Assembly: GCA_937929805.1 (NCBI GenBank)
Contig: CALFUT010000048.1
Span: forward strand, 1-64,000
Reading direction: 5' to 3'
DNA: 64,000 nt
DNA from: an uncultured Pirellulaceae bacterium
Lineage (GTDB): Bacteria > Planctomycetota > Planctomycetia > Pirellulales > Pirellulaceae
Shown piece by piece: positions 1-64,000 of the stretch. The position numbers and the translations under genes were made by a program. Under the pieces are notes generated by a model. That model did not search any database. It was not told where the DNA came from and was given only the letters and a program-made list of their open reading frames with translations. The stretch's first letter is position 1. Every line of letters starts with the position of its first letter.

Positions 1-30
1 TGCAATTTCACCGTTGTTTTTGCCGCAGTG

Positions 31-156
31 TGTCGTCGGGAGGGCGAGGCTCCGTCCGAGCCGCGCGGAGCAAAAAAGCTCAACCATCCACATGGGGCGG
101 ACGGAGCCTTCCCCTCCCAACATCGGTTTCATTCATCGAAAGTGGCGCTGTCCAAC
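31..156. repeat. GC-rich dispersed repeat, copy 1
   Basis: Imperfect inverted repeat built around GGCTCCGTCCGAGCC, with a mirrored GGGGCGGACGGAGCC half about 50 bases later, followed by a GTGGCGCTGTCCAACTAG tail. Related copies lie at 5414-5487 plus 6851-6960 (split by an insertion sequence) and at 21374-21512; the last shares the tail almost exactly. No convincing ORF lies in it. It looks like a REP- or MITE-like intergenic repeat. Confidence 0.75.
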
Positions 157-270
157 TAGGCTTTGTCTCAAAAGTCAAGTTTCAGGAACATTTGTGTAGC
201 CGGAGTCGACGGGCTTCGGAAAATCGACCGAACTCTGGCCAGTCCGGCTACGGTTTTGGGACAAAGCCTA
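157..270. repeat. 114-bp MITE-like inverted-repeat element
   Basis: The ends TAGGCTTTGTCTCAAAA (157-173) and TTTTGGGACAAAGCCTA (254-270) are inverted repeats with one mismatch. A second internal pair, TAGCCGGA (197-204) and TCCGGCTA (243-250), nests inside. It abuts the preceding repeat and lies about 110 bases upstream of the enolase start, so it is part of, or close to, the eno promoter region. Confidence 0.65.
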
Positions 271-358
271 GCTAATGTGCCGGGTTGGTGTGCCCTTTCG
301 AAAATCGTGGTTTTCGGCGACAATCTTTGGCTTAATTCAGGAATAACCCAACCCATAA

Positions 359-1675
<1,317 letters not shown>

Positions 1676-1738
1676 GCTTTTTGCCAAAATCCGCATGATC
1701 GAGTTTTCGATCATTTTGGATGACTGCCTTCGCGAGTA

Positions 1739-1768
1739 AAACGCCTTCCGTTCGGGAGGCGTTTTTTT
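1739..1768 (+). terminator. Rho-independent terminator of eno
   Basis: Stem ACGCCTTCC / GGGAGGCGT (one G-U pair) with a GTTC loop followed by seven T. A weaker perfect hairpin (ATGATCGA-GTTT-TCGATCAT, 1695-1714) lies between it and the enolase stop. Confidence 0.85.
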
Positions 1769-2073
1769 GTTGCTTTGGTTGGCGTGTTGGCCACTATTAG
1801 CGTATTTCCGCGAAACCACCGGTAGGAGGGAAGCCGGAATGAGTTGATGCGGATCGGGCAGTAACTCTTGATCTGCTGGTCGTTTACAATCGCTTTCCCG
1901 TTAGGTTTTGCGCCGCGTTTCAAACAGAATTGGTGAAAATGGATCGGCTTCTGAGCGATTCGACGCAGCGGCTTGAACCGGCTACAATGCGTGGCGATGG
2001 GGCGTTGCGATCTTTGAGGGAAGATCGATCGAGTCGAGAACTTTTCCACTAGTTTTACCACGATGAGTACACC
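1769..2073. other. Intergenic leader of the metalloprotease gene
   Basis: About 300 bases without a supported gene. It must hold the promoter of the downstream protease; no clear promoter consensus or Shine-Dalgarno was recognised. Confidence 0.5.
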
Positions 2074-3240
2074 ATGCACGCCGCCAAGAGTTTTCTCTTT
2101 TCGCTACTTATTTCTGTTTCGATTTCGTCCGCGATGATGGCTCAGGGCGTAGTGCTCGATTCAAACGGCCAGCCTGTGGTTCCCGTTCGGCCGCCGTCGC
2201 GGATCGTGACGATGCCGATTCTGGAAGGCGATGAGTTTCAGTTGGCTCCGACGCGAGTGAACCTGTTGGGATCGTTCAGCACCGTAGTCAATCCGGGAGC
2301 CACGTTTTCGGGTAACGCAGCGGCTCAAGCAGCCTTCGACCGCGCGTTGGATCAATGGGAAGCGTTTATTGGCGATCCGATCACGGTGAACTTTGATGTC
2401 GACTTTGGCATGCTTGGAGCTGGAACTTTGGCGACCGCCGCGCCTGTGTCGCTGTTCGCACCGTACGATACGATTCGAAATGCGATTGTTTTTGATGCTG
2501 ATAATGAGTCAGACGATGAAATCGCATTGTCACTTCCGTCAGCCGCTCAGTCGAGTTTTGACTTGCCGAACAACTTTACACTCAGTGGAAACTTGGAAGC
2601 GACCAAAGCCAATTTAAAGGCCTTGGGCTTCATGGGGCTTGATGCGATGTTCGGTGCGTCGGATGGCGTAATCACTTTTGGAACGGGAATTAATTTCGAT
2701 TTTGACAGTTCCGACGGAGTCACTCCCGGTACGATCGATTTTGAGTCCGTGGCGGCTCATGAGATTGGGCACATCCTTGGATTTGCAAGTGCGGTGGATT
2801 CGGTGGACTTTCTAACCAATGCCGGCGTGACCGACGCGTCGATTAACCCGACGCCGTTTGACCTTTATCGTTTCGAACAAGGCTCCGCCAACGACCCATC
2901 GACTGTCACTGAATTCACGACCTTTGCACGATCGTTGGTCCCCGGCAGCGACGATGTTTTTGACCAAGTTTTAACGGGGCCGGGGCAAACCGAGCTGCCG
3001 CTTTCTACGGGGGCGTTTACCGGAGACGGTCTGCAGGCGAGCCATTTTCAAGACAGTTTGGGCCTCGGGGCGTTGGATCCAACTTTGGGTGTTGGGCAGA
3101 CGTTCAGCGTCAACATCAACGACGCGCGCGTGTTGGACTTGATCGGGTATGAAGTGACCATTGCCGCCGTTCCCGAGCCGGGAATGTCTGTAGTCGCAAT
3201 GTTGTGTTGCGGAGTCGGCCTCTTGAAGCGGCGAAAGTAA
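2074..3240 (+). CDS. Secreted PEP-CTERM metalloprotease (NF038122-like)
   Basis: Predicted zinc metallopeptidase exported and then processed by the PEP-CTERM/exosortase route. Residues 1-24 form a signal peptide (MHAAKSFLFSLLISVSISS... ending AMMAQG). The zinc site is AAHEIGHILGFAS near residue 228, an HExxH followed by GF, as in the NF038122 family rather than classic metzincins with a third His. The C-terminus is VPEPGMSVVAMLCCGVGLL followed by KRRK, a typical PEP-CTERM sorting signal. The central part is Ala/Asp/Phe-rich and unassigned. It converges on the polysaccharide export gene, 48 bases away; PEP-CTERM sorting is known to be associated with exopolysaccharide loci. The family call is inferred from motifs. 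Confidence 0.85.
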   Translation: MHAAKSFLFSLLISVSISSAMMAQGVVLDSNGQPVVPVRPPSRIVTMPILEGDEFQLAPTRVNLLGSFSTVVNPGATFSGNAAAQAAFDRALDQWEAFIGDPITVNFDVDFGMLGAGTLATAAPVSLFAPYDTIRNAIVFDADNESDDEIALSLPSAAQSSFDLPNNFTLSGNLEATKANLKALGFMGLDAMFGASDGVITFGTGINFDFDSSDGVTPGTIDFESVAAHEIGHILGFASAVDSVDFLTNAGVTDASINPTPFDLYRFEQGSANDPSTVTEFTTFARSLVPGSDDVFDQVLTGPGQTELPLSTGAFTGDGLQASHFQDSLGLGALDPTLGVGQTFSVNINDARVLDLIGYEVTIAAVPEPGMSVVAMLCCGVGLLKRRK

Positions 3241-3288
3241 TATCTGCGGTTCAAGTATTTGGTTGCTCAAGGATCAGGCTCGGGTTTG

Positions 3289-4551
3289 TTACCGACCGAA
3301 CAACTGTTGGGCTCCAAACGTGTTGAAAACGCGAATCCCCGCGTTGGCTGCCCGTTGGCCCGGCTTGAACCGAAGTATCAACGTGTCGCCAGCAGCGACC
3401 GCGGGACGATGGCTCGCATCACTGATGGCGCGGTTCAGATCCACCAAGAAAGTTCGTTGCGAGCCGTCGGCCAAGCGGCGGACGACCAGCAGTTCGGTTG
3501 GTTGCACGGAGCCAGCGGCAACGCCGCCGTTTCCCCCAAACGATCCACCTGCCAACGCGACGGCTTCGACGACATCTAGTCGTTTGTCGCGAGGCAATGG
3601 GAATTCGCCGCCACGCAACAAGCCGCCGGTGTAATAGACTGCGGTCGGGCGAGCGTCCACGTACACGATGTCGCCGTCTGCAAGCCGCCGACTTTTCAGC
3701 TGAGCCGCTTTGGCACCAGTGTTTTCGCTGTCTGTGGAAATAGGAACAAGAAATTCGGTGCGAGTCGAATTGGTGTACCCTCGGTAGAAGCTGGCGTGAT
3801 GATCGGATGATCTTGGTGGCAAAGTTGAAATGGTTGATTGTTGTCCGCCGGAACGATTGGTTCGAGGAAAATGCGAGCCACGCACTTGAGTTGCCTGACG
3901 CGATTGACGGGCGTTCGCGGCGGCAGGTCTCGCGTTACGGGGGCTCTCTCGCGAAATTCGGATCAAAGACTTTGCGTTGATTCCGGGGATGCCGCCCGTT
4001 TGGATCAACGCGGTCAATAGATCATTATCACCAGCCGGAAGTTGTAGCCGAGTGCCGCGAGCACTCGAATCCGATCGATCGGTCACTCCGCCACGGAAGT
4101 TTATTGGTCGACTTGAAATCGCATCTTGGCGAATAACGGTGACTGATATGGTTCGTTTCCGAGCCAGCGTCACCATGATTCTGCTGTCGGCCGAGACAAT
4201 CGGAGTCTCGCCGCGGCGATAGGCCTCTTTGACCGCGCGTTCTGCTTGTTCGATCCTGAGGCCTTTTACATAGATTGGCTCAACCAAAGGCAGGGATAAC
4301 GTTCCGTTGTGGCGAACCACCGTACGGAAACCGATGGAGGGTGGCAGATCGCTTTCTGGTCCGGGCAACTGAACCGGTGGCGTCGAATCAATTTCCCCGA
4401 CGACACCCTCAACAAAGACGCCCAGCACATCGCCAGCAGACAAGCGATACGAGCCCTGCCCGTTCGCATCGGCAGTCGGAAATCCAAGATTAACGATCGA
4501 GATGGCGAACGAGACAACGAACGGTGATAGCCGATTGATTACACACTGCAT
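3289..4551 (-). CDS. Polysaccharide biosynthesis/export protein (Wza-like, SLBB)
   Basis: Periplasmic/outer-membrane component of capsule or exopolysaccharide export. After a signal peptide (MQCVINRLSPFVVSFAISI, cleaved near TADANG) comes YRLSAGDVLGVFVEG, the start of the Poly_export domain, with VVRHNGTLSLPLVEPIYV and a GLRIEQAERAVKEAY segment typical of Wza. A longer, Ser/Arg-rich linker follows, then an SLBB-like domain around VYYTGGLLRGGEFPLPRDK and LDVVEAVALAGG. The ATG at 4551 is preferred because extending to 4569 would need a TTG. No Wzc, Wzx or glycosyltransferase partners are adjacent, so it is an orphan export gene of about 420 residues. Confidence 0.85.
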   Translation of the reverse strand: MQCVINRLSPFVVSFAISIVNLGFPTADANGQGSYRLSAGDVLGVFVEGVVGEIDSTPPVQLPGPESDLPPSIGFRTVVRHNGTLSLPLVEPIYVKGLRIEQAERAVKEAYRRGETPIVSADSRIMVTLARKRTISVTVIRQDAISSRPINFRGGVTDRSDSSARGTRLQLPAGDNDLLTALIQTGGIPGINAKSLIRISRESPRNARPAAANARQSRQATQVRGSHFPRTNRSGGQQSTISTLPPRSSDHHASFYRGYTNSTRTEFLVPISTDSENTGAKAAQLKSRRLADGDIVYVDARPTAVYYTGGLLRGGEFPLPRDKRLDVVEAVALAGGSFGGNGGVAAGSVQPTELLVVRRLADGSQRTFLVDLNRAISDASHRPAVAAGDTLILRFKPGQRAANAGIRVFNTFGAQQLFGR

Positions 4552-4757
4552 GTTTGAAACTTGGGCCAAATCGAGAAATACCGTCTGTCGGATATTATTG
4601 GACCAGAGAGGCAGGATTTCAACGGCTTGCGTTTTCTATCCGAAACGCTGGCTGGCAAACCAACACGCGACCGCACGTTCGAATTGACGCGATTTCGAGC
4701 CTTTGCTAACGTCCGGAAAAGTTTCTGTAAAAGACCAACCCCTGTTTAGGAGTCGTC

Positions 4758-5330
4758 ATGAAGTCTGCAATTTTTCTGGTCGCGTCAGCCCTTGTTTTGA
4801 GCCTTTCTGTGCCAACGGCAGAGGCAGCCGAGGGCGGTGGTCCTGCGACGCTAAGCATTGGGCAAATGGAACTTGCAAAAAACGGGGTTGGTATCCGAAG
4901 CAAGATGATGCTGTCACTGTACGAGTGCTCGCTTTACCTACCTCAACACAGCAACAACTCGGCTGCCATCCTCGATTCGGATCAACCGATGGCAGTGCGA
5001 ATTGAGATTACTTCTCGGTTTGTCAGTCAATCAAAAATGATTGCCTCGCTCAATGACGGTTTCAAAAAATCGACCGGCGGAAACACGGCTTCGATATCAG
5101 CGGATATCAAGAAGTTCGGCGACTGCTTCTCTGACCCAATCAAAATGGGTGACGTTTTCGTTCTTGCCTATACGCCCGGTGGCGGTGTGGTCGTGTCCAA
5201 GAACAATCAGCCCAAAGGAACGGTCGGAGATCTGGCATTCAAGAAAGCGTTGATGGGGATTTGGATTGGTGACAACCCCGTCGACCAGAATCTTCGGACA
5301 GCGTTGTTGGGCGGTGCAAATCTTCGTTAG
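4758..5330 (+). CDS. Secreted chalcone isomerase-like protein
   Basis: Bacterial chalcone-isomerase-like family (Chalcone_3 type), 190 residues; the biochemical role in bacteria is not established. Signal peptide MKSAIFLVASALVLSLSVP cleaved near AEAAEG. Family features seen are KNGVGIRSKMMLSLYECSLYL near residues 35-55, a helical IASLNDGFKKS segment, and the closing FKKALMGIWIGDNPVDQNLR, the typical last motif. A good Shine-Dalgarno (TTAGGAG) sits eight bases before the ATG. It stands alone, 157 bases before an insertion sequence. Confidence 0.85.
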   Translation: MKSAIFLVASALVLSLSVPTAEAAEGGGPATLSIGQMELAKNGVGIRSKMMLSLYECSLYLPQHSNNSAAILDSDQPMAVRIEITSRFVSQSKMIASLNDGFKKSTGGNTASISADIKKFGDCFSDPIKMGDVFVLAYTPGGGVVVSKNNQPKGTVGDLAFKKALMGIWIGDNPVDQNLRTALLGGANLR

Positions 5331-5413
5331 CCGAAGATTCGAACTAATCGTGTTGGAGCGAGTTTAAACTCCCCTGCGCCAGTTCCTGATTTCGCCGTGG
5401 TTTCAAGGCGGTG

Positions 5414-5487
5414 TGTTGTCGGGAGGGCTAGGCTCCGTCCGAGCCAAGCGGAGTAAAAGTTCATCCATCGAAGTGGGGCGGACGGAG
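5414..5487. repeat. GC-rich dispersed repeat, copy 2, left part (cut by IS)
   Basis: Matches copy 1 closely (TCGGGAGGGCTAGGCTCCG, then GGGGCGGACGGAG) and stops exactly at the IS end. Joining 5487 to 6856 restores the repeat arm GGCGGACGGAGCCTCG. Confidence 0.8.
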
Positions 5488-5537
5488 TGTATGTGCCGGA
5501 GACATGGGTACCACCTGTTCGGGGACATAGGTTACAC
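5488..5537. repeat. IS481 left terminal inverted repeat
   Basis: Pairs with 6801-6850; roughly 35 of 50 positions agree by eye. Contains the tandem motifs GAGACATGGGTACC and GGACATAGGTTACAC. Confidence 0.85.
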
Positions 5538-5544
5538 CCTTAAT

Positions 5545-6759
5545 CTACTTAGTTTGCTCGCTATTTCCAGCCGCTGGGTTGAATCGAGCGCAGCGAGATT
5601 CAACCCAGCGGCTGGTGCGACTGACTTTCCCGGTGGCCTCGTCAAGACGACCAACAAGGAACCGGCAGTAATAGACGTCCCAGATGCCGGCGGTCTCTGT
5701 TGGGCTCAAACCGATAGGATGGTCGTTGAAGATCTCGCTGATCCGATAAACAGATCCCTTGAACTTAAACTGGCCGCCGTTGTTAGGGCGACGAGTTTCG
5801 AAGCGCGAGCTGTATTCATAAGGCCCCGAAGCGTCCTGAAAGCTTCTCTCACTGGCGACGTAACGACTCGCAGGAACATCCAGTTCTAAAGATTCATGTG
5901 GACGATCGTGGTTGTAACTCGTACGCCATGGATCAAAATTGGACTGGGTCTCTTGGAAGCTGCTGAACTGGCGACCTTGAAGACATTCCAACTTCAGGGT
6001 CCGATGGAAGCGTTCCAGTTTCCCGCGTCCCTGAGGATGGTAGGGCCTTCCGTGAATCACTTCGATGTCTTGTCTCATCAGCCAAAGTGAAAAACGCGTT
6101 TGCCGAACGTGACCGTGAGCTGTACCCCATGGATTACCGTTGTCCACGTAGATCGCTCGAGGAATTCCGTACTTTTCGAACACCTGACGCATCTGTCGTT
6201 GCACCGTCGGGCCGCGTTGGTTGGCACAAGCTCTCACACCCAGTGAGTAACGCGAGTGGTCGTCGAGAATCGTCAGTGGATAACACTTCCGTCCGCTCGA
6301 TAAAGCGAATTCACCCTTGAAGTCGACTTGCCACATGTCATTGGGCAAAGGGCGTTCAAAACGCTGCCAAGGAACGCTTGCCAAACTGCTCTGGTCATCA
6401 ATCAAACCATGGCGACGAAGGATCGTCGTGATCGTGCTGGCCGCAGGGACTTCTTGGTGACCAAGATCCTGAAGACGCCGACGGATCTTGCGACCACCCC
6501 ACGTCGGGTGGTCTTCCCGGACGCCCAGAACAAGTTCCTCAACCTCAGAGCAAGTTCGAGAGGGACTGCGACTAGGACGGCGAGAACGATCATGCAGCCC
6601 CGCTTCACCTTCCGCTTTCCAACGCTCGAGCCACTTAGCTCCCGTTTTGCGAGAAACACCAAAACGCCGACAAAGCGCCGATTTATTCGCGCCTTCGCAG
6701 CTCGCCAGTTTCACAAATTCCAACCGTTCTGACACGGGATCACATTCTTTCCAGCTCAT
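5545..6759 (-). CDS. IS481-family DDE transposase
   Basis: Cut-and-paste or copy-type DDE transposase of IS481, 404 residues. An N-terminal helix-turn-helix (NKSALCRRFGVSRKTGAKW, residues 26-45) is followed by a second helix-rich DNA-binding part with HPTWGGRKIRRRL and the rve integrase core. Catalytic residues are the Asp of MWQVDFKGEF, the Asp of IYVDNGNPW, and the Glu of QGRGKLERFHRTLK. The last about 20 codons are encoded by a palindrome (5567-5615) and end in WVESRCARFNPAAG plus NSEQTK, which looks like an acquired tail. The start is an ATG whose Shine-Dalgarno AAAGGAG is buried in a hairpin, implying low constitutive translation. Confidence 0.95.
   Translation of the reverse strand: MSWKECDPVSERLEFVKLASCEGANKSALCRRFGVSRKTGAKWLERWKAEGEAGLHDRSRRPSRSPSRTCSEVEELVLGVREDHPTWGGRKIRRRLQDLGHQEVPAASTITTILRRHGLIDDQSSLASVPWQRFERPLPNDMWQVDFKGEFALSSGRKCYPLTILDDHSRYSLGVRACANQRGPTVQRQMRQVFEKYGIPRAIYVDNGNPWGTAHGHVRQTRFSLWLMRQDIEVIHGRPYHPQGRGKLERFHRTLKLECLQGRQFSSFQETQSNFDPWRTSYNHDRPHESLELDVPASRYVASERSFQDASGPYEYSSRFETRRPNNGGQFKFKGSVYRISEIFNDHPIGLSPTETAGIWDVYYCRFLVGRLDEATGKVSRTSRWVESRCARFNPAAGNSEQTK
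5567..5615. repeat. 19-bp perfect palindrome inside the transposase 3' end
   Basis: CCAGCCGCTGGGTTGAATC (5567-5585) is exactly complementary to GATTCAACCCAGCGGCTGG (5597-5615), with an 11-base loop. It is translated as part of the transposase tail. No T-run follows, so it is not a normal intrinsic terminator. Confidence 0.9.
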
Positions 6760-6788
6760 TATTGTGGCTCCTTTGGAGCCACAATAAT
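6758..6788 (-). promoter_or_regulatory. RBS-sequestering hairpin of the transposase mRNA
   Basis: On the minus strand a perfect 14-bp stem, ATTATTGTGGCTCC / GGAGCCACAATAAT, closes on an AAA loop. The Shine-Dalgarno AAAGGAG occupies the loop and 3' arm, and the stem base contains the first two bases of the start codon. Such structures are known in other insertion sequences to block translation of read-through transcripts. Confidence 0.8.
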
Positions 6789-6800
6789 TAAGACCAAAAT

Positions 6801-6850
6801 GTGATACCCATGTCTCCGAACACCTGTAACCTATCTCCCCGGTCTGTACA
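6801..6850. repeat. IS481 right terminal inverted repeat
   Basis: Counterpart of 5488-5537; the reverse complement starts TGTACAGACCGGGGAGATAG. It ends exactly at the target duplication CGGAG. Confidence 0.85.
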
Positions 6851-6960
6851 CGGAGCCTCGACCCTCCCGAGGGTGCAATTAACCAACATGCGTTTCAATC
6901 CGCATGGCTCGGACGGAGCCTCGGCCCTCCCGCACGTGCAACCCTCCCGAGCACGTGATC
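6851..6960. repeat. GC-rich dispersed repeat, copy 2 right part plus a second arm
   Basis: CGGAGCCTCGACCCTCCCGAG continues the repeat interrupted by the IS. A further arm GGCTCGGACGGAGCCTCGGC follows at about 6909, so two repeat arms are side by side. Confidence 0.7.
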
Positions 6961-7064
6961 AAACAACGGACGGCCCAACCAAAACGCAACCATTTTCTCA
7001 AAGGTCACGTATCAGAAAAAGTGTTTCAATTCAGGCAGGGGAGGTGAAAAGAATTTTCTAGTGT

Positions 7065-7247
7065 TTAGATTCTGTTACGCGTTTTTTCGTGTTTTCCGAG
7101 GCCTTTGTTCTTCTTGATTGGGTAGAGTTTGTTAGGCCTGCGACTTCTTCGCCACTGCTTCCGGTCGCTGTTTTTGAAACGAGTAAATCGCTGGCGGATT
7201 TTCTGTGAAGTAACTCGATCGAAGAGTGCTCCAAAGGTTGCCAGCAA
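7065..7247 (-). CDS. Possible small, very basic protein
   Basis: A 60-codon ORF rich in Lys and Arg (for example RRPNKLYPIKKNKGLGKHEK), downstream of accC on the same strand. No family is recognised, no Shine-Dalgarno is evident, and an overlapping 90-codon frame (7058-7330) has equal standing. It may be noncoding. The rest of 6961-7428 shows nothing recognisable. Confidence 0.2.
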   Translation of the reverse strand: MLATFGALFDRVTSQKIRQRFTRFKNSDRKQWRRSRRPNKLYPIKKNKGLGKHEKTRNRI

Positions 7248-7428
7248 ACTGGTGAAGGTGCCTCGGCCTCGATCTCGATCTCCATGGCGTGCTTTGAAAC
7301 AACCGAACAGCTCTGGGATTCTCGGTGCACTCTGTGTCGAAACTCTTACTTGGTAGCTAGTCGGGCCGGGATAGAATCGGTGTCTTCGGGTTTTGAAGAC
7401 ACATTTGAAATTCGCAGCAATTCCACGC

Positions 7429-8769
7429 CTACATCATGTTCCGTTCGACCCATTTCGTGTCGACTTTGCCGTTGGCGAAGTCAGGATGCTCAAGCACTTT
7501 GCGTTGGAAGTCGATCGTGGTCTGAATGCCTTCGACGCGGAGTTCGGCCAACGCGTTTAGCATGCACGTGATGGCTTGTTCGCGAGTCGGTTGGTGGACG
7601 ATCAGCTTGCCGATCATCGAATCGTAGTAAGGCGGGACGCTGTAGCCCGCGTGGACATGCGAGTCGAAACGGACACCAAGACCGCCAGGAATCAGGATCT
7701 GTTCGACGGTCCCTGGGCAGGGTGCGAAGTTGCGATCTGGATCTTCGGCGTTGATGCGGCACTCGATCGAGGCACCGTTGCAGGGAATGTCATCTTGCGT
7801 GAAAGGCAGTTTCTGGCCTGATGCGACCAAGATTTGCTGTTGGATCAAATCGATGCCGGTCACCATTTCGGAGACGGGATGTTCAACCTGAATCCGGGCG
7901 TTGACCTCGATAAAGTAAAAGTTGTTGTCCTTGTCGACAATGAACTCGACCGTGGCCGCGTTATCGTAGTCGGCGTGCTTAATCATGCGGACGGCAGCGT
8001 CGCAGATGTCTTTGCGGACGTTGGGTGGTAGCGTCGGAGCCGGGCTCTCTTCAATCAACTTTTGGTGGCGGCGTTGGGTTGAACAATCTCGTTCCCAAAG
8101 GTGTACCACGTTGCCGTGCTTGTCGGCGATGATTTGAACTTCGACGTGACGAGGCAACTCGACAAACTTTTCTAGGTAGACACTCCCATCGCCAAACGCG
8201 GCTTTCGCTTCGGTGGCGGCTTGATCAAGTGCCGTTTTGAGTGATTCGTCGTCCGTGGCGACTCGCATTCCTTTTCCACCGCCACCCGCTGACGCTTTCA
8301 CCAGCACGGGATACCCAATTTCACGGGCGACTTTCAGTCCCTCTTTTTCTTCGGTGATCAAGCCGGGGCTGCCGGGAACGACGGGAACTTCGGCTTTGCG
8401 AGCCAAAGCACGGGCCTTATTTTTGTCGCCCAACATGTCCATCGCTTGAGGTGTAGGACCGATGAAGTCGATGTTCGAATCGCGACACACTTCATTGAAG
8501 TGCGAGTTTTCCGCAAGGAAGCCATAGCCGGGGTGAATGGCTTCGGCGTCCGCAATTTCGGCGGCACTAATAATTTGGTCAATACGAAGGTAGCTGTCCG
8601 ACGAGCGAGGGTTACCCACGCAGTAGGCTTCGTCGGCAAGCTCCAGATACTTACTGCCTCGATCGGCTTCACTAAAGATGGCGACCGACTCGATGCCCAG
8701 TTGTTTGCAGGCTCGAATGACTCGAAGAGCAATTTCGCCTCGGTTGGCGATCAGAATTCGTTTGTACAT
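7429..8769 (-). CDS. accC: Biotin carboxylase subunit of acetyl-CoA carboxylase
   Basis: Carboxylates the biotin of AccB with bicarbonate and ATP, the first half-reaction of fatty acid synthesis. The 446-residue length fits AccC. It starts [20 protein letters not shown], contains [10 protein letters not shown] near residue 83, the glycine-rich ATP loop [14 protein letters not shown] near 159, and the catalytic [14 protein letters not shown] near 286. It is the last gene of an M24 peptidase-accB-accC operon on the minus strand. The 195-base gap to accB is unusual, and the leader consists of a tandem 14-bp repeat ending seven bases before the ATG, with no Shine-Dalgarno. Confidence 0.98.
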
Positions 8770-8776
8770 AAAACAG

Positions 8777-8804
8777 TTTTCAGTGTTCAGTTTTCAGTGT
8801 TCAG
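8777..8804. repeat. Perfect tandem 14-bp repeat in the accC leader
   Basis: TTTTCAGTGTTCAG occurs twice back to back on the plus strand (8777-8790, 8791-8804), with a further partial unit CAG on the accC side. On the accC mRNA this is CTGAACACTGAAAA twice, just before the start codon. Confidence 0.9.
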
Positions 8805-8964
8805 GAAATCCCGTGTTTCCGCTCTCTCCGCCCGTCGTCCCGTCTCCCCAAGCATGCTGATTTCGGGGTCTCTCAGCGTCGAGCGTCAGGGCAGCTAAGT
8901 CCAATTTTTGTCCTGTCAACTGACAAGCAAGGAAAGCCGCGCGGGAATTATATCGTCGATCGAA

Positions 8965-9456
8965 CTAGTTGGGCACGACTTTGAACAACGGCTTGTTGTT
9001 GTCGACGGGGTCCTCGTTGTTAACTAAGCACTCGACAATCTTGCCCGAAACTCCAGCAGGAATTTCGTTGAACATTTTCATCGCTTCGACCAAGCACACG
9101 ATCGTGTCAGGTGTGACGGTGTCGCCAACTTTGACAAAGTCATCGGCATCGGGTTTGGGGCGACTGTAGAACGTGCCGATGGTTGGGCTTTTGATGTAGG
9201 TTGCATTGTCATCTGCGGCGGGAGCAGCTGCGGGTGCGGCAGCCGGAGCCGCAGCAGCGACCGGGGCAGCGGCAACGGCAGGCGGTGGTGATGCGTAGCT
9301 GACAACCGGAGCGTCGCCGGGCCCTCTTTTCAAACGAATGCGTTCTTCGGCATGTTGCAGATCGACTTCGCGGAGTTCGTGCTCCTGCATTAGTTCGATC
9401 AACTCGCGAATTTTCGCCACATCAAACACAGACGATACTTGCTTATCCTTGCTCAT
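8965..9456 (-). CDS. accB: Biotin carboxyl carrier protein of acetyl-CoA carboxylase
   Basis: Carries the biotin that shuttles the carboxyl group between AccC and the carboxyltransferase. 163 residues: a short N-terminal helix region, a flexible Ala/Pro linker (residues 52-82, PAAAPAAAPAADD type) and the C-terminal biotinyl domain with the modified lysine in VEAMKMFNEIPAG near residue 129. It ends NNKPLFKVVPN, as the family does. It lies 84 bases after the upstream peptidase gene and 195 bases before accC, in one transcriptional direction. Confidence 0.97.
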   Translation of the reverse strand: MSKDKQVSSVFDVAKIRELIELMQEHELREVDLQHAEERIRLKRGPGDAPVVSYASPPPAVAAAPVAAAAPAAAPAAAPAADDNATYIKSPTIGTFYSRPKPDADDFVKVGDTVTPDTIVCLVEAMKMFNEIPAGVSGKIVECLVNNEDPVDNNKPLFKVVPN

Positions 9457-9540
9457 CGGGAAAGGTTGCTCCGGAGGCCGTTAAAATTCCTGTTGCTATC
9501 TAATGACCGCTCGGACAAACTCCGGTCCTGCGGCTAAAAA

Positions 9541-10641
9541 TCAGACGCTTACGATACACTCATCCAGCTGTTTGGGCAATTCGCTCAAGACCTCACAACC
9601 GCCCGGAGTCACCAGAATATCGTCCTCGATGCGGATACCACCCCAGCCAGGGATGTAAATTCCCGGCTCGACCGTCACTACCATCCCGGTTTTTAGCTCC
9701 GTTCCTTGGGTGGATCGCAGCCCGGGGCCCTCGTGAACATCTAGGCCCATCCCGTGGCCAAGGCTGTGGGTGAACCGTTTACCGAAACCTGCTTCTTCGA
9801 TAACTTTTCGAGCGATTCCATCGATTTCGCTGGCGATCGCACCGGGGCGAATGGCATCGATCGCGGCCAGTTGAGCGGCCAAGACAGTGTCGTAAACTTT
9901 GCGGAACTTGGACGAAATTTTCGAGCCAATCCAAAGTGTTCGAGTCAGATCGCTGACGTAGTGGTCGACTTCGGCTCCCCAATCGATCAGCAGGATTGGG
10001 TTGTGATCGATCCGAGTGGCTCCGGGCGTTGCATGAGGCAAAGCGGCGTTCGCCCCCACCGCCACGATCGGATCAAAACAGCAACCGGTGGCACCGAACT
10101 GACGCATCTGATGCTCTAGGTTGAAGCCGATTTCTTGTTCGGTCTGGTCGCCGCTCATTTGAGCCCGGATGACTTTGAAGGTTCGCTCGTTGACTCGAAT
10201 CGATTTTTGGATGGCGGCGATTTCTTGCTTGTCCTTAATCATCCGCAGTGATTCGACAACGCTGGAGGTCGAAACGAAATCAACTTGGGGTGTCTTTGTC
10301 GACAACTGATCGAAGGTCGCTTTGGTGATTGCGGTGGCTTCGAAAGCAAGTTCATTGATCTTGGACTTCTTCAAGACACGGCCAAGTAGTTCGATCAGGG
10401 TTTCGCCCTGCCGTTGAATTTCAACGTCGATGTTGGGGCACTCTTGCTGCACCTGAGTCGTGTACCGCCCGTCGGTCAGGAGAATCGTGTGCTTGGGCGT
10501 GACCAGTAGGTACCCTGCACTGCCCGTGAATCCGGTTAGATAGAAAACGTTGGTTCGATTGGAAACCAAGAGGTGGGCTGGCTGATCGGAAGAAGCAAGT
10601 TGCCGACGAAGCTTCGCGAGCCGTTTTTGAAAATCGAACAT
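9541..10641 (-). CDS. M24-family aminopeptidase (Xaa-Pro peptidase-like)
   Basis: Cytosolic metallopeptidase of the pita-bread fold, probably cleaving X-Pro dipeptides or N-termini. 366 residues: a creatinase-N domain (LLVSNRTNVFYLTGFTGSAG at about 25) and a catalytic domain holding all five metal ligands: LIDWGAEVDH and SDLTRT (two Asp), LGHGMGLDVHEGP (His), TVEPGIYIPG (Glu) and IRIEDDILV (Glu). It precedes accB; a peptidase of this family next to accBC is also known in firmicutes, where efp lies between. Here efp is absent from the cluster. Assignment between PepP and PepQ subtypes is not possible by eye. Confidence 0.93.
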   Translation of the reverse strand: MFDFQKRLAKLRRQLASSDQPAHLLVSNRTNVFYLTGFTGSAGYLLVTPKHTILLTDGRYTTQVQQECPNIDVEIQRQGETLIELLGRVLKKSKINELAFEATAITKATFDQLSTKTPQVDFVSTSSVVESLRMIKDKQEIAAIQKSIRVNERTFKVIRAQMSGDQTEQEIGFNLEHQMRQFGATGCCFDPIVAVGANAALPHATPGATRIDHNPILLIDWGAEVDHYVSDLTRTLWIGSKISSKFRKVYDTVLAAQLAAIDAIRPGAIASEIDGIARKVIEEAGFGKRFTHSLGHGMGLDVHEGPGLRSTQGTELKTGMVVTVEPGIYIPGWGGIRIEDDILVTPGGCEVLSELPKQLDECIVSV

Positions 10642-10714
10642 CCCGCGATTGTTGCAAAACGCAAGAGCATTGCGAAGAGGAGTCGAGCGTTACGTAGGGG
10701 CTGGCAGTTTTGTA

Positions 10715-10784
10715 AACCACGAAAGACACGAAGAGCACGAAGTTTTGGTTTGGTCGCCTTCGTGTTCTTCGTTTCTTCGTGGTT
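10715..10784. repeat. AACCACGAA-type hairpin repeat, copy 1
   Basis: Left arm AACCACGAAAGACACGAAG and right arm CTTCGTTTCTTCGTGGTT are imperfect inverted repeats. No gene is seen in the surrounding 10642-11073 gap, which is filled by three such elements and a terminator. Confidence 0.75.
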
Positions 10785-10817
10785 AGCTCTCGACATTGGG
10801 TGTGAGGGAAACGTTTG

Positions 10818-10889
10818 AACCACAAATGGGCATGAATAAACACGAATTTTGTGTGCCGGTATTCGTGTACTTGGTGTTTATTCGTGGTT
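10818..10889. repeat. AACCACGAA-type hairpin repeat, copy 2
   Basis: Left arm AACCACAAATGGGCATGAAT and right arm GTGTTTATTCGTGGTT; same design as copy 1 but a different internal sequence. Confidence 0.75.
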
Positions 10890-10912
10890 CCTATTGAGCG
10901 GCAATGAGATTG

Positions 10913-10940
10913 AACCACGAATCTGACGAATCTTCACCAA
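10913..10940. repeat. AACCACGAA-type repeat, solitary left arm
   Basis: AACCACGAATCTGACGAATC resembles the left arm of the two hairpins just before it; no right arm is found, so it is a half copy. Confidence 0.5.
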
Positions 10941-10986
10941 TGCACACGATTGAACTTGTTAAGTCTGTGGTGGCTGAAGCCGCACG

Positions 10987-11021
10987 AAAAAAGGCCACGC
11001 ATTTCAAATGCATGACCTTTT
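10987..11021 (-). terminator. Terminator of the epimerase-glycosyltransferase operon
   Basis: On the minus strand a 16-bp stem with two G-U pairs (AAAAGGTCATGCATTT / AAATGCGTGGCCTTTT) has a one-base loop and is followed by a T-run. A smaller hairpin GCCAT/ATGGC lies between it and the stop codon at 11074. Confidence 0.7.
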
Positions 11022-11073
11022 GATCGCCATCGAGATGGCAATGTTTTTATGTTGCGGTGTTCGGCCAAACGCA

Positions 11074-11880
11074 TCAGCCGTAAAGAACTTCCTGCTGAGG
11101 AATGATCGTCGATTCCGGGTCGAACTTCTTCAGGCCTGTGGACTGCAGGAACAGTAGATACAAATAATACGGATTCAAAATCAGGTACCGTTGCCACAAT
11201 CGCTTAGGTTCCTTGTAGAGGCGAAACGCCCACTCGAGTCCGTACTTCTGAAGTACCGGCGGTGCTTGGTCCAGCTCGCCAGCGTGGAAATTGAAAGCGG
11301 CTCCGACGGCAAGCACCGGCATGTTCAGCTGGTTCTTAAACTCGTACGCCCAGACTTCCTGACGCGGGCAGCCTAAGCCCACCATGGTGATGGCGGCTCC
11401 ACTGTCCAGAATCGTTTGAACGATCTCTTGCTTTTCCTGCGGTGAAACGGTTCGGAAACGGCTGGCCATCTTTCCGGCAATCTTGAGTGTCGGAAACTTG
11501 GCAACAAGTTTCTCTTGTAGGTCATTCAGCAATTCCTCTTTGCCACCGAACAAGAAGATAGGAAGCTCCGCGTTGGCGGCTGCCTCGCACGTTCGCAGCA
11601 TCAGATCGGGGCCGTAGACGCGGTCTTCAAGCTGAGTTGAGTGCAGAAAGTTCAGCGCCCAGCGAACGGGTTGGCCGTCAGGGACGATCAGTTCAAGATT
11701 GTTCAATCGGTGACGATGGGCGTCATCGTTGACGCCCGTCATAACACCATGCACGGCTAACGCGGAAACACCAAGCGGCGTCCGCCCGTTGGCTGCATCA
11801 ACAATTTTGGCGACCGCAGCGTCGTAGTCGACGGCGTTGATGTTGACGCCCAAGATGTTATGCGAACCTCGGTCGATCAT
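11074..11880 (-). CDS. WecG/TagA/CpsF-family glycosyltransferase
   Basis: Transfers an N-acetyl-aminosugar residue (ManNAc or ManNAcA type in known members) to a lipid-linked acceptor in surface glycan synthesis; membrane-peripheral. The 268 residues contain NLELIVPDGQPVRWA near 65, IFLFGGKEELL near 110 and MVGLGCPRQEVWAYE near 165, the family's signature sites. The ATG at 11880 overlaps the epimerase stop as TGATG, so the two genes are translationally coupled; an in-frame extension to 11964 would lie wholly inside the epimerase and is rejected. The coupling suggests that the epimerase supplies the donor nucleotide sugar. Confidence 0.93.
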   Translation of the reverse strand: MIDRGSHNILGVNINAVDYDAAVAKIVDAANGRTPLGVSALAVHGVMTGVNDDAHRHRLNNLELIVPDGQPVRWALNFLHSTQLEDRVYGPDLMLRTCEAAANAELPIFLFGGKEELLNDLQEKLVAKFPTLKIAGKMASRFRTVSPQEKQEIVQTILDSGAAITMVGLGCPRQEVWAYEFKNQLNMPVLAVGAAFNFHAGELDQAPPVLQKYGLEWAFRLYKEPKRLWQRYLILNPYYLYLLFLQSTGLKKFDPESTIIPQQEVLYG

Positions 11881-12962
11881 CAGGCAACGGGCTCCTGCCA
11901 GCGTTCCACGTTGAAGCTGTAAATTTCGGACAGAATCGTGTGAACGTCTTTGGTCAGTTTCCAATCTGGGTAGTGCGATTGGAACTTGCTGACGTCGCTG
12001 ACGTACCAGATGTGATCGCCGGTGCGATTGGCTTCGGCGTAGCTGTGATCCAATTTGTTACCGGAAAGCTCTTCGCAGATTTGGATGGCTTCGAGCATCG
12101 AGCAATGGCTGAAGCGACTGCCGCCGATGTTGTAGACTTCACCGCTGCGAGGATTGCAGTAGAAGTGATCGAACGCTTGAATCAGATCGAAGCTGTGAAT
12201 GTTGTCTCGAACCTGTTTGCCCTTGTAGCCGAACACGGTGTAAGGATTTCCGGTGACGGTGCATTTCATCAAGTAGGAGAGAAAGCCGTGCAGTTGAGTT
12301 CCGCTGTGGTTCGGGCCTGTCAAGCAACCGCCTCGAAACGCGGCGGTCTTCATGCCGAAGTACCGGCCGTATTCTTGGACCAGCACGTCAGCCGCGACCT
12401 TGGAAGCGCCGAATAGGCTATGAGTGCAACTGTCGATCGACATGTCTTCTCGAATGCCGTCGTTGTACGTGTGCGACGGGTCGATTTCCCATCGCAAGTC
12501 TTTCTCAATCAGCGGAAGGCGGTTGGGAGTGTCACCGTAAACTTTATTTGTCGAGGTGAAGATAAACACGGCTTCGGGGCAGCTTTGTCGAGTCGCCTCA
12601 AGCAAATTCAACGTTCCATTCGCGTTGACGGTGAAATCTTTGTGAGGATCCTTGGCCGCCCAGTCGTGGGAAGGTTGAGCCGCCGTGTGAACGATCAGCT
12701 TGATGTCCGAGCCATACTTCGCAAACAGTTTTTCGATTGTATCGTTGTCTCGGATATCGCAGTCGACGTGGACGTACTTGTCGCCCAATTCCTTTGTCAG
12801 GGTTTCTCGCTGCCACTTCGTTGACGCTTCTGCACCAAAAAATTCGCTCCGCATGTCGTTGTCGATGCCGACAACGGTCAGTCCTTGGGTAGCAAAGTGC
12901 CGCGCAGCTTCGGAGCCGATCAAGCCAGCAGAGCCGGTTACAATTGCGATACTCATGGTCAT
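11880..12962 (-). CDS. NAD-dependent nucleotide-sugar epimerase/dehydratase (CDP-paratose 2-epimerase-like)
   Basis: Extended short-chain dehydrogenase acting on a nucleotide sugar. The NAD loop is [17 protein letters not shown] near residue 8, with GIDNDMR after the second strand. [19 protein letters not shown] and [16 protein letters not shown] resemble the CDP-paratose 2-epimerase (TyvE) branch. Where classic SDR enzymes have YxxxK, this protein has [19 protein letters not shown], so the Tyr is Phe while Lys is kept. 360 residues; a second ATG at 12956 is an equally possible start. It heads an operon with the glycosyltransferase. The real substrate is unknown. Confidence 0.9.
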
Positions 12963-13533
12963 TAAGGTCCGATAGTCAAATTTAAGCGAGAGTGTGAATT
13001 GTGACCGTTTCTGATCGGTGGCAATTCCAAAGTTCGGTCGTGGGAACGATTATGTCAGCCCAAAACTATCTGCAATCGAAACCGGCTGGCTCAGGGTGCG
13101 GTCCGACGCGCGAGCTCAAAACGACTGTAGTTTAGTCACGTTGTGACCTAAATCAATCGTCAACGATTCCTCTCTGGCAGGGAAATTCAGGACCTTCTCA
13201 CTAGGCAGTGACTCGCAGCGTAGTTGCCGCGGCAGTGAGTCGGATTCATTAAATCGGACATAAGCACAGGTGATTCAACGTCGGGAATATCATAGTAGAT
13301 GTGCCGATTATTCGGGTAGACGTGCGAATGCTCGAATGCTGAAGCTACAAGAAACAGCGGTTTAAGCGGGTCTAGCTCGGATATTGCATCATGTTTTTTC
13401 AAGTGGCAATACGCCGCGGTATTGGCGAGTTTTTATTGTTCTGTACGGTAACACACTGTTTCTCAGGCAGCGAAAAAGGTCATCAATCATCGGCTTGCGC
13501 AAGCTGGTGAATTATTCGAGCTAGGTAAGCAGT
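12963..13533. other. Intergenic region, no supported gene
   Basis: 570 bases between the epimerase start and the galM stop. It holds the epimerase promoter. A 71-codon minus-strand ORF (13187-13402) lacks a recognisable family and Shine-Dalgarno. No RNA gene or repeat was recognised. Confidence 0.5.
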
Positions 13534-14598
13534 TCAGTCGGCTAGACCAAACCGATGAATCGTGGTGTGCCGGTACGTTTGCCCCGGTTCGAGTAGCGTT
13601 GTTGGGAAGTCAGCTTGGTTGGCTGCGTCAACCAATCCTTGGGTCTCGAGGCAAAATGCTGAGTGTTGTTCGAACCCGTTGGAGGTCGCTTGGCCATCGA
13701 GGTAATTGCCCGTGTAAAACTGAACGCCGGGCTGGGTGGTCAGAATTTCAAGCTTACGGCCAGAGCTAGGATCGATTGCGATTGCGGCTATCTGTGGTTC
13801 GTTAACTTCGCTGCCGTTGAGCACAAAGCAATGGTCGTAGCCGATCGGATCATTCGTCAGGGAATCGAGATCTCGGCCGATTGGTTTGGGCGTGCGGAAG
13901 TCAAGCGGCGATTGGGTCACGGTCGCCAGTTGTCCCGTAGGAATCAAATTCTCATTAACCGGGAGAAAGTGGTCGGCATAGATCATTAACTCATGATCTC
14001 GAATCGATCGCGATTCGACACCGCCAAGATTCCAATAGCTGTGCCCGGTCAAGTTGACGTGTGTTGGCTCGCTAGTGACTGCCTCAAGATGAAGGACTAG
14101 CTCATTCTCGTTATTTAGCACGTAGTCGGCAATCACTTCCAACCGGCCAGGGTAACCTTCGTCGCCACTCTGGCTGACCAGCTTAAAACGAACTCCAACC
14201 GCATCTTGTTGCTCGATTGGTTCGCCTGACCATACAAGTTTGTCGAACCCCTTCACGCCACCATGCAAATGATTGGGGCCGTCGTTGGCTTTCAGAGCGT
14301 ACTCAGTTCCGCCAATGCTAAACTTTGCGTTGGCGATTCGGTTGCAGACTCGACCGACCAATGCACCAAAGTAGGTGGTGCATCTTTCGTAGGATTCAAT
14401 GTCGTCGCAACCTAATGCGATGTTCTCAAACACTCCGTTTCGATCGGGAGCACGAACGGAGGTAACCGTTGCTCCGTAATCGATCATTGACATCGAGAAA
14501 CCGTTGGCGTTGGTGCAAGTGAATCGAGTCACCTCGGCGCCGAAGCTCGTTTTCCCAAACGTGGCTTGGGTTGCAGTCATAGAGTTCGATTCGGGCAT
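13534..14598 (-). CDS. galM: Aldose 1-epimerase (galactose mutarotase)
   Basis: Interconverts alpha and beta anomers of galactose/glucose; cytosolic, Leloir pathway. 354 residues. NGPNHLHGGVKGFDK near 107 and GHSYWNLGG near 182 carry the two active-site histidines, and SAFCLETQGLVDA near 315 carries the catalytic Glu. FGALVGRVCNRIANAKF near 79 is the sugar-binding family motif. Starts at 14598 or 14580 (second ATG) are both possible; neither has a clear Shine-Dalgarno. No other gal genes are adjacent, so it probably acts as a stand-alone mutarotase. Confidence 0.95.
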   Translation of the reverse strand: MPESNSMTATQATFGKTSFGAEVTRFTCTNANGFSMSMIDYGATVTSVRAPDRNGVFENIALGCDDIESYERCTTYFGALVGRVCNRIANAKFSIGGTEYALKANDGPNHLHGGVKGFDKLVWSGEPIEQQDAVGVRFKLVSQSGDEGYPGRLEVIADYVLNNENELVLHLEAVTSEPTHVNLTGHSYWNLGGVESRSIRDHELMIYADHFLPVNENLIPTGQLATVTQSPLDFRTPKPIGRDLDSLTNDPIGYDHCFVLNGSEVNEPQIAAIAIDPSSGRKLEILTTQPGVQFYTGNYLDGQATSNGFEQHSAFCLETQGLVDAANQADFPTTLLEPGQTYRHTTIHRFGLAD

Positions 14599-14969
14599 TG
14601 CGGTGGCTTAAGGCGGTGCGACGAACGTTGGTAAAAGAAATTCAGCGTGATGGAATTCCAGTCGTTAAAGCTCCGTTAAGGTCATTGGTCATTGCCGCAA
14701 TGTCAAGGGGATCGTGAGTCGGACGGTTCCTTAGAGGGCAACGCACTTCGCGGCCAGTTCGCGCTAGCCAGAATATTTCTCCCAAGATGTAGCCGTCACA
14801 CGCAAACGCCTGTTCTGCCGAAACTTCGGTCTCTATTCAGAGGTAGCCTCGGATCGCAGACTGTTTTCAAGCATTTTGAGTTTGCACAGTTGCGGCAGTG
14901 TTTTCTTGCGTGTCATCCGTAATCGAGCACATCGCGGCTTGTTTGCTACCGGAAAGGCAGACGCGCACG
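14599..14969. other. Intergenic region upstream of galM
   Basis: Contains the galM promoter region; apart from the terminator that follows, no gene or repeat is recognised. Confidence 0.5.
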
Positions 14970-15000
14970 AAAAAACCCGGCATCGCGTTGATGCCGGGTC
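14970..15000 (-). terminator. Terminator of the DUF11 protein gene
   Basis: Perfect 10-bp stem ACCCGGCATC / GATGCCGGGT with a five-base loop; on the minus strand it is followed by TTTTTT. It lies 42 bases past the stop codon at 15042. Confidence 0.9.
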
Positions 15001-15041
15001 GTTGATTTTCAGTCTGTTGAACTGTTTTTCACTCAATTTGT

Positions 15042-17339
15042 TTATCGAGTGAAGTCGTTGTTGCTAGTTTCCAAACCAAAGTCTGAGTCAGCATTCGCGG
15101 TGGCGGTTGCTGGCTTGGCAAGATCGTCACCAAAGAAGCGAGTTGTTCCTTCTGCGATTTCGCGAGAGTCTGAATCCTCGCATGTCAACTGTGCTCGGAA
15201 CACGTGGGTTCCGCTTTTGAATGCTTCGGCGTTCACTTTAAAGCTCAGGTCTTGGCCCGGATCAATCTGGCTGATTGGCGAGAACAAAACCTGTCCTGGC
15301 ACGATGCGGTGATCGTGGCCGGCAACCTTGTGCGGCTCGATGCCTTCGCTGAACTGCATGACCAAGTTGAGCCCACGTGCAGATCGACTACCTCGGTTGC
15401 GGATGTTGATCGTGTACATCACGTCTTCTCCGGTCGGCAGCGGACCTTTTGGATCGGCAACGGTCAGGACAAGATCAGCAACTGTTTCCACGGTTGTCAG
15501 GCATGCACTGGATGCAGCCAAAGTGGCTTTCCCGTCCCGGGCTCCAACTTCCAATTGTAGGTCGCCCGCTGCATCAAGCTGGCAGTCAACTTCGTAAGTT
15601 TTCGATTCACCCGGATCGATGGAGCCGACTTTCCAGTTCATTCCACCTTCCATCATCTGAACCGAGTCGATTCCGCCGAGGTACTTGACCCCTGCTGGCA
15701 GAACGAAAGCGGTCATGACGTCGTTGGCGACTGCATCGCCGGTGTTGGTCAGAGTGACTTTGTAGCGAGCAGGGCTGCCAGCGTACTTGAGGGCTGGACC
15801 TTGCAATGCGATTCCAAGGTTGGCTTTGCGGACGATCAGTTTGCGATCGGCGGAGGTTGAAAGGCCTCCCTCTGCGTTGGCCGTCGCGACGAGAGCAAGT
15901 TGCCCAGCGGTGCGAGCTAGTAGCTCAACTTGAAAGTTCTTTTCCTTGCCCGGTTCGATGTTGCCTAGAGAAGCACGCTCGCCGCCCAAAGCTTCTGGAA
16001 GCATGACGCCAACATTTTCGGCGGTTCCGGTTCCCGGATTCCGAACAGTGACGTGGTACAGGGCTTTCTCGCCAAATTGAACTTCTGCCGGACCGGAGAT
16101 GTTCATTTCCAAGCGAGGCTCAGTTACTTGAACGTTTGCTTTTCCGACGCGAGGAACCAAAGTCCACTCGACGCCCACGTCAAACACTTCAGCTTTTCTA
16201 GGTACCGCAGTGACGGTAATTGTTTGTGAGCCCTTGGCTGGGATGCGGTCAATGTTCCAAACGACTCGAGCGCGGTCTTTGCCGTCGGTGATTTCCTTGG
16301 CACCTGCGGTCAAGTTAACATTGTCGATGTCGACCCACGCAGGGAACTTAATACCAACAAGAATCCGTTCGGCATCCGTGTGGCTCTCGTTGTGAACCTT
16401 CACTTCATAAGTCGCCGGCTTGTTGATGCCGATGGTTTGAGGACCGAAGGTTTCAACACTCAGTGCCGGTGCATCCAAGCGAATCGATGCGTCTGAGTCT
16501 TCGTTTACGTATGTTTCGGCCGAAACCTGCCGAATGCTTGTGAATTCGGGTTTGCTGATTGCAGATTCGTGAACGGCGAATGAGTGATCTCGTGGTGCGG
16601 TTGAACGATCTTGGGCAGGAGTCGAGACGGTGGGTGCCGCTGCGGCTGTTTGAGCCGAAATACTGCGAACGAAATCCGCTGCCGAAACGTTTGGCATGTT
16701 CGGTGCCTCAGGCGCTGTGGCAGTCATTTGACCGGTCGAGATATTTCGCAGACCGTTTCCGGCTTTGCTGGTTTGTTGTTTGGCCGCTTCGGCTTTCATT
16801 TGAGCACGCTGGCGAAGTTCTGCCATCTGCTTTTCGATCATGGCCTTTTCAGCGCGAACGCTGCTCAATTCATCAGGAGCAATTCGAGGCGTGGTGGCTC
16901 GAATTTGCTTCATGACGTTATTGTAGTCGGCAGGCGACTTGGTGGCGGTTGCCGACACAGTCGCTTCGCTGCTGATTTTTGGAGCCATCGGCTGAGACGC
17001 AACTTTGGCTGGCGCGGTGTCACGCAGAATCGCCGGTACCGATGGTTTGGAAGGTGATTGGTATGCAGTCTGCTGAACCGTTCCTCGGTGGTACGAATAC
17101 TTGTCTGGGCGCTCTGACACGACCTGATCCGAAAGGTTGTACGTGGCTGACGCACTTCCAATGGCTCGCAAGTTAGACGGCGGTACGTGTACCGATGGCG
17201 GCGCGGTATCTTGAGCCACTGGTTGGTACCGTTGCGACGGCGGGGTTTGTGCAGGCGACATTGAGACGCTACACAAGGTCGAGAAAGCCATCGCTCCAGC
17301 TATGGCAAAAGACGCGAATTTAGTTCTGAGAGCAAGCAT
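15042..17339 (-). CDS. Exported DUF11-repeat envelope protein
   Basis: 765-residue secreted protein. Signal peptide at 1-30 (MLALRTKFASFAIAGAMAFS..., cleaved near SPAQTP). A low-complexity Ala/Pro/Thr/Ser region with a Lys/Glu-rich helix (residues 165-195) follows. From about 290 to the C-terminus are at least four beta-sandwich repeats of the DUF11/conserved-repeat type, recognisable by phrases such as ATYEVKVHNESHTDAERI, ALYHVTVRNPGTGTAENV, ARYKVTLTNTGDAVANDV and VMYTINIRNRGSRSARGL. Such proteins are usual in planctomycete envelopes; a precise role is not known. Monocistronic, with a clear terminator. Confidence 0.85.
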   Translation of the reverse strand: MLALRTKFASFAIAGAMAFSTLCSVSMSPAQTPPSQRYQPVAQDTAPPSVHVPPSNLRAIGSASATYNLSDQVVSERPDKYSYHRGTVQQTAYQSPSKPSVPAILRDTAPAKVASQPMAPKISSEATVSATATKSPADYNNVMKQIRATTPRIAPDELSSVRAEKAMIEKQMAELRQRAQMKAEAAKQQTSKAGNGLRNISTGQMTATAPEAPNMPNVSAADFVRSISAQTAAAAPTVSTPAQDRSTAPRDHSFAVHESAISKPEFTSIRQVSAETYVNEDSDASIRLDAPALSVETFGPQTIGINKPATYEVKVHNESHTDAERILVGIKFPAWVDIDNVNLTAGAKEITDGKDRARVVWNIDRIPAKGSQTITVTAVPRKAEVFDVGVEWTLVPRVGKANVQVTEPRLEMNISGPAEVQFGEKALYHVTVRNPGTGTAENVGVMLPEALGGERASLGNIEPGKEKNFQVELLARTAGQLALVATANAEGGLSTSADRKLIVRKANLGIALQGPALKYAGSPARYKVTLTNTGDAVANDVMTAFVLPAGVKYLGGIDSVQMMEGGMNWKVGSIDPGESKTYEVDCQLDAAGDLQLEVGARDGKATLAASSACLTTVETVADLVLTVADPKGPLPTGEDVMYTINIRNRGSRSARGLNLVMQFSEGIEPHKVAGHDHRIVPGQVLFSPISQIDPGQDLSFKVNAEAFKSGTHVFRAQLTCEDSDSREIAEGTTRFFGDDLAKPATATANADSDFGLETSNNDFTR

Positions 17340-17590
17340 TGTTTCTACCTTGAAATCCGAAAGACAGCCTTGTCCATGGAGTCATCGACTTTGCCGATTA
17401 GGGAGGTTTAGCTGATTGCAGAATATTTTCCTAATTCGATTTCAGGGTGCTAGCGGCGAGGCGGTTAAACGTTTACGAAATGGCTTGACGGGATAGCTGA
17501 CTTGCCCGATTTAGCCCCCCCCGAATGAAGCGTCCGATCGAGTTTTTGATGCTTCGAGCGGTCAGAGTCAATGAGTTTTTAGAAAGCACG
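17340..17590. other. Divergent intergenic region
   Basis: Lies between the divergently oriented DUF11 protein and UvrA-like genes, so it should hold both promoters. No consensus was recognised with confidence. Confidence 0.4.
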
Positions 17591-17655
17591 GTTCGTAGTA
17601 AAGCCTTTAGGCTTTTAGCAGTCGTTTTCAAGCGACTGAAGCCGCTACTACGAAC
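17591..17655. repeat. GTTCGTAGTA palindromic repeat
   Basis: GTTCGTAGTA (17591-17600) and TACTACGAAC (17646-17655) are perfect inverted repeats enclosing a second hairpin, CAGTCG/CGACTG (17619-17638). It is a REP-like element in the leader of the UvrA-like gene. Confidence 0.75.
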
Positions 17656-17767
17656 GGCGCGAACTTGTTGGTGAAGCGCCTAACTTAAAAACACAGCCTC
17701 TCAGTGCGTTAAAGCGGCAACCAAAGAACATCCCTCCCCCGAGCAAAGACAGGAAAGCAGGCAAACG

Positions 17768-20281
17768 GTGGCGAAACGCCAAATCGAATTACGCGGAGTT
17801 CGAGTCAACAACTTAAAAGAGGTTGATCTGACGATTCCACATGGCCAGTGGCTTTCCATCTGCGGTGTCAGTGGTAGCGGCAAGTCCAGCCTGGCGATCG
17901 ATACGCTCTTCGCCGAAGGTCAGCGGCGGTACCTTGAAAGTCTCTCGCCCGGCCAGCGGCAATTTATTGAACAACTTGATCGTCCCGACGCCGATCAGAT
18001 CATCGAAATTCCGCCTGCCATTGCGCTAAGGGTTCCGCGAGGCATTCCCGCTAAGGAATCAACCGTCGGTTCGGCAACCGATCTGCTGCCGTACTTGCGT
18101 TTGCTGTTCGCAAAACTGGGCACTGCGATGTGCCCGAACTGTCAGACGGAGATCATTCCAAACCACCCGGAATCGGTGACTCGATGGTGCCGCGACTTGT
18201 CGGCGGGAACGCGTTACCTGATCACGTTTTCACCGGCGGATGACGGATCAAGTTTGCCCGAGAAACTTCTCAATGCGACCAGAGCCGGCTTCTCACGAGT
18301 GATCATCGCGGACAAAACGTTCAACCTGAGCGACGCGGATTTTAAACTGCCCGCTTCTTTGAGGGACGACGAACCGATTCGAATCGTGGTGGACCGACTG
18401 ACGGCCGATACGGATCCCGCCCGGATTCGAGATTCGGTCGTGACGGCGTTTCAGCACTCGGGCGGAGTTTGCGACGCATTGGTTTTGACGGAGGACGATC
18501 CAACGGAATCCGTGGATGGGAAATCGTTCCGGCTTCATCGATTCACTCGGCATCCGACGTGCAGCGCTTGCGGGTTCGAATCGGTTTTACCCCAAACCAA
18601 GTTGTTTGATTCGCGCCGGGCGATTGGGCAATGTCGCTCGTGCGAGGGAACCGGGTTTTTGGATGCCCGCTGCGAAGCTTGCGATGGTTCGGGGCTCAAC
18701 GAAGCTGCGCTGGGATTCCGAATCGCTGAAAAGAACATTTCGGAACTTGTTCGTATGGAAATCGGCCAACTGGACTCGTTCTTTTCAACCGCTGCCGAAA
18801 CTGTTTCATCGTCCGACGCGGTTGCTGGGCCATTATTGCAACAGATCCGCAGTCGTTTGGCTTATTTGAAACAAGTCGGGCTGCACTACCTGACGCTTGA
18901 TCGACCGGCCCGAACACTCAGCAGTGGCGAGCTAAAACGGATCTCGTTGACCTCGATTTTGGGGTCGAATCTTGTCAATTTGCTGTACGTGATGGATGAA
19001 CCGACGTCCGGTTTGCATGTTCATGATCTTCCGCCGGTGATCGATGCAATCCGACGTCTGCACCAGCGAAGCAACACCGTAGTTTTGCTCGATCATCAGC
19101 CGGCGATGATCGAAGCCGCACAGCGGGTCGTTGAAATCGGGCCAAATGCTGGCGATGACGGCGGGCAGGTGGTGTTTGACGGGACGGTCGATGAATTGAT
19201 TGACTCAAAGGATTCGCTGACGGGTGATTTTCTTGCGAAGCGACGTGGCATCGTGTTTGAACCCGAACGCCGAGCGGGGCGCGGACGATTGAAGCTGGTC
19301 GGCGCAAGCGGGCGCAACCTGAAAAATTTGACCGTTGAATTTCCGCTCAATTGTTTGTGCGTCGTTTCCGGAGTCAGCGGCGCGGGGAAAACGTCGTTGG
19401 TGCAGGAGACGCTTTACGGAGCCCTTGCCCAGCGGAAAGGTGGCTCGTTGGATGGCGCCCTGCCCTACGAAGACGTGTTTGGAGATTCTCAGATCGATGA
19501 AGTGGTGTTGATTGATCAGTCACCGATTGGCCGAACGGCTCGAAGTAACCCGGTGACTTACATTGGAGCCTTTGACGATATCCGCCGAGTGTTTGCCGAA
19601 ACAGTTGACGCGAAAACTCGAAATATCAACGTCAGCAAATTCAGTTTTAACGTGGCGGGCGGCCGATGCGATAAGTGCAAGGGCGATGGGCAGCTGACAA
19701 TCGACATGAAATTCATGACCGATGTGCACATCCGCTGCGATCAGTGCGGCGGAACGAGGTATCGTGAAGACGTATTGGCCGTGCGGCATCGGGGGAAGAA
19801 TATCGCTCAGGTGCTGAGCATGACGGTCCGCGAGGCGTTCAGCTTTTTCCGAGGCCAGCCGAAGGTTCAGTACAAACTGAAGGCCTTGATCGATGTGGGC
19901 CTAGAGTACATTCAGCTTGGGCAACCCGCCACGACGTTGTCATCCGGCGAGGCTCAGCGTTTGAAATTGGCTCAGTATTTGTCATCCGCAAAGAGCCAAA
20001 GGGCTCTGTTTTTGATGGACGAACCGACTCTGGGTTTGCACATGAGCGATATTGTGCGGCTGGCGGATTGTTTTTCGACCTTGGTTTCGGTTGGACATTC
20101 TTTGATCGTGGTCGAGCATAACCTTCAGCTGATACAGTATGCTGATTGGCTGATTGATATGGGCCCGGGAGCGTCCGCCGAAGGCGGTCAGGTCGTGGCG
20201 ACTGGAACACCAGAAGATGTGGCAGCAAACGATGCGTCACTGACGGGACGCTATCTGAAAACTCGATTGGAAATTGATTGA
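17768..20281 (+). CDS. UvrA-like ABC ATPase (excinuclease subunit A paralogue)
   Basis: Twin-ABC ATPase of the UvrA family, 837 residues against about 940 for housekeeping UvrA. Walker A motifs are GVSGSGKSSLAID (33) and GVSGAGKTSLVQE (534); Walker B motifs are VMDEPTSGLH and LMDEPTLGLH. Both ABC signatures read TLSSGE instead of the usual LSGGE. Zinc modules remain: CPNC near 118, CSACG...CRSC...CEAC near 263-306, and CDKCKGDG...CDQCGGTRY near 637-666. The start is GTG with an AGGA-type Shine-Dalgarno. The stop overlaps the next gene's TTG start (TTGA). Probably not the main repair UvrA but a paralogue. Confidence 0.88.
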   Translation: MAKRQIELRGVRVNNLKEVDLTIPHGQWLSICGVSGSGKSSLAIDTLFAEGQRRYLESLSPGQRQFIEQLDRPDADQIIEIPPAIALRVPRGIPAKESTVGSATDLLPYLRLLFAKLGTAMCPNCQTEIIPNHPESVTRWCRDLSAGTRYLITFSPADDGSSLPEKLLNATRAGFSRVIIADKTFNLSDADFKLPASLRDDEPIRIVVDRLTADTDPARIRDSVVTAFQHSGGVCDALVLTEDDPTESVDGKSFRLHRFTRHPTCSACGFESVLPQTKLFDSRRAIGQCRSCEGTGFLDARCEACDGSGLNEAALGFRIAEKNISELVRMEIGQLDSFFSTAAETVSSSDAVAGPLLQQIRSRLAYLKQVGLHYLTLDRPARTLSSGELKRISLTSILGSNLVNLLYVMDEPTSGLHVHDLPPVIDAIRRLHQRSNTVVLLDHQPAMIEAAQRVVEIGPNAGDDGGQVVFDGTVDELIDSKDSLTGDFLAKRRGIVFEPERRAGRGRLKLVGASGRNLKNLTVEFPLNCLCVVSGVSGAGKTSLVQETLYGALAQRKGGSLDGALPYEDVFGDSQIDEVVLIDQSPIGRTARSNPVTYIGAFDDIRRVFAETVDAKTRNINVSKFSFNVAGGRCDKCKGDGQLTIDMKFMTDVHIRCDQCGGTRYREDVLAVRHRGKNIAQVLSMTVREAFSFFRGQPKVQYKLKALIDVGLEYIQLGQPATTLSSGEAQRLKLAQYLSSAKSQRALFLMDEPTLGLHMSDIVRLADCFSTLVSVGHSLIVVEHNLQLIQYADWLIDMGPGASAEGGQVVATGTPEDVAANDASLTGRYLKTRLEID

Positions 20282-21309
20282 ACAACGATCGCTACTCACG
20301 ACAGGTCCGCTATCCCGCCATTGGTGACGCAGGTCAGGAAGCGTTAGGTCAATCAACCGCGTTGATCGTCGGTTGCGGGGCGCTGGGTTCGGTGATCGCG
20401 AACACTCTCGCGCGGGCGGGCGTTGGTACGCTCAGAATTGTGGATCGAGACTTTTTGGAAACAAGCAACCTGCAACGGCAGATGTTGTACGACGAGGCGG
20501 ATGTCGAGTCCAATCTTCCCAAGGCAATCGTCGCGGCCGAAAAGTTGCGGCGGATCAATTCTTCGATCGTGGTCGAGCCTCACGTTGTGGATGTGGATGC
20601 CGCCAACATCGAAGCTTTGAGCAAGGGCGTGGATGTCATTCTGGATGCCACGGATAACTTTGAAATTCGATTTCTTATTAACGACGTGGCGGTCAAGCAT
20701 TCGATTCCGTGGATTTATGGTGGGTGCCTTGGGGCGGACGGCCAGACGATGACGATTCTGCCCAACACTTCCGCGTGTTTGCGTTGTTTGATGCTGGAGG
20801 GGCCGCCGTTGCCCGGGACGATGCCGACCTGTGATTCCGCCGGAATTCTGGCTTCGATCATCAATGTGATCGGTTCGATTCAGGCCAACGAAGCGATGAA
20901 AATTCTCTCTGGCAACAAGCAATCGATCAGCAAAAGTTTGACGATCGTCGAGCTATGGCAGAACCAGTTTCGGCAGATGGATGTTTCCAAGTTGCGCGAT
21001 CAAGTTGATTGTCCCACTTGCAAAGGACGTCAATTCGATTGGCTTGATGGGCGGCAAGGAAGTCACTCGGCAGTGTTGTGTGGTCGCAACGCGGTTCAAC
21101 TGAGCCCGCCGGAGCGACAGCCTTTGGATCTTGAGAAACTAGCGTCTAGTTTGGAGTCCGTCGGTCAGGTGACTCGAAACCGATTCTTGATGAAGTTGGC
21201 CGTCGACGATTTTGAGCTCACATTGTTTCCCGATGGGCGAGCGATCATCAACGGCACCGAAGATGTCGCGGTCGCGCGGAAGTTGTACGCTCAGTACGTT
21301 GGCAATTGA
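20278..21309 (+). CDS. ThiF/MoeB/HesA-family adenylyltransferase
   Basis: E1-like enzyme that adenylates the C-terminal GG of a ubiquitin-like sulfur carrier (ThiS/MoaD type); cytosolic. RYSRQVRYPAIGDAGQEAL opens the family fold; IVGCGALGSVIANTLARAG is the ATP loop near residue 31; ATDNFEIRFLINDVA near 122 is diagnostic. The catalytic-type Cys lies in GTMPTCDSAGIL near 185, and a zinc site is formed by CLRC and CPTC. The C-terminal about 90 residues are not rhodanese but a short unassigned domain. The start is TTG, overlapping the upstream stop by four bases. No ThiS/MoaD gene is adjacent. Confidence 0.92.
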   Translation: MNNDRYSRQVRYPAIGDAGQEALGQSTALIVGCGALGSVIANTLARAGVGTLRIVDRDFLETSNLQRQMLYDEADVESNLPKAIVAAEKLRRINSSIVVEPHVVDVDAANIEALSKGVDVILDATDNFEIRFLINDVAVKHSIPWIYGGCLGADGQTMTILPNTSACLRCLMLEGPPLPGTMPTCDSAGILASIINVIGSIQANEAMKILSGNKQSISKSLTIVELWQNQFRQMDVSKLRDQVDCPTCKGRQFDWLDGRQGSHSAVLCGRNAVQLSPPERQPLDLEKLASSLESVGQVTRNRFLMKLAVDDFELTLFPDGRAIINGTEDVAVARKLYAQYVGN

Positions 21310-21373
21310 GACCGAATGGTCTTGGCCACGCCTAGCTGGCCAGCACTTCTTTAGCTGAATGCAGCTGATGTTT

Positions 21374-21512
21374 TGGCGGGGAAGGCTCCGTCTGTCTCCC
21401 GTTGGATGGCAAAGCTATTTGGTCCGCACGGCTCGGGCGGTGCCTCGCCCTCCCGACGACAACCCCCGCTCAAAACGACGGTGAAGTTGGAAAAGTGGCG
21501 CCGTCCAACTAG
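21374..21512. repeat. GC-rich dispersed repeat, copy 3
   Basis: GGGGAAGGCTCCGTCTGTCTC, then GGCTCGGGCGGTGCCTCGC and the tail GTGGCGCCGTCCAACTAG, as in copy 1. It sits between two convergent genes. Confidence 0.75.
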
Positions 21513-21521
21513 CCGTTGCCA

Positions 21522-21926
21522 TTACAGAGAACACAGTTCGATCAAGTAGCCGTCTGGATCGCGGACGAAGACCTGTGTGGCTCCGTCTGGCCGTTGCTTC
21601 GGACCGTCCACAATTTCAATACCATTTTTCCTAATTACATCGGCCGCGGCGAAGGCGTCGGAAACTTGGAAGGCGAAGTGTAGGCCTCGCGAGGGCTTTT
21701 TCGTGTCGTCGTTTCGTGGACCCGGTTGGCCGGTCAGTTCGTTGGTATTGATTAAGTGCACCATCATGTTACCAACGCCAAACCATAGTCCTTCGAAGTC
21801 AAACGCTGGTCGTTCCATTTCGTTCAAACCAAGCAGTTCGACATAGAATTGACGCGATGCCTCAAGGTCCGCGACGACGATCGTGAAATGATCAAACGAT
21901 TTGGCTTTCAGGTTTGAAGGGCTCAT
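21522..21926 (-). CDS. VOC-family (glyoxalase/bleomycin resistance-like) protein
   Basis: Small metalloenzyme-fold protein of about 134 residues made of paired beta-alpha-beta-beta-beta modules. FDHFTIVVADLEASRQFYVE opens module one with a His ligand, SRGLHFAFQV begins module two with a second His, and VRDPDGYLIEL near the end brings the Glu ligand. The substrate is unknown. The ATG at 21926 is chosen because the in-frame extension to 22061 would run through the neighbouring gene's terminator hairpin. Confidence 0.88.
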   Translation of the reverse strand: MSPSNLKAKSFDHFTIVVADLEASRQFYVELLGLNEMERPAFDFEGLWFGVGNMMVHLINTNELTGQPGPRNDDTKKPSRGLHFAFQVSDAFAAADVIRKNGIEIVDGPKQRPDGATQVFVRDPDGYLIELCSL

Positions 21927-21973
21927 ATTGGCTGTGTTTCGAAGGTTCGTTCGCTGTGAATGATAAGGTTCGA

Positions 21974-22007
21974 TAAAAAAACACCCGAGCAACGGAGGCT
22001 CGGGTGT
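21974..22007 (-). terminator. Terminator of the BBP7-like gene
   Basis: Perfect 10-bp stem ACACCCGAGC / GCTCGGGTGT with a seven-base loop; on the minus strand it is followed by seven T. It separates the porin-like gene from the VOC gene. Confidence 0.9.
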
Positions 22008-22044
22008 GATTGATTGTCTGGTTGTCGTGTTGTTCGCGTTGGCT

Positions 22045-23949
22045 CTATCGGAAGAACTCAAGACCGAACGAGAAACCGGTGAAGGTCATGTCATCGTTGT
22101 CATTTGCACCGGTGCCAGTCGCTCGACCGATTGTTCGCACAACCGTGCCATCAATGTCGGTCGTTGCGCCGGGGAAGTTCTGTGTGACGGTTGCCACGTC
22201 CTCTAGGTGAAGGATGTTGAAACCTGCACGGAACCGGCCACGCGGAGAGATCTGGTAGTGAGCGTGAATGCCGAACTCAATTGAACTGGCAAGCGTTGTG
22301 TTTTCAGCCTCGGTGTCGACAAACGCGTCACCGTCTCGGAACAAGCGAGTGTCAACTTCGTTTAGGTTGGCGTAGACGCCACCCTTTAGGTTGACGGATG
22401 CCGACAACCGGTAGCCAACATCGTAGAACCATTCGCCGCCGATGTGAGGACCAATCAAATGGTTTTGAGCAAGGTTTGTGTAGGTGCCCCGCGTAATCAC
22501 GGACAACGAATCATTGACCGGGGCAACTGCGGTGCTATCCAATTCGTATCGATCATTGGCATAGATGTATCGGATGCCCGCGAAACTCTTGAACACATCC
22601 CAAGCCCAACGGACCCGGTTTACTTCAAAGGTGTGGAAGTAAGTTTCAGCTCTGTGAGACTGTTCGGTTGGTCGGATCAGCGTTGAAGGAGTGCTCGCGT
22701 CGCCTTCGGTAAAGAATCCGAACGGCGTGATGGCAGTTCGTGTTGCGGCAGTGGTTTGGAAAACTTGGTTCAATGGGAAAATGTCACCAGTGAGCGTTTG
22801 ATCGCTTGAGATTTGACCGGTTCCCCAATAGCTGAATTCGCGTCCATTGATCGCGTCAAAACGCTCGCCCAAAGTGACTCGGTAACCGGCGTCTGCATCG
22901 AACCCACCCAGCTGTAGCGTTGGGGTGAAAACAACCTCTCCATCCTGTCGGTCAATGATCATCGCTTCTAGATGACCATAGTAGCGAGCTTCTCCAACTG
23001 AACCGTAAAGACCGGCTCGGCTGGCAATTTCGGACGCGTCGAAACATCCGTTTGGTCCGCAATTGCAACCACCACATGATTCGCAACCAGCAGCCCCACC
23101 GATTCCCGCAGCGGCACCTGTGTCGCAAGTGTTACAAGTTGAAGCGCTGGCGACAGGAGCAGCAACAAGTCCCGGATCGGAAGCAATAGGGGCTTCGGAA
23201 AAAATAGGTCCTTCAGAAATGACGGTTCCCTGAGTCAGCACAGAGTTTGGAGCGATGCCGCTGTCGTATGTACTTGAGGGAGCCAGAATTTGCTGGCTGT
23301 TCGGCGAAATGACTGGAGGAGCCGGGAACGCGGGGCCCGGAGCGATTCCGCTTCCAATCGCGTTTCGAGATCCGCTGCCCTGCGGAGCCGTTGCAACTCG
23401 TGGAGCTTGCGGTGCTGCGATTGGTTGGGCCGCGGCGAAGTACGGCTGAGCTGTCGCGGCGGACGATGCATAAAGTGGCACCCCTGCCGCCGAAAATCCG
23501 CTGGGAATTTGACCTGTTGCTGGAGCAGCCATCGACGCGGCCGCCGGCTGGACACTGGAAGTTGCTGCATCCGCGGTCGTGCCGACCGCCTGCCGCACGG
23601 TGGGTGGGGCAACCTTCTCGTTGGGAACTGAAACTGTGTTTTTCCTGACGTCAGCCGGACCTTCTTTGATCAAGGCCGGGCGGTGTTGGTTGCCCGATTT
23701 GACCGCAGACCGATACTCCGACGCGTTCACCTTCCAAGGCATTGAGCCTCCCGGTTTGACCACAGGAGGCACAAGCGGTGCCAACATGTTCGAACGAGTA
23801 GGCGAATGAACTTGGCTCGAAGTGACGGCGGTTTGTTGAGCGTTTGCGCTGGCCAACCAGTCCGACGGCACCATTGAGGTGGGACCGATCGAAGTTCCGG
23901 TAAACGTGGCCAACAGGGCTGCAACTTTGATGCTGAATTTGTAATTCAT
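22045..23949 (-). CDS. BBP7-like outer-membrane beta-barrel protein
   Basis: 634-residue exported protein. Signal peptide MNYKFSIKVAALLATFTG..., cleaved near ANAQQ. Residues 40-265 are an Ala/Pro/Gln-rich low-complexity linker. A Cys-rich knot (CNTCDTGAAAG, CESCGGCNCGPNGCFD; residues 270-305) precedes the barrel, which opens GYRVTLGERFDAINGREFSY and ends in alternating strands with a terminal Phe-Arg (GFSFGLEFFR), as outer-membrane barrels often do. The pattern fits the planctomycete BBP7 family. The cargo, if any, is unknown. A strong terminator follows; the promoter lies in 23950-24537. Confidence 0.8.
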   Translation of the reverse strand: MNYKFSIKVAALLATFTGTSIGPTSMVPSDWLASANAQQTAVTSSQVHSPTRSNMLAPLVPPVVKPGGSMPWKVNASEYRSAVKSGNQHRPALIKEGPADVRKNTVSVPNEKVAPPTVRQAVGTTADAATSSVQPAAASMAAPATGQIPSGFSAAGVPLYASSAATAQPYFAAAQPIAAPQAPRVATAPQGSGSRNAIGSGIAPGPAFPAPPVISPNSQQILAPSSTYDSGIAPNSVLTQGTVISEGPIFSEAPIASDPGLVAAPVASASTCNTCDTGAAAGIGGAAGCESCGGCNCGPNGCFDASEIASRAGLYGSVGEARYYGHLEAMIIDRQDGEVVFTPTLQLGGFDADAGYRVTLGERFDAINGREFSYWGTGQISSDQTLTGDIFPLNQVFQTTAATRTAITPFGFFTEGDASTPSTLIRPTEQSHRAETYFHTFEVNRVRWAWDVFKSFAGIRYIYANDRYELDSTAVAPVNDSLSVITRGTYTNLAQNHLIGPHIGGEWFYDVGYRLSASVNLKGGVYANLNEVDTRLFRDGDAFVDTEAENTTLASSIEFGIHAHYQISPRGRFRAGFNILHLEDVATVTQNFPGATTDIDGTVVRTIGRATGTGANDNDDMTFTGFSFGLEFFR

Positions 23950-24617
23950 GGGTCAATACAAACGCAATAAGAGACATGTTTCGGCAGAGAACACTCCTGC
24001 CCATTCCCTTCATTCGGCTGGTCAGCGTGGCAACTTTTGCCGATTCTCCCGGTTTTCGCAGATATGCAGCAAGTAACGATATTTCTTGTCTTACCGAATT
24101 TTACTGTTTTGACATCTGTCACTTGAGCAGCAGATTCCACGGGAATGAACATATTAGCGACGTGTCGGGCCTATCCCTTAATGAAGGAATTCGAAGCGGA
24201 TTGCGTAAGTCGAATCGCTAATGCACTTTAATTACGATCGCCAAAGCAAGAAATTTTGGCGGTAGTTCGTTCAATTCCCAGTCTGAGAAGAGACATTCCC
24301 TGAATCTGACGATTTGTGAAAGCAGGAACAGACCGTGAGTGCTGCCGTTGGTGGTTTCTACAGCGACAAACCGTCATAGGCTCGCTTGCTGGAGTTACCG
24401 AGGGTCATAGGTTAAGATTGGGAACGTAACCGATTTCGGCGATCAATCGGTACGATTGGCCGAAAGTTGTTTCAGCCACCGATCAACCATTTTCTTTTGT
24501 TGCGCCGTCAGTTGTAAATTGTTTTGTTTCGACGCAAGTGATTAGAAATTGGCTTCATGCCGCCGTTGCGTATAAGTCACAACATCCGGTCGGCAAGTAC
24601 TTTTCCATTCCATTTGG
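23950..24617. other. Divergent intergenic region
   Basis: Nearly 670 bases between the BBP7-like gene and the first TPR gene. No gene, repeat or RNA was recognised. The in-frame GTG at 24538 would extend the TPR protein but is not favoured. Confidence 0.45.
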
Positions 24618-24652
24618 AACGATTCAGAAGAACGATTCAGAAGAACGATTCA
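24618..24652. repeat. 13-bp tandem repeat in front of a start codon
   Basis: AACGATTCAGAAG twice (24618-24630, 24631-24643), then AACGATTCA (24644-24652), directly followed by AA and the ATG at 24655. The AGAAG units are purine-rich and could serve as ribosome contact. Confidence 0.85.
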
Positions 24653-24654
24653 AA

Positions 24655-26349
24655 ATGCAATTTCTGCAAAATATTTTCGCGGCACCGCTTGACTTGATTC
24701 TAGGGCCAAAGCACTTCATCGAGGACATGTGGTTGGAGTCCGGCCGCAGCCGTGCACTGTTGCTTGGATTCCCGGCTTTTGTCGTTAGCCTAATTGGCGC
24801 TTTGGTGATCGGCATGGCTCAGTTTGCCAAGAACGATATGGAAGCGGGTTATGTTGCAGTGCTGGAGCGGGTTGTCGAGGATAAGGAACGGCTGGAGATC
24901 CAACTGCAAGATGAGGGCCGGATGGCGGAGTTCGCTTCGGTCGATGCTGCATCGGACGAGGATGTGGACCCGCGCACGCAAGCACTTGCTGAACTTCGTG
25001 AAGAAGAAAGCATCTACCTGCAGAAGCTAATCTCGATGAACCCGAAAGAACCGGCGTACCGATTTCGGTTAGCGATGTCGAAGCTGCGGACAGATCCGGA
25101 GCACGGAATTTCAATTCTGAAAAACCTAGCGCCCGAGGACGAGGCTGGGTTCGCCGATGCTCACAAATTCCTTGCGAAGTACTACGCCAGTCTAAGACCC
25201 TCAACGCAGACCGACGCGGTTGCCAACGCGGACCTTGCTTTGACGCACGCGGATTTTAGCTTGAAACGGGACAAGAACGACAATGTTTCGAAGTCGATTA
25301 AGGCACAGCTGTTAATGAAACAGGATCGCCTGAAAGAAGCAAACGAGTTGTTTTCTGAATTGTTTGAGGAGGAGCCGCAATTCTATCGTCAGCTACTCCA
25401 GATCAATGAACGCTTGGAACGAACTGACTTGGATGAGTCAATTGTTGAGCGGGCTTTGATTAGTTACAACGAACGTCTAAGTCGCGGAGATTTGAATGAC
25501 CGGAAATGGGTTGCGACTTGGCTCCAGATGATTGATTGCTATCGTGAACTGGGAGACTTTGAGCGAGCGGCTGAATTGCTGACGGACGAGATTGGAAAAC
25601 TGGCGAATGCTGCGGGTGCGGATCAGCAGCAAGAATCCGCGGACAAGGCTAGGTCTCGCCGAGTGTTCTTGAGGAAACTCCTTTCCGGTGTCTACCTAAA
25701 CTGGGCGGGCAAGATTGCCTCTGCGGATGGTGCGACCAAGGAGGACAAGCTTAACTGCCTTCAACTGGCAACACAGGCTTATCGGCTTAACCAAAACGAT
25801 TCAAATGTACTTCGACTAATTGCTCGGTTGGCAACCGACCGTGATGAAGAAGTTGCAAATGCCGCGAAAGCGATCTACGACCCTTACGAGCATTTCGCGG
25901 CTCCTTCGTTGGTTCTTAACGAACTTGGGGCTTCTGCCATGCAAAAGGGTGACTATGACGGTGCCGTCAAGTTTTTCGAACTCGCGCGAAAAAAAGATCC
26001 AAACAACCCGATGATCTTGAACAATCTGTCGTACAGCTGGCTGCGAAACAATGATCAAGACGCCAACCGCGCGTTACAATTGGTTAATCAGGGTTTACGA
26101 CTGATCGCAGGGAGCTCGCAATGGACAAAGTTTCGACCGAATTTCTTGGATACGAAAGGCACAGCGTTGGTCAAGCTTGGTCGCTACGAAGAAGCAATCG
26201 CCGCGTTTGAAAATGCGTTGACGGCTCGCCCGAATGATGTCGGCTTGCTTCAGCAACTGGTTGAGTGCTACGAGAATGCGGGTCTGGACACAGAAGTTCT
26301 GATCAATCGAATCGAACGCGTGGAAGCATTGAACGCAGAGTCGAATTGA
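24655..26349 (+). CDS. Membrane-anchored TPR protein A
   Basis: About 564 residues. A single transmembrane segment (ALLLGFPAFVVSLIGALVIG, about 33-52) anchors a long periplasmic or cytoplasmic helical domain. TPR units are clear near the end: DYDGAVKFFELARKKDPNNP and RYEEAIAAFENALTARPNDV; earlier ones are degenerate (DRLKEANELFSELFEEEPQ). The start at 24655 is preferred to the GTG at 24538 because the extra 39 residues are encoded partly by a tandem repeat. It is followed 70 bases later by a second TPR protein of the same layout, so the two are probably an operon. Likely a scaffold; no specific partner is known. Confidence 0.85.
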   Translation: MQFLQNIFAAPLDLILGPKHFIEDMWLESGRSRALLLGFPAFVVSLIGALVIGMAQFAKNDMEAGYVAVLERVVEDKERLEIQLQDEGRMAEFASVDAASDEDVDPRTQALAELREEESIYLQKLISMNPKEPAYRFRLAMSKLRTDPEHGISILKNLAPEDEAGFADAHKFLAKYYASLRPSTQTDAVANADLALTHADFSLKRDKNDNVSKSIKAQLLMKQDRLKEANELFSELFEEEPQFYRQLLQINERLERTDLDESIVERALISYNERLSRGDLNDRKWVATWLQMIDCYRELGDFERAAELLTDEIGKLANAAGADQQQESADKARSRRVFLRKLLSGVYLNWAGKIASADGATKEDKLNCLQLATQAYRLNQNDSNVLRLIARLATDRDEEVANAAKAIYDPYEHFAAPSLVLNELGASAMQKGDYDGAVKFFELARKKDPNNPMILNNLSYSWLRNNDQDANRALQLVNQGLRLIAGSSQWTKFRPNFLDTKGTALVKLGRYEEAIAAFENALTARPNDVGLLQQLVECYENAGLDTEVLINRIERVEALNAESN

Positions 26350-26419
26350 AACGGACGCCCGACTTCCCACGCGAAAGCAATTTTTTAAAAGTAATCTGAG
26401 TTTATCCCCCACGAATTCC

Positions 26420-28171
26420 ATGGCATCTTCAGGCAAAAGAAACGATTCACGCGAGCCATTTTTCGCCCGCTTGATCCGCGAAACCGTTCGTCCGTTTTCC
26501 GAATTCATGGACGACGCGTTTTCAGGCCGCTCGTCTTCCGATCGAGGTCCGGTTGGCCTTTTGACTGCGCCGTTTCGTTTTCTGGGCGGCTTGGCGGTGT
26601 TCTTGGTTCAGGCTTGGGCGTCGTCTCGATCCGGCTTAAAATTTGTTGTTGGTTTACCGGCCTTGGGTGCCATTGGCCTTTTTTTGGCCGGGATTTGGAT
26701 GGCAAACTTTTATCAGAACCGGCTCTTTGGCAGTGCGATGGCCGGGTTCAGCCAGTCGGCCCAACTAGTGGCCGAAACGCCAAAGAAGAGTAACTTGCTG
26801 CTCCAGCAACGAGTAAATTTCGCTAGGCGCATGGTGGAATTGCGTCCTGAATCAGAGGAGGAAAAGTACCAACTTGGTTCTGCCGCTGGTCTTGCCGGTG
26901 ACATTCCAACCGCGTTGGACATCATGACCATGCTCGCGCCGGATGGGCAACCGGGGATGTCAAACGCTCACCTTTGGCGTGCTGGTTACTATCAAAATGA
27001 AGATTGGTTCCAAGCTTCTGACGACCAACGTGACGAGATTGTTCTGAAACAGCTGGATTTGGCGATCCAGCAGCAAGAGGATAACGAGAAGGCTCACAAG
27101 AATATGTCGGTCATCCACCTTCGAAAGGCCAATACGTACGATAAAGGTTCTCCCGAAAACAGAGAGCATCTGGAGAAAGCGATGAATCACTTGACTTCGA
27201 TGCTCAGTGGAGGCATCCAGTCAGTGGAACATCTGTTGGCGACGATGCAGGTTGTGGAGATCACGCGGCAACTGTACGGAGTCGATGCCGCGCGGAAAAC
27301 GTTTGATCGTATCTACACCAACCATCTTGAACCGGTCTCAAAGAAGCGTCCGAATGTTTTTCAGATATGGCTGGTGTTGGTAAAGTGCGCTGTGGCGCTA
27401 GAGGATTTTCCGTTAGCAAAGAAATTCGTTAGAGATGGCTTTGTGACTTCGAACTCGAATGAAGTACGAAAGCAAATCGCCGACCTGTCGTCTTTGGTGC
27501 TGATGCAGGAAGCTGATATTTCAGACGACATGACCAACCCAGACATGTATCAACGTCGATTGTATGCGTTGACCCGCGCGGTGAACGTTAATCCGAAAAA
27601 CGACGAAATTTACAAACGCTTAGTCAAGTTCATCGACTCGGGAACAGGCGATCATTTCAATATGCGTTGGTTCGAAGAAGCAAAAGTTGCCGCTCCAGAC
27701 CCCGGTGTTCTGACAACGATGCTCGGCCTAAGAGCGATGATGGATGGCGACGTCGAAAAGGCGAAAACGCACTGGCGGGTTTCTCAACAGCTATACACGC
27801 TGTCGGAATTGGTTCTGAATCACTTAATCATTGTCGGAACGAAGACGAACCAAAAAGATTTTTCAGATCCAATTGATTTGTTGACGAAATCGCTTGACGC
27901 GTTTCCCGACAACCCGTTTTTGCTTCAGTCGCGTGGATATTTTCTCATTAAAGAGGGCGACACTCAGCAGGCGATGCGAGATTTGGAAACAGCGATCGAA
28001 AAGCTGCCTAACTTGGTGGAGTGCCGCAGATTCCTGATCTTGCTGTATGAGAAGGTTGGCGATGCGACACAGGCGGCATTTCATCAACAAAAGCTGGATG
28101 ACACGCTCTCAAAGATGCCCGATAAGAAACGGGAAACGCTTCTCGAACGCTTGGACAGAATCGTCTTGTGA
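26420..28171 (+). CDS. Membrane-anchored TPR protein B
   Basis: 583 residues with the same layout as the gene before it: cytosolic N-terminus, hydrophobic segments (residues about 55-69 and 75-98, the latter VVGLPALGAIGLFLAGIWMA), then TPR-like helices. Recognisable units are DIPTALDIMTMLAPDGQPG and TQQAMRDLETAIEKLPNLVE. Phrases such as YQRRLYALTRAVNVNPKND also fit TPR packing. The two genes look like divergent duplicates. No catalytic motif is present, so a protein-protein interaction role is inferred. Confidence 0.83.
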   Translation: MASSGKRNDSREPFFARLIRETVRPFSEFMDDAFSGRSSSDRGPVGLLTAPFRFLGGLAVFLVQAWASSRSGLKFVVGLPALGAIGLFLAGIWMANFYQNRLFGSAMAGFSQSAQLVAETPKKSNLLLQQRVNFARRMVELRPESEEEKYQLGSAAGLAGDIPTALDIMTMLAPDGQPGMSNAHLWRAGYYQNEDWFQASDDQRDEIVLKQLDLAIQQQEDNEKAHKNMSVIHLRKANTYDKGSPENREHLEKAMNHLTSMLSGGIQSVEHLLATMQVVEITRQLYGVDAARKTFDRIYTNHLEPVSKKRPNVFQIWLVLVKCAVALEDFPLAKKFVRDGFVTSNSNEVRKQIADLSSLVLMQEADISDDMTNPDMYQRRLYALTRAVNVNPKNDEIYKRLVKFIDSGTGDHFNMRWFEEAKVAAPDPGVLTTMLGLRAMMDGDVEKAKTHWRVSQQLYTLSELVLNHLIIVGTKTNQKDFSDPIDLLTKSLDAFPDNPFLLQSRGYFLIKEGDTQQAMRDLETAIEKLPNLVECRRFLILLYEKVGDATQAAFHQQKLDDTLSKMPDKKRETLLERLDRIVL

Positions 28172-28483
28172 TTTGAAAAGATGGTTGTTCATTTGCCCGC
28201 GTGTGCGGTGTTCCCATCACCCGTTTCATCTGAACCACGCGGTTGGGTGACGTTCGCGTTGTTGCACTGGATTTTGAGTAACGATACACGCCAAGGCTCT
28301 GGCGTTGCATGGCTTTTCTTCGGAATTATCGGCGATTAATGTGGTTTTACGGCCTCCTTACGGTAGAGCACCGATACCTCAAGGACTCGTCCGGGTTACA
28401 ATAGGTGACCAGTAACGTAAATCTCCCTAACTTAGCCTCATTCGGGCTGACGGCTGGCCCGTAAAACCATCATTATTTGAACC
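28172..28483. other. Intergenic region before the DoxX gene
   Basis: About 310 bases presumed to hold the promoter of the DoxX-oxidoreductase operon. No gene, terminator or repeat is recognised. Confidence 0.4.
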
Positions 28484-29599
28484 ATGACACGAACTCACGC
28501 TTTCTTAGCGTTTTTGGCCCTTGCTATCCTCAGGATCGCCGTGGGCTACCATTTTTTCAAAGAAGGCCAAGCGAAACTCGAATCTGGCACGTTCACGGCG
28601 GAGTACTTTCTGTCAGGAGCCAATGGCCCTTGGGCGCCGCAGTTCAAGGCGATGTTGGATGACCCCGATGGCATGATCGCACTTTGTGCTACCAAAGTTT
28701 CGTCTGACGATGGTAGAGACCGTTTCAAGCTAGATCCAGCACAGACGTTTGAGGTCTGGGATGAATTCGCAGATAAAGCCAGCAGCTACTATGGGTTTGG
28801 AAGCGAAGGTCTACAGAAGAAGCTGGCGCAGAACCGCGAAGAACTGGCGAACAAGATCCGCAAGGCGCGGGCCGATAAAGACGACTCTGTGAACACGCGT
28901 GAGCTGGAAGTGGAACGTGAAGACAATGCACGTGCGATCGAGGTGATTCGTGAACAGCGTTCCCGATTGAAAGAGATTCTCGCTGATCACAAGAGCATGC
29001 TTGAAGGTTGGCTCAATTTTAATGAAACCGAAATTGTGGCTCACTTCGGGACGGACGATCGGCTGGAAGGTTTCCAGCGGGATGGCGTTAATCGTCAAAA
29101 GGTTGGAACGTACGTTGAGTCATTGCGAGGCCAGATTGACACGATCGAGTCCGATCGCAGCAAAAAGTTGAAGGGTTGGAAGAAGGAAGTTTCCGACATG
29201 TGGAGCTCGCTGGAAGGTCAGGTCAATAGCTTGGCCGTTGCGGATCAGGCAGAGCGAGCCATGTTGCCGCTCGAGCGAACGTTTGCTCCTTCGAACAGCA
29301 ATTTAGCAATCATTAACCGAATCATCCCGTGGTTCGACGTGATTGTTGGCTCGCTGTTGATTCTGGGGCTGTTTTCACGGTTTGCTTCATTGTTGGGGGC
29401 AGGTTTTCTGCTGTCCGTGCTGGCGACGCAGCCGTTCTGGGTTCCGGGTTCTGATCCAACCTATTTGTACATGATCGAGTTCGCTGCCTTGTTGGTGATT
29501 TTCGCCACTTGTGCGGGGCGAAACTTCGGGCTCGACTACTTTATTCACACGTTTCTCAACCGTAAGAAATATAAACTAAACGCAGAAGCGGGAGCATGA
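28484..29599 (+). CDS. DoxX-family membrane protein with long coiled-coil insertion
   Basis: 371 residues. The first DoxX helix (FLALAILRIAVGYHFFKEG, about 10-28) is separated from the rest (VIVGSLLILGLFSRFASLLG near 285, then GAGFLLSVLATQPFW and YMIEFAALLVIFATCAG) by about 230 mostly charged residues with coiled-coil character (residues 105-240, rich in Glu, Lys, Arg). A plain DoxX protein is about 130-150 residues, so this is a split domain. The gene overlaps the next by ATGA, indicating tight co-translation with the oxidoreductase. Membrane redox or partner-binding roles are inferred only. Confidence 0.85.
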   Translation: MTRTHAFLAFLALAILRIAVGYHFFKEGQAKLESGTFTAEYFLSGANGPWAPQFKAMLDDPDGMIALCATKVSSDDGRDRFKLDPAQTFEVWDEFADKASSYYGFGSEGLQKKLAQNREELANKIRKARADKDDSVNTRELEVEREDNARAIEVIREQRSRLKEILADHKSMLEGWLNFNETEIVAHFGTDDRLEGFQRDGVNRQKVGTYVESLRGQIDTIESDRSKKLKGWKKEVSDMWSSLEGQVNSLAVADQAERAMLPLERTFAPSNSNLAIINRIIPWFDVIVGSLLILGLFSRFASLLGAGFLLSVLATQPFWVPGSDPTYLYMIEFAALLVIFATCAGRNFGLDYFIHTFLNRKKYKLNAEAGA

Positions 29600-31428
29600 C
29601 CATGAACGTTACGAAAGAACAACGCGAAGTCGGTCGCGACAATTATTACAGTGCCGTCACCAAGCACGACCAAGTGACTCGGCGCGAGTTCCTTGCCAAG
29701 TCATCTGCTGCGGCATTGGGTACGGTCGGCGGCGTCAGCGCTCTGGGGGCGATGTACTTTGGCTACGACAAGCCTGCGAAGGCTATCCGTGTCTGCGTGA
29801 TTGGAACGGGCGACGAGGGCAACGTGCTGATGGGAGCGATCAGCCCCGAATACGTCGAAGTGAAAGCGATCTGTGACATCCGTCCTTCCAGTTTCCATCG
29901 TGCGATGGAGGGAGATTGGTCGTCGGCCAATACGATTAATGCTCGTCCGGGTCTGAAAAAAGTTTATGGCTGGAATGACAAGGAAGCGGCCAAAGTTAAG
30001 CGATACACCGACTGGCAAGAAGCCGTAAAAGATCCGGATATCGATGCCGTGATCATTGCTACGCCGTTGTTTCTGCACGCTCCGATGGCGATTGCTGCGA
30101 TGCAAGCGGGCAAGCATGTGTTGTGCGAAAAGCTGATGGCCCACAATGTCGCTCAGTGCAAATTGATGACTCGCGTGGCTGAAGAAACCGGCATGACCAT
30201 GTCGATCGGTCATCAGCGTCACTACAGCATTCTATACGACAACGCGGTTAACCTGATCCAGTGGGGACTGCTTGGGGAGATTCATCACATTCGTGCTCAG
30301 TGGCATCGCAATAATGCGCCTGGAACCGACTCGTGGGCGTTGCCGATTCCCGGTGGTGAAGTTGGAGCCGACGGAAAGGTTTACGACAAAATTCAGCGAC
30401 AGCTGGCCAGTTTTGAGCGTGCATACGCGAATTCGGGTTCTGCCGACGAGCGTTTGAACCTGTCCAAAAAAATCGCTCAGTGGAAAGCGTGGGATCGGGA
30501 CAAAACTGTCGATGCGGCCAAGCATGGTTACATTTCTCGGGATGACGTTTACGAAAACGGTCGGACTCGTTCGGCGCTTGAAGAGATGGTGCGTTGGCGG
30601 TTGTGGGATCGAACCGGGGGCGGATTGATGGCCGAATTGGGAAGCCATCAGTTGGATGCCGCCAGTATCTTCATTTCGTCATTGGCCAAGGAAAAAGGCA
30701 AGCACGTTCACCCGTTGACGGTTTACGCATTGGGCGGACGCCACATCTTCCCGGAAGACCGCGACGCAGACGATCACGTTTACTGCAGTTTCGAGTTCCC
30801 GGGTCAGGGCTACGACTACAACTTTGACGTCGGTTACCACGACAAAGTAAACGCGTATCCTGGCAAGAACGGAGTTCCATCTTACGAGCAAGACTCGGAC
30901 AAGAAGGTGGTCGTGACTTACTCGTCGATCAATGGCAACGGTTTCGGTGGTTACGGCGAAGTCGTGATGGGTACCAAGGCCACGCTGATGATCGATCGCG
31001 AAAAAGAAGTCATGATCTGGCCCACCAAAAACTTGTCCTATAAGGCGGGCGTCAAGGAACTTAAAGGTGGCGGCGTCGTGCTTGACACCGCTGAGAGTGG
31101 AGACGCGGGCCCGGCAAAAACCGTGGAAGGTTACGGGCCTGTCAGCCGAGGATATCGCGAGCAAATTGAGCATTGGGCTTGGTGCATCAGCACTGGCGAC
31201 AAAGCGAATCAACCTCGTTGCAATGGTCCTGTCGCTCTGGGCGATGCGGTAATCGCTCTGGCAACCAAGCAGGCGATTGCGAATTCTCACAAGAAGGGCG
31301 GGAACGGATTTATGCAGTTCCAGCCGGAGTGGTTCGATTACAAATCGGACGCCGTGCCGGAAAGCACTTCCATCGAAGAAACGAAAAAGCAATTCGCGAT
31401 GGAAAAAAAGAACGTGGGACTTGCATAA
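29596..31428 (+). CDS. Gfo/Idh/MocA-family oxidoreductase with Tat leader
   Basis: 610-residue NAD(P)-dependent sugar dehydrogenase-like protein. A twin-arginine leader (TRREFLAKSSAAALG, about residues 28-42) points to export already folded with its cofactor. The Rossmann loop is VCVIGTGDEGNVLMGAI near 69; the usual EKP motif appears as HVLCEKLMAHN near 175, Pro replaced by Leu. The C-terminal alpha/beta domain has GGGLMAELGSHQLDAASIF near 340. It is longer than the common 350-450 residues. The ATG at 29596 overlaps the DoxX stop; a second ATG lies at 29602. Substrate unknown. Confidence 0.93.
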   Translation: MTMNVTKEQREVGRDNYYSAVTKHDQVTRREFLAKSSAAALGTVGGVSALGAMYFGYDKPAKAIRVCVIGTGDEGNVLMGAISPEYVEVKAICDIRPSSFHRAMEGDWSSANTINARPGLKKVYGWNDKEAAKVKRYTDWQEAVKDPDIDAVIIATPLFLHAPMAIAAMQAGKHVLCEKLMAHNVAQCKLMTRVAEETGMTMSIGHQRHYSILYDNAVNLIQWGLLGEIHHIRAQWHRNNAPGTDSWALPIPGGEVGADGKVYDKIQRQLASFERAYANSGSADERLNLSKKIAQWKAWDRDKTVDAAKHGYISRDDVYENGRTRSALEEMVRWRLWDRTGGGLMAELGSHQLDAASIFISSLAKEKGKHVHPLTVYALGGRHIFPEDRDADDHVYCSFEFPGQGYDYNFDVGYHDKVNAYPGKNGVPSYEQDSDKKVVVTYSSINGNGFGGYGEVVMGTKATLMIDREKEVMIWPTKNLSYKAGVKELKGGGVVLDTAESGDAGPAKTVEGYGPVSRGYREQIEHWAWCISTGDKANQPRCNGPVALGDAVIALATKQAIANSHKKGGNGFMQFQPEWFDYKSDAVPESTSIEETKKQFAMEKKNVGLA

Positions 31429-31587
31429 CGATCAAGTTCGCCGGGCGAACCTTTTTCGCGCCGGACGCTCTTTCAACTGTTAAACTTTCGGGCAGGTCTT
31501 CCCTGCCCTTTTTTGTGCGCGGTGGTTGCTGGCTGGAGTCGTGTCCGCCGCGATTTGGTTTTTCAGTTCTTTTGACGCGTGGATTCA

Positions 31588-32994
31588 ATGAATCGAAAAC
31601 AACTTTTGGCACTCGGTGTTCCCGCAGATTGCATTCCTGAAGCGATTGCTGCTGTTCAGCAATCGGCAATGGATAAGACCAAGATCAATCCGAAAAAGTT
31701 GATCCCGCAGCTTGTTGACGCTCCCGACGTGTTCCTAGCCCACTCGCATTACGCGAATTTAGCTGAGGCCGTGATCGCAGCGAAGGAAGCCGAAGCCGCT
31801 TGCCCGACCGAGCCAATTCCTCACGCTCAGTTTGGAAGCGATTTTGATGCGGCGTCGATTCAGCAGATCCAAAACGCATGCCGTTTGCCCATCGCCACCG
31901 CTGCGGCGCTCATGCCCGACGCACATTGTGGATACGGTCTTCCGATTGGCGGAGTTTTAGCGTGTGACAATGCGGTGGTGCCCTACGGTGTGGGTGTGGA
32001 CATCGCCTGTCGGATGAAACTGACGATCACGGATCTGTCGGTGGGCAACCTGCAAGCGAATGATTTGGAGCTCTGCCGAGAACTTGATGATTCACTGATC
32101 AAAGGGACTCGTTTTGGCATGGGTGCCAAATGGAAACGGCCGCACGATCATCCGGTTCTGGAGGAGGATTGGACCATCACGGCGGTGACGCGTGAGATGC
32201 ATGATCGAGCCCGTCAACAATTGGGAACCAGCGGCAGCGGCAACCATTTCGTTGAGTGGGGAATCGTGACGCTACCGAAAGATGAGCTTGGCGTAGAAGC
32301 CGGAACCTACGTGGCGTTGCTAAGTCACAGCGGCAGCCGTGGCCCGGGGGCGCGAGTCTGTCAGCGATACACGGACATTGCTCGCCAACGAGCCCCATCG
32401 CGGATCCGTGACGACAAACAGTTGCGGCACTTGTGCTGGCTGGATATGGATACCGAAGCCGGTCAGGAGTACTGGTTGGCGATGAATCTGATGGGACGTT
32501 TTGCGTCCGCCAATCATGAAATTATCCACAACAATGTAACTCGTTTGGCAGGGGCCACTGCGATCGCAACCGTTGAAAACCACCACAACTTTGCTTGGAA
32601 AGAACAGCATGATGGCAAAGACGTGTACGTCCACCGAAAAGGTGCGACGCCGGCGGGCGATGGTGACTTGGGAGTCATTCCCGGGACGATGGCGGACAGC
32701 GCCTTTATCGTTCGCGGAAAAGGGAACGCCGAAAGTTTGAACTCGGCTTCTCACGGAGCCGGGCGGCGTATGTCGCGGACGGCAGCCAAGAAAGAATTCC
32801 ACTGGAAGCAGTGGGAGACGCATCTTGCCGAGCGAAACGTGCGGTTGTTGGCCGGTGGTCTGGACGAAGTTCCGGGGGCTTACAAGGACATCCACGAAGT
32901 CATGGCGGCTCAAACCGACTTGGTCGAACCCATCGGTGAGTTCATGCCTCGGATCGTGATGATGTGCGGTGACGGAAGTCGCCCGGAGGATTGA
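31588..32994 (+). CDS. rtcB: RtcB-family RNA ligase
   Basis: GTP- and manganese-dependent ligase joining RNA 2',3'-cyclic phosphate or 3'-phosphate to 5'-OH ends in RNA repair. About 468 residues. MPDAHCGYGLPIGGVLA and GVGVDIACRMKLT (metal-binding Asp and Cys), SGSGNHFVEWG, LLSHSGSRGPG, VENHHNFAWKEQH, and GRRMSRTAAKKEF after SASHGAG (guanylylated His region) cover the active site. The ATG at 31588 is preferred to the in-frame GTG at 31579. No archease or RtcA is adjacent; it is 98 bases from the DUF455-ATP-grasp gene on the same strand, so they may be cotranscribed. Confidence 0.93.
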   Translation: MNRKQLLALGVPADCIPEAIAAVQQSAMDKTKINPKKLIPQLVDAPDVFLAHSHYANLAEAVIAAKEAEAACPTEPIPHAQFGSDFDAASIQQIQNACRLPIATAAALMPDAHCGYGLPIGGVLACDNAVVPYGVGVDIACRMKLTITDLSVGNLQANDLELCRELDDSLIKGTRFGMGAKWKRPHDHPVLEEDWTITAVTREMHDRARQQLGTSGSGNHFVEWGIVTLPKDELGVEAGTYVALLSHSGSRGPGARVCQRYTDIARQRAPSRIRDDKQLRHLCWLDMDTEAGQEYWLAMNLMGRFASANHEIIHNNVTRLAGATAIATVENHHNFAWKEQHDGKDVYVHRKGATPAGDGDLGVIPGTMADSAFIVRGKGNAESLNSASHGAGRRMSRTAAKKEFHWKQWETHLAERNVRLLAGGLDEVPGAYKDIHEVMAAQTDLVEPIGEFMPRIVMMCGDGSRPED

Positions 32995-33091
32995 TTGTTT
33001 CTGTCAACCGTTATTGAACGTGGCGTTTTGGTTGATCGAGCCGAGGCGTTAGAGGTGGCTGATTTTTCGGCTATCGGCTATTGTTGACCGG

Positions 33092-35143
33092 ATGAATATC
33101 ACCGAATTTGCAGAGCAGATTGTTTTTGGGACGACGCTTGAGGAGAAGCTTCAATCGCCCGGACGTTTGATCTACGATTCGGGTGAACAGCGCCCGCACC
33201 GGTTCGATTCGGTCCGCGCGCCCAGTCGACCACGCGGGATGGAGATGCAGCTGAGTGAGGCGTCCGCGGTCGCTCCGCCCAGCGAATACCTGTTGGAGAA
33301 CGAAAAAACGCGAGGCCAGTTGCTGCATTTTCTGGCCAACCATGAACTGCTGGCAACCGAACTGATGGCGTTGGTGTTGTTGAAGTTTCCTGATGCTCCC
33401 ATTGCGTTTCGGCGAGGCGTGCTGGTCACGTTGCAAGAGGAACAGGAGCACACGCGAATGTACTTGCGACGAATGAAAGAATGCGGGGTCGAGTTTGGCA
33501 GTTGGCCATTGAGCGGGCAGTTCTGGAAAATTGTCGAACCGATGCGATCACCGATGGACTTCGTTTCGCGGCTGAGTCTCACATTTGAGCAGGCGAATCT
33601 GGATTACAGCAAGCACTTTGCGAAAGTTTTCAGCCGAATTGGCGATGACGAAACTTCAGCCGTGCTTCAAAAGATTTACGAAGACGAAATCGGCCATGTG
33701 AAACACGGTCTTGAGTGGTTTCGGCAGTGGAAGGATCCCGCACAAAGCGATTGGGAGGCTTATCAGCAAACGCTTGAGTTTCCTATGTCGCCTCAGCGAG
33801 CCCGTGGACCCAACATTGATTTCAATCGTGAGGGCCGGCAAAAAGCCGGTTTGGACCGGACGTTTATCGACGCGGTTGAGGTGTTTCGTCAGTCGCGAGG
33901 AAAGGCGACGACTCTACGTTGGTTTGATCCGGGGGCGGAATCCGAACTGGCGGGCGAGCAGCCATCCAAGGAGCAGGTGTTGCTCGCTCAGTTGGGCAGA
34001 GATTTGGAAACGGTGATGGTGCTGATGGCGAAGCCGGATGACATCGTGTTGGTTCAGTCGTTGCCTTCACAGGAACTGCGAAAACACTGGGTTGACGCGG
34101 TTCTTACGCTGCCCGAATTTCAAACCTACGATAAAGTGGAAGATCTTTCGCAACGGCGGATCCACGATTTCGCTCCTTGGGCGTGGACCCCGGCAAGTCA
34201 TCAGTTGGTTGAGACGACCAAACACCGCCCGACTGCGTGGGAACCGCAGCACGCGGACCTGTTTCGGAAATCGTGGGCTGCGAGCAGATTAAGAACTTGG
34301 CTGAGTGCCGACAACGGCCGTTCGTTGGGCGATGACTTGGCCCTCGGCGACGTGACAATCGCGGGCGTTGCAGCTTTTCGCACCGAGGAGGTTTTAGAAG
34401 CTTTGGAAGGGCTCCGTGCTGCGGGGTATGGCGACGGCTTGTTGAAGCAAGACTTAGCGACGGCAGGTCGAGGCCAGCGGCGACTCAAGTGCGATGGATC
34501 GAAGAGTGATGGATCGACTGAAGCAGATCAGCAGTGGATTGCTGCAGCCCTAAAGCATGGCCCGTGCGTGGTGGAACCCTATCTGGATCGAGTGCTGGAT
34601 CTCTCGTTCTTATGGCGACTGGATCGCGGTACAACCGATGCGAATTTTTTGGGGTGGACTCGTCCGATTGTGACGAAGGGCCGGCGATACGCGGGAGCTC
34701 GGCTGGGAGATTTGTTCTCTAACTGCGACGTGGAGACCAAAAAGTTCTTGCTGGCCAATCGTTGCGGCCGGTTGAGAGAACTGGTCGATTGGTTGCAGCA
34801 GCGTTTGGTGCCAGAGTTGCGTTCTGTGGGGTTCGTGGGCCCGTTTGGTGTCGACGCGATGGTCTATCGCGATGGCGATGGTGATTTGAAGATCAAGCCG
34901 ATGGTCGAGCTGAATCCCAGAATGACCATGGGCCACGTTGCGTTGGCGTTGGAGCGAAAGTTGGCTGCCGGCGTGCGTGGCCAGTTTCGAATTCTTACTC
35001 GGACTGAATGGAACGGGCTGTCCGAAAGCGAGCGATCTGCGCCCGTCACGTTCAATCAAGCCAAGCGATGGACTTCAGGCTTTGTCCGTTTGAGTGAAGT
35101 GGGACCAGCAACGAAGCTCGTTCCGATCCTCTCGATCGGTTAG
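33092..35143 (+). CDS. Ferritin-like DUF455 domain fused to an ATP-grasp domain
   Basis: 683 residues in two parts. Residues about 70-215 form a DUF455/MiaE-like four-helix ferritin fold with diiron-type ligands: HELLATELMALVLL (Glu), EEQEHTRMYLRRM (ExxH), LTFEQANLDYSKHF (Glu) and YEDEIGHVKHGLEWF (ExxH). Residues about 290-680 carry an ATP-grasp ligase: LLKQDLATAGRGQRRLK (ATP-binding Lys and Gly loop, near 448), CVVEPYLDRVLDLSF, GPFGVDAMVYRDG and IKPMVELNPRMTMG (metal-binding Glu/Asn near 603). Known DUF455 proteins are far shorter. Function unknown; a diiron oxygenase coupled to an amide- or ester-forming ligase is inferred. Confidence 0.8.
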   Translation: MNITEFAEQIVFGTTLEEKLQSPGRLIYDSGEQRPHRFDSVRAPSRPRGMEMQLSEASAVAPPSEYLLENEKTRGQLLHFLANHELLATELMALVLLKFPDAPIAFRRGVLVTLQEEQEHTRMYLRRMKECGVEFGSWPLSGQFWKIVEPMRSPMDFVSRLSLTFEQANLDYSKHFAKVFSRIGDDETSAVLQKIYEDEIGHVKHGLEWFRQWKDPAQSDWEAYQQTLEFPMSPQRARGPNIDFNREGRQKAGLDRTFIDAVEVFRQSRGKATTLRWFDPGAESELAGEQPSKEQVLLAQLGRDLETVMVLMAKPDDIVLVQSLPSQELRKHWVDAVLTLPEFQTYDKVEDLSQRRIHDFAPWAWTPASHQLVETTKHRPTAWEPQHADLFRKSWAASRLRTWLSADNGRSLGDDLALGDVTIAGVAAFRTEEVLEALEGLRAAGYGDGLLKQDLATAGRGQRRLKCDGSKSDGSTEADQQWIAAALKHGPCVVEPYLDRVLDLSFLWRLDRGTTDANFLGWTRPIVTKGRRYAGARLGDLFSNCDVETKKFLLANRCGRLRELVDWLQQRLVPELRSVGFVGPFGVDAMVYRDGDGDLKIKPMVELNPRMTMGHVALALERKLAAGVRGQFRILTRTEWNGLSESERSAPVTFNQAKRWTSGFVRLSEVGPATKLVPILSIG

Positions 35144-35311
35144 ACCGCATTTGGTTGTCTTAGCGCCACATACGTTCTGGTTTTGGCAATGTGCACCAGT
35201 TGCCTTCTCATCCAATTTGCGCCTGCCACTTCAAACGGGCTGTTTTCGAACTTCTCGAAAAATGCCAACCGAAATGAACGCCAGCCAAGAAGTTGACGGT
35301 GACGCCAAAAC

Positions 35312-37477
35312 TCACTTCGCGGCGGACTCGGATGCTGAATCTTTCGATCCGTCGGTGGCAGAGCCGTTGTTCCCACTGCTGTCAGACTTTACGCCGTTGG
35401 TTTCAGAAGCGTTAGATTCCGGGTTCGAGTCCGAGGCTTTTGAGTCGCCGCTTTTTTCCCGTCGTGGTGGAAGTTCCGCTTCACGTTCTGTGTGCACCGA
35501 AGGACCGATTAGATCAGCGATCTGATGACGATCAAGCTCTTCTTGCTCGACCAAACCGTCGGTGATCGCTTGCAGGTTGTCACGATGCTTTTCTAAGAGT
35601 TCAATCGCACTCTTGGCGGCAGCTTCCAGAATCAGATGGACTTCTTCATCGATGACTTCCATTGTGTGTTCGCTGAACTGGCGACTCTTGTGCATCTCAC
35701 GTCCGAGGAATGGATCGTCGTCGGTCATTTTGTAGCTGACTGGGCCTAAGCGATCGCTCATGCCCCAGTGCGTGACCATCCGACGAGCCATCGAAGTTGC
35801 TCGTTCCAAGTCGTTCTCGGCTCCGACGGTCAGCTCGTCATAAATGATTTGCTCCGCAGCGCGACCGGCAAGCAGCACGACTAGGTTGTCACGAAGTTCC
35901 TGCTCGGACATGTTCATCCGATCTTCGTCGTGCACCATCTGGGTCACGCCCAAAGCCTGCCCGCGTGGGATCACGGTAACTTTGTGAACCGGGCTGGCTC
36001 CTTCAAGGAACCACGCCGCAATCGTGTGACCGGCTTCGTGGTAGGCAGTGCGTTCTTTTTCTTTGGCCGTCAGTACTTCTTCTCGCGCGGCGCCCATTAG
36101 GACTTTGTCGTGAGCGTAGTAGAAATCTTCCATTTCGACCTTGGTCTTGTTTTTACGCGCGGCCCAAAGAGCGGCTTCGTTGACCAAGTTCTTAATGTCT
36201 GCGCCGGTCATGCCCGCGGTGGCTTGAGCCATGACTTCAAGTTTTACATCGGGGCCAAGAGGCACCTCGCGCACGTGGACTTTGAAAATTGCCAGTCGAC
36301 CGGTTTTGGTTGGGCGGCTGACGGTGACGTGCCGATCAAAACGTCCCGGGCGCAACAAAGCGGGGTCCAGAATGTCGGGCCGGTTGGTTGCCGCAAGGAT
36401 AATGACTGAGTCACTGCCTTGGAATCCGTCCATTTCACCAAGAATCTGGTTAAGCGTTTGCTCGCGCTCGTCGTGTCCGCCACCTAAGCCCGCACCACGT
36501 TGGCGGCCGACGGCATCAATTTCGTCGATGAAAATGATCGCGGGCGATTGAGCCTTCGCGGTCGCGAATAGATCGCGAACTCGGCTGGCTCCAACACCAA
36601 CAAACATTTGAATGAACTCACTACCGTTGACGGAGAAGTAAGGCACTTCTGCTTCGCCCGCGACGGCGCGAGCGAGCAACGTCTTACCGGTTCCCGGTGG
36701 TCCAATCAGCAACGCACCCTTGGGGACTCGGCCACCCAGTCGTTGGAATTTGGATGGATCACGCAGGAAGTCAACGATCTCGCCGAGGTCGGCTTTGACG
36801 TTCTCTAACCCGGCCACGTCCTTAAACGTGATCGGCTGCTCCATTGATTCATATTTTTTGGCAGGGCTTTTGGAAAAGTTCGACAGGAAACCGCCGCCAC
36901 CCATCATCTGGTTCTGAGAACGCCGTAGGAACAGGAACATGTACAACAACGATCCGATCAATGCGAACATCAGGATCGTGCCCAGCACGTCAAGGAAGTT
37001 GCTCGGCTGAGCACTTGAGATGCTTTTAACTCCCGCTTTCTCCAGTTCCGTGCTGATGCGATCACGAGTTCGTTCGTTGTCGGGCAGTTCGACCCTAAAT
37101 CTCTGTTGCAGCTTTACCGATGGATCCGGCTGAGTCAGTTTGCCGTCTTTGTAGGTTGGCTCAGGATCGGGAATCACCGTGAATAATCCGGTGGCTCCTT
37201 CTGGTGTCAAAGTGACGTTTTCGATCAACGGCATGATGGGCTCGCCATCGTCGCCTAGGATGGGCTTGCCATTAAAATCTTGGCCTTTGATCAACTTTTG
37301 GAAATAGCCGTAGGAGATCGTCGACTGCTTGTTGTTTTGAAAGTTGACGACCAGAAAAACGAGCAGCCCGGCCAAAATCAAAAGCGGCACCAAGTAATTG
37401 GTGTTCTTGATTGGGGACCCGTCGGATTCCGTCTGTTTATTTTGAGAAGAACTATCTGGTTTTGATTCTTTATTCAT
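35312..37477 (-). CDS. ftsH: ATP-dependent zinc metalloprotease FtsH
   Basis: Membrane AAA+ protease for quality control of membrane and regulatory proteins. 721 residues. TM1 at 28-45 ([18 protein letters not shown]), a periplasmic domain, TM2 at 163-184, then the AAA module: Walker A GPPGTGKT (259-266), Walker [12 protein letters not shown] (315), SRH region [19 protein letters not shown]. The zinc site is [11 protein letters not shown] (480) with the Asp of the [12 protein letters not shown] segment following. The last about 50 residues are a Ser/Asp/Asn-rich low-complexity tail. No Shine-Dalgarno is evident at the ATG. Confidence 0.97.
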
Positions 37478-37984
37478 TAGGCCTGTGCCTGAACGCCGAC
37501 GTGGCGATGCAGTTGGGTCGGATAGGTTTTGTTGAACGTTTCAGAGGCGGAAGCGAGGAGGTTCAAAGCGTTTGGTTTTACGCTGTGTCGTTCCATGACA
37601 ACCTTCAGCCTGTCCTTGAGCGTTTTTCTCGGGTGCCTTGCGGGATTGAAACCACTGTCGAGGTACTCGCAACTCAAAGACCGAAAATTGTAGCCCACGC
37701 TTCACATTCTGGCGACGTGTGATGGTATTACCGCGAAGAATGCCGATTTATTCAACCGGAATAACGCACACAAATGCGACACCCGAGCGAATCGGGCCAT
37801 CTCAGAGTTGCATTTTTTGGGGCGCGTCTGCGGAATTTTGTCGGTGGACATTCAGTTGCACCTGATTCATCAGCCATTTCACTACCTCATTTTTGTAAGG
37901 TTCAATGCGATCGGGCTAATCGTCGGTTGAAGAAACTCTAAAGTACAAACGCGAAAGTTCGTGAGAAAGTTCAAACAATTGCTG
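37478..37984. other. Intergenic region between ftsH and recQ
   Basis: About 500 bases. The 5' part must hold the ftsH promoter. No gene or repeat is recognised, and no terminator hairpin for recQ is apparent. Confidence 0.45.
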
Positions 37985-40753
37985 TCACTTCTGGCGACAG
38001 GCGAGAAACAGCAACAGCTCATGAGCCGTGACGCCGGCCGGCAATTTGCTCAAAAGCCCTGCGGGACGCTGGTCCGAATGCTGGTCCACGAATTGGTTTA
38101 GGAACGTCTGTTTGGTGCTTGACAGCACCCAGCCCGGTTCGACCTGCAGCTGGTCCTCTGCCGCGCGAACCGCGTGTTCGAGAACCGTGTCGGCGTCCAA
38201 GTTGCGAACCTGCTGAATCTGGTCCACCGAGTACCCCTCCGAGAGCAGTTTCCAAGTCCAGTAGAAGCTGGGTTTGGCGGTTGAGGAAGCGGCCGAATCA
38301 AGCCGCTCGATCGCATTCGTGCCGGCCAAGGCCGTGGCATGTTCATCAATTCCCGGCGAGGAATCTGCCTTTGCAGAGAGTTCGTCCATCGAACGAAGCG
38401 GCTCTACGGGGGCGGCGGCCGTTTGGTTCAAGTCGATCTGCGAATTCGACTCAATGAATGGAGTTGATTCAGCTTGATGCGTCTCGACGGCACCAGAATC
38501 GAAATGCGTTTCGGATTCGTGCACCCCGTTCTTGTTTGGCGGAGCGTCATCTTCCGAGGCGTCTGAATCAGCTTGATTCGAATCAGGTTGATCGCTCGAG
38601 CCTGCAGCGTCGGCGTGCACTTTGCTAACGTGAGGCGCTTTGCCTCGCAAACGCGAGGTAAGCGTGCGGACAAGCAAGTCGGGCATCATTGAGGGCATGT
38701 CGGCGGGCAGTTTACCGGCCATCAGTTCAGTGCCCGATTCAGATATTTGGACCGTCGGTCGAAACTTGGTGGTCTCGACTTGATCGATGAAGCCTTGGCT
38801 GATCAGAAACTCCATCAGCTGCGTGACGTCCGTCTGGCGGAGCTGCTTAAGTAATCCAAACGTGCTTAGGCGATCGAGGCCCAACTGCTTTACTTTTTTG
38901 TTTGCGGACCCGGTCAGCATCTGTGCGATCAGAGTTTTACCGAGTCGACCATGCGTCCGAGCCGTTCCACTGAGGGCGACTTGGGCCGCGTACAGGCAGG
39001 CGTTCGACGCCGGGGTCGTTTTGCCGGCTTCGATCAGTTTTGTTTTAGGCCGCGAGCCACAGTTGTCGCAGTTTTGGCATCGCTTGCGGTCCGGGTCGCC
39101 AAAGTACTCCAGAATTTCCAGCTGACGGCAACGTTTCGTGGTCGCCAGACTGATAACGCGCTGCAGTTTTTCGTATTCCGACTTTTGTCTTCGTTCCAGT
39201 TCGTCAAAATCGATGTTCAACTGATGAAATGGCTTCTTTCGATCGACCACGTGAACCGCTCGACCGCGAAACGGGGGAATGTAGTTGACGGCCGGCAGTT
39301 TCGTCAGTTCGCGGATGGCTCGTTTGACCGAATCCCACTTCATGCCAAGATCGTCGGCGAATTTTTGAGGCTGAAACAGCACGCGTTCGCCGCGAAACGA
39401 GCCTACCAATTGTTCCAGTCCACGCATCACGTGACGGCGAGTCCTTGCGTCGCGGGGCAATAGGTCAATCAGCGTATGCATGTCGGAGTCGATGCGAATG
39501 CCGGCTGAGTTTTGCCGGGAATCCAATCGCTCGATCGCGCCTGCTTTTTCCAGCAGCGCCTCGCAGGTTCCGATGCCGGAAGTCCCCAACGATAAGCCCA
39601 AGTCGTCCTTAATTTCTTGAAGCGTCATCTCGATCGGATCGCTGGGAATGCCTCGCAGGTATTCGTAGACCTCACGAATGGTGTCTTTGGACGGGTACGA
39701 GTTCTCGATGAAGAACTCTTGAATAAATTTATCCTGAAACGAGTACAGCATCAGGCATTCGGACGGATTGCCATCACGCCCTGCTCTACCCGCTTCTTGG
39801 TAATACGCCTCGATGCTACCGGGCAGGTTGTAGTGGACAACAAAACGTAGATCGGCTTTGTCGATTCCCATCCCAAAGGCGTTGGTCGCCACGATGACTT
39901 CGATTTCGCCCGACATGAAGCGTTCTTGAACCTTACGGCGTTGGTCCGAAGGCAGACCGGCGTGATAGAACGCGAAGCGGCGGTTGACTTCTTCACCCAG
40001 AAGCTCGACCAAGTGCTCACAATTCTTACGGGTAGACGCGTAGATGATTCCGCAGCCCGGGTGAGTTTTCAGAAACTCGACCAGTTGATCGTCTTTCTCC
40101 GCATTGCCGTTGGGCGAGTTGACTCGAAGGCACAAATTTTCACGCGCGAAGCCGGTCACAAATCGCGAGGGCTGGTCGAGTTCCAGAATGTCGACGATGT
40201 CTTGCTGAACTAACGTTGTCGCGGTAGCAGTGAGTGCGACGGTTTGAGGGTTGCCGATTCGTTTGCGAAAGTTGCCAAGGCGAGCGTAGTCGGGTCGAAA
40301 GTCGTGCCCCCACTGGCTGATGCAGTGAGCTTCATCGACGGCCAGCAGTTGAACATGAATCCGATTAACCGCTCGCATGAACGAGTTACTGCGCAAACGC
40401 TCGGGGGCGATGTAAATCAGTTTGTATTTCCCGGCGATCATTTCGCCGATGCGAGCCTGCTGCTGTTCGGGGGTCAGCGAGCTATTGATGAAGGTCGCCG
40501 GGATGTCTCGATCGAGTAGCGATTGCACTTGATCGGTCATCAACGCAATGAGCGGACTGATGACGATGGTGACACCGTCTCGCGCGATGGTTGGCAGTTG
40601 GAAGCAGAGGCTTTTCCCGCCTCCGGTGGGCATGATGCACAGTGTGTCCTTGCCCGCCATGACGGCATCAATCACCTGCTTCTGCCCGCGACGAAATTCC
40701 TTCAACCCAAAATTCCCAAGCCAGCGTTCAGGTTGGATTGAGTTGGCCGTCAT
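37985..40753 (-). CDS. recQ: ATP-dependent DNA helicase RecQ
   Basis: 3'-5' DNA helicase in recombination and fork repair. 922 residues. Walker A MPTGGGKSLCFQLP near 41, DEAHCISQWGHDFRPDY near 139, motif V/VI ATNAFGMGIDKADLRFVVHY and YQEAGRAGRDG. The zinc-binding RecQ-Ct has CRQLEILEYF...RKRCQNCDNC near 545-568, then a winged-helix RQC. No HRDC domain is visible. Instead a Asp/Ser-rich linker (about 700-820) leads to a terminal helix domain (FYWTWKLLSEGYSVDQIQ...) resembling HTH_40 found at some RecQ C-termini. Confidence 0.96.
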   Translation of the reverse strand: MTANSIQPERWLGNFGLKEFRRGQKQVIDAVMAGKDTLCIMPTGGGKSLCFQLPTIARDGVTIVISPLIALMTDQVQSLLDRDIPATFINSSLTPEQQQARIGEMIAGKYKLIYIAPERLRSNSFMRAVNRIHVQLLAVDEAHCISQWGHDFRPDYARLGNFRKRIGNPQTVALTATATTLVQQDIVDILELDQPSRFVTGFARENLCLRVNSPNGNAEKDDQLVEFLKTHPGCGIIYASTRKNCEHLVELLGEEVNRRFAFYHAGLPSDQRRKVQERFMSGEIEVIVATNAFGMGIDKADLRFVVHYNLPGSIEAYYQEAGRAGRDGNPSECLMLYSFQDKFIQEFFIENSYPSKDTIREVYEYLRGIPSDPIEMTLQEIKDDLGLSLGTSGIGTCEALLEKAGAIERLDSRQNSAGIRIDSDMHTLIDLLPRDARTRRHVMRGLEQLVGSFRGERVLFQPQKFADDLGMKWDSVKRAIRELTKLPAVNYIPPFRGRAVHVVDRKKPFHQLNIDFDELERRQKSEYEKLQRVISLATTKRCRQLEILEYFGDPDRKRCQNCDNCGSRPKTKLIEAGKTTPASNACLYAAQVALSGTARTHGRLGKTLIAQMLTGSANKKVKQLGLDRLSTFGLLKQLRQTDVTQLMEFLISQGFIDQVETTKFRPTVQISESGTELMAGKLPADMPSMMPDLLVRTLTSRLRGKAPHVSKVHADAAGSSDQPDSNQADSDASEDDAPPNKNGVHESETHFDSGAVETHQAESTPFIESNSQIDLNQTAAAPVEPLRSMDELSAKADSSPGIDEHATALAGTNAIERLDSAASSTAKPSFYWTWKLLSEGYSVDQIQQVRNLDADTVLEHAVRAAEDQLQVEPGWVLSSTKQTFLNQFVDQHSDQRPAGLLSKLPAGVTAHELLLFLACRQK

Positions 40754-40956
40754 GAATCTGTGGGCTGTTTGTTGGGATGTGGGACCAAGTTTGAGGGAAA
40801 GCCGAAGTCAATCGAAACAAATAGCGTAACGTTGTGTGTGCCGGGTGTAAGCGTTTTTTCTGAACGGGCTAATTTGCGGTCAACGACATTGTAGGCCGTT
40901 CCGATGAAACTTAACAGCAACGCCCGCTCGACGGTCGATTTAGCTATAATCAAGCT

Positions 40957-41688
40957 ATGATTTCAATCCAGAATCTTTCTAAAACCTACCGCACGGGGAA
41001 AGTCCGAGTCGAGGCGGTGCGCAGTGTGTCGTTTTCCGCTCAAGCGGGAGAGGTTTACGGATTGCTGGGGCCAAATGGGGCTGGCAAGACGACGACGATG
41101 CGGATGATTCTGGGGTTGCTGCCGCCCGACGAAGGCTGGGCAGAAATCGGCGGAATTCGTTCGGATGTTGATGCAGATGGTGTCAAGCGGCAGGTTGGAT
41201 TTGTTTCGGCGTCGGCGGGAGTCTACCAATGGCTGACTGCCCGAGAAATGCTGACCTTTTTCGGCGATATTTACTCGATGCCATCCGCCCTAATCGACGA
41301 GCGGTTGGACGAACTGGCGGAGCTGTTGCAGCTAACTGAGTTTCTTGATCAACGATGTTCAACGCTTAGTACAGGGCAACGGCAGCGGATCAATCTGGCG
41401 AGAGCTCTGCTGCACGATCCCCCAGTGATGCTGCTGGATGAGCCTACGTTGGGGTTGGACGTTGTGGGGAGTCAAGTCATTTTCAACTATATCGACTTGT
41501 TGAAGAGTCAGGGGAAAGCCATCATCATGTGTACCCATCGTCTTGAGCAGGCGCAGGGGGTTTGCAGTCGGTTTGGTTTGCTGCACCGGGGCGAGATGAT
41601 TCACGATGGAAACCTTGCCGAGTTGCAGCAGGAAACCGGACGCGAAAATCTGGTCGACATGTTCATTAATTTGTTGAATCCTGCTTGA
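40957..41688 (+). CDS. ABC transporter ATP-binding protein (NatA-like)
   Basis: ATPase partner of the following permease, 243 residues. Walker A LLGPNGAGKTTTMRM near 37, Q-loop region VGFVSASAGVYQWLTARE, signature TLSTGQRQRINLARALL near 138 and Walker B MLLDEPTLGLDVVG near 158, then THRLEQAQG. The T in place of S before G (STGQ) is a mild variant. It is 28 bases upstream of the fused permease-protease and surely co-transcribed. The NatA/NatB type is known in sodium extrusion, but specificity here is not shown. Confidence 0.94.
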   Translation: MISIQNLSKTYRTGKVRVEAVRSVSFSAQAGEVYGLLGPNGAGKTTTMRMILGLLPPDEGWAEIGGIRSDVDADGVKRQVGFVSASAGVYQWLTAREMLTFFGDIYSMPSALIDERLDELAELLQLTEFLDQRCSTLSTGQRQRINLARALLHDPPVMLLDEPTLGLDVVGSQVIFNYIDLLKSQGKAIIMCTHRLEQAQGVCSRFGLLHRGEMIHDGNLAELQQETGRENLVDMFINLLNPA

Positions 41689-41716
41689 AAGTTTAAAACG
41701 GCACCAGAGTCTGACT

Positions 41717-43969
41717 GTGAACCAACAACCCACTTCTTATAACCCAGTGCGCCCCTTTTCATGGTGGCGTCTGGCCTCCAAAGAGCTGCGTGAAACGCTG
41801 CGTGATCGGAGGACGATTATCACCTTGGTGCTGATGCCGCTGTTGGTGTACCCGATTCTTAGTCTGATTTTTCGCACGTTTCTGCTTTCAAACGCGGAGG
41901 CTTTGGGAGCGGGACAGCCTCTTCAGTACAGCATCGTCTGCTTTTCGGAAAACGGCAGCCAAGCGCTTGCAAACGTTCTTGGGCCGGTCGGTGCCCGGAT
42001 GACTCAGATGGACGATCAGATTCGAAAAGAAAACGGTCAGGACAACAACGTTACCGCATTTTCCAGAAGCAATGTTCCGCTTGCGCGTTTTCATGAACAC
42101 CAGTGGCAGTTTCTCGATGATAAGTCAAAAGCTGAAATGATTTCGGTGGTTGAGTCTGGGCAGGCTGACGTAGGACTTGTCGTGACGCCGGGTTCACCAC
42201 AAACGGGGCCGCTGGGAACCGTCCAGATGTTTACTCGGCCAGACGGTCGCTCGCAGGATGCTGCCAACTATTTGCGTGGCCGATTAAATGAGTTAACGGC
42301 GTACCAGAACGCACAACAATTGGCGCGGGCGGGACTGGCTCCTCGACCCATGCTGGAGTTCGACAACGACGTGTTGATGGACTCGATTAGTGGGCCCAGC
42401 AATTCGAAGGCGAAGTCATTTTCGTTGGCTTCGCTGGTTCCTTTGATCTTGGTGCTGATGACGATCACGGGAGCGGTTTATCCGGCGATTGATTTGACCG
42501 CGGGCGAGCGTGAAAGGGGTACATTGGAGACGCTGATGGCGGCCCCGATTCCCAGAGCCAGCATTCTGATGTCCAAATTTGTGGCGGTGTTGTCCGTTGC
42601 CGTGATGACGGCGATGCTAAATTTGGTCGGTATGGCGGCCACGATCTGGACGTTTCAGTTGGATCAGTTTTTGCCGGGGGATGCCTCGTTTACCACGCTG
42701 ACGATGGCAAAGGTTCTGGGGCTGTTGGTGCTGTTCGCGGCATTTTTCTCGGCGGTGCTATTGGCGGTGACCAGTTACGCGAAAAGCTTTAAGGAAGCTC
42801 AGGCTTATCTTGTCCCGATCATTTTGCTGTCGTTGGGGCCGGGATTGATGGCGATGTTTCCGGGGTTGGAGTTGGCGGGCACGCTGGCGATCACCCCCAT
42901 GATGAACATTCTGTTGCTGGCTCGTGACGTGATCGAAAACACGGTCCAGGTAGTTCCGGCACTGGTTGCGATTTCCTCGACGGCTCTTTATGCGGGCGTG
43001 GCGATTTGGGTTGCGGCTCGAACCTTTGGTTCGTCCTCGATGCTCTACTCCAATCAAGGTAGTGTGTCAGAGCTGTTTCAACGACCTGACGGAATCAGTC
43101 GTACGCTTCAGCCAGCCGCGGCGCTGGGATGTATGGCTTTATTGTTTCCAGTTAATTTTGTGATGATTGGTGTGCTGGGACGATTGTCGACCGATACGAG
43201 TGCTGACCTTGCGGCACGGTTTACCATCATGGGCGCGTTTACAGTTCTTGCATTTGTGGCGATTCCTTATCTGATCGCGTCTCATCAGCGAGCGAACCTG
43301 TCCGAGGTATTTGGTTTGAAAATGCCTCGGTACGTTTATTTGGCGATTGGATTGGTCCTCGGACTGACGTTGTGGCCATTGGTTGCAAGCTTGATTGAAT
43401 TTTACGGGCGACTGGGTGGTGAAGCGGCTCACGCGGCTTGGCAGAAAAGCTTGGTGGCGGAAACATCGGACTTGATCGGCAAGATTCGTAAGGTGTCGCC
43501 CGTCACGATTGCGATTTTTCTGTCGCTTGTGCCGGCGTTTTGCGAGGAATTCTTTTTTCGTGGCATGCTGATGCGGTCGCTATCCCGTTGGCGGGCAGCA
43601 ACGTTTGCGATTGCGTTTTCGGCGGTTGTGTTCGGACTGTTTCATGTTCTCTCTAACAGCGTGATTGCTCTGGACCGCTTGCTTCCGACGACCATGGTTG
43701 GCTTGGTGCTGGGTTATTTGGCTTGGAAATCGGATTCAATTCTTCCAGGCGTGATTCTGCATTCGTTCCACAACGCGGTGGTGGTGTTTCTTGGTTACTA
43801 TCAACCCAGATTGCAAAAGTTTGAATGGTTTCCCGACGAATCGCAATCGATGCCGTGGACTTGGGTCGCGGTGTCTGGGGGCTGTGCCGCGATTGCGATG
43901 CTGTTGCTGTTTCGAATGAAAGTTGATTCCGGTCAAGAAGACGAGCGCAAATTGGAAGTGTCTCGTTGA
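41717..43969 (+). CDS. ABC-2 permease fused to a CPBP intramembrane protease
   Basis: 750 residues. Residues 1-530 are an ABC-2/NatB-type permease: a first helix (IITLVLMPLLVYPILSLIF, about 36-54), a large extracytoplasmic domain (57-225), and five helices, with ERERGTLETLMAAPIPRASI near 258 as the ABC-2 coupling motif. Residues about 535-735 are a CPBP (Abi/CaaX-type) protease: AFCEEFFFRGML near 606, VFGLFHVLSNS near 635 and ILHSFHNAVVV near 679 give the EExxxR, FxxxH and HxxxN sites, all intact. The start is GTG. Such fusions are known in planctomycetes; the substrate of the protease is not. Confidence 0.92.
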   Translation: MNQQPTSYNPVRPFSWWRLASKELRETLRDRRTIITLVLMPLLVYPILSLIFRTFLLSNAEALGAGQPLQYSIVCFSENGSQALANVLGPVGARMTQMDDQIRKENGQDNNVTAFSRSNVPLARFHEHQWQFLDDKSKAEMISVVESGQADVGLVVTPGSPQTGPLGTVQMFTRPDGRSQDAANYLRGRLNELTAYQNAQQLARAGLAPRPMLEFDNDVLMDSISGPSNSKAKSFSLASLVPLILVLMTITGAVYPAIDLTAGERERGTLETLMAAPIPRASILMSKFVAVLSVAVMTAMLNLVGMAATIWTFQLDQFLPGDASFTTLTMAKVLGLLVLFAAFFSAVLLAVTSYAKSFKEAQAYLVPIILLSLGPGLMAMFPGLELAGTLAITPMMNILLLARDVIENTVQVVPALVAISSTALYAGVAIWVAARTFGSSSMLYSNQGSVSELFQRPDGISRTLQPAAALGCMALLFPVNFVMIGVLGRLSTDTSADLAARFTIMGAFTVLAFVAIPYLIASHQRANLSEVFGLKMPRYVYLAIGLVLGLTLWPLVASLIEFYGRLGGEAAHAAWQKSLVAETSDLIGKIRKVSPVTIAIFLSLVPAFCEEFFFRGMLMRSLSRWRAATFAIAFSAVVFGLFHVLSNSVIALDRLLPTTMVGLVLGYLAWKSDSILPGVILHSFHNAVVVFLGYYQPRLQKFEWFPDESQSMPWTWVAVSGGCAAIAMLLLFRMKVDSGQEDERKLEVSR

Positions 43970-44034
43970 CTGACGTGGGAATGGCACTCCATGATCGGTG
44001 GATGGTTTTGCCTGTCTTTGTAACTTGGGAAGTG

Positions 44035-44108
44035 AGCCACAGATGTACACGGATTCACACAGATTGAGGCACGCAAGAATCTGTGTCGATCTGTGTCAAG
44101 CCGTGGCT
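44035..44108. repeat. CCACAGAT-type hairpin repeat overlapping a gene's 5' end
   Basis: AGCCACAGATGTACACGG... (44035-44066) and ...GTCAAGCCGTGGCT (44088-44108) form an imperfect inverted repeat of the same design as those at 10715-10889. The ORF of the next gene runs through it. Confidence 0.7.
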
Positions 44109-47100
44109 GATTATTGTGCGGGGCGAGGCTTCATCATTTGGGTGTTTGTTGCGTTTTGTTTTCTCTGTACGCCTGTTGCAACGTCCGCCGAGGATCGTGT
44201 CACGCTTCCCGACGGATTTCAGTTGACGCAGGTGGCGACGGATGAGTTGGCAACCAACATTTTTTGCATGATCGCGTTACCCGATCGCGGCGTTCTAGTG
44301 TCAGGTCCGGGCTACATCAAAAGACTGGTAGACACGGACGGTGATCAGGTTTTCGACCGCGCTGACCTAATTTCAGATTTCCTCAAATCAGGAGCTCAAG
44401 GGGTGGCAGTCGATGGTGAAGACCTGCTGTGCGTGGGCGACGGAGGAATCTGGCGACTTCCCGGCGTTTTGAAGGTTGACGAAAGTACGGGTGACGGAAG
44501 AAAACCGCCGGTTCTTCTGTTCAAGATTTCTACGCACGGCGAGCATCACGCTCATTCGATTCAGCAAGGCCCGGACGGCTGGTGGTACCACATCGCAGGA
44601 AATCACGCTGAATTTGACGAGGATTCGTGCGAGGGGCCAATCAAGGAGCGTCGAGCCGGAGTCGTGATGCGTTTCAGTCCGGACTTTTCGCAGCGAGAGA
44701 TTGTCGCTCATGGTTTTCGCAACGCATACGACTTTGCGTTTAACTCGACCGATCAGCTTTTTACTTTCGATAGCGATGGAGAGCGCGATCTTGGGTTGCC
44801 ATGGTACCGACCGACACGCGTGTTTGAGATTGTTCCCGGAGACGACGCGGGTTGGGGCAGCAAGACATGGAAGCGACCGTCGTATTACTTTGACATGCCG
44901 CGACTGATCGGTGATGCAGGGCGAGCGAGTCCAACCGGCGTAGTTTGTTATGGAGGCGAGCAGTTCCCGATTGATTACGACGACGCGATCTTTTTGGGTG
45001 ACTGGACCTTTGGTCGAGTGTTGGTTTGTCGTCGTGAGTGGAAAACGGGCAAGTATTTGCCTCCAGAAGAGTTCCTTGTTCCGAAGGATAGTTTTGGTTT
45101 CCCTGTGACCGACTTGGCGGTTGCGAATGGCGGCAGTCTGTTAGTTTCTGTTGGCGGTCGAGGAACCGAGGGTGGTGTTTGGCGAGTGACTTCATCGACG
45201 AAACGAAATGAAAAAGCGGAATCGCTTGGGAAGTACATTTGGGACCGTCGAAAGGCGTTTCACCAAGGCTTGGCAATTGAGGATGCGATCGAGACGGCTT
45301 CGAGGGCGTTCGAAGGGAATGACTCTGCGGCACAAGTCGACGCATTGGCGAATCTGTTGGTTCACAGCCCCCAGTTGGAAATCGATCGATTTGGCGCTAG
45401 TGTCTTAAAGGTGTTGGAAAAGGCGGTGCGATCCAATGATCCGAAGGTTCTGGCGGCGAGCATGCGGTTTGCACAATCTTTGTGCCATGACGATGACAGA
45501 TGGAAGGCATTTTTTCTTTCGAATGGCGTGTCGCGGCGTTTGAATGGTCGTCTTTTCACGCTGGTCACAATGGCATCAGACTTGACAAATCTCGAACGGC
45601 GTCAGCTGTTTTACTATCTCTTGAATTCTGACACTTTCGGAGATGGTGTTGATGACAAGAATTCATTTCCTGACGGCATTGCGTTGCGGTTGGCTCAGCT
45701 TCTGCATGAAGGTGTCGGGCATACCGACGGTTTCTTTTCTTCGGTGGTATCGAACTCGCCAATCGAGCGATCTGAAGTTCAGACGCGGGAAAGCCAAGGG
45801 CTCGTTTTTCACGCAATAAAACAGACAGCTGACAGCGTATTCAAATGGGAGCTCGGGCGGCTTCTTGCGATGGAGCGGACTACTGCACTTTTGGCGGGGG
45901 AGTATTGTCTTGAGCAGATTGTTTCGAAACAAACGGAGGAATTGTTTGATGAATATTTTAGCTCTGATAGTGTGTCCGATGATGCTGTTGGGCTGGGGAC
46001 GTCGGCGTCAATTGACTTGCACTGGCTGATGTGCCTAAGTCAGCTTGAGCCGAAGGAGGATCAAAAGTTTGTCGAACGTTTGGCTAACGGCCTCTTGTTC
46101 ATCAGCGATAAATTCCATGCTCAGGGAGTAAAAACGGATTCTCACTTCCGGCCAATGCTGAACGAACTGGCGTCACGTTTTTTTGAAAAATATCCTCAAA
46201 TCGCGAAACACCTTCTGACGCACGCTAAGTTTGGAAAAGGGACTCATGGATTTCTTTTTGCACACTTTGCCGATAAAGACTTGCCGTTGCTTCAAGAGAA
46301 AGTAGCTACATGGGTGCAGAAGGATCCAAGTCGGGCAACCAATGATCATGTACAAGTTTTGGCTAGAAGGCCGACATTCAAGTCAGTAAAGATGCTTAGA
46401 GAACTGGCAAAGAATCCTTCATTGAAAGACCAAGTCGCACTCGCGTTGGTTCAATGTGGTGATGCGAGCGATCGGCAACGGTTTGTCGAGGGCTTACTGT
46501 CGCTTGATCCTCGCGTGCAGAAAGAGTCCGCGATCGCATTGCGGAAATTGGTTCCTGATGTTTCGGCTAAAGCAGCGGCGGCCGCGATGCGAACCGCGCT
46601 GCGGCTGGGTAATGAGAAACAGGATGTTTCGATCCGAGACCAAATGATTCTCCTGCTGCGGAAATTCGCTGGGAAGGAGTTTGGCTATCAGTTGGGTAAG
46701 CCGGAACTCAGGCAGAGCGAAGCCTTGCGTCGATGGCGAGCATTTTTGATCGAGCAGCAGCCTGAACTGGCGGAAGTGCTGAAACCCGCCGAATCTGGTC
46801 AGCAGCAAATGGCACGGTTTGAAAAATTGGATTGGGAATCTGGCCTAGCAGATCGTGGCAAACAAGTTTACGAAAAACTGCAATGTGCCGCCTGTCACGG
46901 GCCCGGGCGAGCCTTGGGGCCGCGACTTGAGGGAGTCACCAAACGCATGGCTCGAAACGATCTGCTAGCCGCGATCGTGAATCCGGATGCTCAGGTTTCG
47001 GACCGTTATCGAACGACGCTGTTTGAAACGATCGACGGCCAGTTGGTTTCGGGATCAGTGATCTACGAAAATGTTGACGGTGTCACCGTCCGTGAACCAA

Positions 47101-47240
47101 ACGGGAAAACGGTGCGACTGAACCGCGATCAGATTGAAACACGGCGACGATCTGCCAGATCGATGATGCCCAGCGGCTTGCTAGATCAGACGAGCGATCA
47201 AGAAGTGGCTGACCTGTTGGCCTATCTGAAGACGCTTTGA
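44103..47240 (+). CDS. PVC-type heme-binding protein with beta-propeller and HEAT-like part
   Basis: About 1045 residues from a GTG at 44103; the open frame extends to an ATG at 43998, but that extension is encoded by a hairpin repeat. A hydrophobic leader (FIIWVFVAFCFLCTPVATSA) is followed by a dehydrogenase-like propeller: LPDRGVLVSGPGYIKRLVDT, VAHGFRNAYDFAFNSTDQLF, SPTGVVCYGGEQFP. Middle HEAT-like helices span residues 420-900. A c-type heme site, QCAACHGPGRALGP (about 925-940), and SARSMMPSGLLDQ (probable Met ligand) close the protein. This is the PVC-type heme-binding architecture of planctomycetes, usually thought to oxidise sugars. Start uncertain; GTG at 44142 also possible. Confidence 0.85.
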   Translation: MADYCAGRGFIIWVFVAFCFLCTPVATSAEDRVTLPDGFQLTQVATDELATNIFCMIALPDRGVLVSGPGYIKRLVDTDGDQVFDRADLISDFLKSGAQGVAVDGEDLLCVGDGGIWRLPGVLKVDESTGDGRKPPVLLFKISTHGEHHAHSIQQGPDGWWYHIAGNHAEFDEDSCEGPIKERRAGVVMRFSPDFSQREIVAHGFRNAYDFAFNSTDQLFTFDSDGERDLGLPWYRPTRVFEIVPGDDAGWGSKTWKRPSYYFDMPRLIGDAGRASPTGVVCYGGEQFPIDYDDAIFLGDWTFGRVLVCRREWKTGKYLPPEEFLVPKDSFGFPVTDLAVANGGSLLVSVGGRGTEGGVWRVTSSTKRNEKAESLGKYIWDRRKAFHQGLAIEDAIETASRAFEGNDSAAQVDALANLLVHSPQLEIDRFGASVLKVLEKAVRSNDPKVLAASMRFAQSLCHDDDRWKAFFLSNGVSRRLNGRLFTLVTMASDLTNLERRQLFYYLLNSDTFGDGVDDKNSFPDGIALRLAQLLHEGVGHTDGFFSSVVSNSPIERSEVQTRESQGLVFHAIKQTADSVFKWELGRLLAMERTTALLAGEYCLEQIVSKQTEELFDEYFSSDSVSDDAVGLGTSASIDLHWLMCLSQLEPKEDQKFVERLANGLLFISDKFHAQGVKTDSHFRPMLNELASRFFEKYPQIAKHLLTHAKFGKGTHGFLFAHFADKDLPLLQEKVATWVQKDPSRATNDHVQVLARRPTFKSVKMLRELAKNPSLKDQVALALVQCGDASDRQRFVEGLLSLDPRVQKESAIALRKLVPDVSAKAAAAAMRTALRLGNEKQDVSIRDQMILLLRKFAGKEFGYQLGKPELRQSEALRRWRAFLIEQQPELAEVLKPAESGQQQMARFEKLDWESGLADRGKQVYEKLQCAACHGPGRALGPRLEGVTKRMARNDLLAAIVNPDAQVSDRYRTTLFETIDGQLVSGSVIYENVDGVTVREPNGKTVRLNRDQIETRRRSARSMMPSGLLDQTSDQEVADLLAYLKTL

Positions 47241-47286
47241 TTCACCAAGCAAGACGCACTTTTCCGGTCTAAAACAGCGCATGAAA

Positions 47287-47308
47287 AAAGCAGCGTTGCC
47301 GCTGCTTT
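47287..47308. terminator. Bidirectional terminator between convergent genes
   Basis: Perfect stem AAAGCAGCG / CGCTGCTTT with a TTGC loop, preceded by A and followed by T runs. It lies between the heme protein (ends 47240) and the PEP-CTERM gene (ends 47328) and serves both. Confidence 0.8.
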
Positions 47309-47327
47309 TCGCAAATCGAATTCAATT

Positions 47328-47963
47328 TTAAGACCGATTTCGTTTTCTTCGCATCATTGATGCAAGCATTGAAACCCCGATCAACAGGCCTGCAGACGGT
47401 TCAGGAATTGCGGTCCCAGCATTGATTGTAAAACTGAAGGTTCGTCCATCTTGGAAAATAATGGAATCGAGGGCGTTGCCACCTAAAGTACCGAAATCGT
47501 TTAAAGACGAAAAATCACTTAAAGTAAACTCGGTTGTCCCGGGGGCGATCGCTGATATATCCACGTCCCCCAACCGCACGGAAGTTCCAGCGACATTGCT
47601 GAAGATCAGTCTGCGCTGATCGAGAGAACTTGTCGTCACTTCATCCTCGCTACCAAAGCTTGGAGAGAAGGCTGGATTCGCAGTGAATGAAGTTATTTCA
47701 CTAGCGGCTCCCGAGGTTGCACTCCCGTTCAACGAGATGCCAAAGCCATTGAGCCCTTCAGTCGATAACGCCGTGTCAGATTCGGTTTCGATAGCAACAA
47801 CCGAAATTGTCTGAGTGGTGCCAACATCGACGTTAAAGTCGTCCCCAAACGAGTTACCACCGTCTGCTGAAAACACAATATCGACTTGGCCAACCGCTGG
47901 GTTGTCGAACGTTAGCACACAGACAAGGCCCGACAAAATGAGCATTGTTTTAAGTTTGTTCAT
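47328..47963 (-). CDS. PEP-CTERM sorting-domain protein
   Basis: About 211 residues, exported. The ATG at 47963 gives a clean signal peptide (MNKLKTMLILSGLVCVLTF, cleaved near AVGQV); the longer frame to 48005 begins with His/Lys-rich residues and is less likely. A Ser/Thr/Asp-rich beta domain (GGNSFGDDFNVDVGTTQTIS) follows. The C-terminus has IPEPSAGLLIGVSMLASMM followed by RRKRNRS, the PEP-CTERM signal for exosortase processing. No enzyme motif. The second PEP-CTERM protein in the window; the exosortase gene itself is not here. Confidence 0.85.
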   Translation of the reverse strand: MNKLKTMLILSGLVCVLTFDNPAVGQVDIVFSADGGNSFGDDFNVDVGTTQTISVVAIETESDTALSTEGLNGFGISLNGSATSGAASEITSFTANPAFSPSFGSEDEVTTSSLDQRRLIFSNVAGTSVRLGDVDISAIAPGTTEFTLSDFSSLNDFGTLGGNALDSIIFQDGRTFSFTINAGTAIPEPSAGLLIGVSMLASMMRRKRNRS

Positions 47964-48102
47964 AGATTTTCTCTCGTGGTGTTTTCGTTTGTGGAAAAAA
48001 ATCAATCAATGACTTGGACGGTGTTTTTTGCTCTGTAAATTTCAGTTAAATCGTAGTTGTTCGACCTAAAAAATGAACAACAAAAATTTGAATCACCCAA
48101 CG

Positions 48103-49185
48103 CTAAAACGCTAAAATTCGGAAAAGGTTTGGGATGAACGCTCCGATGTCGGCCCCATCGACGGCACCATCTGCATTGAAGTCGAAACTGTCGTTGTAGC
48201 TGGGTGAACCTTCTGTGAGGAACAAAGTGGGTATGATGAGTCCAACATCAGCACCGTCGACAGCGCGATCACAATTGGCGACATCACCAAAGAGCCGATA
48301 CAATTTGTCGTCGACTTGATTGCCATTTTCATCGAGTTGATCATTGTTACCGATTACCAATTGTCCTCCCGGAGTTCCATCCTCATCTGCGTCGAATGCG
48401 TTGCCTTGGGCGTTGATGATCAAATCTCCATCGATCGTCAATAAATAATTACCGTCGGACAACGAGCCGGATGGGTCAACTCCGCTTCCTGAGAAAGTTA
48501 GCGTGACTGTCGTCGAGCCGTTAACTAATTCGGGTGTCCCGAAAGAGACAGTGGGGCTGATCGAGTTGTCATCGCGATTGACGATGGAAAAGGCATTGGC
48601 ACCAATTTGAACATCGCCCGGAAGCGTAACGTCAATCTCCCTTAGCATCGATCGCTGATTTTCGCCTTGGCTAACAACCACTTCGACGGGATCGGGAACC
48701 AAAATTCTAACAACACCGGATGGATCGAGACGTGGTTGTCCTTGGACAATTCGATCGAGCCTAATGTCGCCGAAAGCTGCAACGAAAGCTGCGGGGGTGG
48801 TAGCTCCGGGAGCCAAGACGCTTCCGAGGTTATGTACCCCGGTAGGAAGCGGGAATCCAAATGCTGCCAATTGATTGTCGGTGTACGTTTCGGCGTTGAG
48901 CAGCAAAACGGTTTCGAAGTTAACCACGTCATACGAACCGGTCCCGCCTGGATCCACATCCGACAAGTCAAACGTGTTATCGGATTGCCCAGTGATTACG
49001 ACTGCGGCAACGCCATTGGTCGTGACGATCAAATCCCCAGTGGCTGGGTCATAGTAAAGCTCAGCGTCCCCTGAGGAAGCCGGAGTGATGGCACTCACCA
49101 CAATTGGGGTGTTCTGCAACGCATGAGACGTCGAACACGGAGCCAAGCAAAGGAGGACAAATAACAGGGGCGTTAGAATTCGCAT
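48103..49185 (-). CDS. Exported protein with dockerin-like EF-hand repeats
   Basis: About 360 residues. The ATG at 49185 begins a strong signal peptide (MRILTPLLFVLLCLAPCSTS, cleaved near HALQN); the open frame extends to 49476 but the first 97 codons look non-coding. The body is an extracellular beta-rich region. Two dockerin-type calcium loops end the protein: DVANCDRAVDGADVGLIIP and DFNADGAVDGADIGAFIP, with Asp/Asn at the loop positions. Planctomycete dockerins usually have no visible cohesin partner; none is seen here. Role probably in extracellular matrix attachment. Confidence 0.82.
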   Translation of the reverse strand: MRILTPLLFVLLCLAPCSTSHALQNTPIVVSAITPASSGDAELYYDPATGDLIVTTNGVAAVVITGQSDNTFDLSDVDPGGTGSYDVVNFETVLLLNAETYTDNQLAAFGFPLPTGVHNLGSVLAPGATTPAAFVAAFGDIRLDRIVQGQPRLDPSGVVRILVPDPVEVVVSQGENQRSMLREIDVTLPGDVQIGANAFSIVNRDDNSISPTVSFGTPELVNGSTTVTLTFSGSGVDPSGSLSDGNYLLTIDGDLIINAQGNAFDADEDGTPGGQLVIGNNDQLDENGNQVDDKLYRLFGDVANCDRAVDGADVGLIIPTLFLTEGSPSYNDSFDFNADGAVDGADIGAFIPNLFRILAF

Positions 49186-49489
49186 CTCAAGTCCGAAAGT
49201 GAGTTGGAAGAGTGGCCAGCATTGCAACGCACCTCGATCTCTTTCACGAAGGCGGGCATGACTGGTAAGTAATCGGCAAGCGATCTGATTCGGGTGACTA
49301 AGGCACCTGAATAAACCGACTAGGGGGGATGTTCTAAATTTAATCGCGTTTTCGGGACTTGTCAACAATGGTCTTTGCCCAAAACCACTATTCGAAAGTC
49401 CGTTCGTCTCGCGAGGTGATTGCGGCCCTCCGTGGTTGCTGCGTAGATCGACCGCTCTTGGTTTCATTTTCACCATACGGACCGGCCGT

Positions 49490-51616
49490 TTAATAGAATT
49501 TGACCAGTGTTACGATCAGGACGGCGAAGAAGAACATTGGGAAGTAGAAAGCCTTGTAGACTTGATTCTCGTTGAAGTCAAAAAGTTTAGTCTTATCCAA
49601 GGTATAGGCCATCAGATTAAACGTTGTCAGCAGGACCATCCCGTAAGTGACAAAATAGAAGTACTCAAGATAAATCAGTTCGCCCGTCACCACTTCTTTT
49701 CGCAAGTCGATATGTGAAAAGATTAGGACAAAAATGAATGCTGCCATGCTCTCGATGATCCCTTGGCGTTCGGTGGTTTTCCGGCAGGCGATCAACAGGA
49801 TGAAGATCATCATCAGAGCAACAACGATGGGAATCAGATAAGTTACGAACACGTTCAATAGATTTCGTCTGAGGTGCACGTTAAAGTGCAAAACCGGAAC
49901 CTGATTGCGACCAAGTTCGGCACCGAACCCGAAATCTGTACTCGATTGTTCGGTGGAGAAGTTGAAAAAGCTTTCAGTGATCTCGTTTCCAGACAAGACG
50001 ATGGACTCCGCCACGCCGGGCACCGAGGAAGGGGTTGTTTGACGATAGCTGGCCAAATCGGGAACCAACATTACTTTTCCCAGTGTGTCTGCGGGTTGGA
50101 CTTCGATGTCGATCTGCCGCTTGTCAAAGGGGAAGTCGGAGTATTCAAAATTTAGTTGGAGTGTCACGCGATAGTTCCAACCGATCAGCAAGTAACCTTC
50201 CTCGCCTTCCTTGCCCTCAAATTTCTGGCGGTACGATTCTTCGATCAACGACGCTTCTGCAAATGGAGAAGTCTGAGGGAAAGCAATTCCCGGCAACACG
50301 GAGTCCCCGGCGTCGAGCGGAATTTTTTGCCAGATCGTTCCTCCCACATTCAAGTTGTAGCTGTCTTGGAAGTCCATTCGCTGGATGTGAATGCCGGTCG
50401 GAATTGGAATCGCTGGTGGTCGTTTCAGCTCTTCGGCTCGCTTATGCTGCTGCTGAACAAAACGTTGCACAGACGAGTAGTCAGTAACTGGGAAGCTGAC
50501 GTGTTCGATTTTTGGACGTTCAGACTGATGTTCCAATCGACCAATTAAAAAGATGTTAGCGACCAACAATGCAGTCGAAATCGCACTCAGTCGCCAGATT
50601 TCCCCTCGGTCAAGTTCATCAAAGCTGTAAACAATGGCCAGAACGCAAACCAGTAGTAGCGATCCTAGGATCGAGAGATGCACGTATCGGCGGTTGATCT
50701 GTTTCTTGTCGGATAGCAAATCGCTCTCTAAAAACGACATTCCGATTCCCCATCCTGATACAACGATTTGGTCGTAGCAAAAGAGTGCTCTTTGGTTATC
50801 TTTGTCGTCGTGGTAATCGATAAGCCCCGTTTCGCCTGCCAACAGTTTTTCGCAGGCGCGATTGAACTCGCGAGGGTGATCGCTCGCAGATGCCCAATCT
50901 TTCAGCGATGATTTCCCCACAAGATCAGGGTCTGGGTGAGCGAGAAAGATCCCGTTGGGTGACGTGATGATTCCGTAGCCGGTTCTACCCAAGCTGATCT
51001 CATGAATTTGTTGCCCAAAGTCTTTACACAGAAAACTGACTGTGATGGTGCCTCGCACTTTTTCACTTTTTGGGCCGCTGCCGTAAGTGAACGGGACGCC
51101 AAGATCAACATACCAATTTCCTCCGGCAGCTCCGTAATATGGCTCGACCCATTGCATGCCATGATCTCTTACGTCGGTGTACCACGCCGTTTTGGAGCTG
51201 CCCGCGACGGTGTAGTCGTAGGATTCTTCGATTTGAAGAAACGACTGCGATCCCTTGTCATAGTAGGGCGAGAAAAGTTTCGTTTCTTTGTCGAAAGCGA
51301 AGGGCTCGAACGCGGCCGTGACGCCCTGAATCTCTGCGATGCTGAGGGAGCTTTCCTTCAGCAGTTTTCGAACCTCCTTGGCCGAGTAGTTATTTTCACC
51401 AAAGAGTTTGGCCAGCCGTTTTCCCTCGTCGGTGACCTTGGTAAGCAGATTGCTAATTTCGTCTCGCAGCTGACGAGTCGTGGTGATTGCTTGCGTTTGA
51501 AGATGTTGGGTCCGGTCGGCCGAGAAAACCGAGAACTCGTACGCAGTCCATGCAAGCAGGATCAGCAGTGCTAGTCCGATTAGATAAAGAATTTTCTTCA
51601 ACAAGACATGACCCAC
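49490..51616 (-). CDS. dCache sensor fused to a pentameric ligand-gated ion channel
   Basis: 708 residues. TM1 at 7-24 leads to a periplasmic dCache-like sensor (about 35-305; GMQWVEPYYGAAGGNWYVDL near 153, then GRTGYGIITSPNGIFLAHP near 210). TM2 (312-332) and TM3 (341-360) flank a short cytosolic loop. A Cys-loop-receptor ligand-binding beta sandwich covers about 365-583, with the loop FEYSDFPFDKRQIDIEVQP (490-508) and no Cys bridge, as in prokaryotic channels. Four helices follow: M1 586-611, M2 619-636 (pore), M3 646-671, M4 687-705; the C-terminus ends outside, matching pLGIC topology. GTG start. The ligand, ion and physiological role are unknown; the sensor probably gates the channel. 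Confidence 0.85.
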   Translation of the reverse strand: MGHVLLKKILYLIGLALLILLAWTAYEFSVFSADRTQHLQTQAITTTRQLRDEISNLLTKVTDEGKRLAKLFGENNYSAKEVRKLLKESSLSIAEIQGVTAAFEPFAFDKETKLFSPYYDKGSQSFLQIEESYDYTVAGSSKTAWYTDVRDHGMQWVEPYYGAAGGNWYVDLGVPFTYGSGPKSEKVRGTITVSFLCKDFGQQIHEISLGRTGYGIITSPNGIFLAHPDPDLVGKSSLKDWASASDHPREFNRACEKLLAGETGLIDYHDDKDNQRALFCYDQIVVSGWGIGMSFLESDLLSDKKQINRRYVHLSILGSLLLVCVLAIVYSFDELDRGEIWRLSAISTALLVANIFLIGRLEHQSERPKIEHVSFPVTDYSSVQRFVQQQHKRAEELKRPPAIPIPTGIHIQRMDFQDSYNLNVGGTIWQKIPLDAGDSVLPGIAFPQTSPFAEASLIEESYRQKFEGKEGEEGYLLIGWNYRVTLQLNFEYSDFPFDKRQIDIEVQPADTLGKVMLVPDLASYRQTTPSSVPGVAESIVLSGNEITESFFNFSTEQSSTDFGFGAELGRNQVPVLHFNVHLRRNLLNVFVTYLIPIVVALMMIFILLIACRKTTERQGIIESMAAFIFVLIFSHIDLRKEVVTGELIYLEYFYFVTYGMVLLTTFNLMAYTLDKTKLFDFNENQVYKAFYFPMFFFAVLIVTLVKFY

Positions 51617-51644
51617 TCGGGGGAGTAATGTGGAGACCAGTTTA

Positions 51645-51728
51645 GGCAGATGGTAAGTTGAAACCTACCACTTGGAATACTGAAACCTCGACAGATACCC
51701 TGTCGTCGAAGGTAGGTTTCATTCTGCC
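51645..51728. repeat. Long imperfect hairpin between the AP2-like and channel genes
   Basis: GGCAGA...TTGAAACCTACC (51645-51669) and GGTAGGTTTCATTCTGCC (51711-51728) are complementary with a bulge; a nested CGACAG/CTGTCG hairpin sits inside. It may be a terminator for the AP2-like gene or a leader structure of the channel gene. Confidence 0.65.
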
Positions 51729-51812
51729 AGTTGCTTGCGCCTTGCGTACACTTGCTCAACTCAATCCGAGCGTTTGGGAAGATCGTCCTGCTGCCGTGTC
51801 GTGGCTAAATCA

Positions 51813-52298
51813 TTAAACGAACTCGACCTGTTTTTGCCGAAGGATTTCAGAGCATTTCTTTGTTTTCTTGAACGTCTTCAATCGATTAAAAATCCATTCG
51901 CGATCGACTGTTTCGTGTTTACGGGCCAGCCAAGCACAGAGGAACGCGTCTTGGTCACCGTACTTTCGAGCCGAAAAGCTGATGCCGCCTCGGTTCGGGC
52001 ATTCGGGCCAGCGAGCACTCCAACGGATGTCCTCACTAAAGTTTTTGTTGTGGCCGTTCTTGTTTAGCTGAGCATAAACGCCAACAAACCCCGACTCGTT
52101 TCGGGTGGTCATCCGCCCTTTTCCGGATTCAACGGGCGGTAGCTTCTTCTTTTGAGCTTTGACCCAGCGTTGGGCAGCCGCTTCCGCTTTGGCCCAAGTT
52201 CCGTACTGCGCGAGCGTAAAATTTTTCTGATGATTGACTCCCTTTCGCATCAGGCGAGCCATCACACATTTGGACGGTTTGTTCTTGGTGGTGTGCAT
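51813..52298 (-). CDS. AP2/ERF-like DNA-binding domain protein
   Basis: About 161 residues, very basic. The segment NESGFVGVYAQLNKNGHNKN...WSARWPECPNRGGISFSARK followed by YGDQDAFLCAWLARKHE has the three-strand plus helix pattern of AP2/ERF domains (GVY..., W.A....., ..F.ARKYGDQDAF), which occur in planctomycetes beside homing endonucleases or alone. The N-terminal MARLMRKGVNHQKNFTLAQY with WAKAEAAAQRWVKAQ is a second helical, DNA-binding-looking part. The ATG at 52298 is chosen over the in-frame 52370. No HNH motif is seen. It may be a regulator or a mobile-element relic. Confidence 0.6.
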   Translation of the reverse strand: MHTTKNKPSKCVMARLMRKGVNHQKNFTLAQYGTWAKAEAAAQRWVKAQKKKLPPVESGKGRMTTRNESGFVGVYAQLNKNGHNKNFSEDIRWSARWPECPNRGGISFSARKYGDQDAFLCAWLARKHETVDREWIFNRLKTFKKTKKCSEILRQKQVEFV

Positions 52299-52701
52299 GT
52301 TGGTGGATGGGTAAGGGTAAGAAATGTTTCTGAAGTCGTTTCTTGCGTTGCGTCTGCCGAGCCACGTCAAACTATAAAGCTAGTTAGATTTTTTTAAATG
52401 ACAAGGGGTTTCACCGGCTAATCGTAGGCTGGGTAGGTTCGCAGGATCATAGAACGTGCGCAGATGCACCGATGTTTCGGCCAATGTCAAACAAAAAACT
52501 ACTTGACGTTGTTTCTGACTAAGGGTAGATGCTTGAACTATCTTGAGCGGTACATCTCTTCAATGGACGCCGAAACTTTACAGCCTTTTAGGCGTTGCCC
52601 AGTGGTTCAGTCTGGCGGGCCAAGACGGGTCTTGCTGATCTGCGTAGCTCCCTTGGGGTAGGTGCGAACAACGCATTGTCGGTTAGAGGCCTTTCTCTAC
52701 C
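52299..52701. other. Intergenic region
   Basis: Roughly 400 bases between the AP2-like start and the stop of the giant surface gene. Short plus-strand ORFs here overlap and show no recognisable domain. No terminator is clear. Confidence 0.4.
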
Positions 52702-55700
52702 TCAACCTCGTTCGGCGAAAACACTATCGATGTCATTCGTCGGTTGGTGCCCCGCAAGTCGAGGCATTTTTACTACTTCTGAAATCAGCGGCAGATTCGA
52801 TTCAGGCGGGATGTCTTCTTCATCAAGCGAAACAGCAATTTCAGTTCGTGAAGCGGCCGGCAACGTTAATTTTGGAGTGGAGCTTGATGCCTGAAACGTT
52901 ATCGGTTCAGTATCGCCAAACAGTAGAGCTGAAGAGGGAGCTAGGTTGATGTCTCTTCCAAGATTAGCTACCAAAATGAATGCGTCGTTCAAGACATCCG
53001 TAATTTGGTCGCCGTTAAAATCGCCATACGACCATGTGGCTTCACCGTTATTGCCAAGGTTCTCCACCAAAACGAATGCGTCATTGAGAACATCGACTCG
53101 ACCGTCAAGATTTACGTCGCCGGGAATCGCCAAGTAGATGGTTGTTGTTACGTCTTCGGAGAGCGGCCGAAAACCGTTCTGATCAAGAATTGAAGCTGCA
53201 CTAATCGTTAACTCATAATTCCCCGGTTCAAGTGGATCGAATTGATCTGAATAGGTCCAGACGACAGTGAAGGTTTCAGTATCGTAGCTCTCGGCTGAGG
53301 GGGAAACATAAGTGACTTCATCTGTTTGTAAGTTCCGAACCATCAACTCGGTATTCGTGACTTCGACATCCTTGTCGAATTGGAAGCTTAGAGAGTTAAC
53401 CCGGTCAGGATATCTCAGCCATCCGGGGTTCTCGACGTTTCGTTGTATTGATAAGACCTGCGGAGGAAACGGCACATTGCCAAACACTTGAACCGACACA
53501 TTCGCGATTTCAGCATCGACTGAATGCAGCATGACAAAGTATCGGCCATCGGAATCAGGGATCCAAGACTCAACGGTCGCAGATGACTGACCGAAAACGT
53601 CGACGTGTGTTAAACCGGCTTCGTCAATCACCTTTAGTCGGAAGAAGTCGCTGCCCGGAGCGTTGAGGCCGACGTTAATGTCGATCGGTTCGTTGGCGGC
53701 CCCGTAGAAATGCATCAACGCGAACGAACCATTCGGTATTGTGGCGTTGAAGCTATCGCCGTTTTCTTCGAAAGTTCCGTCCTGTGGCACAACAGAGGAT
53801 GGTGGAGCGACTACGTTGGCAGCAACAGCCAGAGTCCGAAGTCGAACGTCGACCAGTTCGTTTCCGGTTTCACTGTTTCCGCTGATTTGCAAGTAATATG
53901 TTCCGGCTTCGGTTGCTAAAAACTGCCCGGCAATGCCATTCGCACTACTAAAAGACGCGATGTTTTGGCCGTCTGTACCTATTGCCTGCACCGTCAGGTT
54001 GTCTTGGTCTGGAAAGTTGACCGTGTTAGCTGTCAGAAAAACGGGGCCGGCTGCTGCGACGTCAAGGGCGACAACATGGGACTCACCCGTCGCAACAGAG
54101 AACTCCAACTGATTGCCGTTGCTGATCGTCGAATGGTTCTCCGGAAGCACGACGGTTGAGGATAACTCAATCTGAAACGAGAAAGCCGGTCGGACGGGTG
54201 GATCAACCTCGTTATCAACGACCGCGTAATATTGCCCCGCTTCTGCAGCTACAAAATTTGCGGTCACATCACCGTAGTCTTGCACCGAAGCAACAACAGC
54301 ACCGGTAGAATCGTAGATTTCGATTCTTGGCCGGGAGCCGCTGACGACGGACAGCGATACCGGACCAGCAGCGAACGTTTCAAATTGGAAGATGCTGAAG
54401 CCAGCTTTGGGGGTCATCGCAACAATGGGGCTATCAGGATAGAGGATTCCGTCTTGGCCGGATTGCAGCTCGGGATTGTCCAGAAGGGCGACGACACGCA
54501 ATTCATACTCGACGGGAACCGCCGAGGTGGGCGTCAGGACGATCGTGTGATCACCCGCCATCGATGGAATGAAGGAAAATCCGTTTCCATGCGAACTTGC
54601 AGGGACAGATTCCAACACGTGGCCATTCGGATCGAAAATTGTCAGTTGACGATGGAAGTTGTTGCTGACAGCCCCCAGAGACACGAATGTTGGACCTGGG
54701 GTTTCAATCGGTACGGTGTAAAACGCGGACGAATCGATCGGAACGGTGAGCGAGGTTAGCCGACCATTGACCAACTGCTGCTCGTGTGAAAGTTGTTCAA
54801 AAGGGGTTCCGTTGAACGAAACGCGACGCACGAAAACGGTAGCATCGGTCGATCCCAAGTTTGAGAGCGCCATCGCGACTGAGCCCGAAGTGGAAAACTC
54901 ACCCAGACTTGGATTGAAAAACCTTGAGATTGACGCATCATTGAGCCCACCTGCGTCTGACAAAATTCTTTGGACTTGCTCAAGCCGCGAGCCTCTCACG
55001 AGCAGTTGACTGTTCACGTCGGTGTCCACATCAAATTGGACAAGAATCGTCTCGCCGGCTGGAATGGTGACGGGATACTCTCGTCCATTGACGGCCAGAT
55101 CCACGTCGCCTAGCACCAAGCTGGAGCCGGGAATCGGATCGCGAAACGAGAAAGCGCGAACGAAGAACTCGGAGATTGCATCTGTCCCGACTTGCTCCAC
55201 CACCAAGGTGTATTCACCGACCTGCAACGCATCCAAGGCGAGCATCGTCGACGAGTCAGTCGTTTCGTAGAAGAAGGTTTCGCCGCCGAATGGGCTTCTC
55301 GATCGGGCCGGCGTCCCGTCGGGCTGATAAATTCGGATTGCCAATTGTGAGTCGTCCGAATCACTCAGCTCCGACGCGACGGCCGCGATCCATCCAGGTG
55401 AAGCGACGTTGAATTTGAATGTCTTGAACGAACCGTTTCCATCAGCGAGCGTGCCGAAACTCTCTTGCCCGTTGGACAGGCTGATCGCTTGCGAGTTCGT
55501 CAGGATCAGGTTGTTTGGGATGGAAGTCGCCGATAACGTGAACGACATGCTATCTGCGGTTCCGTTGAATCGGCCGTCTTGCACGACTGCGTAGTACCGA
55601 CCCGCGACCGTAGGTTCAAACAAGGCGCTCGCTCGGTTTTGAGGAGAGATCCCGTCGCCCTGGTCCTCGGACACAATGCGGCCATCGGGCGAGTAAATGC

Positions 55701-56940
55701 GTAGCATCGGTGTGGCGGTGGCGTGGTCGGTTTCCAGCAAAACTCGGGTCGTCGTCAATTGTGTGACGTCAATTGGAAAAAGATTGAACGGTGCCAAAAG
55801 CGGTAACGAAGAAGTTACTGTTTCACCAATGCCAAGTTCTTGGTCCCTGTTTTCAATTAAATCCAAAGGTTCGGCGCTGGTCTCAGGCAGTGATAGAAAT
55901 CGGACGGAACGCTCAAGGTTGCTGGTTGAGCGATACCCGTTGCTAATCAAAGCCGTCAACTTTCCCGTTTGCTGTTGGCCGATTTGGTACTGGTAGAAAC
56001 CATCGGCGTTGTCGTACCGGTTGATCTCAGGTTCAACAATTCGACCGTTTTCGCCCAACAAGATGACGTCTCCATACGTCGTACTTGAACCGCCAACATA
56101 TGCCGATAGCAATACGGTTCCCGGTTGGTCGACTTGTATGGAAACCGTGGAGTGCGTGCCAAAAGGAAACGAGATATCGACTTCGCCGCCATTAGCGAGC
56201 ATCGCATCGCGATCGACGTTTAAGCCATAAGGTTGCACAACGTTAGTTACACGAGTGCGAAATTCAACGTCAACCGGGTCCGTGTTAATAACCGCCAGCG
56301 TGTAGGTTCCCGGTTGAGCATCGACATCCTGTTTCAGTCCGCGGCCGTCGAACCGCACGGAGTTGCTGATAAAGTTTCCAGCGGGGTCAAATACGAACCC
56401 TGTTGTCGCACTGCGTATTGTGCCCGCCTGAGAAAAACGGACGAATCCTGCGGCAGTGACATCGAACGAAAATGTGCGTAACGCGGACGCGGCAATGATT
56501 CTTTCTTCTTCGACACCATTCTGAAGTGATAAATCCTCATCAGCAATCAATGACGGATTGTCTGATAACTGAATCGCCCGGATCTTAAAATCCATGGCGT
56601 CATTGCTTCTCGCATCTGAGACAATAATCGAGTAGGTGCCTATATCTGCTTCAAAGCGACGGTAGTCGTTGTCTCTTCGATCGCCAGCCCGAACCGTTTC
56701 GACCAGGTTTCCCGCTGCGTCATTGATGCTGATAACAGGACTCGCGACGGTTGACGCCAGCTCGCCCACGAATACTTGGACCTGCCCCGGAGAGCTGACC
56801 TGAAACTCATATGTTTCGGTTTCACCAGCGTCGAAACCACCAGTTAATTCTTGGCCATTTGCAATTGAAGCCAGTAGGTGGCGGGGTTCAAGGTGGTTGT
56901 ACTGCCAGCGGTCAGGACGGATTCTTTTTCTGGATCGCAC
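52702..56940 (-). CDS. Giant LEPR-type surface protein with PPC-like repeats and dockerin-like tail
   Basis: 1412 residues, GTG start with AGGA six bases upstream. The N-terminus is RSRKRIRPDRWQYNHLEPR followed by HLLA, the LEPR-XLL signature of planctomycete exported proteins. Then follow about eight to ten beta-sandwich units of 110-130 residues with recurring phrases such as AGTYTLAVINTDPVDVEFR, VGEYTLVVEQVGTDAISEF and AGQYYAVVDNEVDPPVR, resembling bacterial pre-peptidase (PPC) domains. A Big/Ig-like domain (FPPQVLSIQRNVENPGWL...) and two dockerin-like loops (GDVNLDGRVDVLNDAFVLV, GDFNGDQITDVLNDAFILV) come before a Ser/Pro tail. No peptidase motif. A cell-surface adhesin or matrix role is inferred. 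Confidence 0.88.
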   Translation of the reverse strand: MRSRKRIRPDRWQYNHLEPRHLLASIANGQELTGGFDAGETETYEFQVSSPGQVQVFVGELASTVASPVISINDAAGNLVETVRAGDRRDNDYRRFEADIGTYSIIVSDARSNDAMDFKIRAIQLSDNPSLIADEDLSLQNGVEEERIIAASALRTFSFDVTAAGFVRFSQAGTIRSATTGFVFDPAGNFISNSVRFDGRGLKQDVDAQPGTYTLAVINTDPVDVEFRTRVTNVVQPYGLNVDRDAMLANGGEVDISFPFGTHSTVSIQVDQPGTVLLSAYVGGSSTTYGDVILLGENGRIVEPEINRYDNADGFYQYQIGQQQTGKLTALISNGYRSTSNLERSVRFLSLPETSAEPLDLIENRDQELGIGETVTSSLPLLAPFNLFPIDVTQLTTTRVLLETDHATATPMLRIYSPDGRIVSEDQGDGISPQNRASALFEPTVAGRYYAVVQDGRFNGTADSMSFTLSATSIPNNLILTNSQAISLSNGQESFGTLADGNGSFKTFKFNVASPGWIAAVASELSDSDDSQLAIRIYQPDGTPARSRSPFGGETFFYETTDSSTMLALDALQVGEYTLVVEQVGTDAISEFFVRAFSFRDPIPGSSLVLGDVDLAVNGREYPVTIPAGETILVQFDVDTDVNSQLLVRGSRLEQVQRILSDAGGLNDASISRFFNPSLGEFSTSGSVAMALSNLGSTDATVFVRRVSFNGTPFEQLSHEQQLVNGRLTSLTVPIDSSAFYTVPIETPGPTFVSLGAVSNNFHRQLTIFDPNGHVLESVPASSHGNGFSFIPSMAGDHTIVLTPTSAVPVEYELRVVALLDNPELQSGQDGILYPDSPIVAMTPKAGFSIFQFETFAAGPVSLSVVSGSRPRIEIYDSTGAVVASVQDYGDVTANFVAAEAGQYYAVVDNEVDPPVRPAFSFQIELSSTVVLPENHSTISNGNQLEFSVATGESHVVALDVAAAGPVFLTANTVNFPDQDNLTVQAIGTDGQNIASFSSANGIAGQFLATEAGTYYLQISGNSETGNELVDVRLRTLAVAANVVAPPSSVVPQDGTFEENGDSFNATIPNGSFALMHFYGAANEPIDINVGLNAPGSDFFRLKVIDEAGLTHVDVFGQSSATVESWIPDSDGRYFVMLHSVDAEIANVSVQVFGNVPFPPQVLSIQRNVENPGWLRYPDRVNSLSFQFDKDVEVTNTELMVRNLQTDEVTYVSPSAESYDTETFTVVWTYSDQFDPLEPGNYELTISAASILDQNGFRPLSEDVTTTIYLAIPGDVNLDGRVDVLNDAFVLVENLGNNGEATWSYGDFNGDQITDVLNDAFILVANLGRDINLAPSSALLFGDTEPITFQASSSTPKLTLPAASRTEIAVSLDEEDIPPESNLPLISEVVKMPRLAGHQPTNDIDSVFAERG

Positions 56941-57068
56941 AAATATTCCTGTCGCATAAGAGGCGTTACACGGACGTTAATGACCTCTTAGGGTATCAGA
57001 AGATCGTTTGTAAGCAAGCAATTAATACTTTACAGTCGCGGTTAGACGATGATCGCCAAACGGAATGC

Positions 57069-57106
57069 AAAAAAGCCGCCTGCCAGAAATTCTGGCAAGC
57101 GGCTTC
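57069..57106 (-). terminator. Terminator of groEL
   Basis: Stem AGCCGC-C-TGCCAGA / TCTGGCA-A-GCGGCT with one mismatch; on the minus strand it is followed by TTTTTT. It lies about 120 bases past the groEL stop. Confidence 0.9.
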
Positions 57107-57222
57107 TATCTGAACCATCCTGAGGGCGACGATTTTTGAATCGAAGCCGTTCGTTTTATCGGGCCGATGGGTCTTTGCCCGTTTGTGCGATTCGCGGCGA
57201 CGATGCACCGCGATCCGTCGGA

Positions 57223-58875
<1,653 letters not shown>

Positions 58876-58945
58876 TTAAAAGTTGGTTTGGTTGGCGTGA
58901 GTGCCAGTTTGATCGGTTCGACTTCCGGCACACGACGAATGCCGG

Positions 58946-59272
58946 TTACTCGATAACCGCCAGCACGTCGTCTTCACGCATCAGCAAGAATTCGTCGTCG
59001 CCCAATTTAATCTCGTCGGGACCATAGCTGGTGAACAGAACTTGGTCGCCCGCTTTCAGTTGCAGCGGTCCACGGGTGCCGTCTTTTAGCAAGCGTCCGT
59101 TACCGACAGCGATCACGGTTCCTCGTGAAGGTTTATCCTTGGCCGACTCAGGCAGCAAGATGCCCCCAGCGGTTGTACCGAGCGATTCCTCGCGCTCGAC
59201 CACAATGCGATCGCCGATTGGCTGCAGGTTGGTTGATTTCTTCTTGGCCTTCTTGGTTTTGGTCGCTGCCAT
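58946..59272 (-). CDS. groES: Co-chaperonin GroES
   Basis: 10-kDa lid of the GroEL ring. 108 residues including a basic N-terminal extension (MAATKTKKAKKKST) not usual in GroES. LQPIGDRIVVEREE starts the domain; SLGTTAGGILLPESAKDKPS is the mobile loop region that docks on GroEL, and GTVIAVGNGRLL and AGDQVLFTSYGPDEIKL follow. Strong Shine-Dalgarno GGAGG nine bases ahead of ATG. It leads the groES-groEL operon. Confidence 0.97.
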   Translation of the reverse strand: MAATKTKKAKKKSTNLQPIGDRIVVEREESLGTTAGGILLPESAKDKPSRGTVIAVGNGRLLKDGTRGPLQLKAGDQVLFTSYGPDEIKLGDDEFLLMREDDVLAVIE

Positions 59273-59475
59273 CAGATCTGATCCTCCGAATGTGTCTGTC
59301 AGGGCTTCCGGAAATTTGCCGGTATCTGGAAACTCGTTGGCAGAGAGCCGTCACGATCCGAAGATGCACCGATTCCCTGCCATTTTTGCGGTTTGAAAAA
59401 ACTCAGCCTCCCAAAAGGCAAGTGGCGCGCCAAAGTTTGGAGAAACCAAATTTCTGAGCCCCGTTTGCAATGCAG

Positions 59476-59534
59476 TCACAATTTCCTCAGGTTTACCGTG
59501 GCTTACGATGTTTGATCACAATTTCTTCAGGTTT
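59476..59534 (-). promoter_or_regulatory. Direct-repeat operator candidate upstream of groES
   Basis: TCACAATTTCCTCAGGTTT (59476-59494) and TCACAATTTCTTCAGGTTT (59516-59534) are identical but for one base and start 40 bases apart, about four helical turns. They lie about 205-260 bases ahead of groES. No CIRCE element (inverted TTAGCACTC) was seen, so a different heat-shock control is possible. Confidence 0.5.
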
Positions 59535-59929
59535 GTGCGGTCTCAGTCCGATCGTTTTGGGCGAGCCGCGTTGTGACAGATTGTCAGCACGAGTGACTTC
59601 ACGGGAAAATCGGTGACGTCCAACGAGCAACCGATATCGGCCCCACCCCGGCGAAACCCCTCGTTTATCAGACCAGCGTCGGGCTTGAGTGATTGCTCAG
59701 TCGCGTTGGCTCCGATCGAGCCAAGTTTGCGGCTCGTGAGGCGTGGAATCCGTTCGAAAATGGCCCAGCACGTGCGTTGCGAGGATTTCTCCGCTTGTCA
59801 AAACCCATTGAGCCAACAAAATGACTGTTCGATGAAGTAACATAATGATCAGTTGCAGCCACGACTGTTTGCTTATCCCCTCGATCAGGGCCGAGTGCTT
59901 GCTCCCCTTGCCCGACCGAAAGAATCAAG
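59535..59929. other. Intergenic region, no supported gene
   Basis: Between the groES control region and the zinc-ribbon gene. Shadow ORFs only; no repeat or RNA recognised. Confidence 0.45.
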
Positions 59930-60766
59930 ATGCCAATTAAAGTTCGATGCGGAAGTTGTGAGGCAGCGTTCAAAGCCAAGGATGCGTTGGCAGGTAAACG
60001 AGTCCGATGCCCCAAGTGCAAAAAGCCGTTGACCATTCCAGCCGCGGCGGGCGTTGGTGGAGTCGCCGCCGCAAGGCCCCGCAGTAAGCCTACCAAGGCA
60101 AACGCGGTACGCTCCAACCCGAACCCTATGATGGATTTGCTCGACGAAGCCGACGTCAAAGGTGTGACTCGAGGCCCCACGTGCGACAATTGTGCGGCGG
60201 AACTGACGGCCGGTGCCGTGTTGTGCATTGAATGTGGCTACAACATGGAAACCGGCAAGCGTGTCGTGTCCGAAATCGATGAAGACTCAAAGAGTTCCTC
60301 GGAAATGACGGCGGCTGAGCGAATGTTGGCTAAGGCCGAGAAAGACATTGACGATATGCCGGTCACGGCAGACGGACAGGATTTCGGGGATGGAGCCGAT
60401 TCGCTGGTGATTGCCGGTGTCGCCGGAGCCATTTTGCTGCTGCTGGTTGGAATCGGGCTGGTCATCATTTTCTCAATGGAGCAAATTTCTAAAGGAATCA
60501 ACTCCGGCGCGATTAGTATGTGTGCGTCGATCGTCATGGTGATCCTGTGCGGAACTTGGATCACGATTGTTGCCGTCAAACAGAAGCGCCCAGGACACGC
60601 GATGGCCTGCGTCTGCACCGGCTTTTTGTACGCAGTGGTGTACGGATTCATGCAAGGCAAGGACTTGTTGATTCCGACTGTCATCCTGCTGTTCTCGTTG
60701 CTGGTGACGGCGGCATCGGGCACGTACGTGAGCTACAACGGTTGGGAGCCCGTCAGTCCGAATTGA
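59930..60766 (+). CDS. Zinc-ribbon membrane protein
   Basis: 278 residues. Two CxxC zinc-binding parts at the N-terminus: VRCGSCEAAFKAKDALAGKR with RCPKCKKPL (residues 5-33), and CDNCAAELTAGAVLCIECGY near 84-105. An acidic linker (115-160) precedes four hydrophobic helices: SLVIAGVAGAILLLLVGIGL, ISMCASIVMVILCGTWITIV, GHAMACVCTGFLYAVVYG and LIPTVILLFSLLVTAASG. Such proteins are common in planctomycetes with no known function. The closest job would be a membrane-anchored nucleic-acid or protein binding role, which is inference. Confidence 0.75.
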   Translation: MPIKVRCGSCEAAFKAKDALAGKRVRCPKCKKPLTIPAAAGVGGVAAARPRSKPTKANAVRSNPNPMMDLLDEADVKGVTRGPTCDNCAAELTAGAVLCIECGYNMETGKRVVSEIDEDSKSSSEMTAAERMLAKAEKDIDDMPVTADGQDFGDGADSLVIAGVAGAILLLLVGIGLVIIFSMEQISKGINSGAISMCASIVMVILCGTWITIVAVKQKRPGHAMACVCTGFLYAVVYGFMQGKDLLIPTVILLFSLLVTAASGTYVSYNGWEPVSPN

Positions 60767-61065
60767 CGTGGCTTCCGAAAAGCGCCGTAGGGCTGCTGTG
60801 ACCCGCAAAGATTGCGTGTTTTCCGTGTTTCGCCCGTCCTGCCACGCCTAAGATCGCGTCCATTGACGTGGACTCGACCGCTTTAGGTCGGTAACCTGAC
60901 TAGTCGGCAACCCGGCGCGAAGTCCGGATACTCGCGAAGTCGATTGTCCATTTCGTGTTGGTCGAAACCGCACTGTAGCTTCAACATTTTCATCAACGTC
61001 CGACAGCTTGGCCACACCTCTCTGTTGCAGAGAAAACATTCGCCCGAATCGCAGCGTCAAAACTC
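60767..61065. other. Intergenic region before the MMPL gene
   Basis: About 300 bases, presumed promoter region; no repeat or gene recognised. Confidence 0.4.
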
Positions 61066-64000
61066 ATGGTAAAACGTTTTTTCTCGATCCCGGTACCGTT
61101 GGTTGGCAGCGTCGCGATGCTACTGCTGTGCACGGTGTTTTTCCTGCTGCCATTTGCCCTCCGAGGCGCAAAACTGGCGCTGGCCGACATGCAGAACAAT
61201 GTGGCCGACTGGTTGCCGAGTGACTATCCAGAAACGCAAGAGCTGGCCGAGTTCCGCAAGTACTTTTTTGGCGATCAGTTTGTGGTCGTTAGCGGTCCTT
61301 GGTGCAAAGAAGGTAACCCGGCGTTCATCAATCTTGTCCGCAAGATTCGCGAAGAGTCGCTAGAGTACGAAAGCGTGCTCAACGAGTCACAGTCCGACGA
61401 AGAAATTCGCGCTCATGAACTGGGTGACGAATACGGTCTGATGTACACCGGAACGTACCACGAAGACTGGGGACTGCAACGAGAGAAATGGCTCAAGGGC
61501 AGCCGCGACAAGTGGTACTTCATCAATCGAAATGGCGAGCTTTTTCGTTGGGACGGCCAGAACAATGTGGTCGACGCGTCAAAGCGATCGGCCGAAAAAA
61601 TGTTCAACGGCAAAAACGTTGCTCACGGAACATACATTACTCGGTTTGGTCCGCTGCCAGATGACGAGCAAGGAATTCCCAACCCGTTCTACGCGAATCC
61701 TCAGAAGTTGTGCTGCCGCCCGTTCAAATCGGTGATCACTGGGCCAATGGTCTTTGATCAAATGGCGGGCGAAGAGGGCACGCTGCGAATCGGCAAGTTT
61801 GGCGAGGAGGATCTGAGCACGTTCGAGGCGAAGATCGAAGCCCACAAACGTCTGACCGGCGCGGTGTTTGGGCCGACTCCGTCAGAAGACTTCAATTGGA
61901 CGTTCGCGTCGTTGCTGGAGAACGTCGAGCCGACTCACAACGCGTTGTTAAAGTCGAGTCCCATCCATGAGGAACGTTTTGACGCATTCGTGAAGGCGCA
62001 GGTGGAAGATCGCTTTGAGGGTGACTTCAGCGCGATGCAGGACGCGGTAACAAGCGAACAGCTGGAGCTGTGGTATCGCATGTGGTTTGAACTGGACATC
62101 GAGCCACCGCCGCGTCAGACATGCCTTGTCGTTACGCTTAACAAGCCGGTGCTAAAAGAATTAGCGCGTGCGGTCGGGCGACCGCTGTTGGGTAAGCCTC
62201 GCGGTCGCATTTTGGAACTGGCGACTGGCGAGTGTGGGATTACTCCGGACAACCTTCATATTGGTGGTCCTCCCAGTGATAACGTCGCCATTGATGAAGA
62301 AGGAACCAGCACGTTGCTTCGGTTGGTTGGGCTTTCGGGGCTTATTGGTTTCAGCTTGGCCTACCTAAGCTTCGGCAGCATTCGCGTCGCCATGATGTTG
62401 TTCTTTGTGGCGGGCGTTGGAGCCATTTCCAGTTTGTCGTATGTCTGGTTTGGTGGCACGACGATGGATGCCATCCTGATGTCGATGCCGTCGCTGGTTT
62501 ACGTGCTGGGGCTGTCGGGTGCGGTGCACATCGTTAACTACTATCGTGAAGCGTGTTATGAACATGGTTCTCGCAGAGCGGTCGAGATCGCCGTGATGCA
62601 CAGTATGTTCCCGTGTGCGTTGGCGTCGTTCACCACCGCGCTGGGTTTGATTTCCCTGACGACCAGTAACCTGACGCCGATCTACAAGTTCGGTTTGTTT
62701 TCTGCAATTGCGACTTTGGTGACGGTCGTGCTGCTGTTCACGTACCTGCCAAGTGCGCTAACGATTTGGCCAGTCGGTTACAAACGAAAACAGCCGTCGG
62801 AACGAGACACCAAGTCTGGGCTGACTGACGTGGTGGGTCGCGTCTGGGAGCGGATTGGCGATTGGGTTTTGCGAAACCATTGGCTCGTGTCGACTTGCTC
62901 GGTCGCGTTGGTGATTTGGTTCTGCTTCGGAATTGCAAAGATTGAAACTTCGGTTCATCTGCTAAAGCTGTTCGATCCTAATGCAAAGATCCTACAAAAC
63001 TATCGCTGGATGGAAGAAAACCTTGGCGAGCTGGTGCCGGCCGAGTTGGTCATTAACGTCGACCGCGCCGTTCAGCAAGAAACGTTTATCGAACAGATCG
63101 AACAAGAGCGCGAAAAAGCGTTGGCCGGTCTGTCACCAGAGGAGCGTGCCGAAAAGGGTGACGATCTGGTTATCGAATACGATCGCTTGGCTTACGAGCG
63201 AAGTTACTCGATGCTTGAACGTGTTGAGCTGTCCAACCGAGTCCGGACTCAAGTCGAGCGTTTTTTCGGGCCGGACGGTCTGGGATATGTTGGATCGGGG
63301 ATGTCGAGCGATGTGTTCACTCCGTTGCATCGAATCGATAGCTCCGTCGAATCGTTGACTCGAAAGCACTTTAGTGGATCGCTATATGACAAACGATCGG
63401 ACATGCTGGAACAAGATTACTTGGCGGTCCAAGGCATTTCCAACCTAGACGAAGAACAGCGCGAGATTGATCGGAACGATCCGGAACGCTTTGGTCGCGA
63501 AATGTGGCGAGTCAGCATTCGTCTGGCAGCCCTTAGTGATGTGGACTACGGCGAATTTATCGGCGACCTGAAGTCGGTTGTTGAGCCCATTCTGACCGCC
63601 TATCGATATCGTTCTAAAGTGCTCAATACGCTGCAGAAACGACTGGGCGACAAATCGATGGACCAGAGCCGAGTGTTGGTGCTCGGGCGTGATCCGGCCC
63701 ATCGCGATATCGATCTCCGCAAGCTGATGAAAGAAGGGGCTCCGACGTCTGAGCTAATCGACCAGACTCATATCTTTGCCGACACGATTCAGGACTTGTT
63801 CGAAAATCGCGGCATCGTTCGGCGCTCCAAGGCAAAACGAGGCGGCAGTTACTACCACTGGCTGGATCCTGATCGCTACGATCCTGAAAACGAATCGTTG
63901 GATGAAGAAAAACGAGTTGCTTTGCGTGAGTATCTGAGTCCTGATAAATGGAAAGAGCATCTGGTCACCAAATACGATTGCGTTGTGTTGATCGAAGACG
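61066..64000 (+). CDS. MMPL/RND-family transporter (3'-truncated by the window end)
   Basis: An open frame of at least 978 codons from ATG 61066 without stop to the window end. N-terminal TM (PLVGSVAMLLLCTVFFLLPF, about 8-27) is followed by a large periplasmic domain (28-400). A sterol-sensing-like helix block comes next: TLLRLVGLSGLIGFSLAYLS near 410, VAMMLFFVAGVGAISSLSYV, MSMPSLVYVLGLSGAVHIVN and LASFTTALGLISLTTSNLTP. WLVSTCSVALVIWFCFGIAK near 610 starts the second half, whose periplasmic domain runs to the edge. Substrate not known; hydrophobic or lipid cargo is typical of the family. Confidence 0.88.
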   Translation, partial: MVKRFFSIPVPLVGSVAMLLLCTVFFLLPFALRGAKLALADMQNNVADWLPSDYPETQELAEFRKYFFGDQFVVVSGPWCKEGNPAFINLVRKIREESLEYESVLNESQSDEEIRAHELGDEYGLMYTGTYHEDWGLQREKWLKGSRDKWYFINRNGELFRWDGQNNVVDASKRSAEKMFNGKNVAHGTYITRFGPLPDDEQGIPNPFYANPQKLCCRPFKSVITGPMVFDQMAGEEGTLRIGKFGEEDLSTFEAKIEAHKRLTGAVFGPTPSEDFNWTFASLLENVEPTHNALLKSSPIHEERFDAFVKAQVEDRFEGDFSAMQDAVTSEQLELWYRMWFELDIEPPPRQTCLVVTLNKPVLKELARAVGRPLLGKPRGRILELATGECGITPDNLHIGGPPSDNVAIDEEGTSTLLRLVGLSGLIGFSLAYLSFGSIRVAMMLFFVAGVGAISSLSYVWFGGTTMDAILMSMPSLVYVLGLSGAVHIVNYYREACYEHGSRRAVEIAVMHSMFPCALASFTTALGLISLTTSNLTPIYKFGLFSAIATLVTVVLLFTYLPSALTIWPVGYKRKQPSERDTKSGLTDVVGRVWERIGDWVLRNHWLVSTCSVALVIWFCFGIAKIETSVHLLKLFDPNAKILQNYRWMEENLGELVPAELVINVDRAVQQETFIEQIEQEREKALAGLSPEERAEKGDDLVIEYDRLAYERSYSMLERVELSNRVRTQVERFFGPDGLGYVGSGMSSDVFTPLHRIDSSVESLTRKHFSGSLYDKRSDMLEQDYLAVQGISNLDEEQREIDRNDPERFGREMWRVSIRLAALSDVDYGEFIGDLKSVVEPILTAYRYRSKVLNTLQKRLGDKSMDQSRVLVLGRDPAHRDIDLRKLMKEGAPTSELIDQTHIFADTIQDLFENRGIVRRSKAKRGGSYYHWLDPDRYDPENESLDEEKRVALREYLSPDKWKEHLVTKYDCVVLIED

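Follow-up and report, generated by a model that had tools for sequence, protein, structure and literature searches.

The window, a 64,000-nucleotide stretch of the contig CALFUT010000048.1 from an uncultured Pirellulaceae bacterium, carries on its minus strand one open frame at positions 49490-51616, with a GTG start, 708 codons, and no internal stops. The frame, whose relatives align over their full or nearly full length, encodes a 708-aa dCache-TM-TM-pLGIC (pentameric ligand-gated ion channel) fusion. The true start may be a TTG located a few codons downstream of the GTG, in line with where the Saprospiraceae relatives begin, which leaves the anatomy unaffected. The structure was predicted with AlphaFold2, using a 19-row alignment (mean pLDDT 81), and the helices were assigned from hydropathy and from DSSP on the model. 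TM1 (residues 4-22; 51551-51607) opens a long N-terminal helix (residues 2-74) and is followed by the dCache sensor domain (residues 37-302; 50711-51508). TM2 (residues 304-330; 50627-50707) and TM3 (residues 337-364; 50525-50608) form a hairpin whose short turn is cytoplasmic, and W341 of TM3 is conserved in 18 of the 19 aligned rows. The extracellular ligand-binding sandwich of the pLGIC (residues 398-584; 49865-50425), recognized by its GLIC fold match and invariant residues, contains the FPFD Pro-loop motif (F495-D498; 50123-50134) and has the invariant R584 as its C-terminal end. The pore domain (residues 586-707; 49496-49861), placed by the model, a GLIC profile alignment, and alignment columns, comprises M1 (586-610, with P596), M2 (617-641), M3 (649-673), and M4 (685-707), and its R639 and E651 are invariant. 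All these features lie on the minus strand. Hydropathy and the model thus agree with the alternation of TM1, sensor, TM2, loop, TM3, receptor, and M1 to M4 that the initial annotation had read from the letters. As judged from sequence and model, each subunit has seven TMs in this domain order, and both the dCache sensor and the pLGIC receptor domain are predicted from the TM layout to be periplasmic.

Several lines of evidence identified the N-terminal half as a dCache domain. Pfam dCache_1 matched the protein with E=7e-10 and 39.3 bits, slightly below its 45-bit cutoff, while MCP-like_PDC_1 scored 32.4 bits, over its 27-bit cutoff. The family profile matched the dCache sensor 3li8 with E=1.6e-26, and Foldseek with VIA-align placed residues 37-302 of the predicted model on 3li8 over 246 residues at 2.5 Å (Z 26.9). 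The absence of a Cache fold, which would have undermined the original reading, can therefore be set aside. The double-PDC fold bracketed by TM1 and TM2 is that of dCache_1 sensors such as 3li8 (mmHK1S-Z2) and PctA, which are alike in fold and flanking TMs. In contrast to those sensors, whose output is a kinase or an MCP, the window protein leads into a channel and is devoid of the amino-acid motif residues.

Alignment to PctA showed T143 at the position of R126 (dCache_1AA) and S194 at that of D173 (dCache_1AA and dCache_1AM), so that neither residue set is present in the window protein; both positions are unconserved in the family. Since amino-acid sensors need R126 and D173 there, the sequence does not favor amino acids or amines, the ligands proposed in the initial annotation, for the Cache site. 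W145 and Y146, the equivalents of PctA W128/Y129, are kept in the pocket. A purine motif is likewise absent at two of its positions, where McpH F167 and D169 align to D171 and G173. Of the 19 rows, 14 have D, E, or N at position 171, which hints at a polar/acidic pocket particular to the family without supporting a ligand call.

The C-terminal half was assigned to the pLGIC family. In the model, residues 398-708 superposed on GLIC residues 11-315 with Z 20.1 over 278 residues at about 3.0 Å (Foldseek and VIA-align), covering the ECD and M1-M4. The same part folded alone again gave GLIC as the best match (Z 19.0), with GluCl, GlyR, GABA-A, and ELIC entries at most one Z unit away; DeCLIC was not among the 50 fold matches listed, which excludes nothing. 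The Foldseek comparison of the two halves, suggested at the outset, thus returned dCache structures for one and GLIC for the other, and together with the Pfam and profile matches it bears out a whole dCache and a whole pLGIC in one chain. The sequence match to GLIC is weak (family profile E about 4e-4; 8e-5 against a GLIC-GABAA chimera), and the assignment leans also on the predicted fold, in which a beta-sandwich ECD precedes four TM helices, the topology of pLGICs. The residues expected of a Pro-loop receptor were found as F495, P496, F497, and D498 in the loop, R584 before M1, and P596 in M1. P496, D498, and R584, invariant across the 19 rows, correspond to the Pro-loop and the acidic/basic residues called highly conserved in PMC549065. 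The FPFD loop has no cysteines around it, which makes the protein a Pro-loop rather than a metazoan-type Cys-loop receptor. GLIC, the Gloeobacter proton-gated channel, is the nearest solved fold (Z 19-20) and has the Pro-loop and M1-M4 in common with the channel half, but it lacks an N-terminal sensor and is only 11-13% identical to it. No Pfam pLGIC model matched the window protein or its 18 aligned relatives, whereas 17 of these 19 members gave a dCache_1 match, and routine annotation would therefore overlook the channel. An NCBIfam search of the window protein returned nothing useful.

The domain pair was used to scan 84,980 species genomes. The scan gave 24 loci with mostly full-length frames of 700-760 aa in the order TM1, dCache, TM2-TM3, LBD, and M1-M4. 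The carriers were Saprospiraceae, Cytophaga, Bacteroidales, Methanosarcina, other Methanosarcinales, Cyanobacteria (as tandem pairs), Chloroflexota, Dependentiae, Vibrio, and a Planctomycetaceae MAG. When the channel half was used to search a sample of the phylum, it picked up one relative of the same type (L005, with the same frame again in L026) and several pLGICs that were either plain or fused to solute-binding-type domains. L007, L013, and L014, pLGICs of Planctomycetota, resemble the window protein in carrying a sensor-domain fusion; however, their N-terminus is soluble and TAXI-like by inspection, without the TM hairpin of the window protein. A TAXI-like solute-binding N-terminus was likewise recognized by inspection in L015, and a genome holds up to three such pLGICs (G143). 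The same-phylum Cache matches L002/L003 were discarded, as they are not channels and look like Cache-HAMP-phosphatases by inspection.

Some relatives showed further variations. An archaeal frame of 1276 aa (L020:3064-6891) has two dCache segments ahead of one pLGIC. In Cyanobacteria, two diverged Cache-pLGICs stand in tandem (L021:5029-9835 and L023:3803-8460) in a conserved neighborhood of pentapeptide-repeat-like and DUF815 AAA genes. In Vibrio mexicanus (L033), a gene with SBP_bac_3 and Gly_transporter domains (L033:7185-8363) lies downstream and touches the stop codon of the Cache-pLGIC, and a DUF2589 gene lies upstream. A porin-like outer-membrane gene directly precedes the Saprospiraceae channels (L016:3917-5068 and L017:3879-5045), with a gap of 20-40 bp in both copies and weak DcaP/Porin_O_P matches in L016; a nitrilase-family gene adjoins in L017. 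The porin-like gene is absent from the window slot.

The fusion type itself is not new, contrary to the initial annotation. Tasneem et al. (Genome Biol 2004; PMC549065) described MCP-N and Cache fused to the LBD-4TM core as a third architectural theme in bacteria and archaea, with Methanosarcina, Cytophaga, and Microbulbifer as hosts. In their proposal, several ligand-interaction domains influence one another allosterically, and they suggested that the Cache domains may help in preliminary concentration or sensing. The window protein joins this group, as judged by its Methanosarcina/Cytophaga homologues rather than the 2004 sequences, and has the same order, with MCP-N+Cache (now dCache) N-terminal to LBD+4TM. 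It differs in that its phylum is a new host of a full-length copy, one that apparently came from a Bacteroidota-type lineage, and in that the TM2-TM3 hairpin is spelled out here, relative to the text of that paper. Later surveys covered other ground: terminal domains were trimmed off in Jaiteh 2016, and the ion-channel entries of the 2016 Cache survey were limited to calcium-channel-type domains. As of 2025, DeCLIC was described as the only pLGIC with a partially characterized NTD, an extension of two jelly-roll lobes (PMC12664993). Both proteins are prokaryotic pLGICs with a large periplasmic N-terminal extension; whereas no TMs belong to the DeCLIC lobes, the dCache of the window protein is anchored by TMs of its own, and the stretch between TM1 and TM2 resembles dCache structures rather than the DeCLIC type. 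In the literature searched, with most subscription journals outside reach, we found no structure, ligand, current, or functional study of any Cache-pLGIC.

The closest relatives of the window protein belong to another phylum. Its identity is 53% to a Saprospiraceae protein and 20-28% to more distant rows. A maximum-likelihood tree joined it to two Saprospiraceae proteins with support of 100/100 and next to Cytophaga with 98/96, the Cytophaga join carrying the tree program's long-branch warning. The other planctomycete member was placed elsewhere, on a long branch and in an unsure position. The channel gene was found in 0 of 27 congeners. Comparison of the window with L044 by blastn/tblastn, combined with Pfam matches of the neighbors, defined an accessory slot at 47237-51810 that holds a PEP-CTERM gene, a dockerin gene, and the channel. 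In congener G010, an unrelated gene that looks on inspection like a GMC oxidoreductase takes the place of 47237-51810, while window positions 42409-47236, 51810-52298, and 57064-59436 are collinear with this congener. The nesting in Saprospiraceae/Cytophaga, the accessory slot, and the absence from the 27 congeners make a horizontal gain from a Bacteroidota (Saprospiraceae-like) lineage likely. That the nearest relatives lie in another phylum might also suggest a contaminant contig, or a sequencing error joining two genes. Both artefacts can be regarded as refuted and their probability as negligible: the sequence on either side of the slot is collinear with that of a congener, and the same uninterrupted order recurs in independent relatives of several phyla, which disposes of a frameshift joining two genes. 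An adjacent gene is 68% identical to its copy in a congener, and with the collinear flanks this marks the chromosome as planctomycete-type, as first supposed.

We found no operon partner for the channel within the window, where its neighbors are the PEP-CTERM protein, the dockerin protein, and an AP2-like gene. The 13-bp gap to the dockerin ORF is probably only apparent; this ORF seems overlong, since a likely signal peptide begins some 300 bp inside it. At 52702-56940, the window has a gene for a 1412-aa PPC-domain surface protein that congener G010 lacks at that place; this segment, beside groEL, is another accessory slot.

Taken together, sequence and model make it fairly probable that the gene encodes an inner-membrane Pro-loop pentameric ligand-gated channel with a built-in periplasmic dCache, gained horizontally from a Saprospiraceae-like lineage. 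Five subunits would assemble around an M2 pore, as in GLIC, and TM1 and the TM2-TM3 hairpin would keep each dCache next to the receptor ring. The dCache sits between TM1 and TM2, an arrangement familiar from chemoreceptors; after the turn, TM3 returns the chain to the periplasm, where the ECD follows. Because the dCache is tethered to the membrane at both ends and joined to the receptor through a third TM, it most likely lies beside the ECD ring and not on top of it, and the two stacked ligand sites once envisaged are unlikely. Ligand in the Cache pocket would move TM2/TM3, which would be packed against the pore domain from outside; alternatively or additionally, the ECD could be shifted through the TM3-ECD linker. 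Such movement would bias gating by whatever binds the ECD, and the output would be ion flux or depolarization rather than phosphotransfer or methylation.

It is also conceivable, although we consider it unlikely, that a ligand at the classical ECD site alone gates the channel and that the dCache acts non-allosterically, either by concentrating ligand locally or as a domain for assembly/anchoring. This is a version of the 2004 proposal of Tasneem et al. (PMC549065), whose suggestion of preliminary concentration or sensing speaks for it, as do the lost AA and AM motif positions and the poor conservation of the dCache pocket positions. However, the whole dCache and the TM hairpin are retained across distant phyla, the W145/Y146 positions are mostly aromatic, and the archaeal relative L020 carries two dCache segments. 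A sensor-gated channel remains our preferred reading, and it poses the question of whether a TM hairpin can place the gating of a nerve-receptor-type channel under the control of a chemotaxis-type sensor. Cache-pLGICs were noticed 20 years ago, and the window member, intact and with close relatives at 53-47% identity, is a candidate for such a test.

More surprising than the window fusion itself is the association of some relatives with contractile injection systems (CISs). In Methanosarcinaceae (L025/L045), a co-directional gene run leads to the channel and comprises sheath, tube, CIS_tube, hub, PAAR, gp25, baseplate J, and CIS12- and CIS13-like genes; Dehalococcoidia (L030/L046) have a similar arrangement. 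The loci include G455:C29:18500-38400 (L045) and G457:C30:98500-118400 (L046), and further ones are G460:C114, G539:C77, G488:C169, G582:C1, G633:C54, and L024. Among 186 genomes of the archaeal order, channel and sheath share a contig at a distance of about 13-18 kb in five (G455, G539, G488, G582, and G633), on the same strand in four of them, and many other channel carriers in this set have no sheath. The distance is about 14 kb in two Chloroflexota genomes. The linked genes stand at the 3' end of the CIS genes or within about 13-18 kb, and the archaeal and Chloroflexota members form separate tree branches. The window genome gave no sheath match, so the link concerns the family and not directly the window gene.

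This distribution raises the rather doubtful possibility that Cache-pLGICs are a sensor-gated family whose Methanosarcinales and Chloroflexota branches became a CIS membrane component, with the window protein free-standing. If so, CIS docking or firing would be under membrane control, exerted by chemosensing or by ion flux, a role comparable to that of CisA, a Streptomyces membrane protein. The eCIS papers searched mention neither ion channels nor Cache, and the operon link gives some relatives a concrete biological context absent from the literature searched. The same gene positions at CIS operon ends could point to a non-conducting receptor, in which the pLGIC fold is a membrane-embedded conformational switch or a docking platform for partners such as the CIS. 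In favor of this reading, M2 lacks a consistent charge ring, the family members differing in charge where M2 reaches the cytoplasm. These charges, and an M2 alignment to GLIC that may be off by a residue or more, give no call of ion selectivity. We nevertheless regard a protein without a pore as improbable: M2 is an uninterrupted helix with a conserved pattern, the characterized relatives of this fold conduct ions, and the window genome gave no match to a CIS sheath. At L024, two eCIS_core genes lie directly upstream of the Cache-pLGIC.
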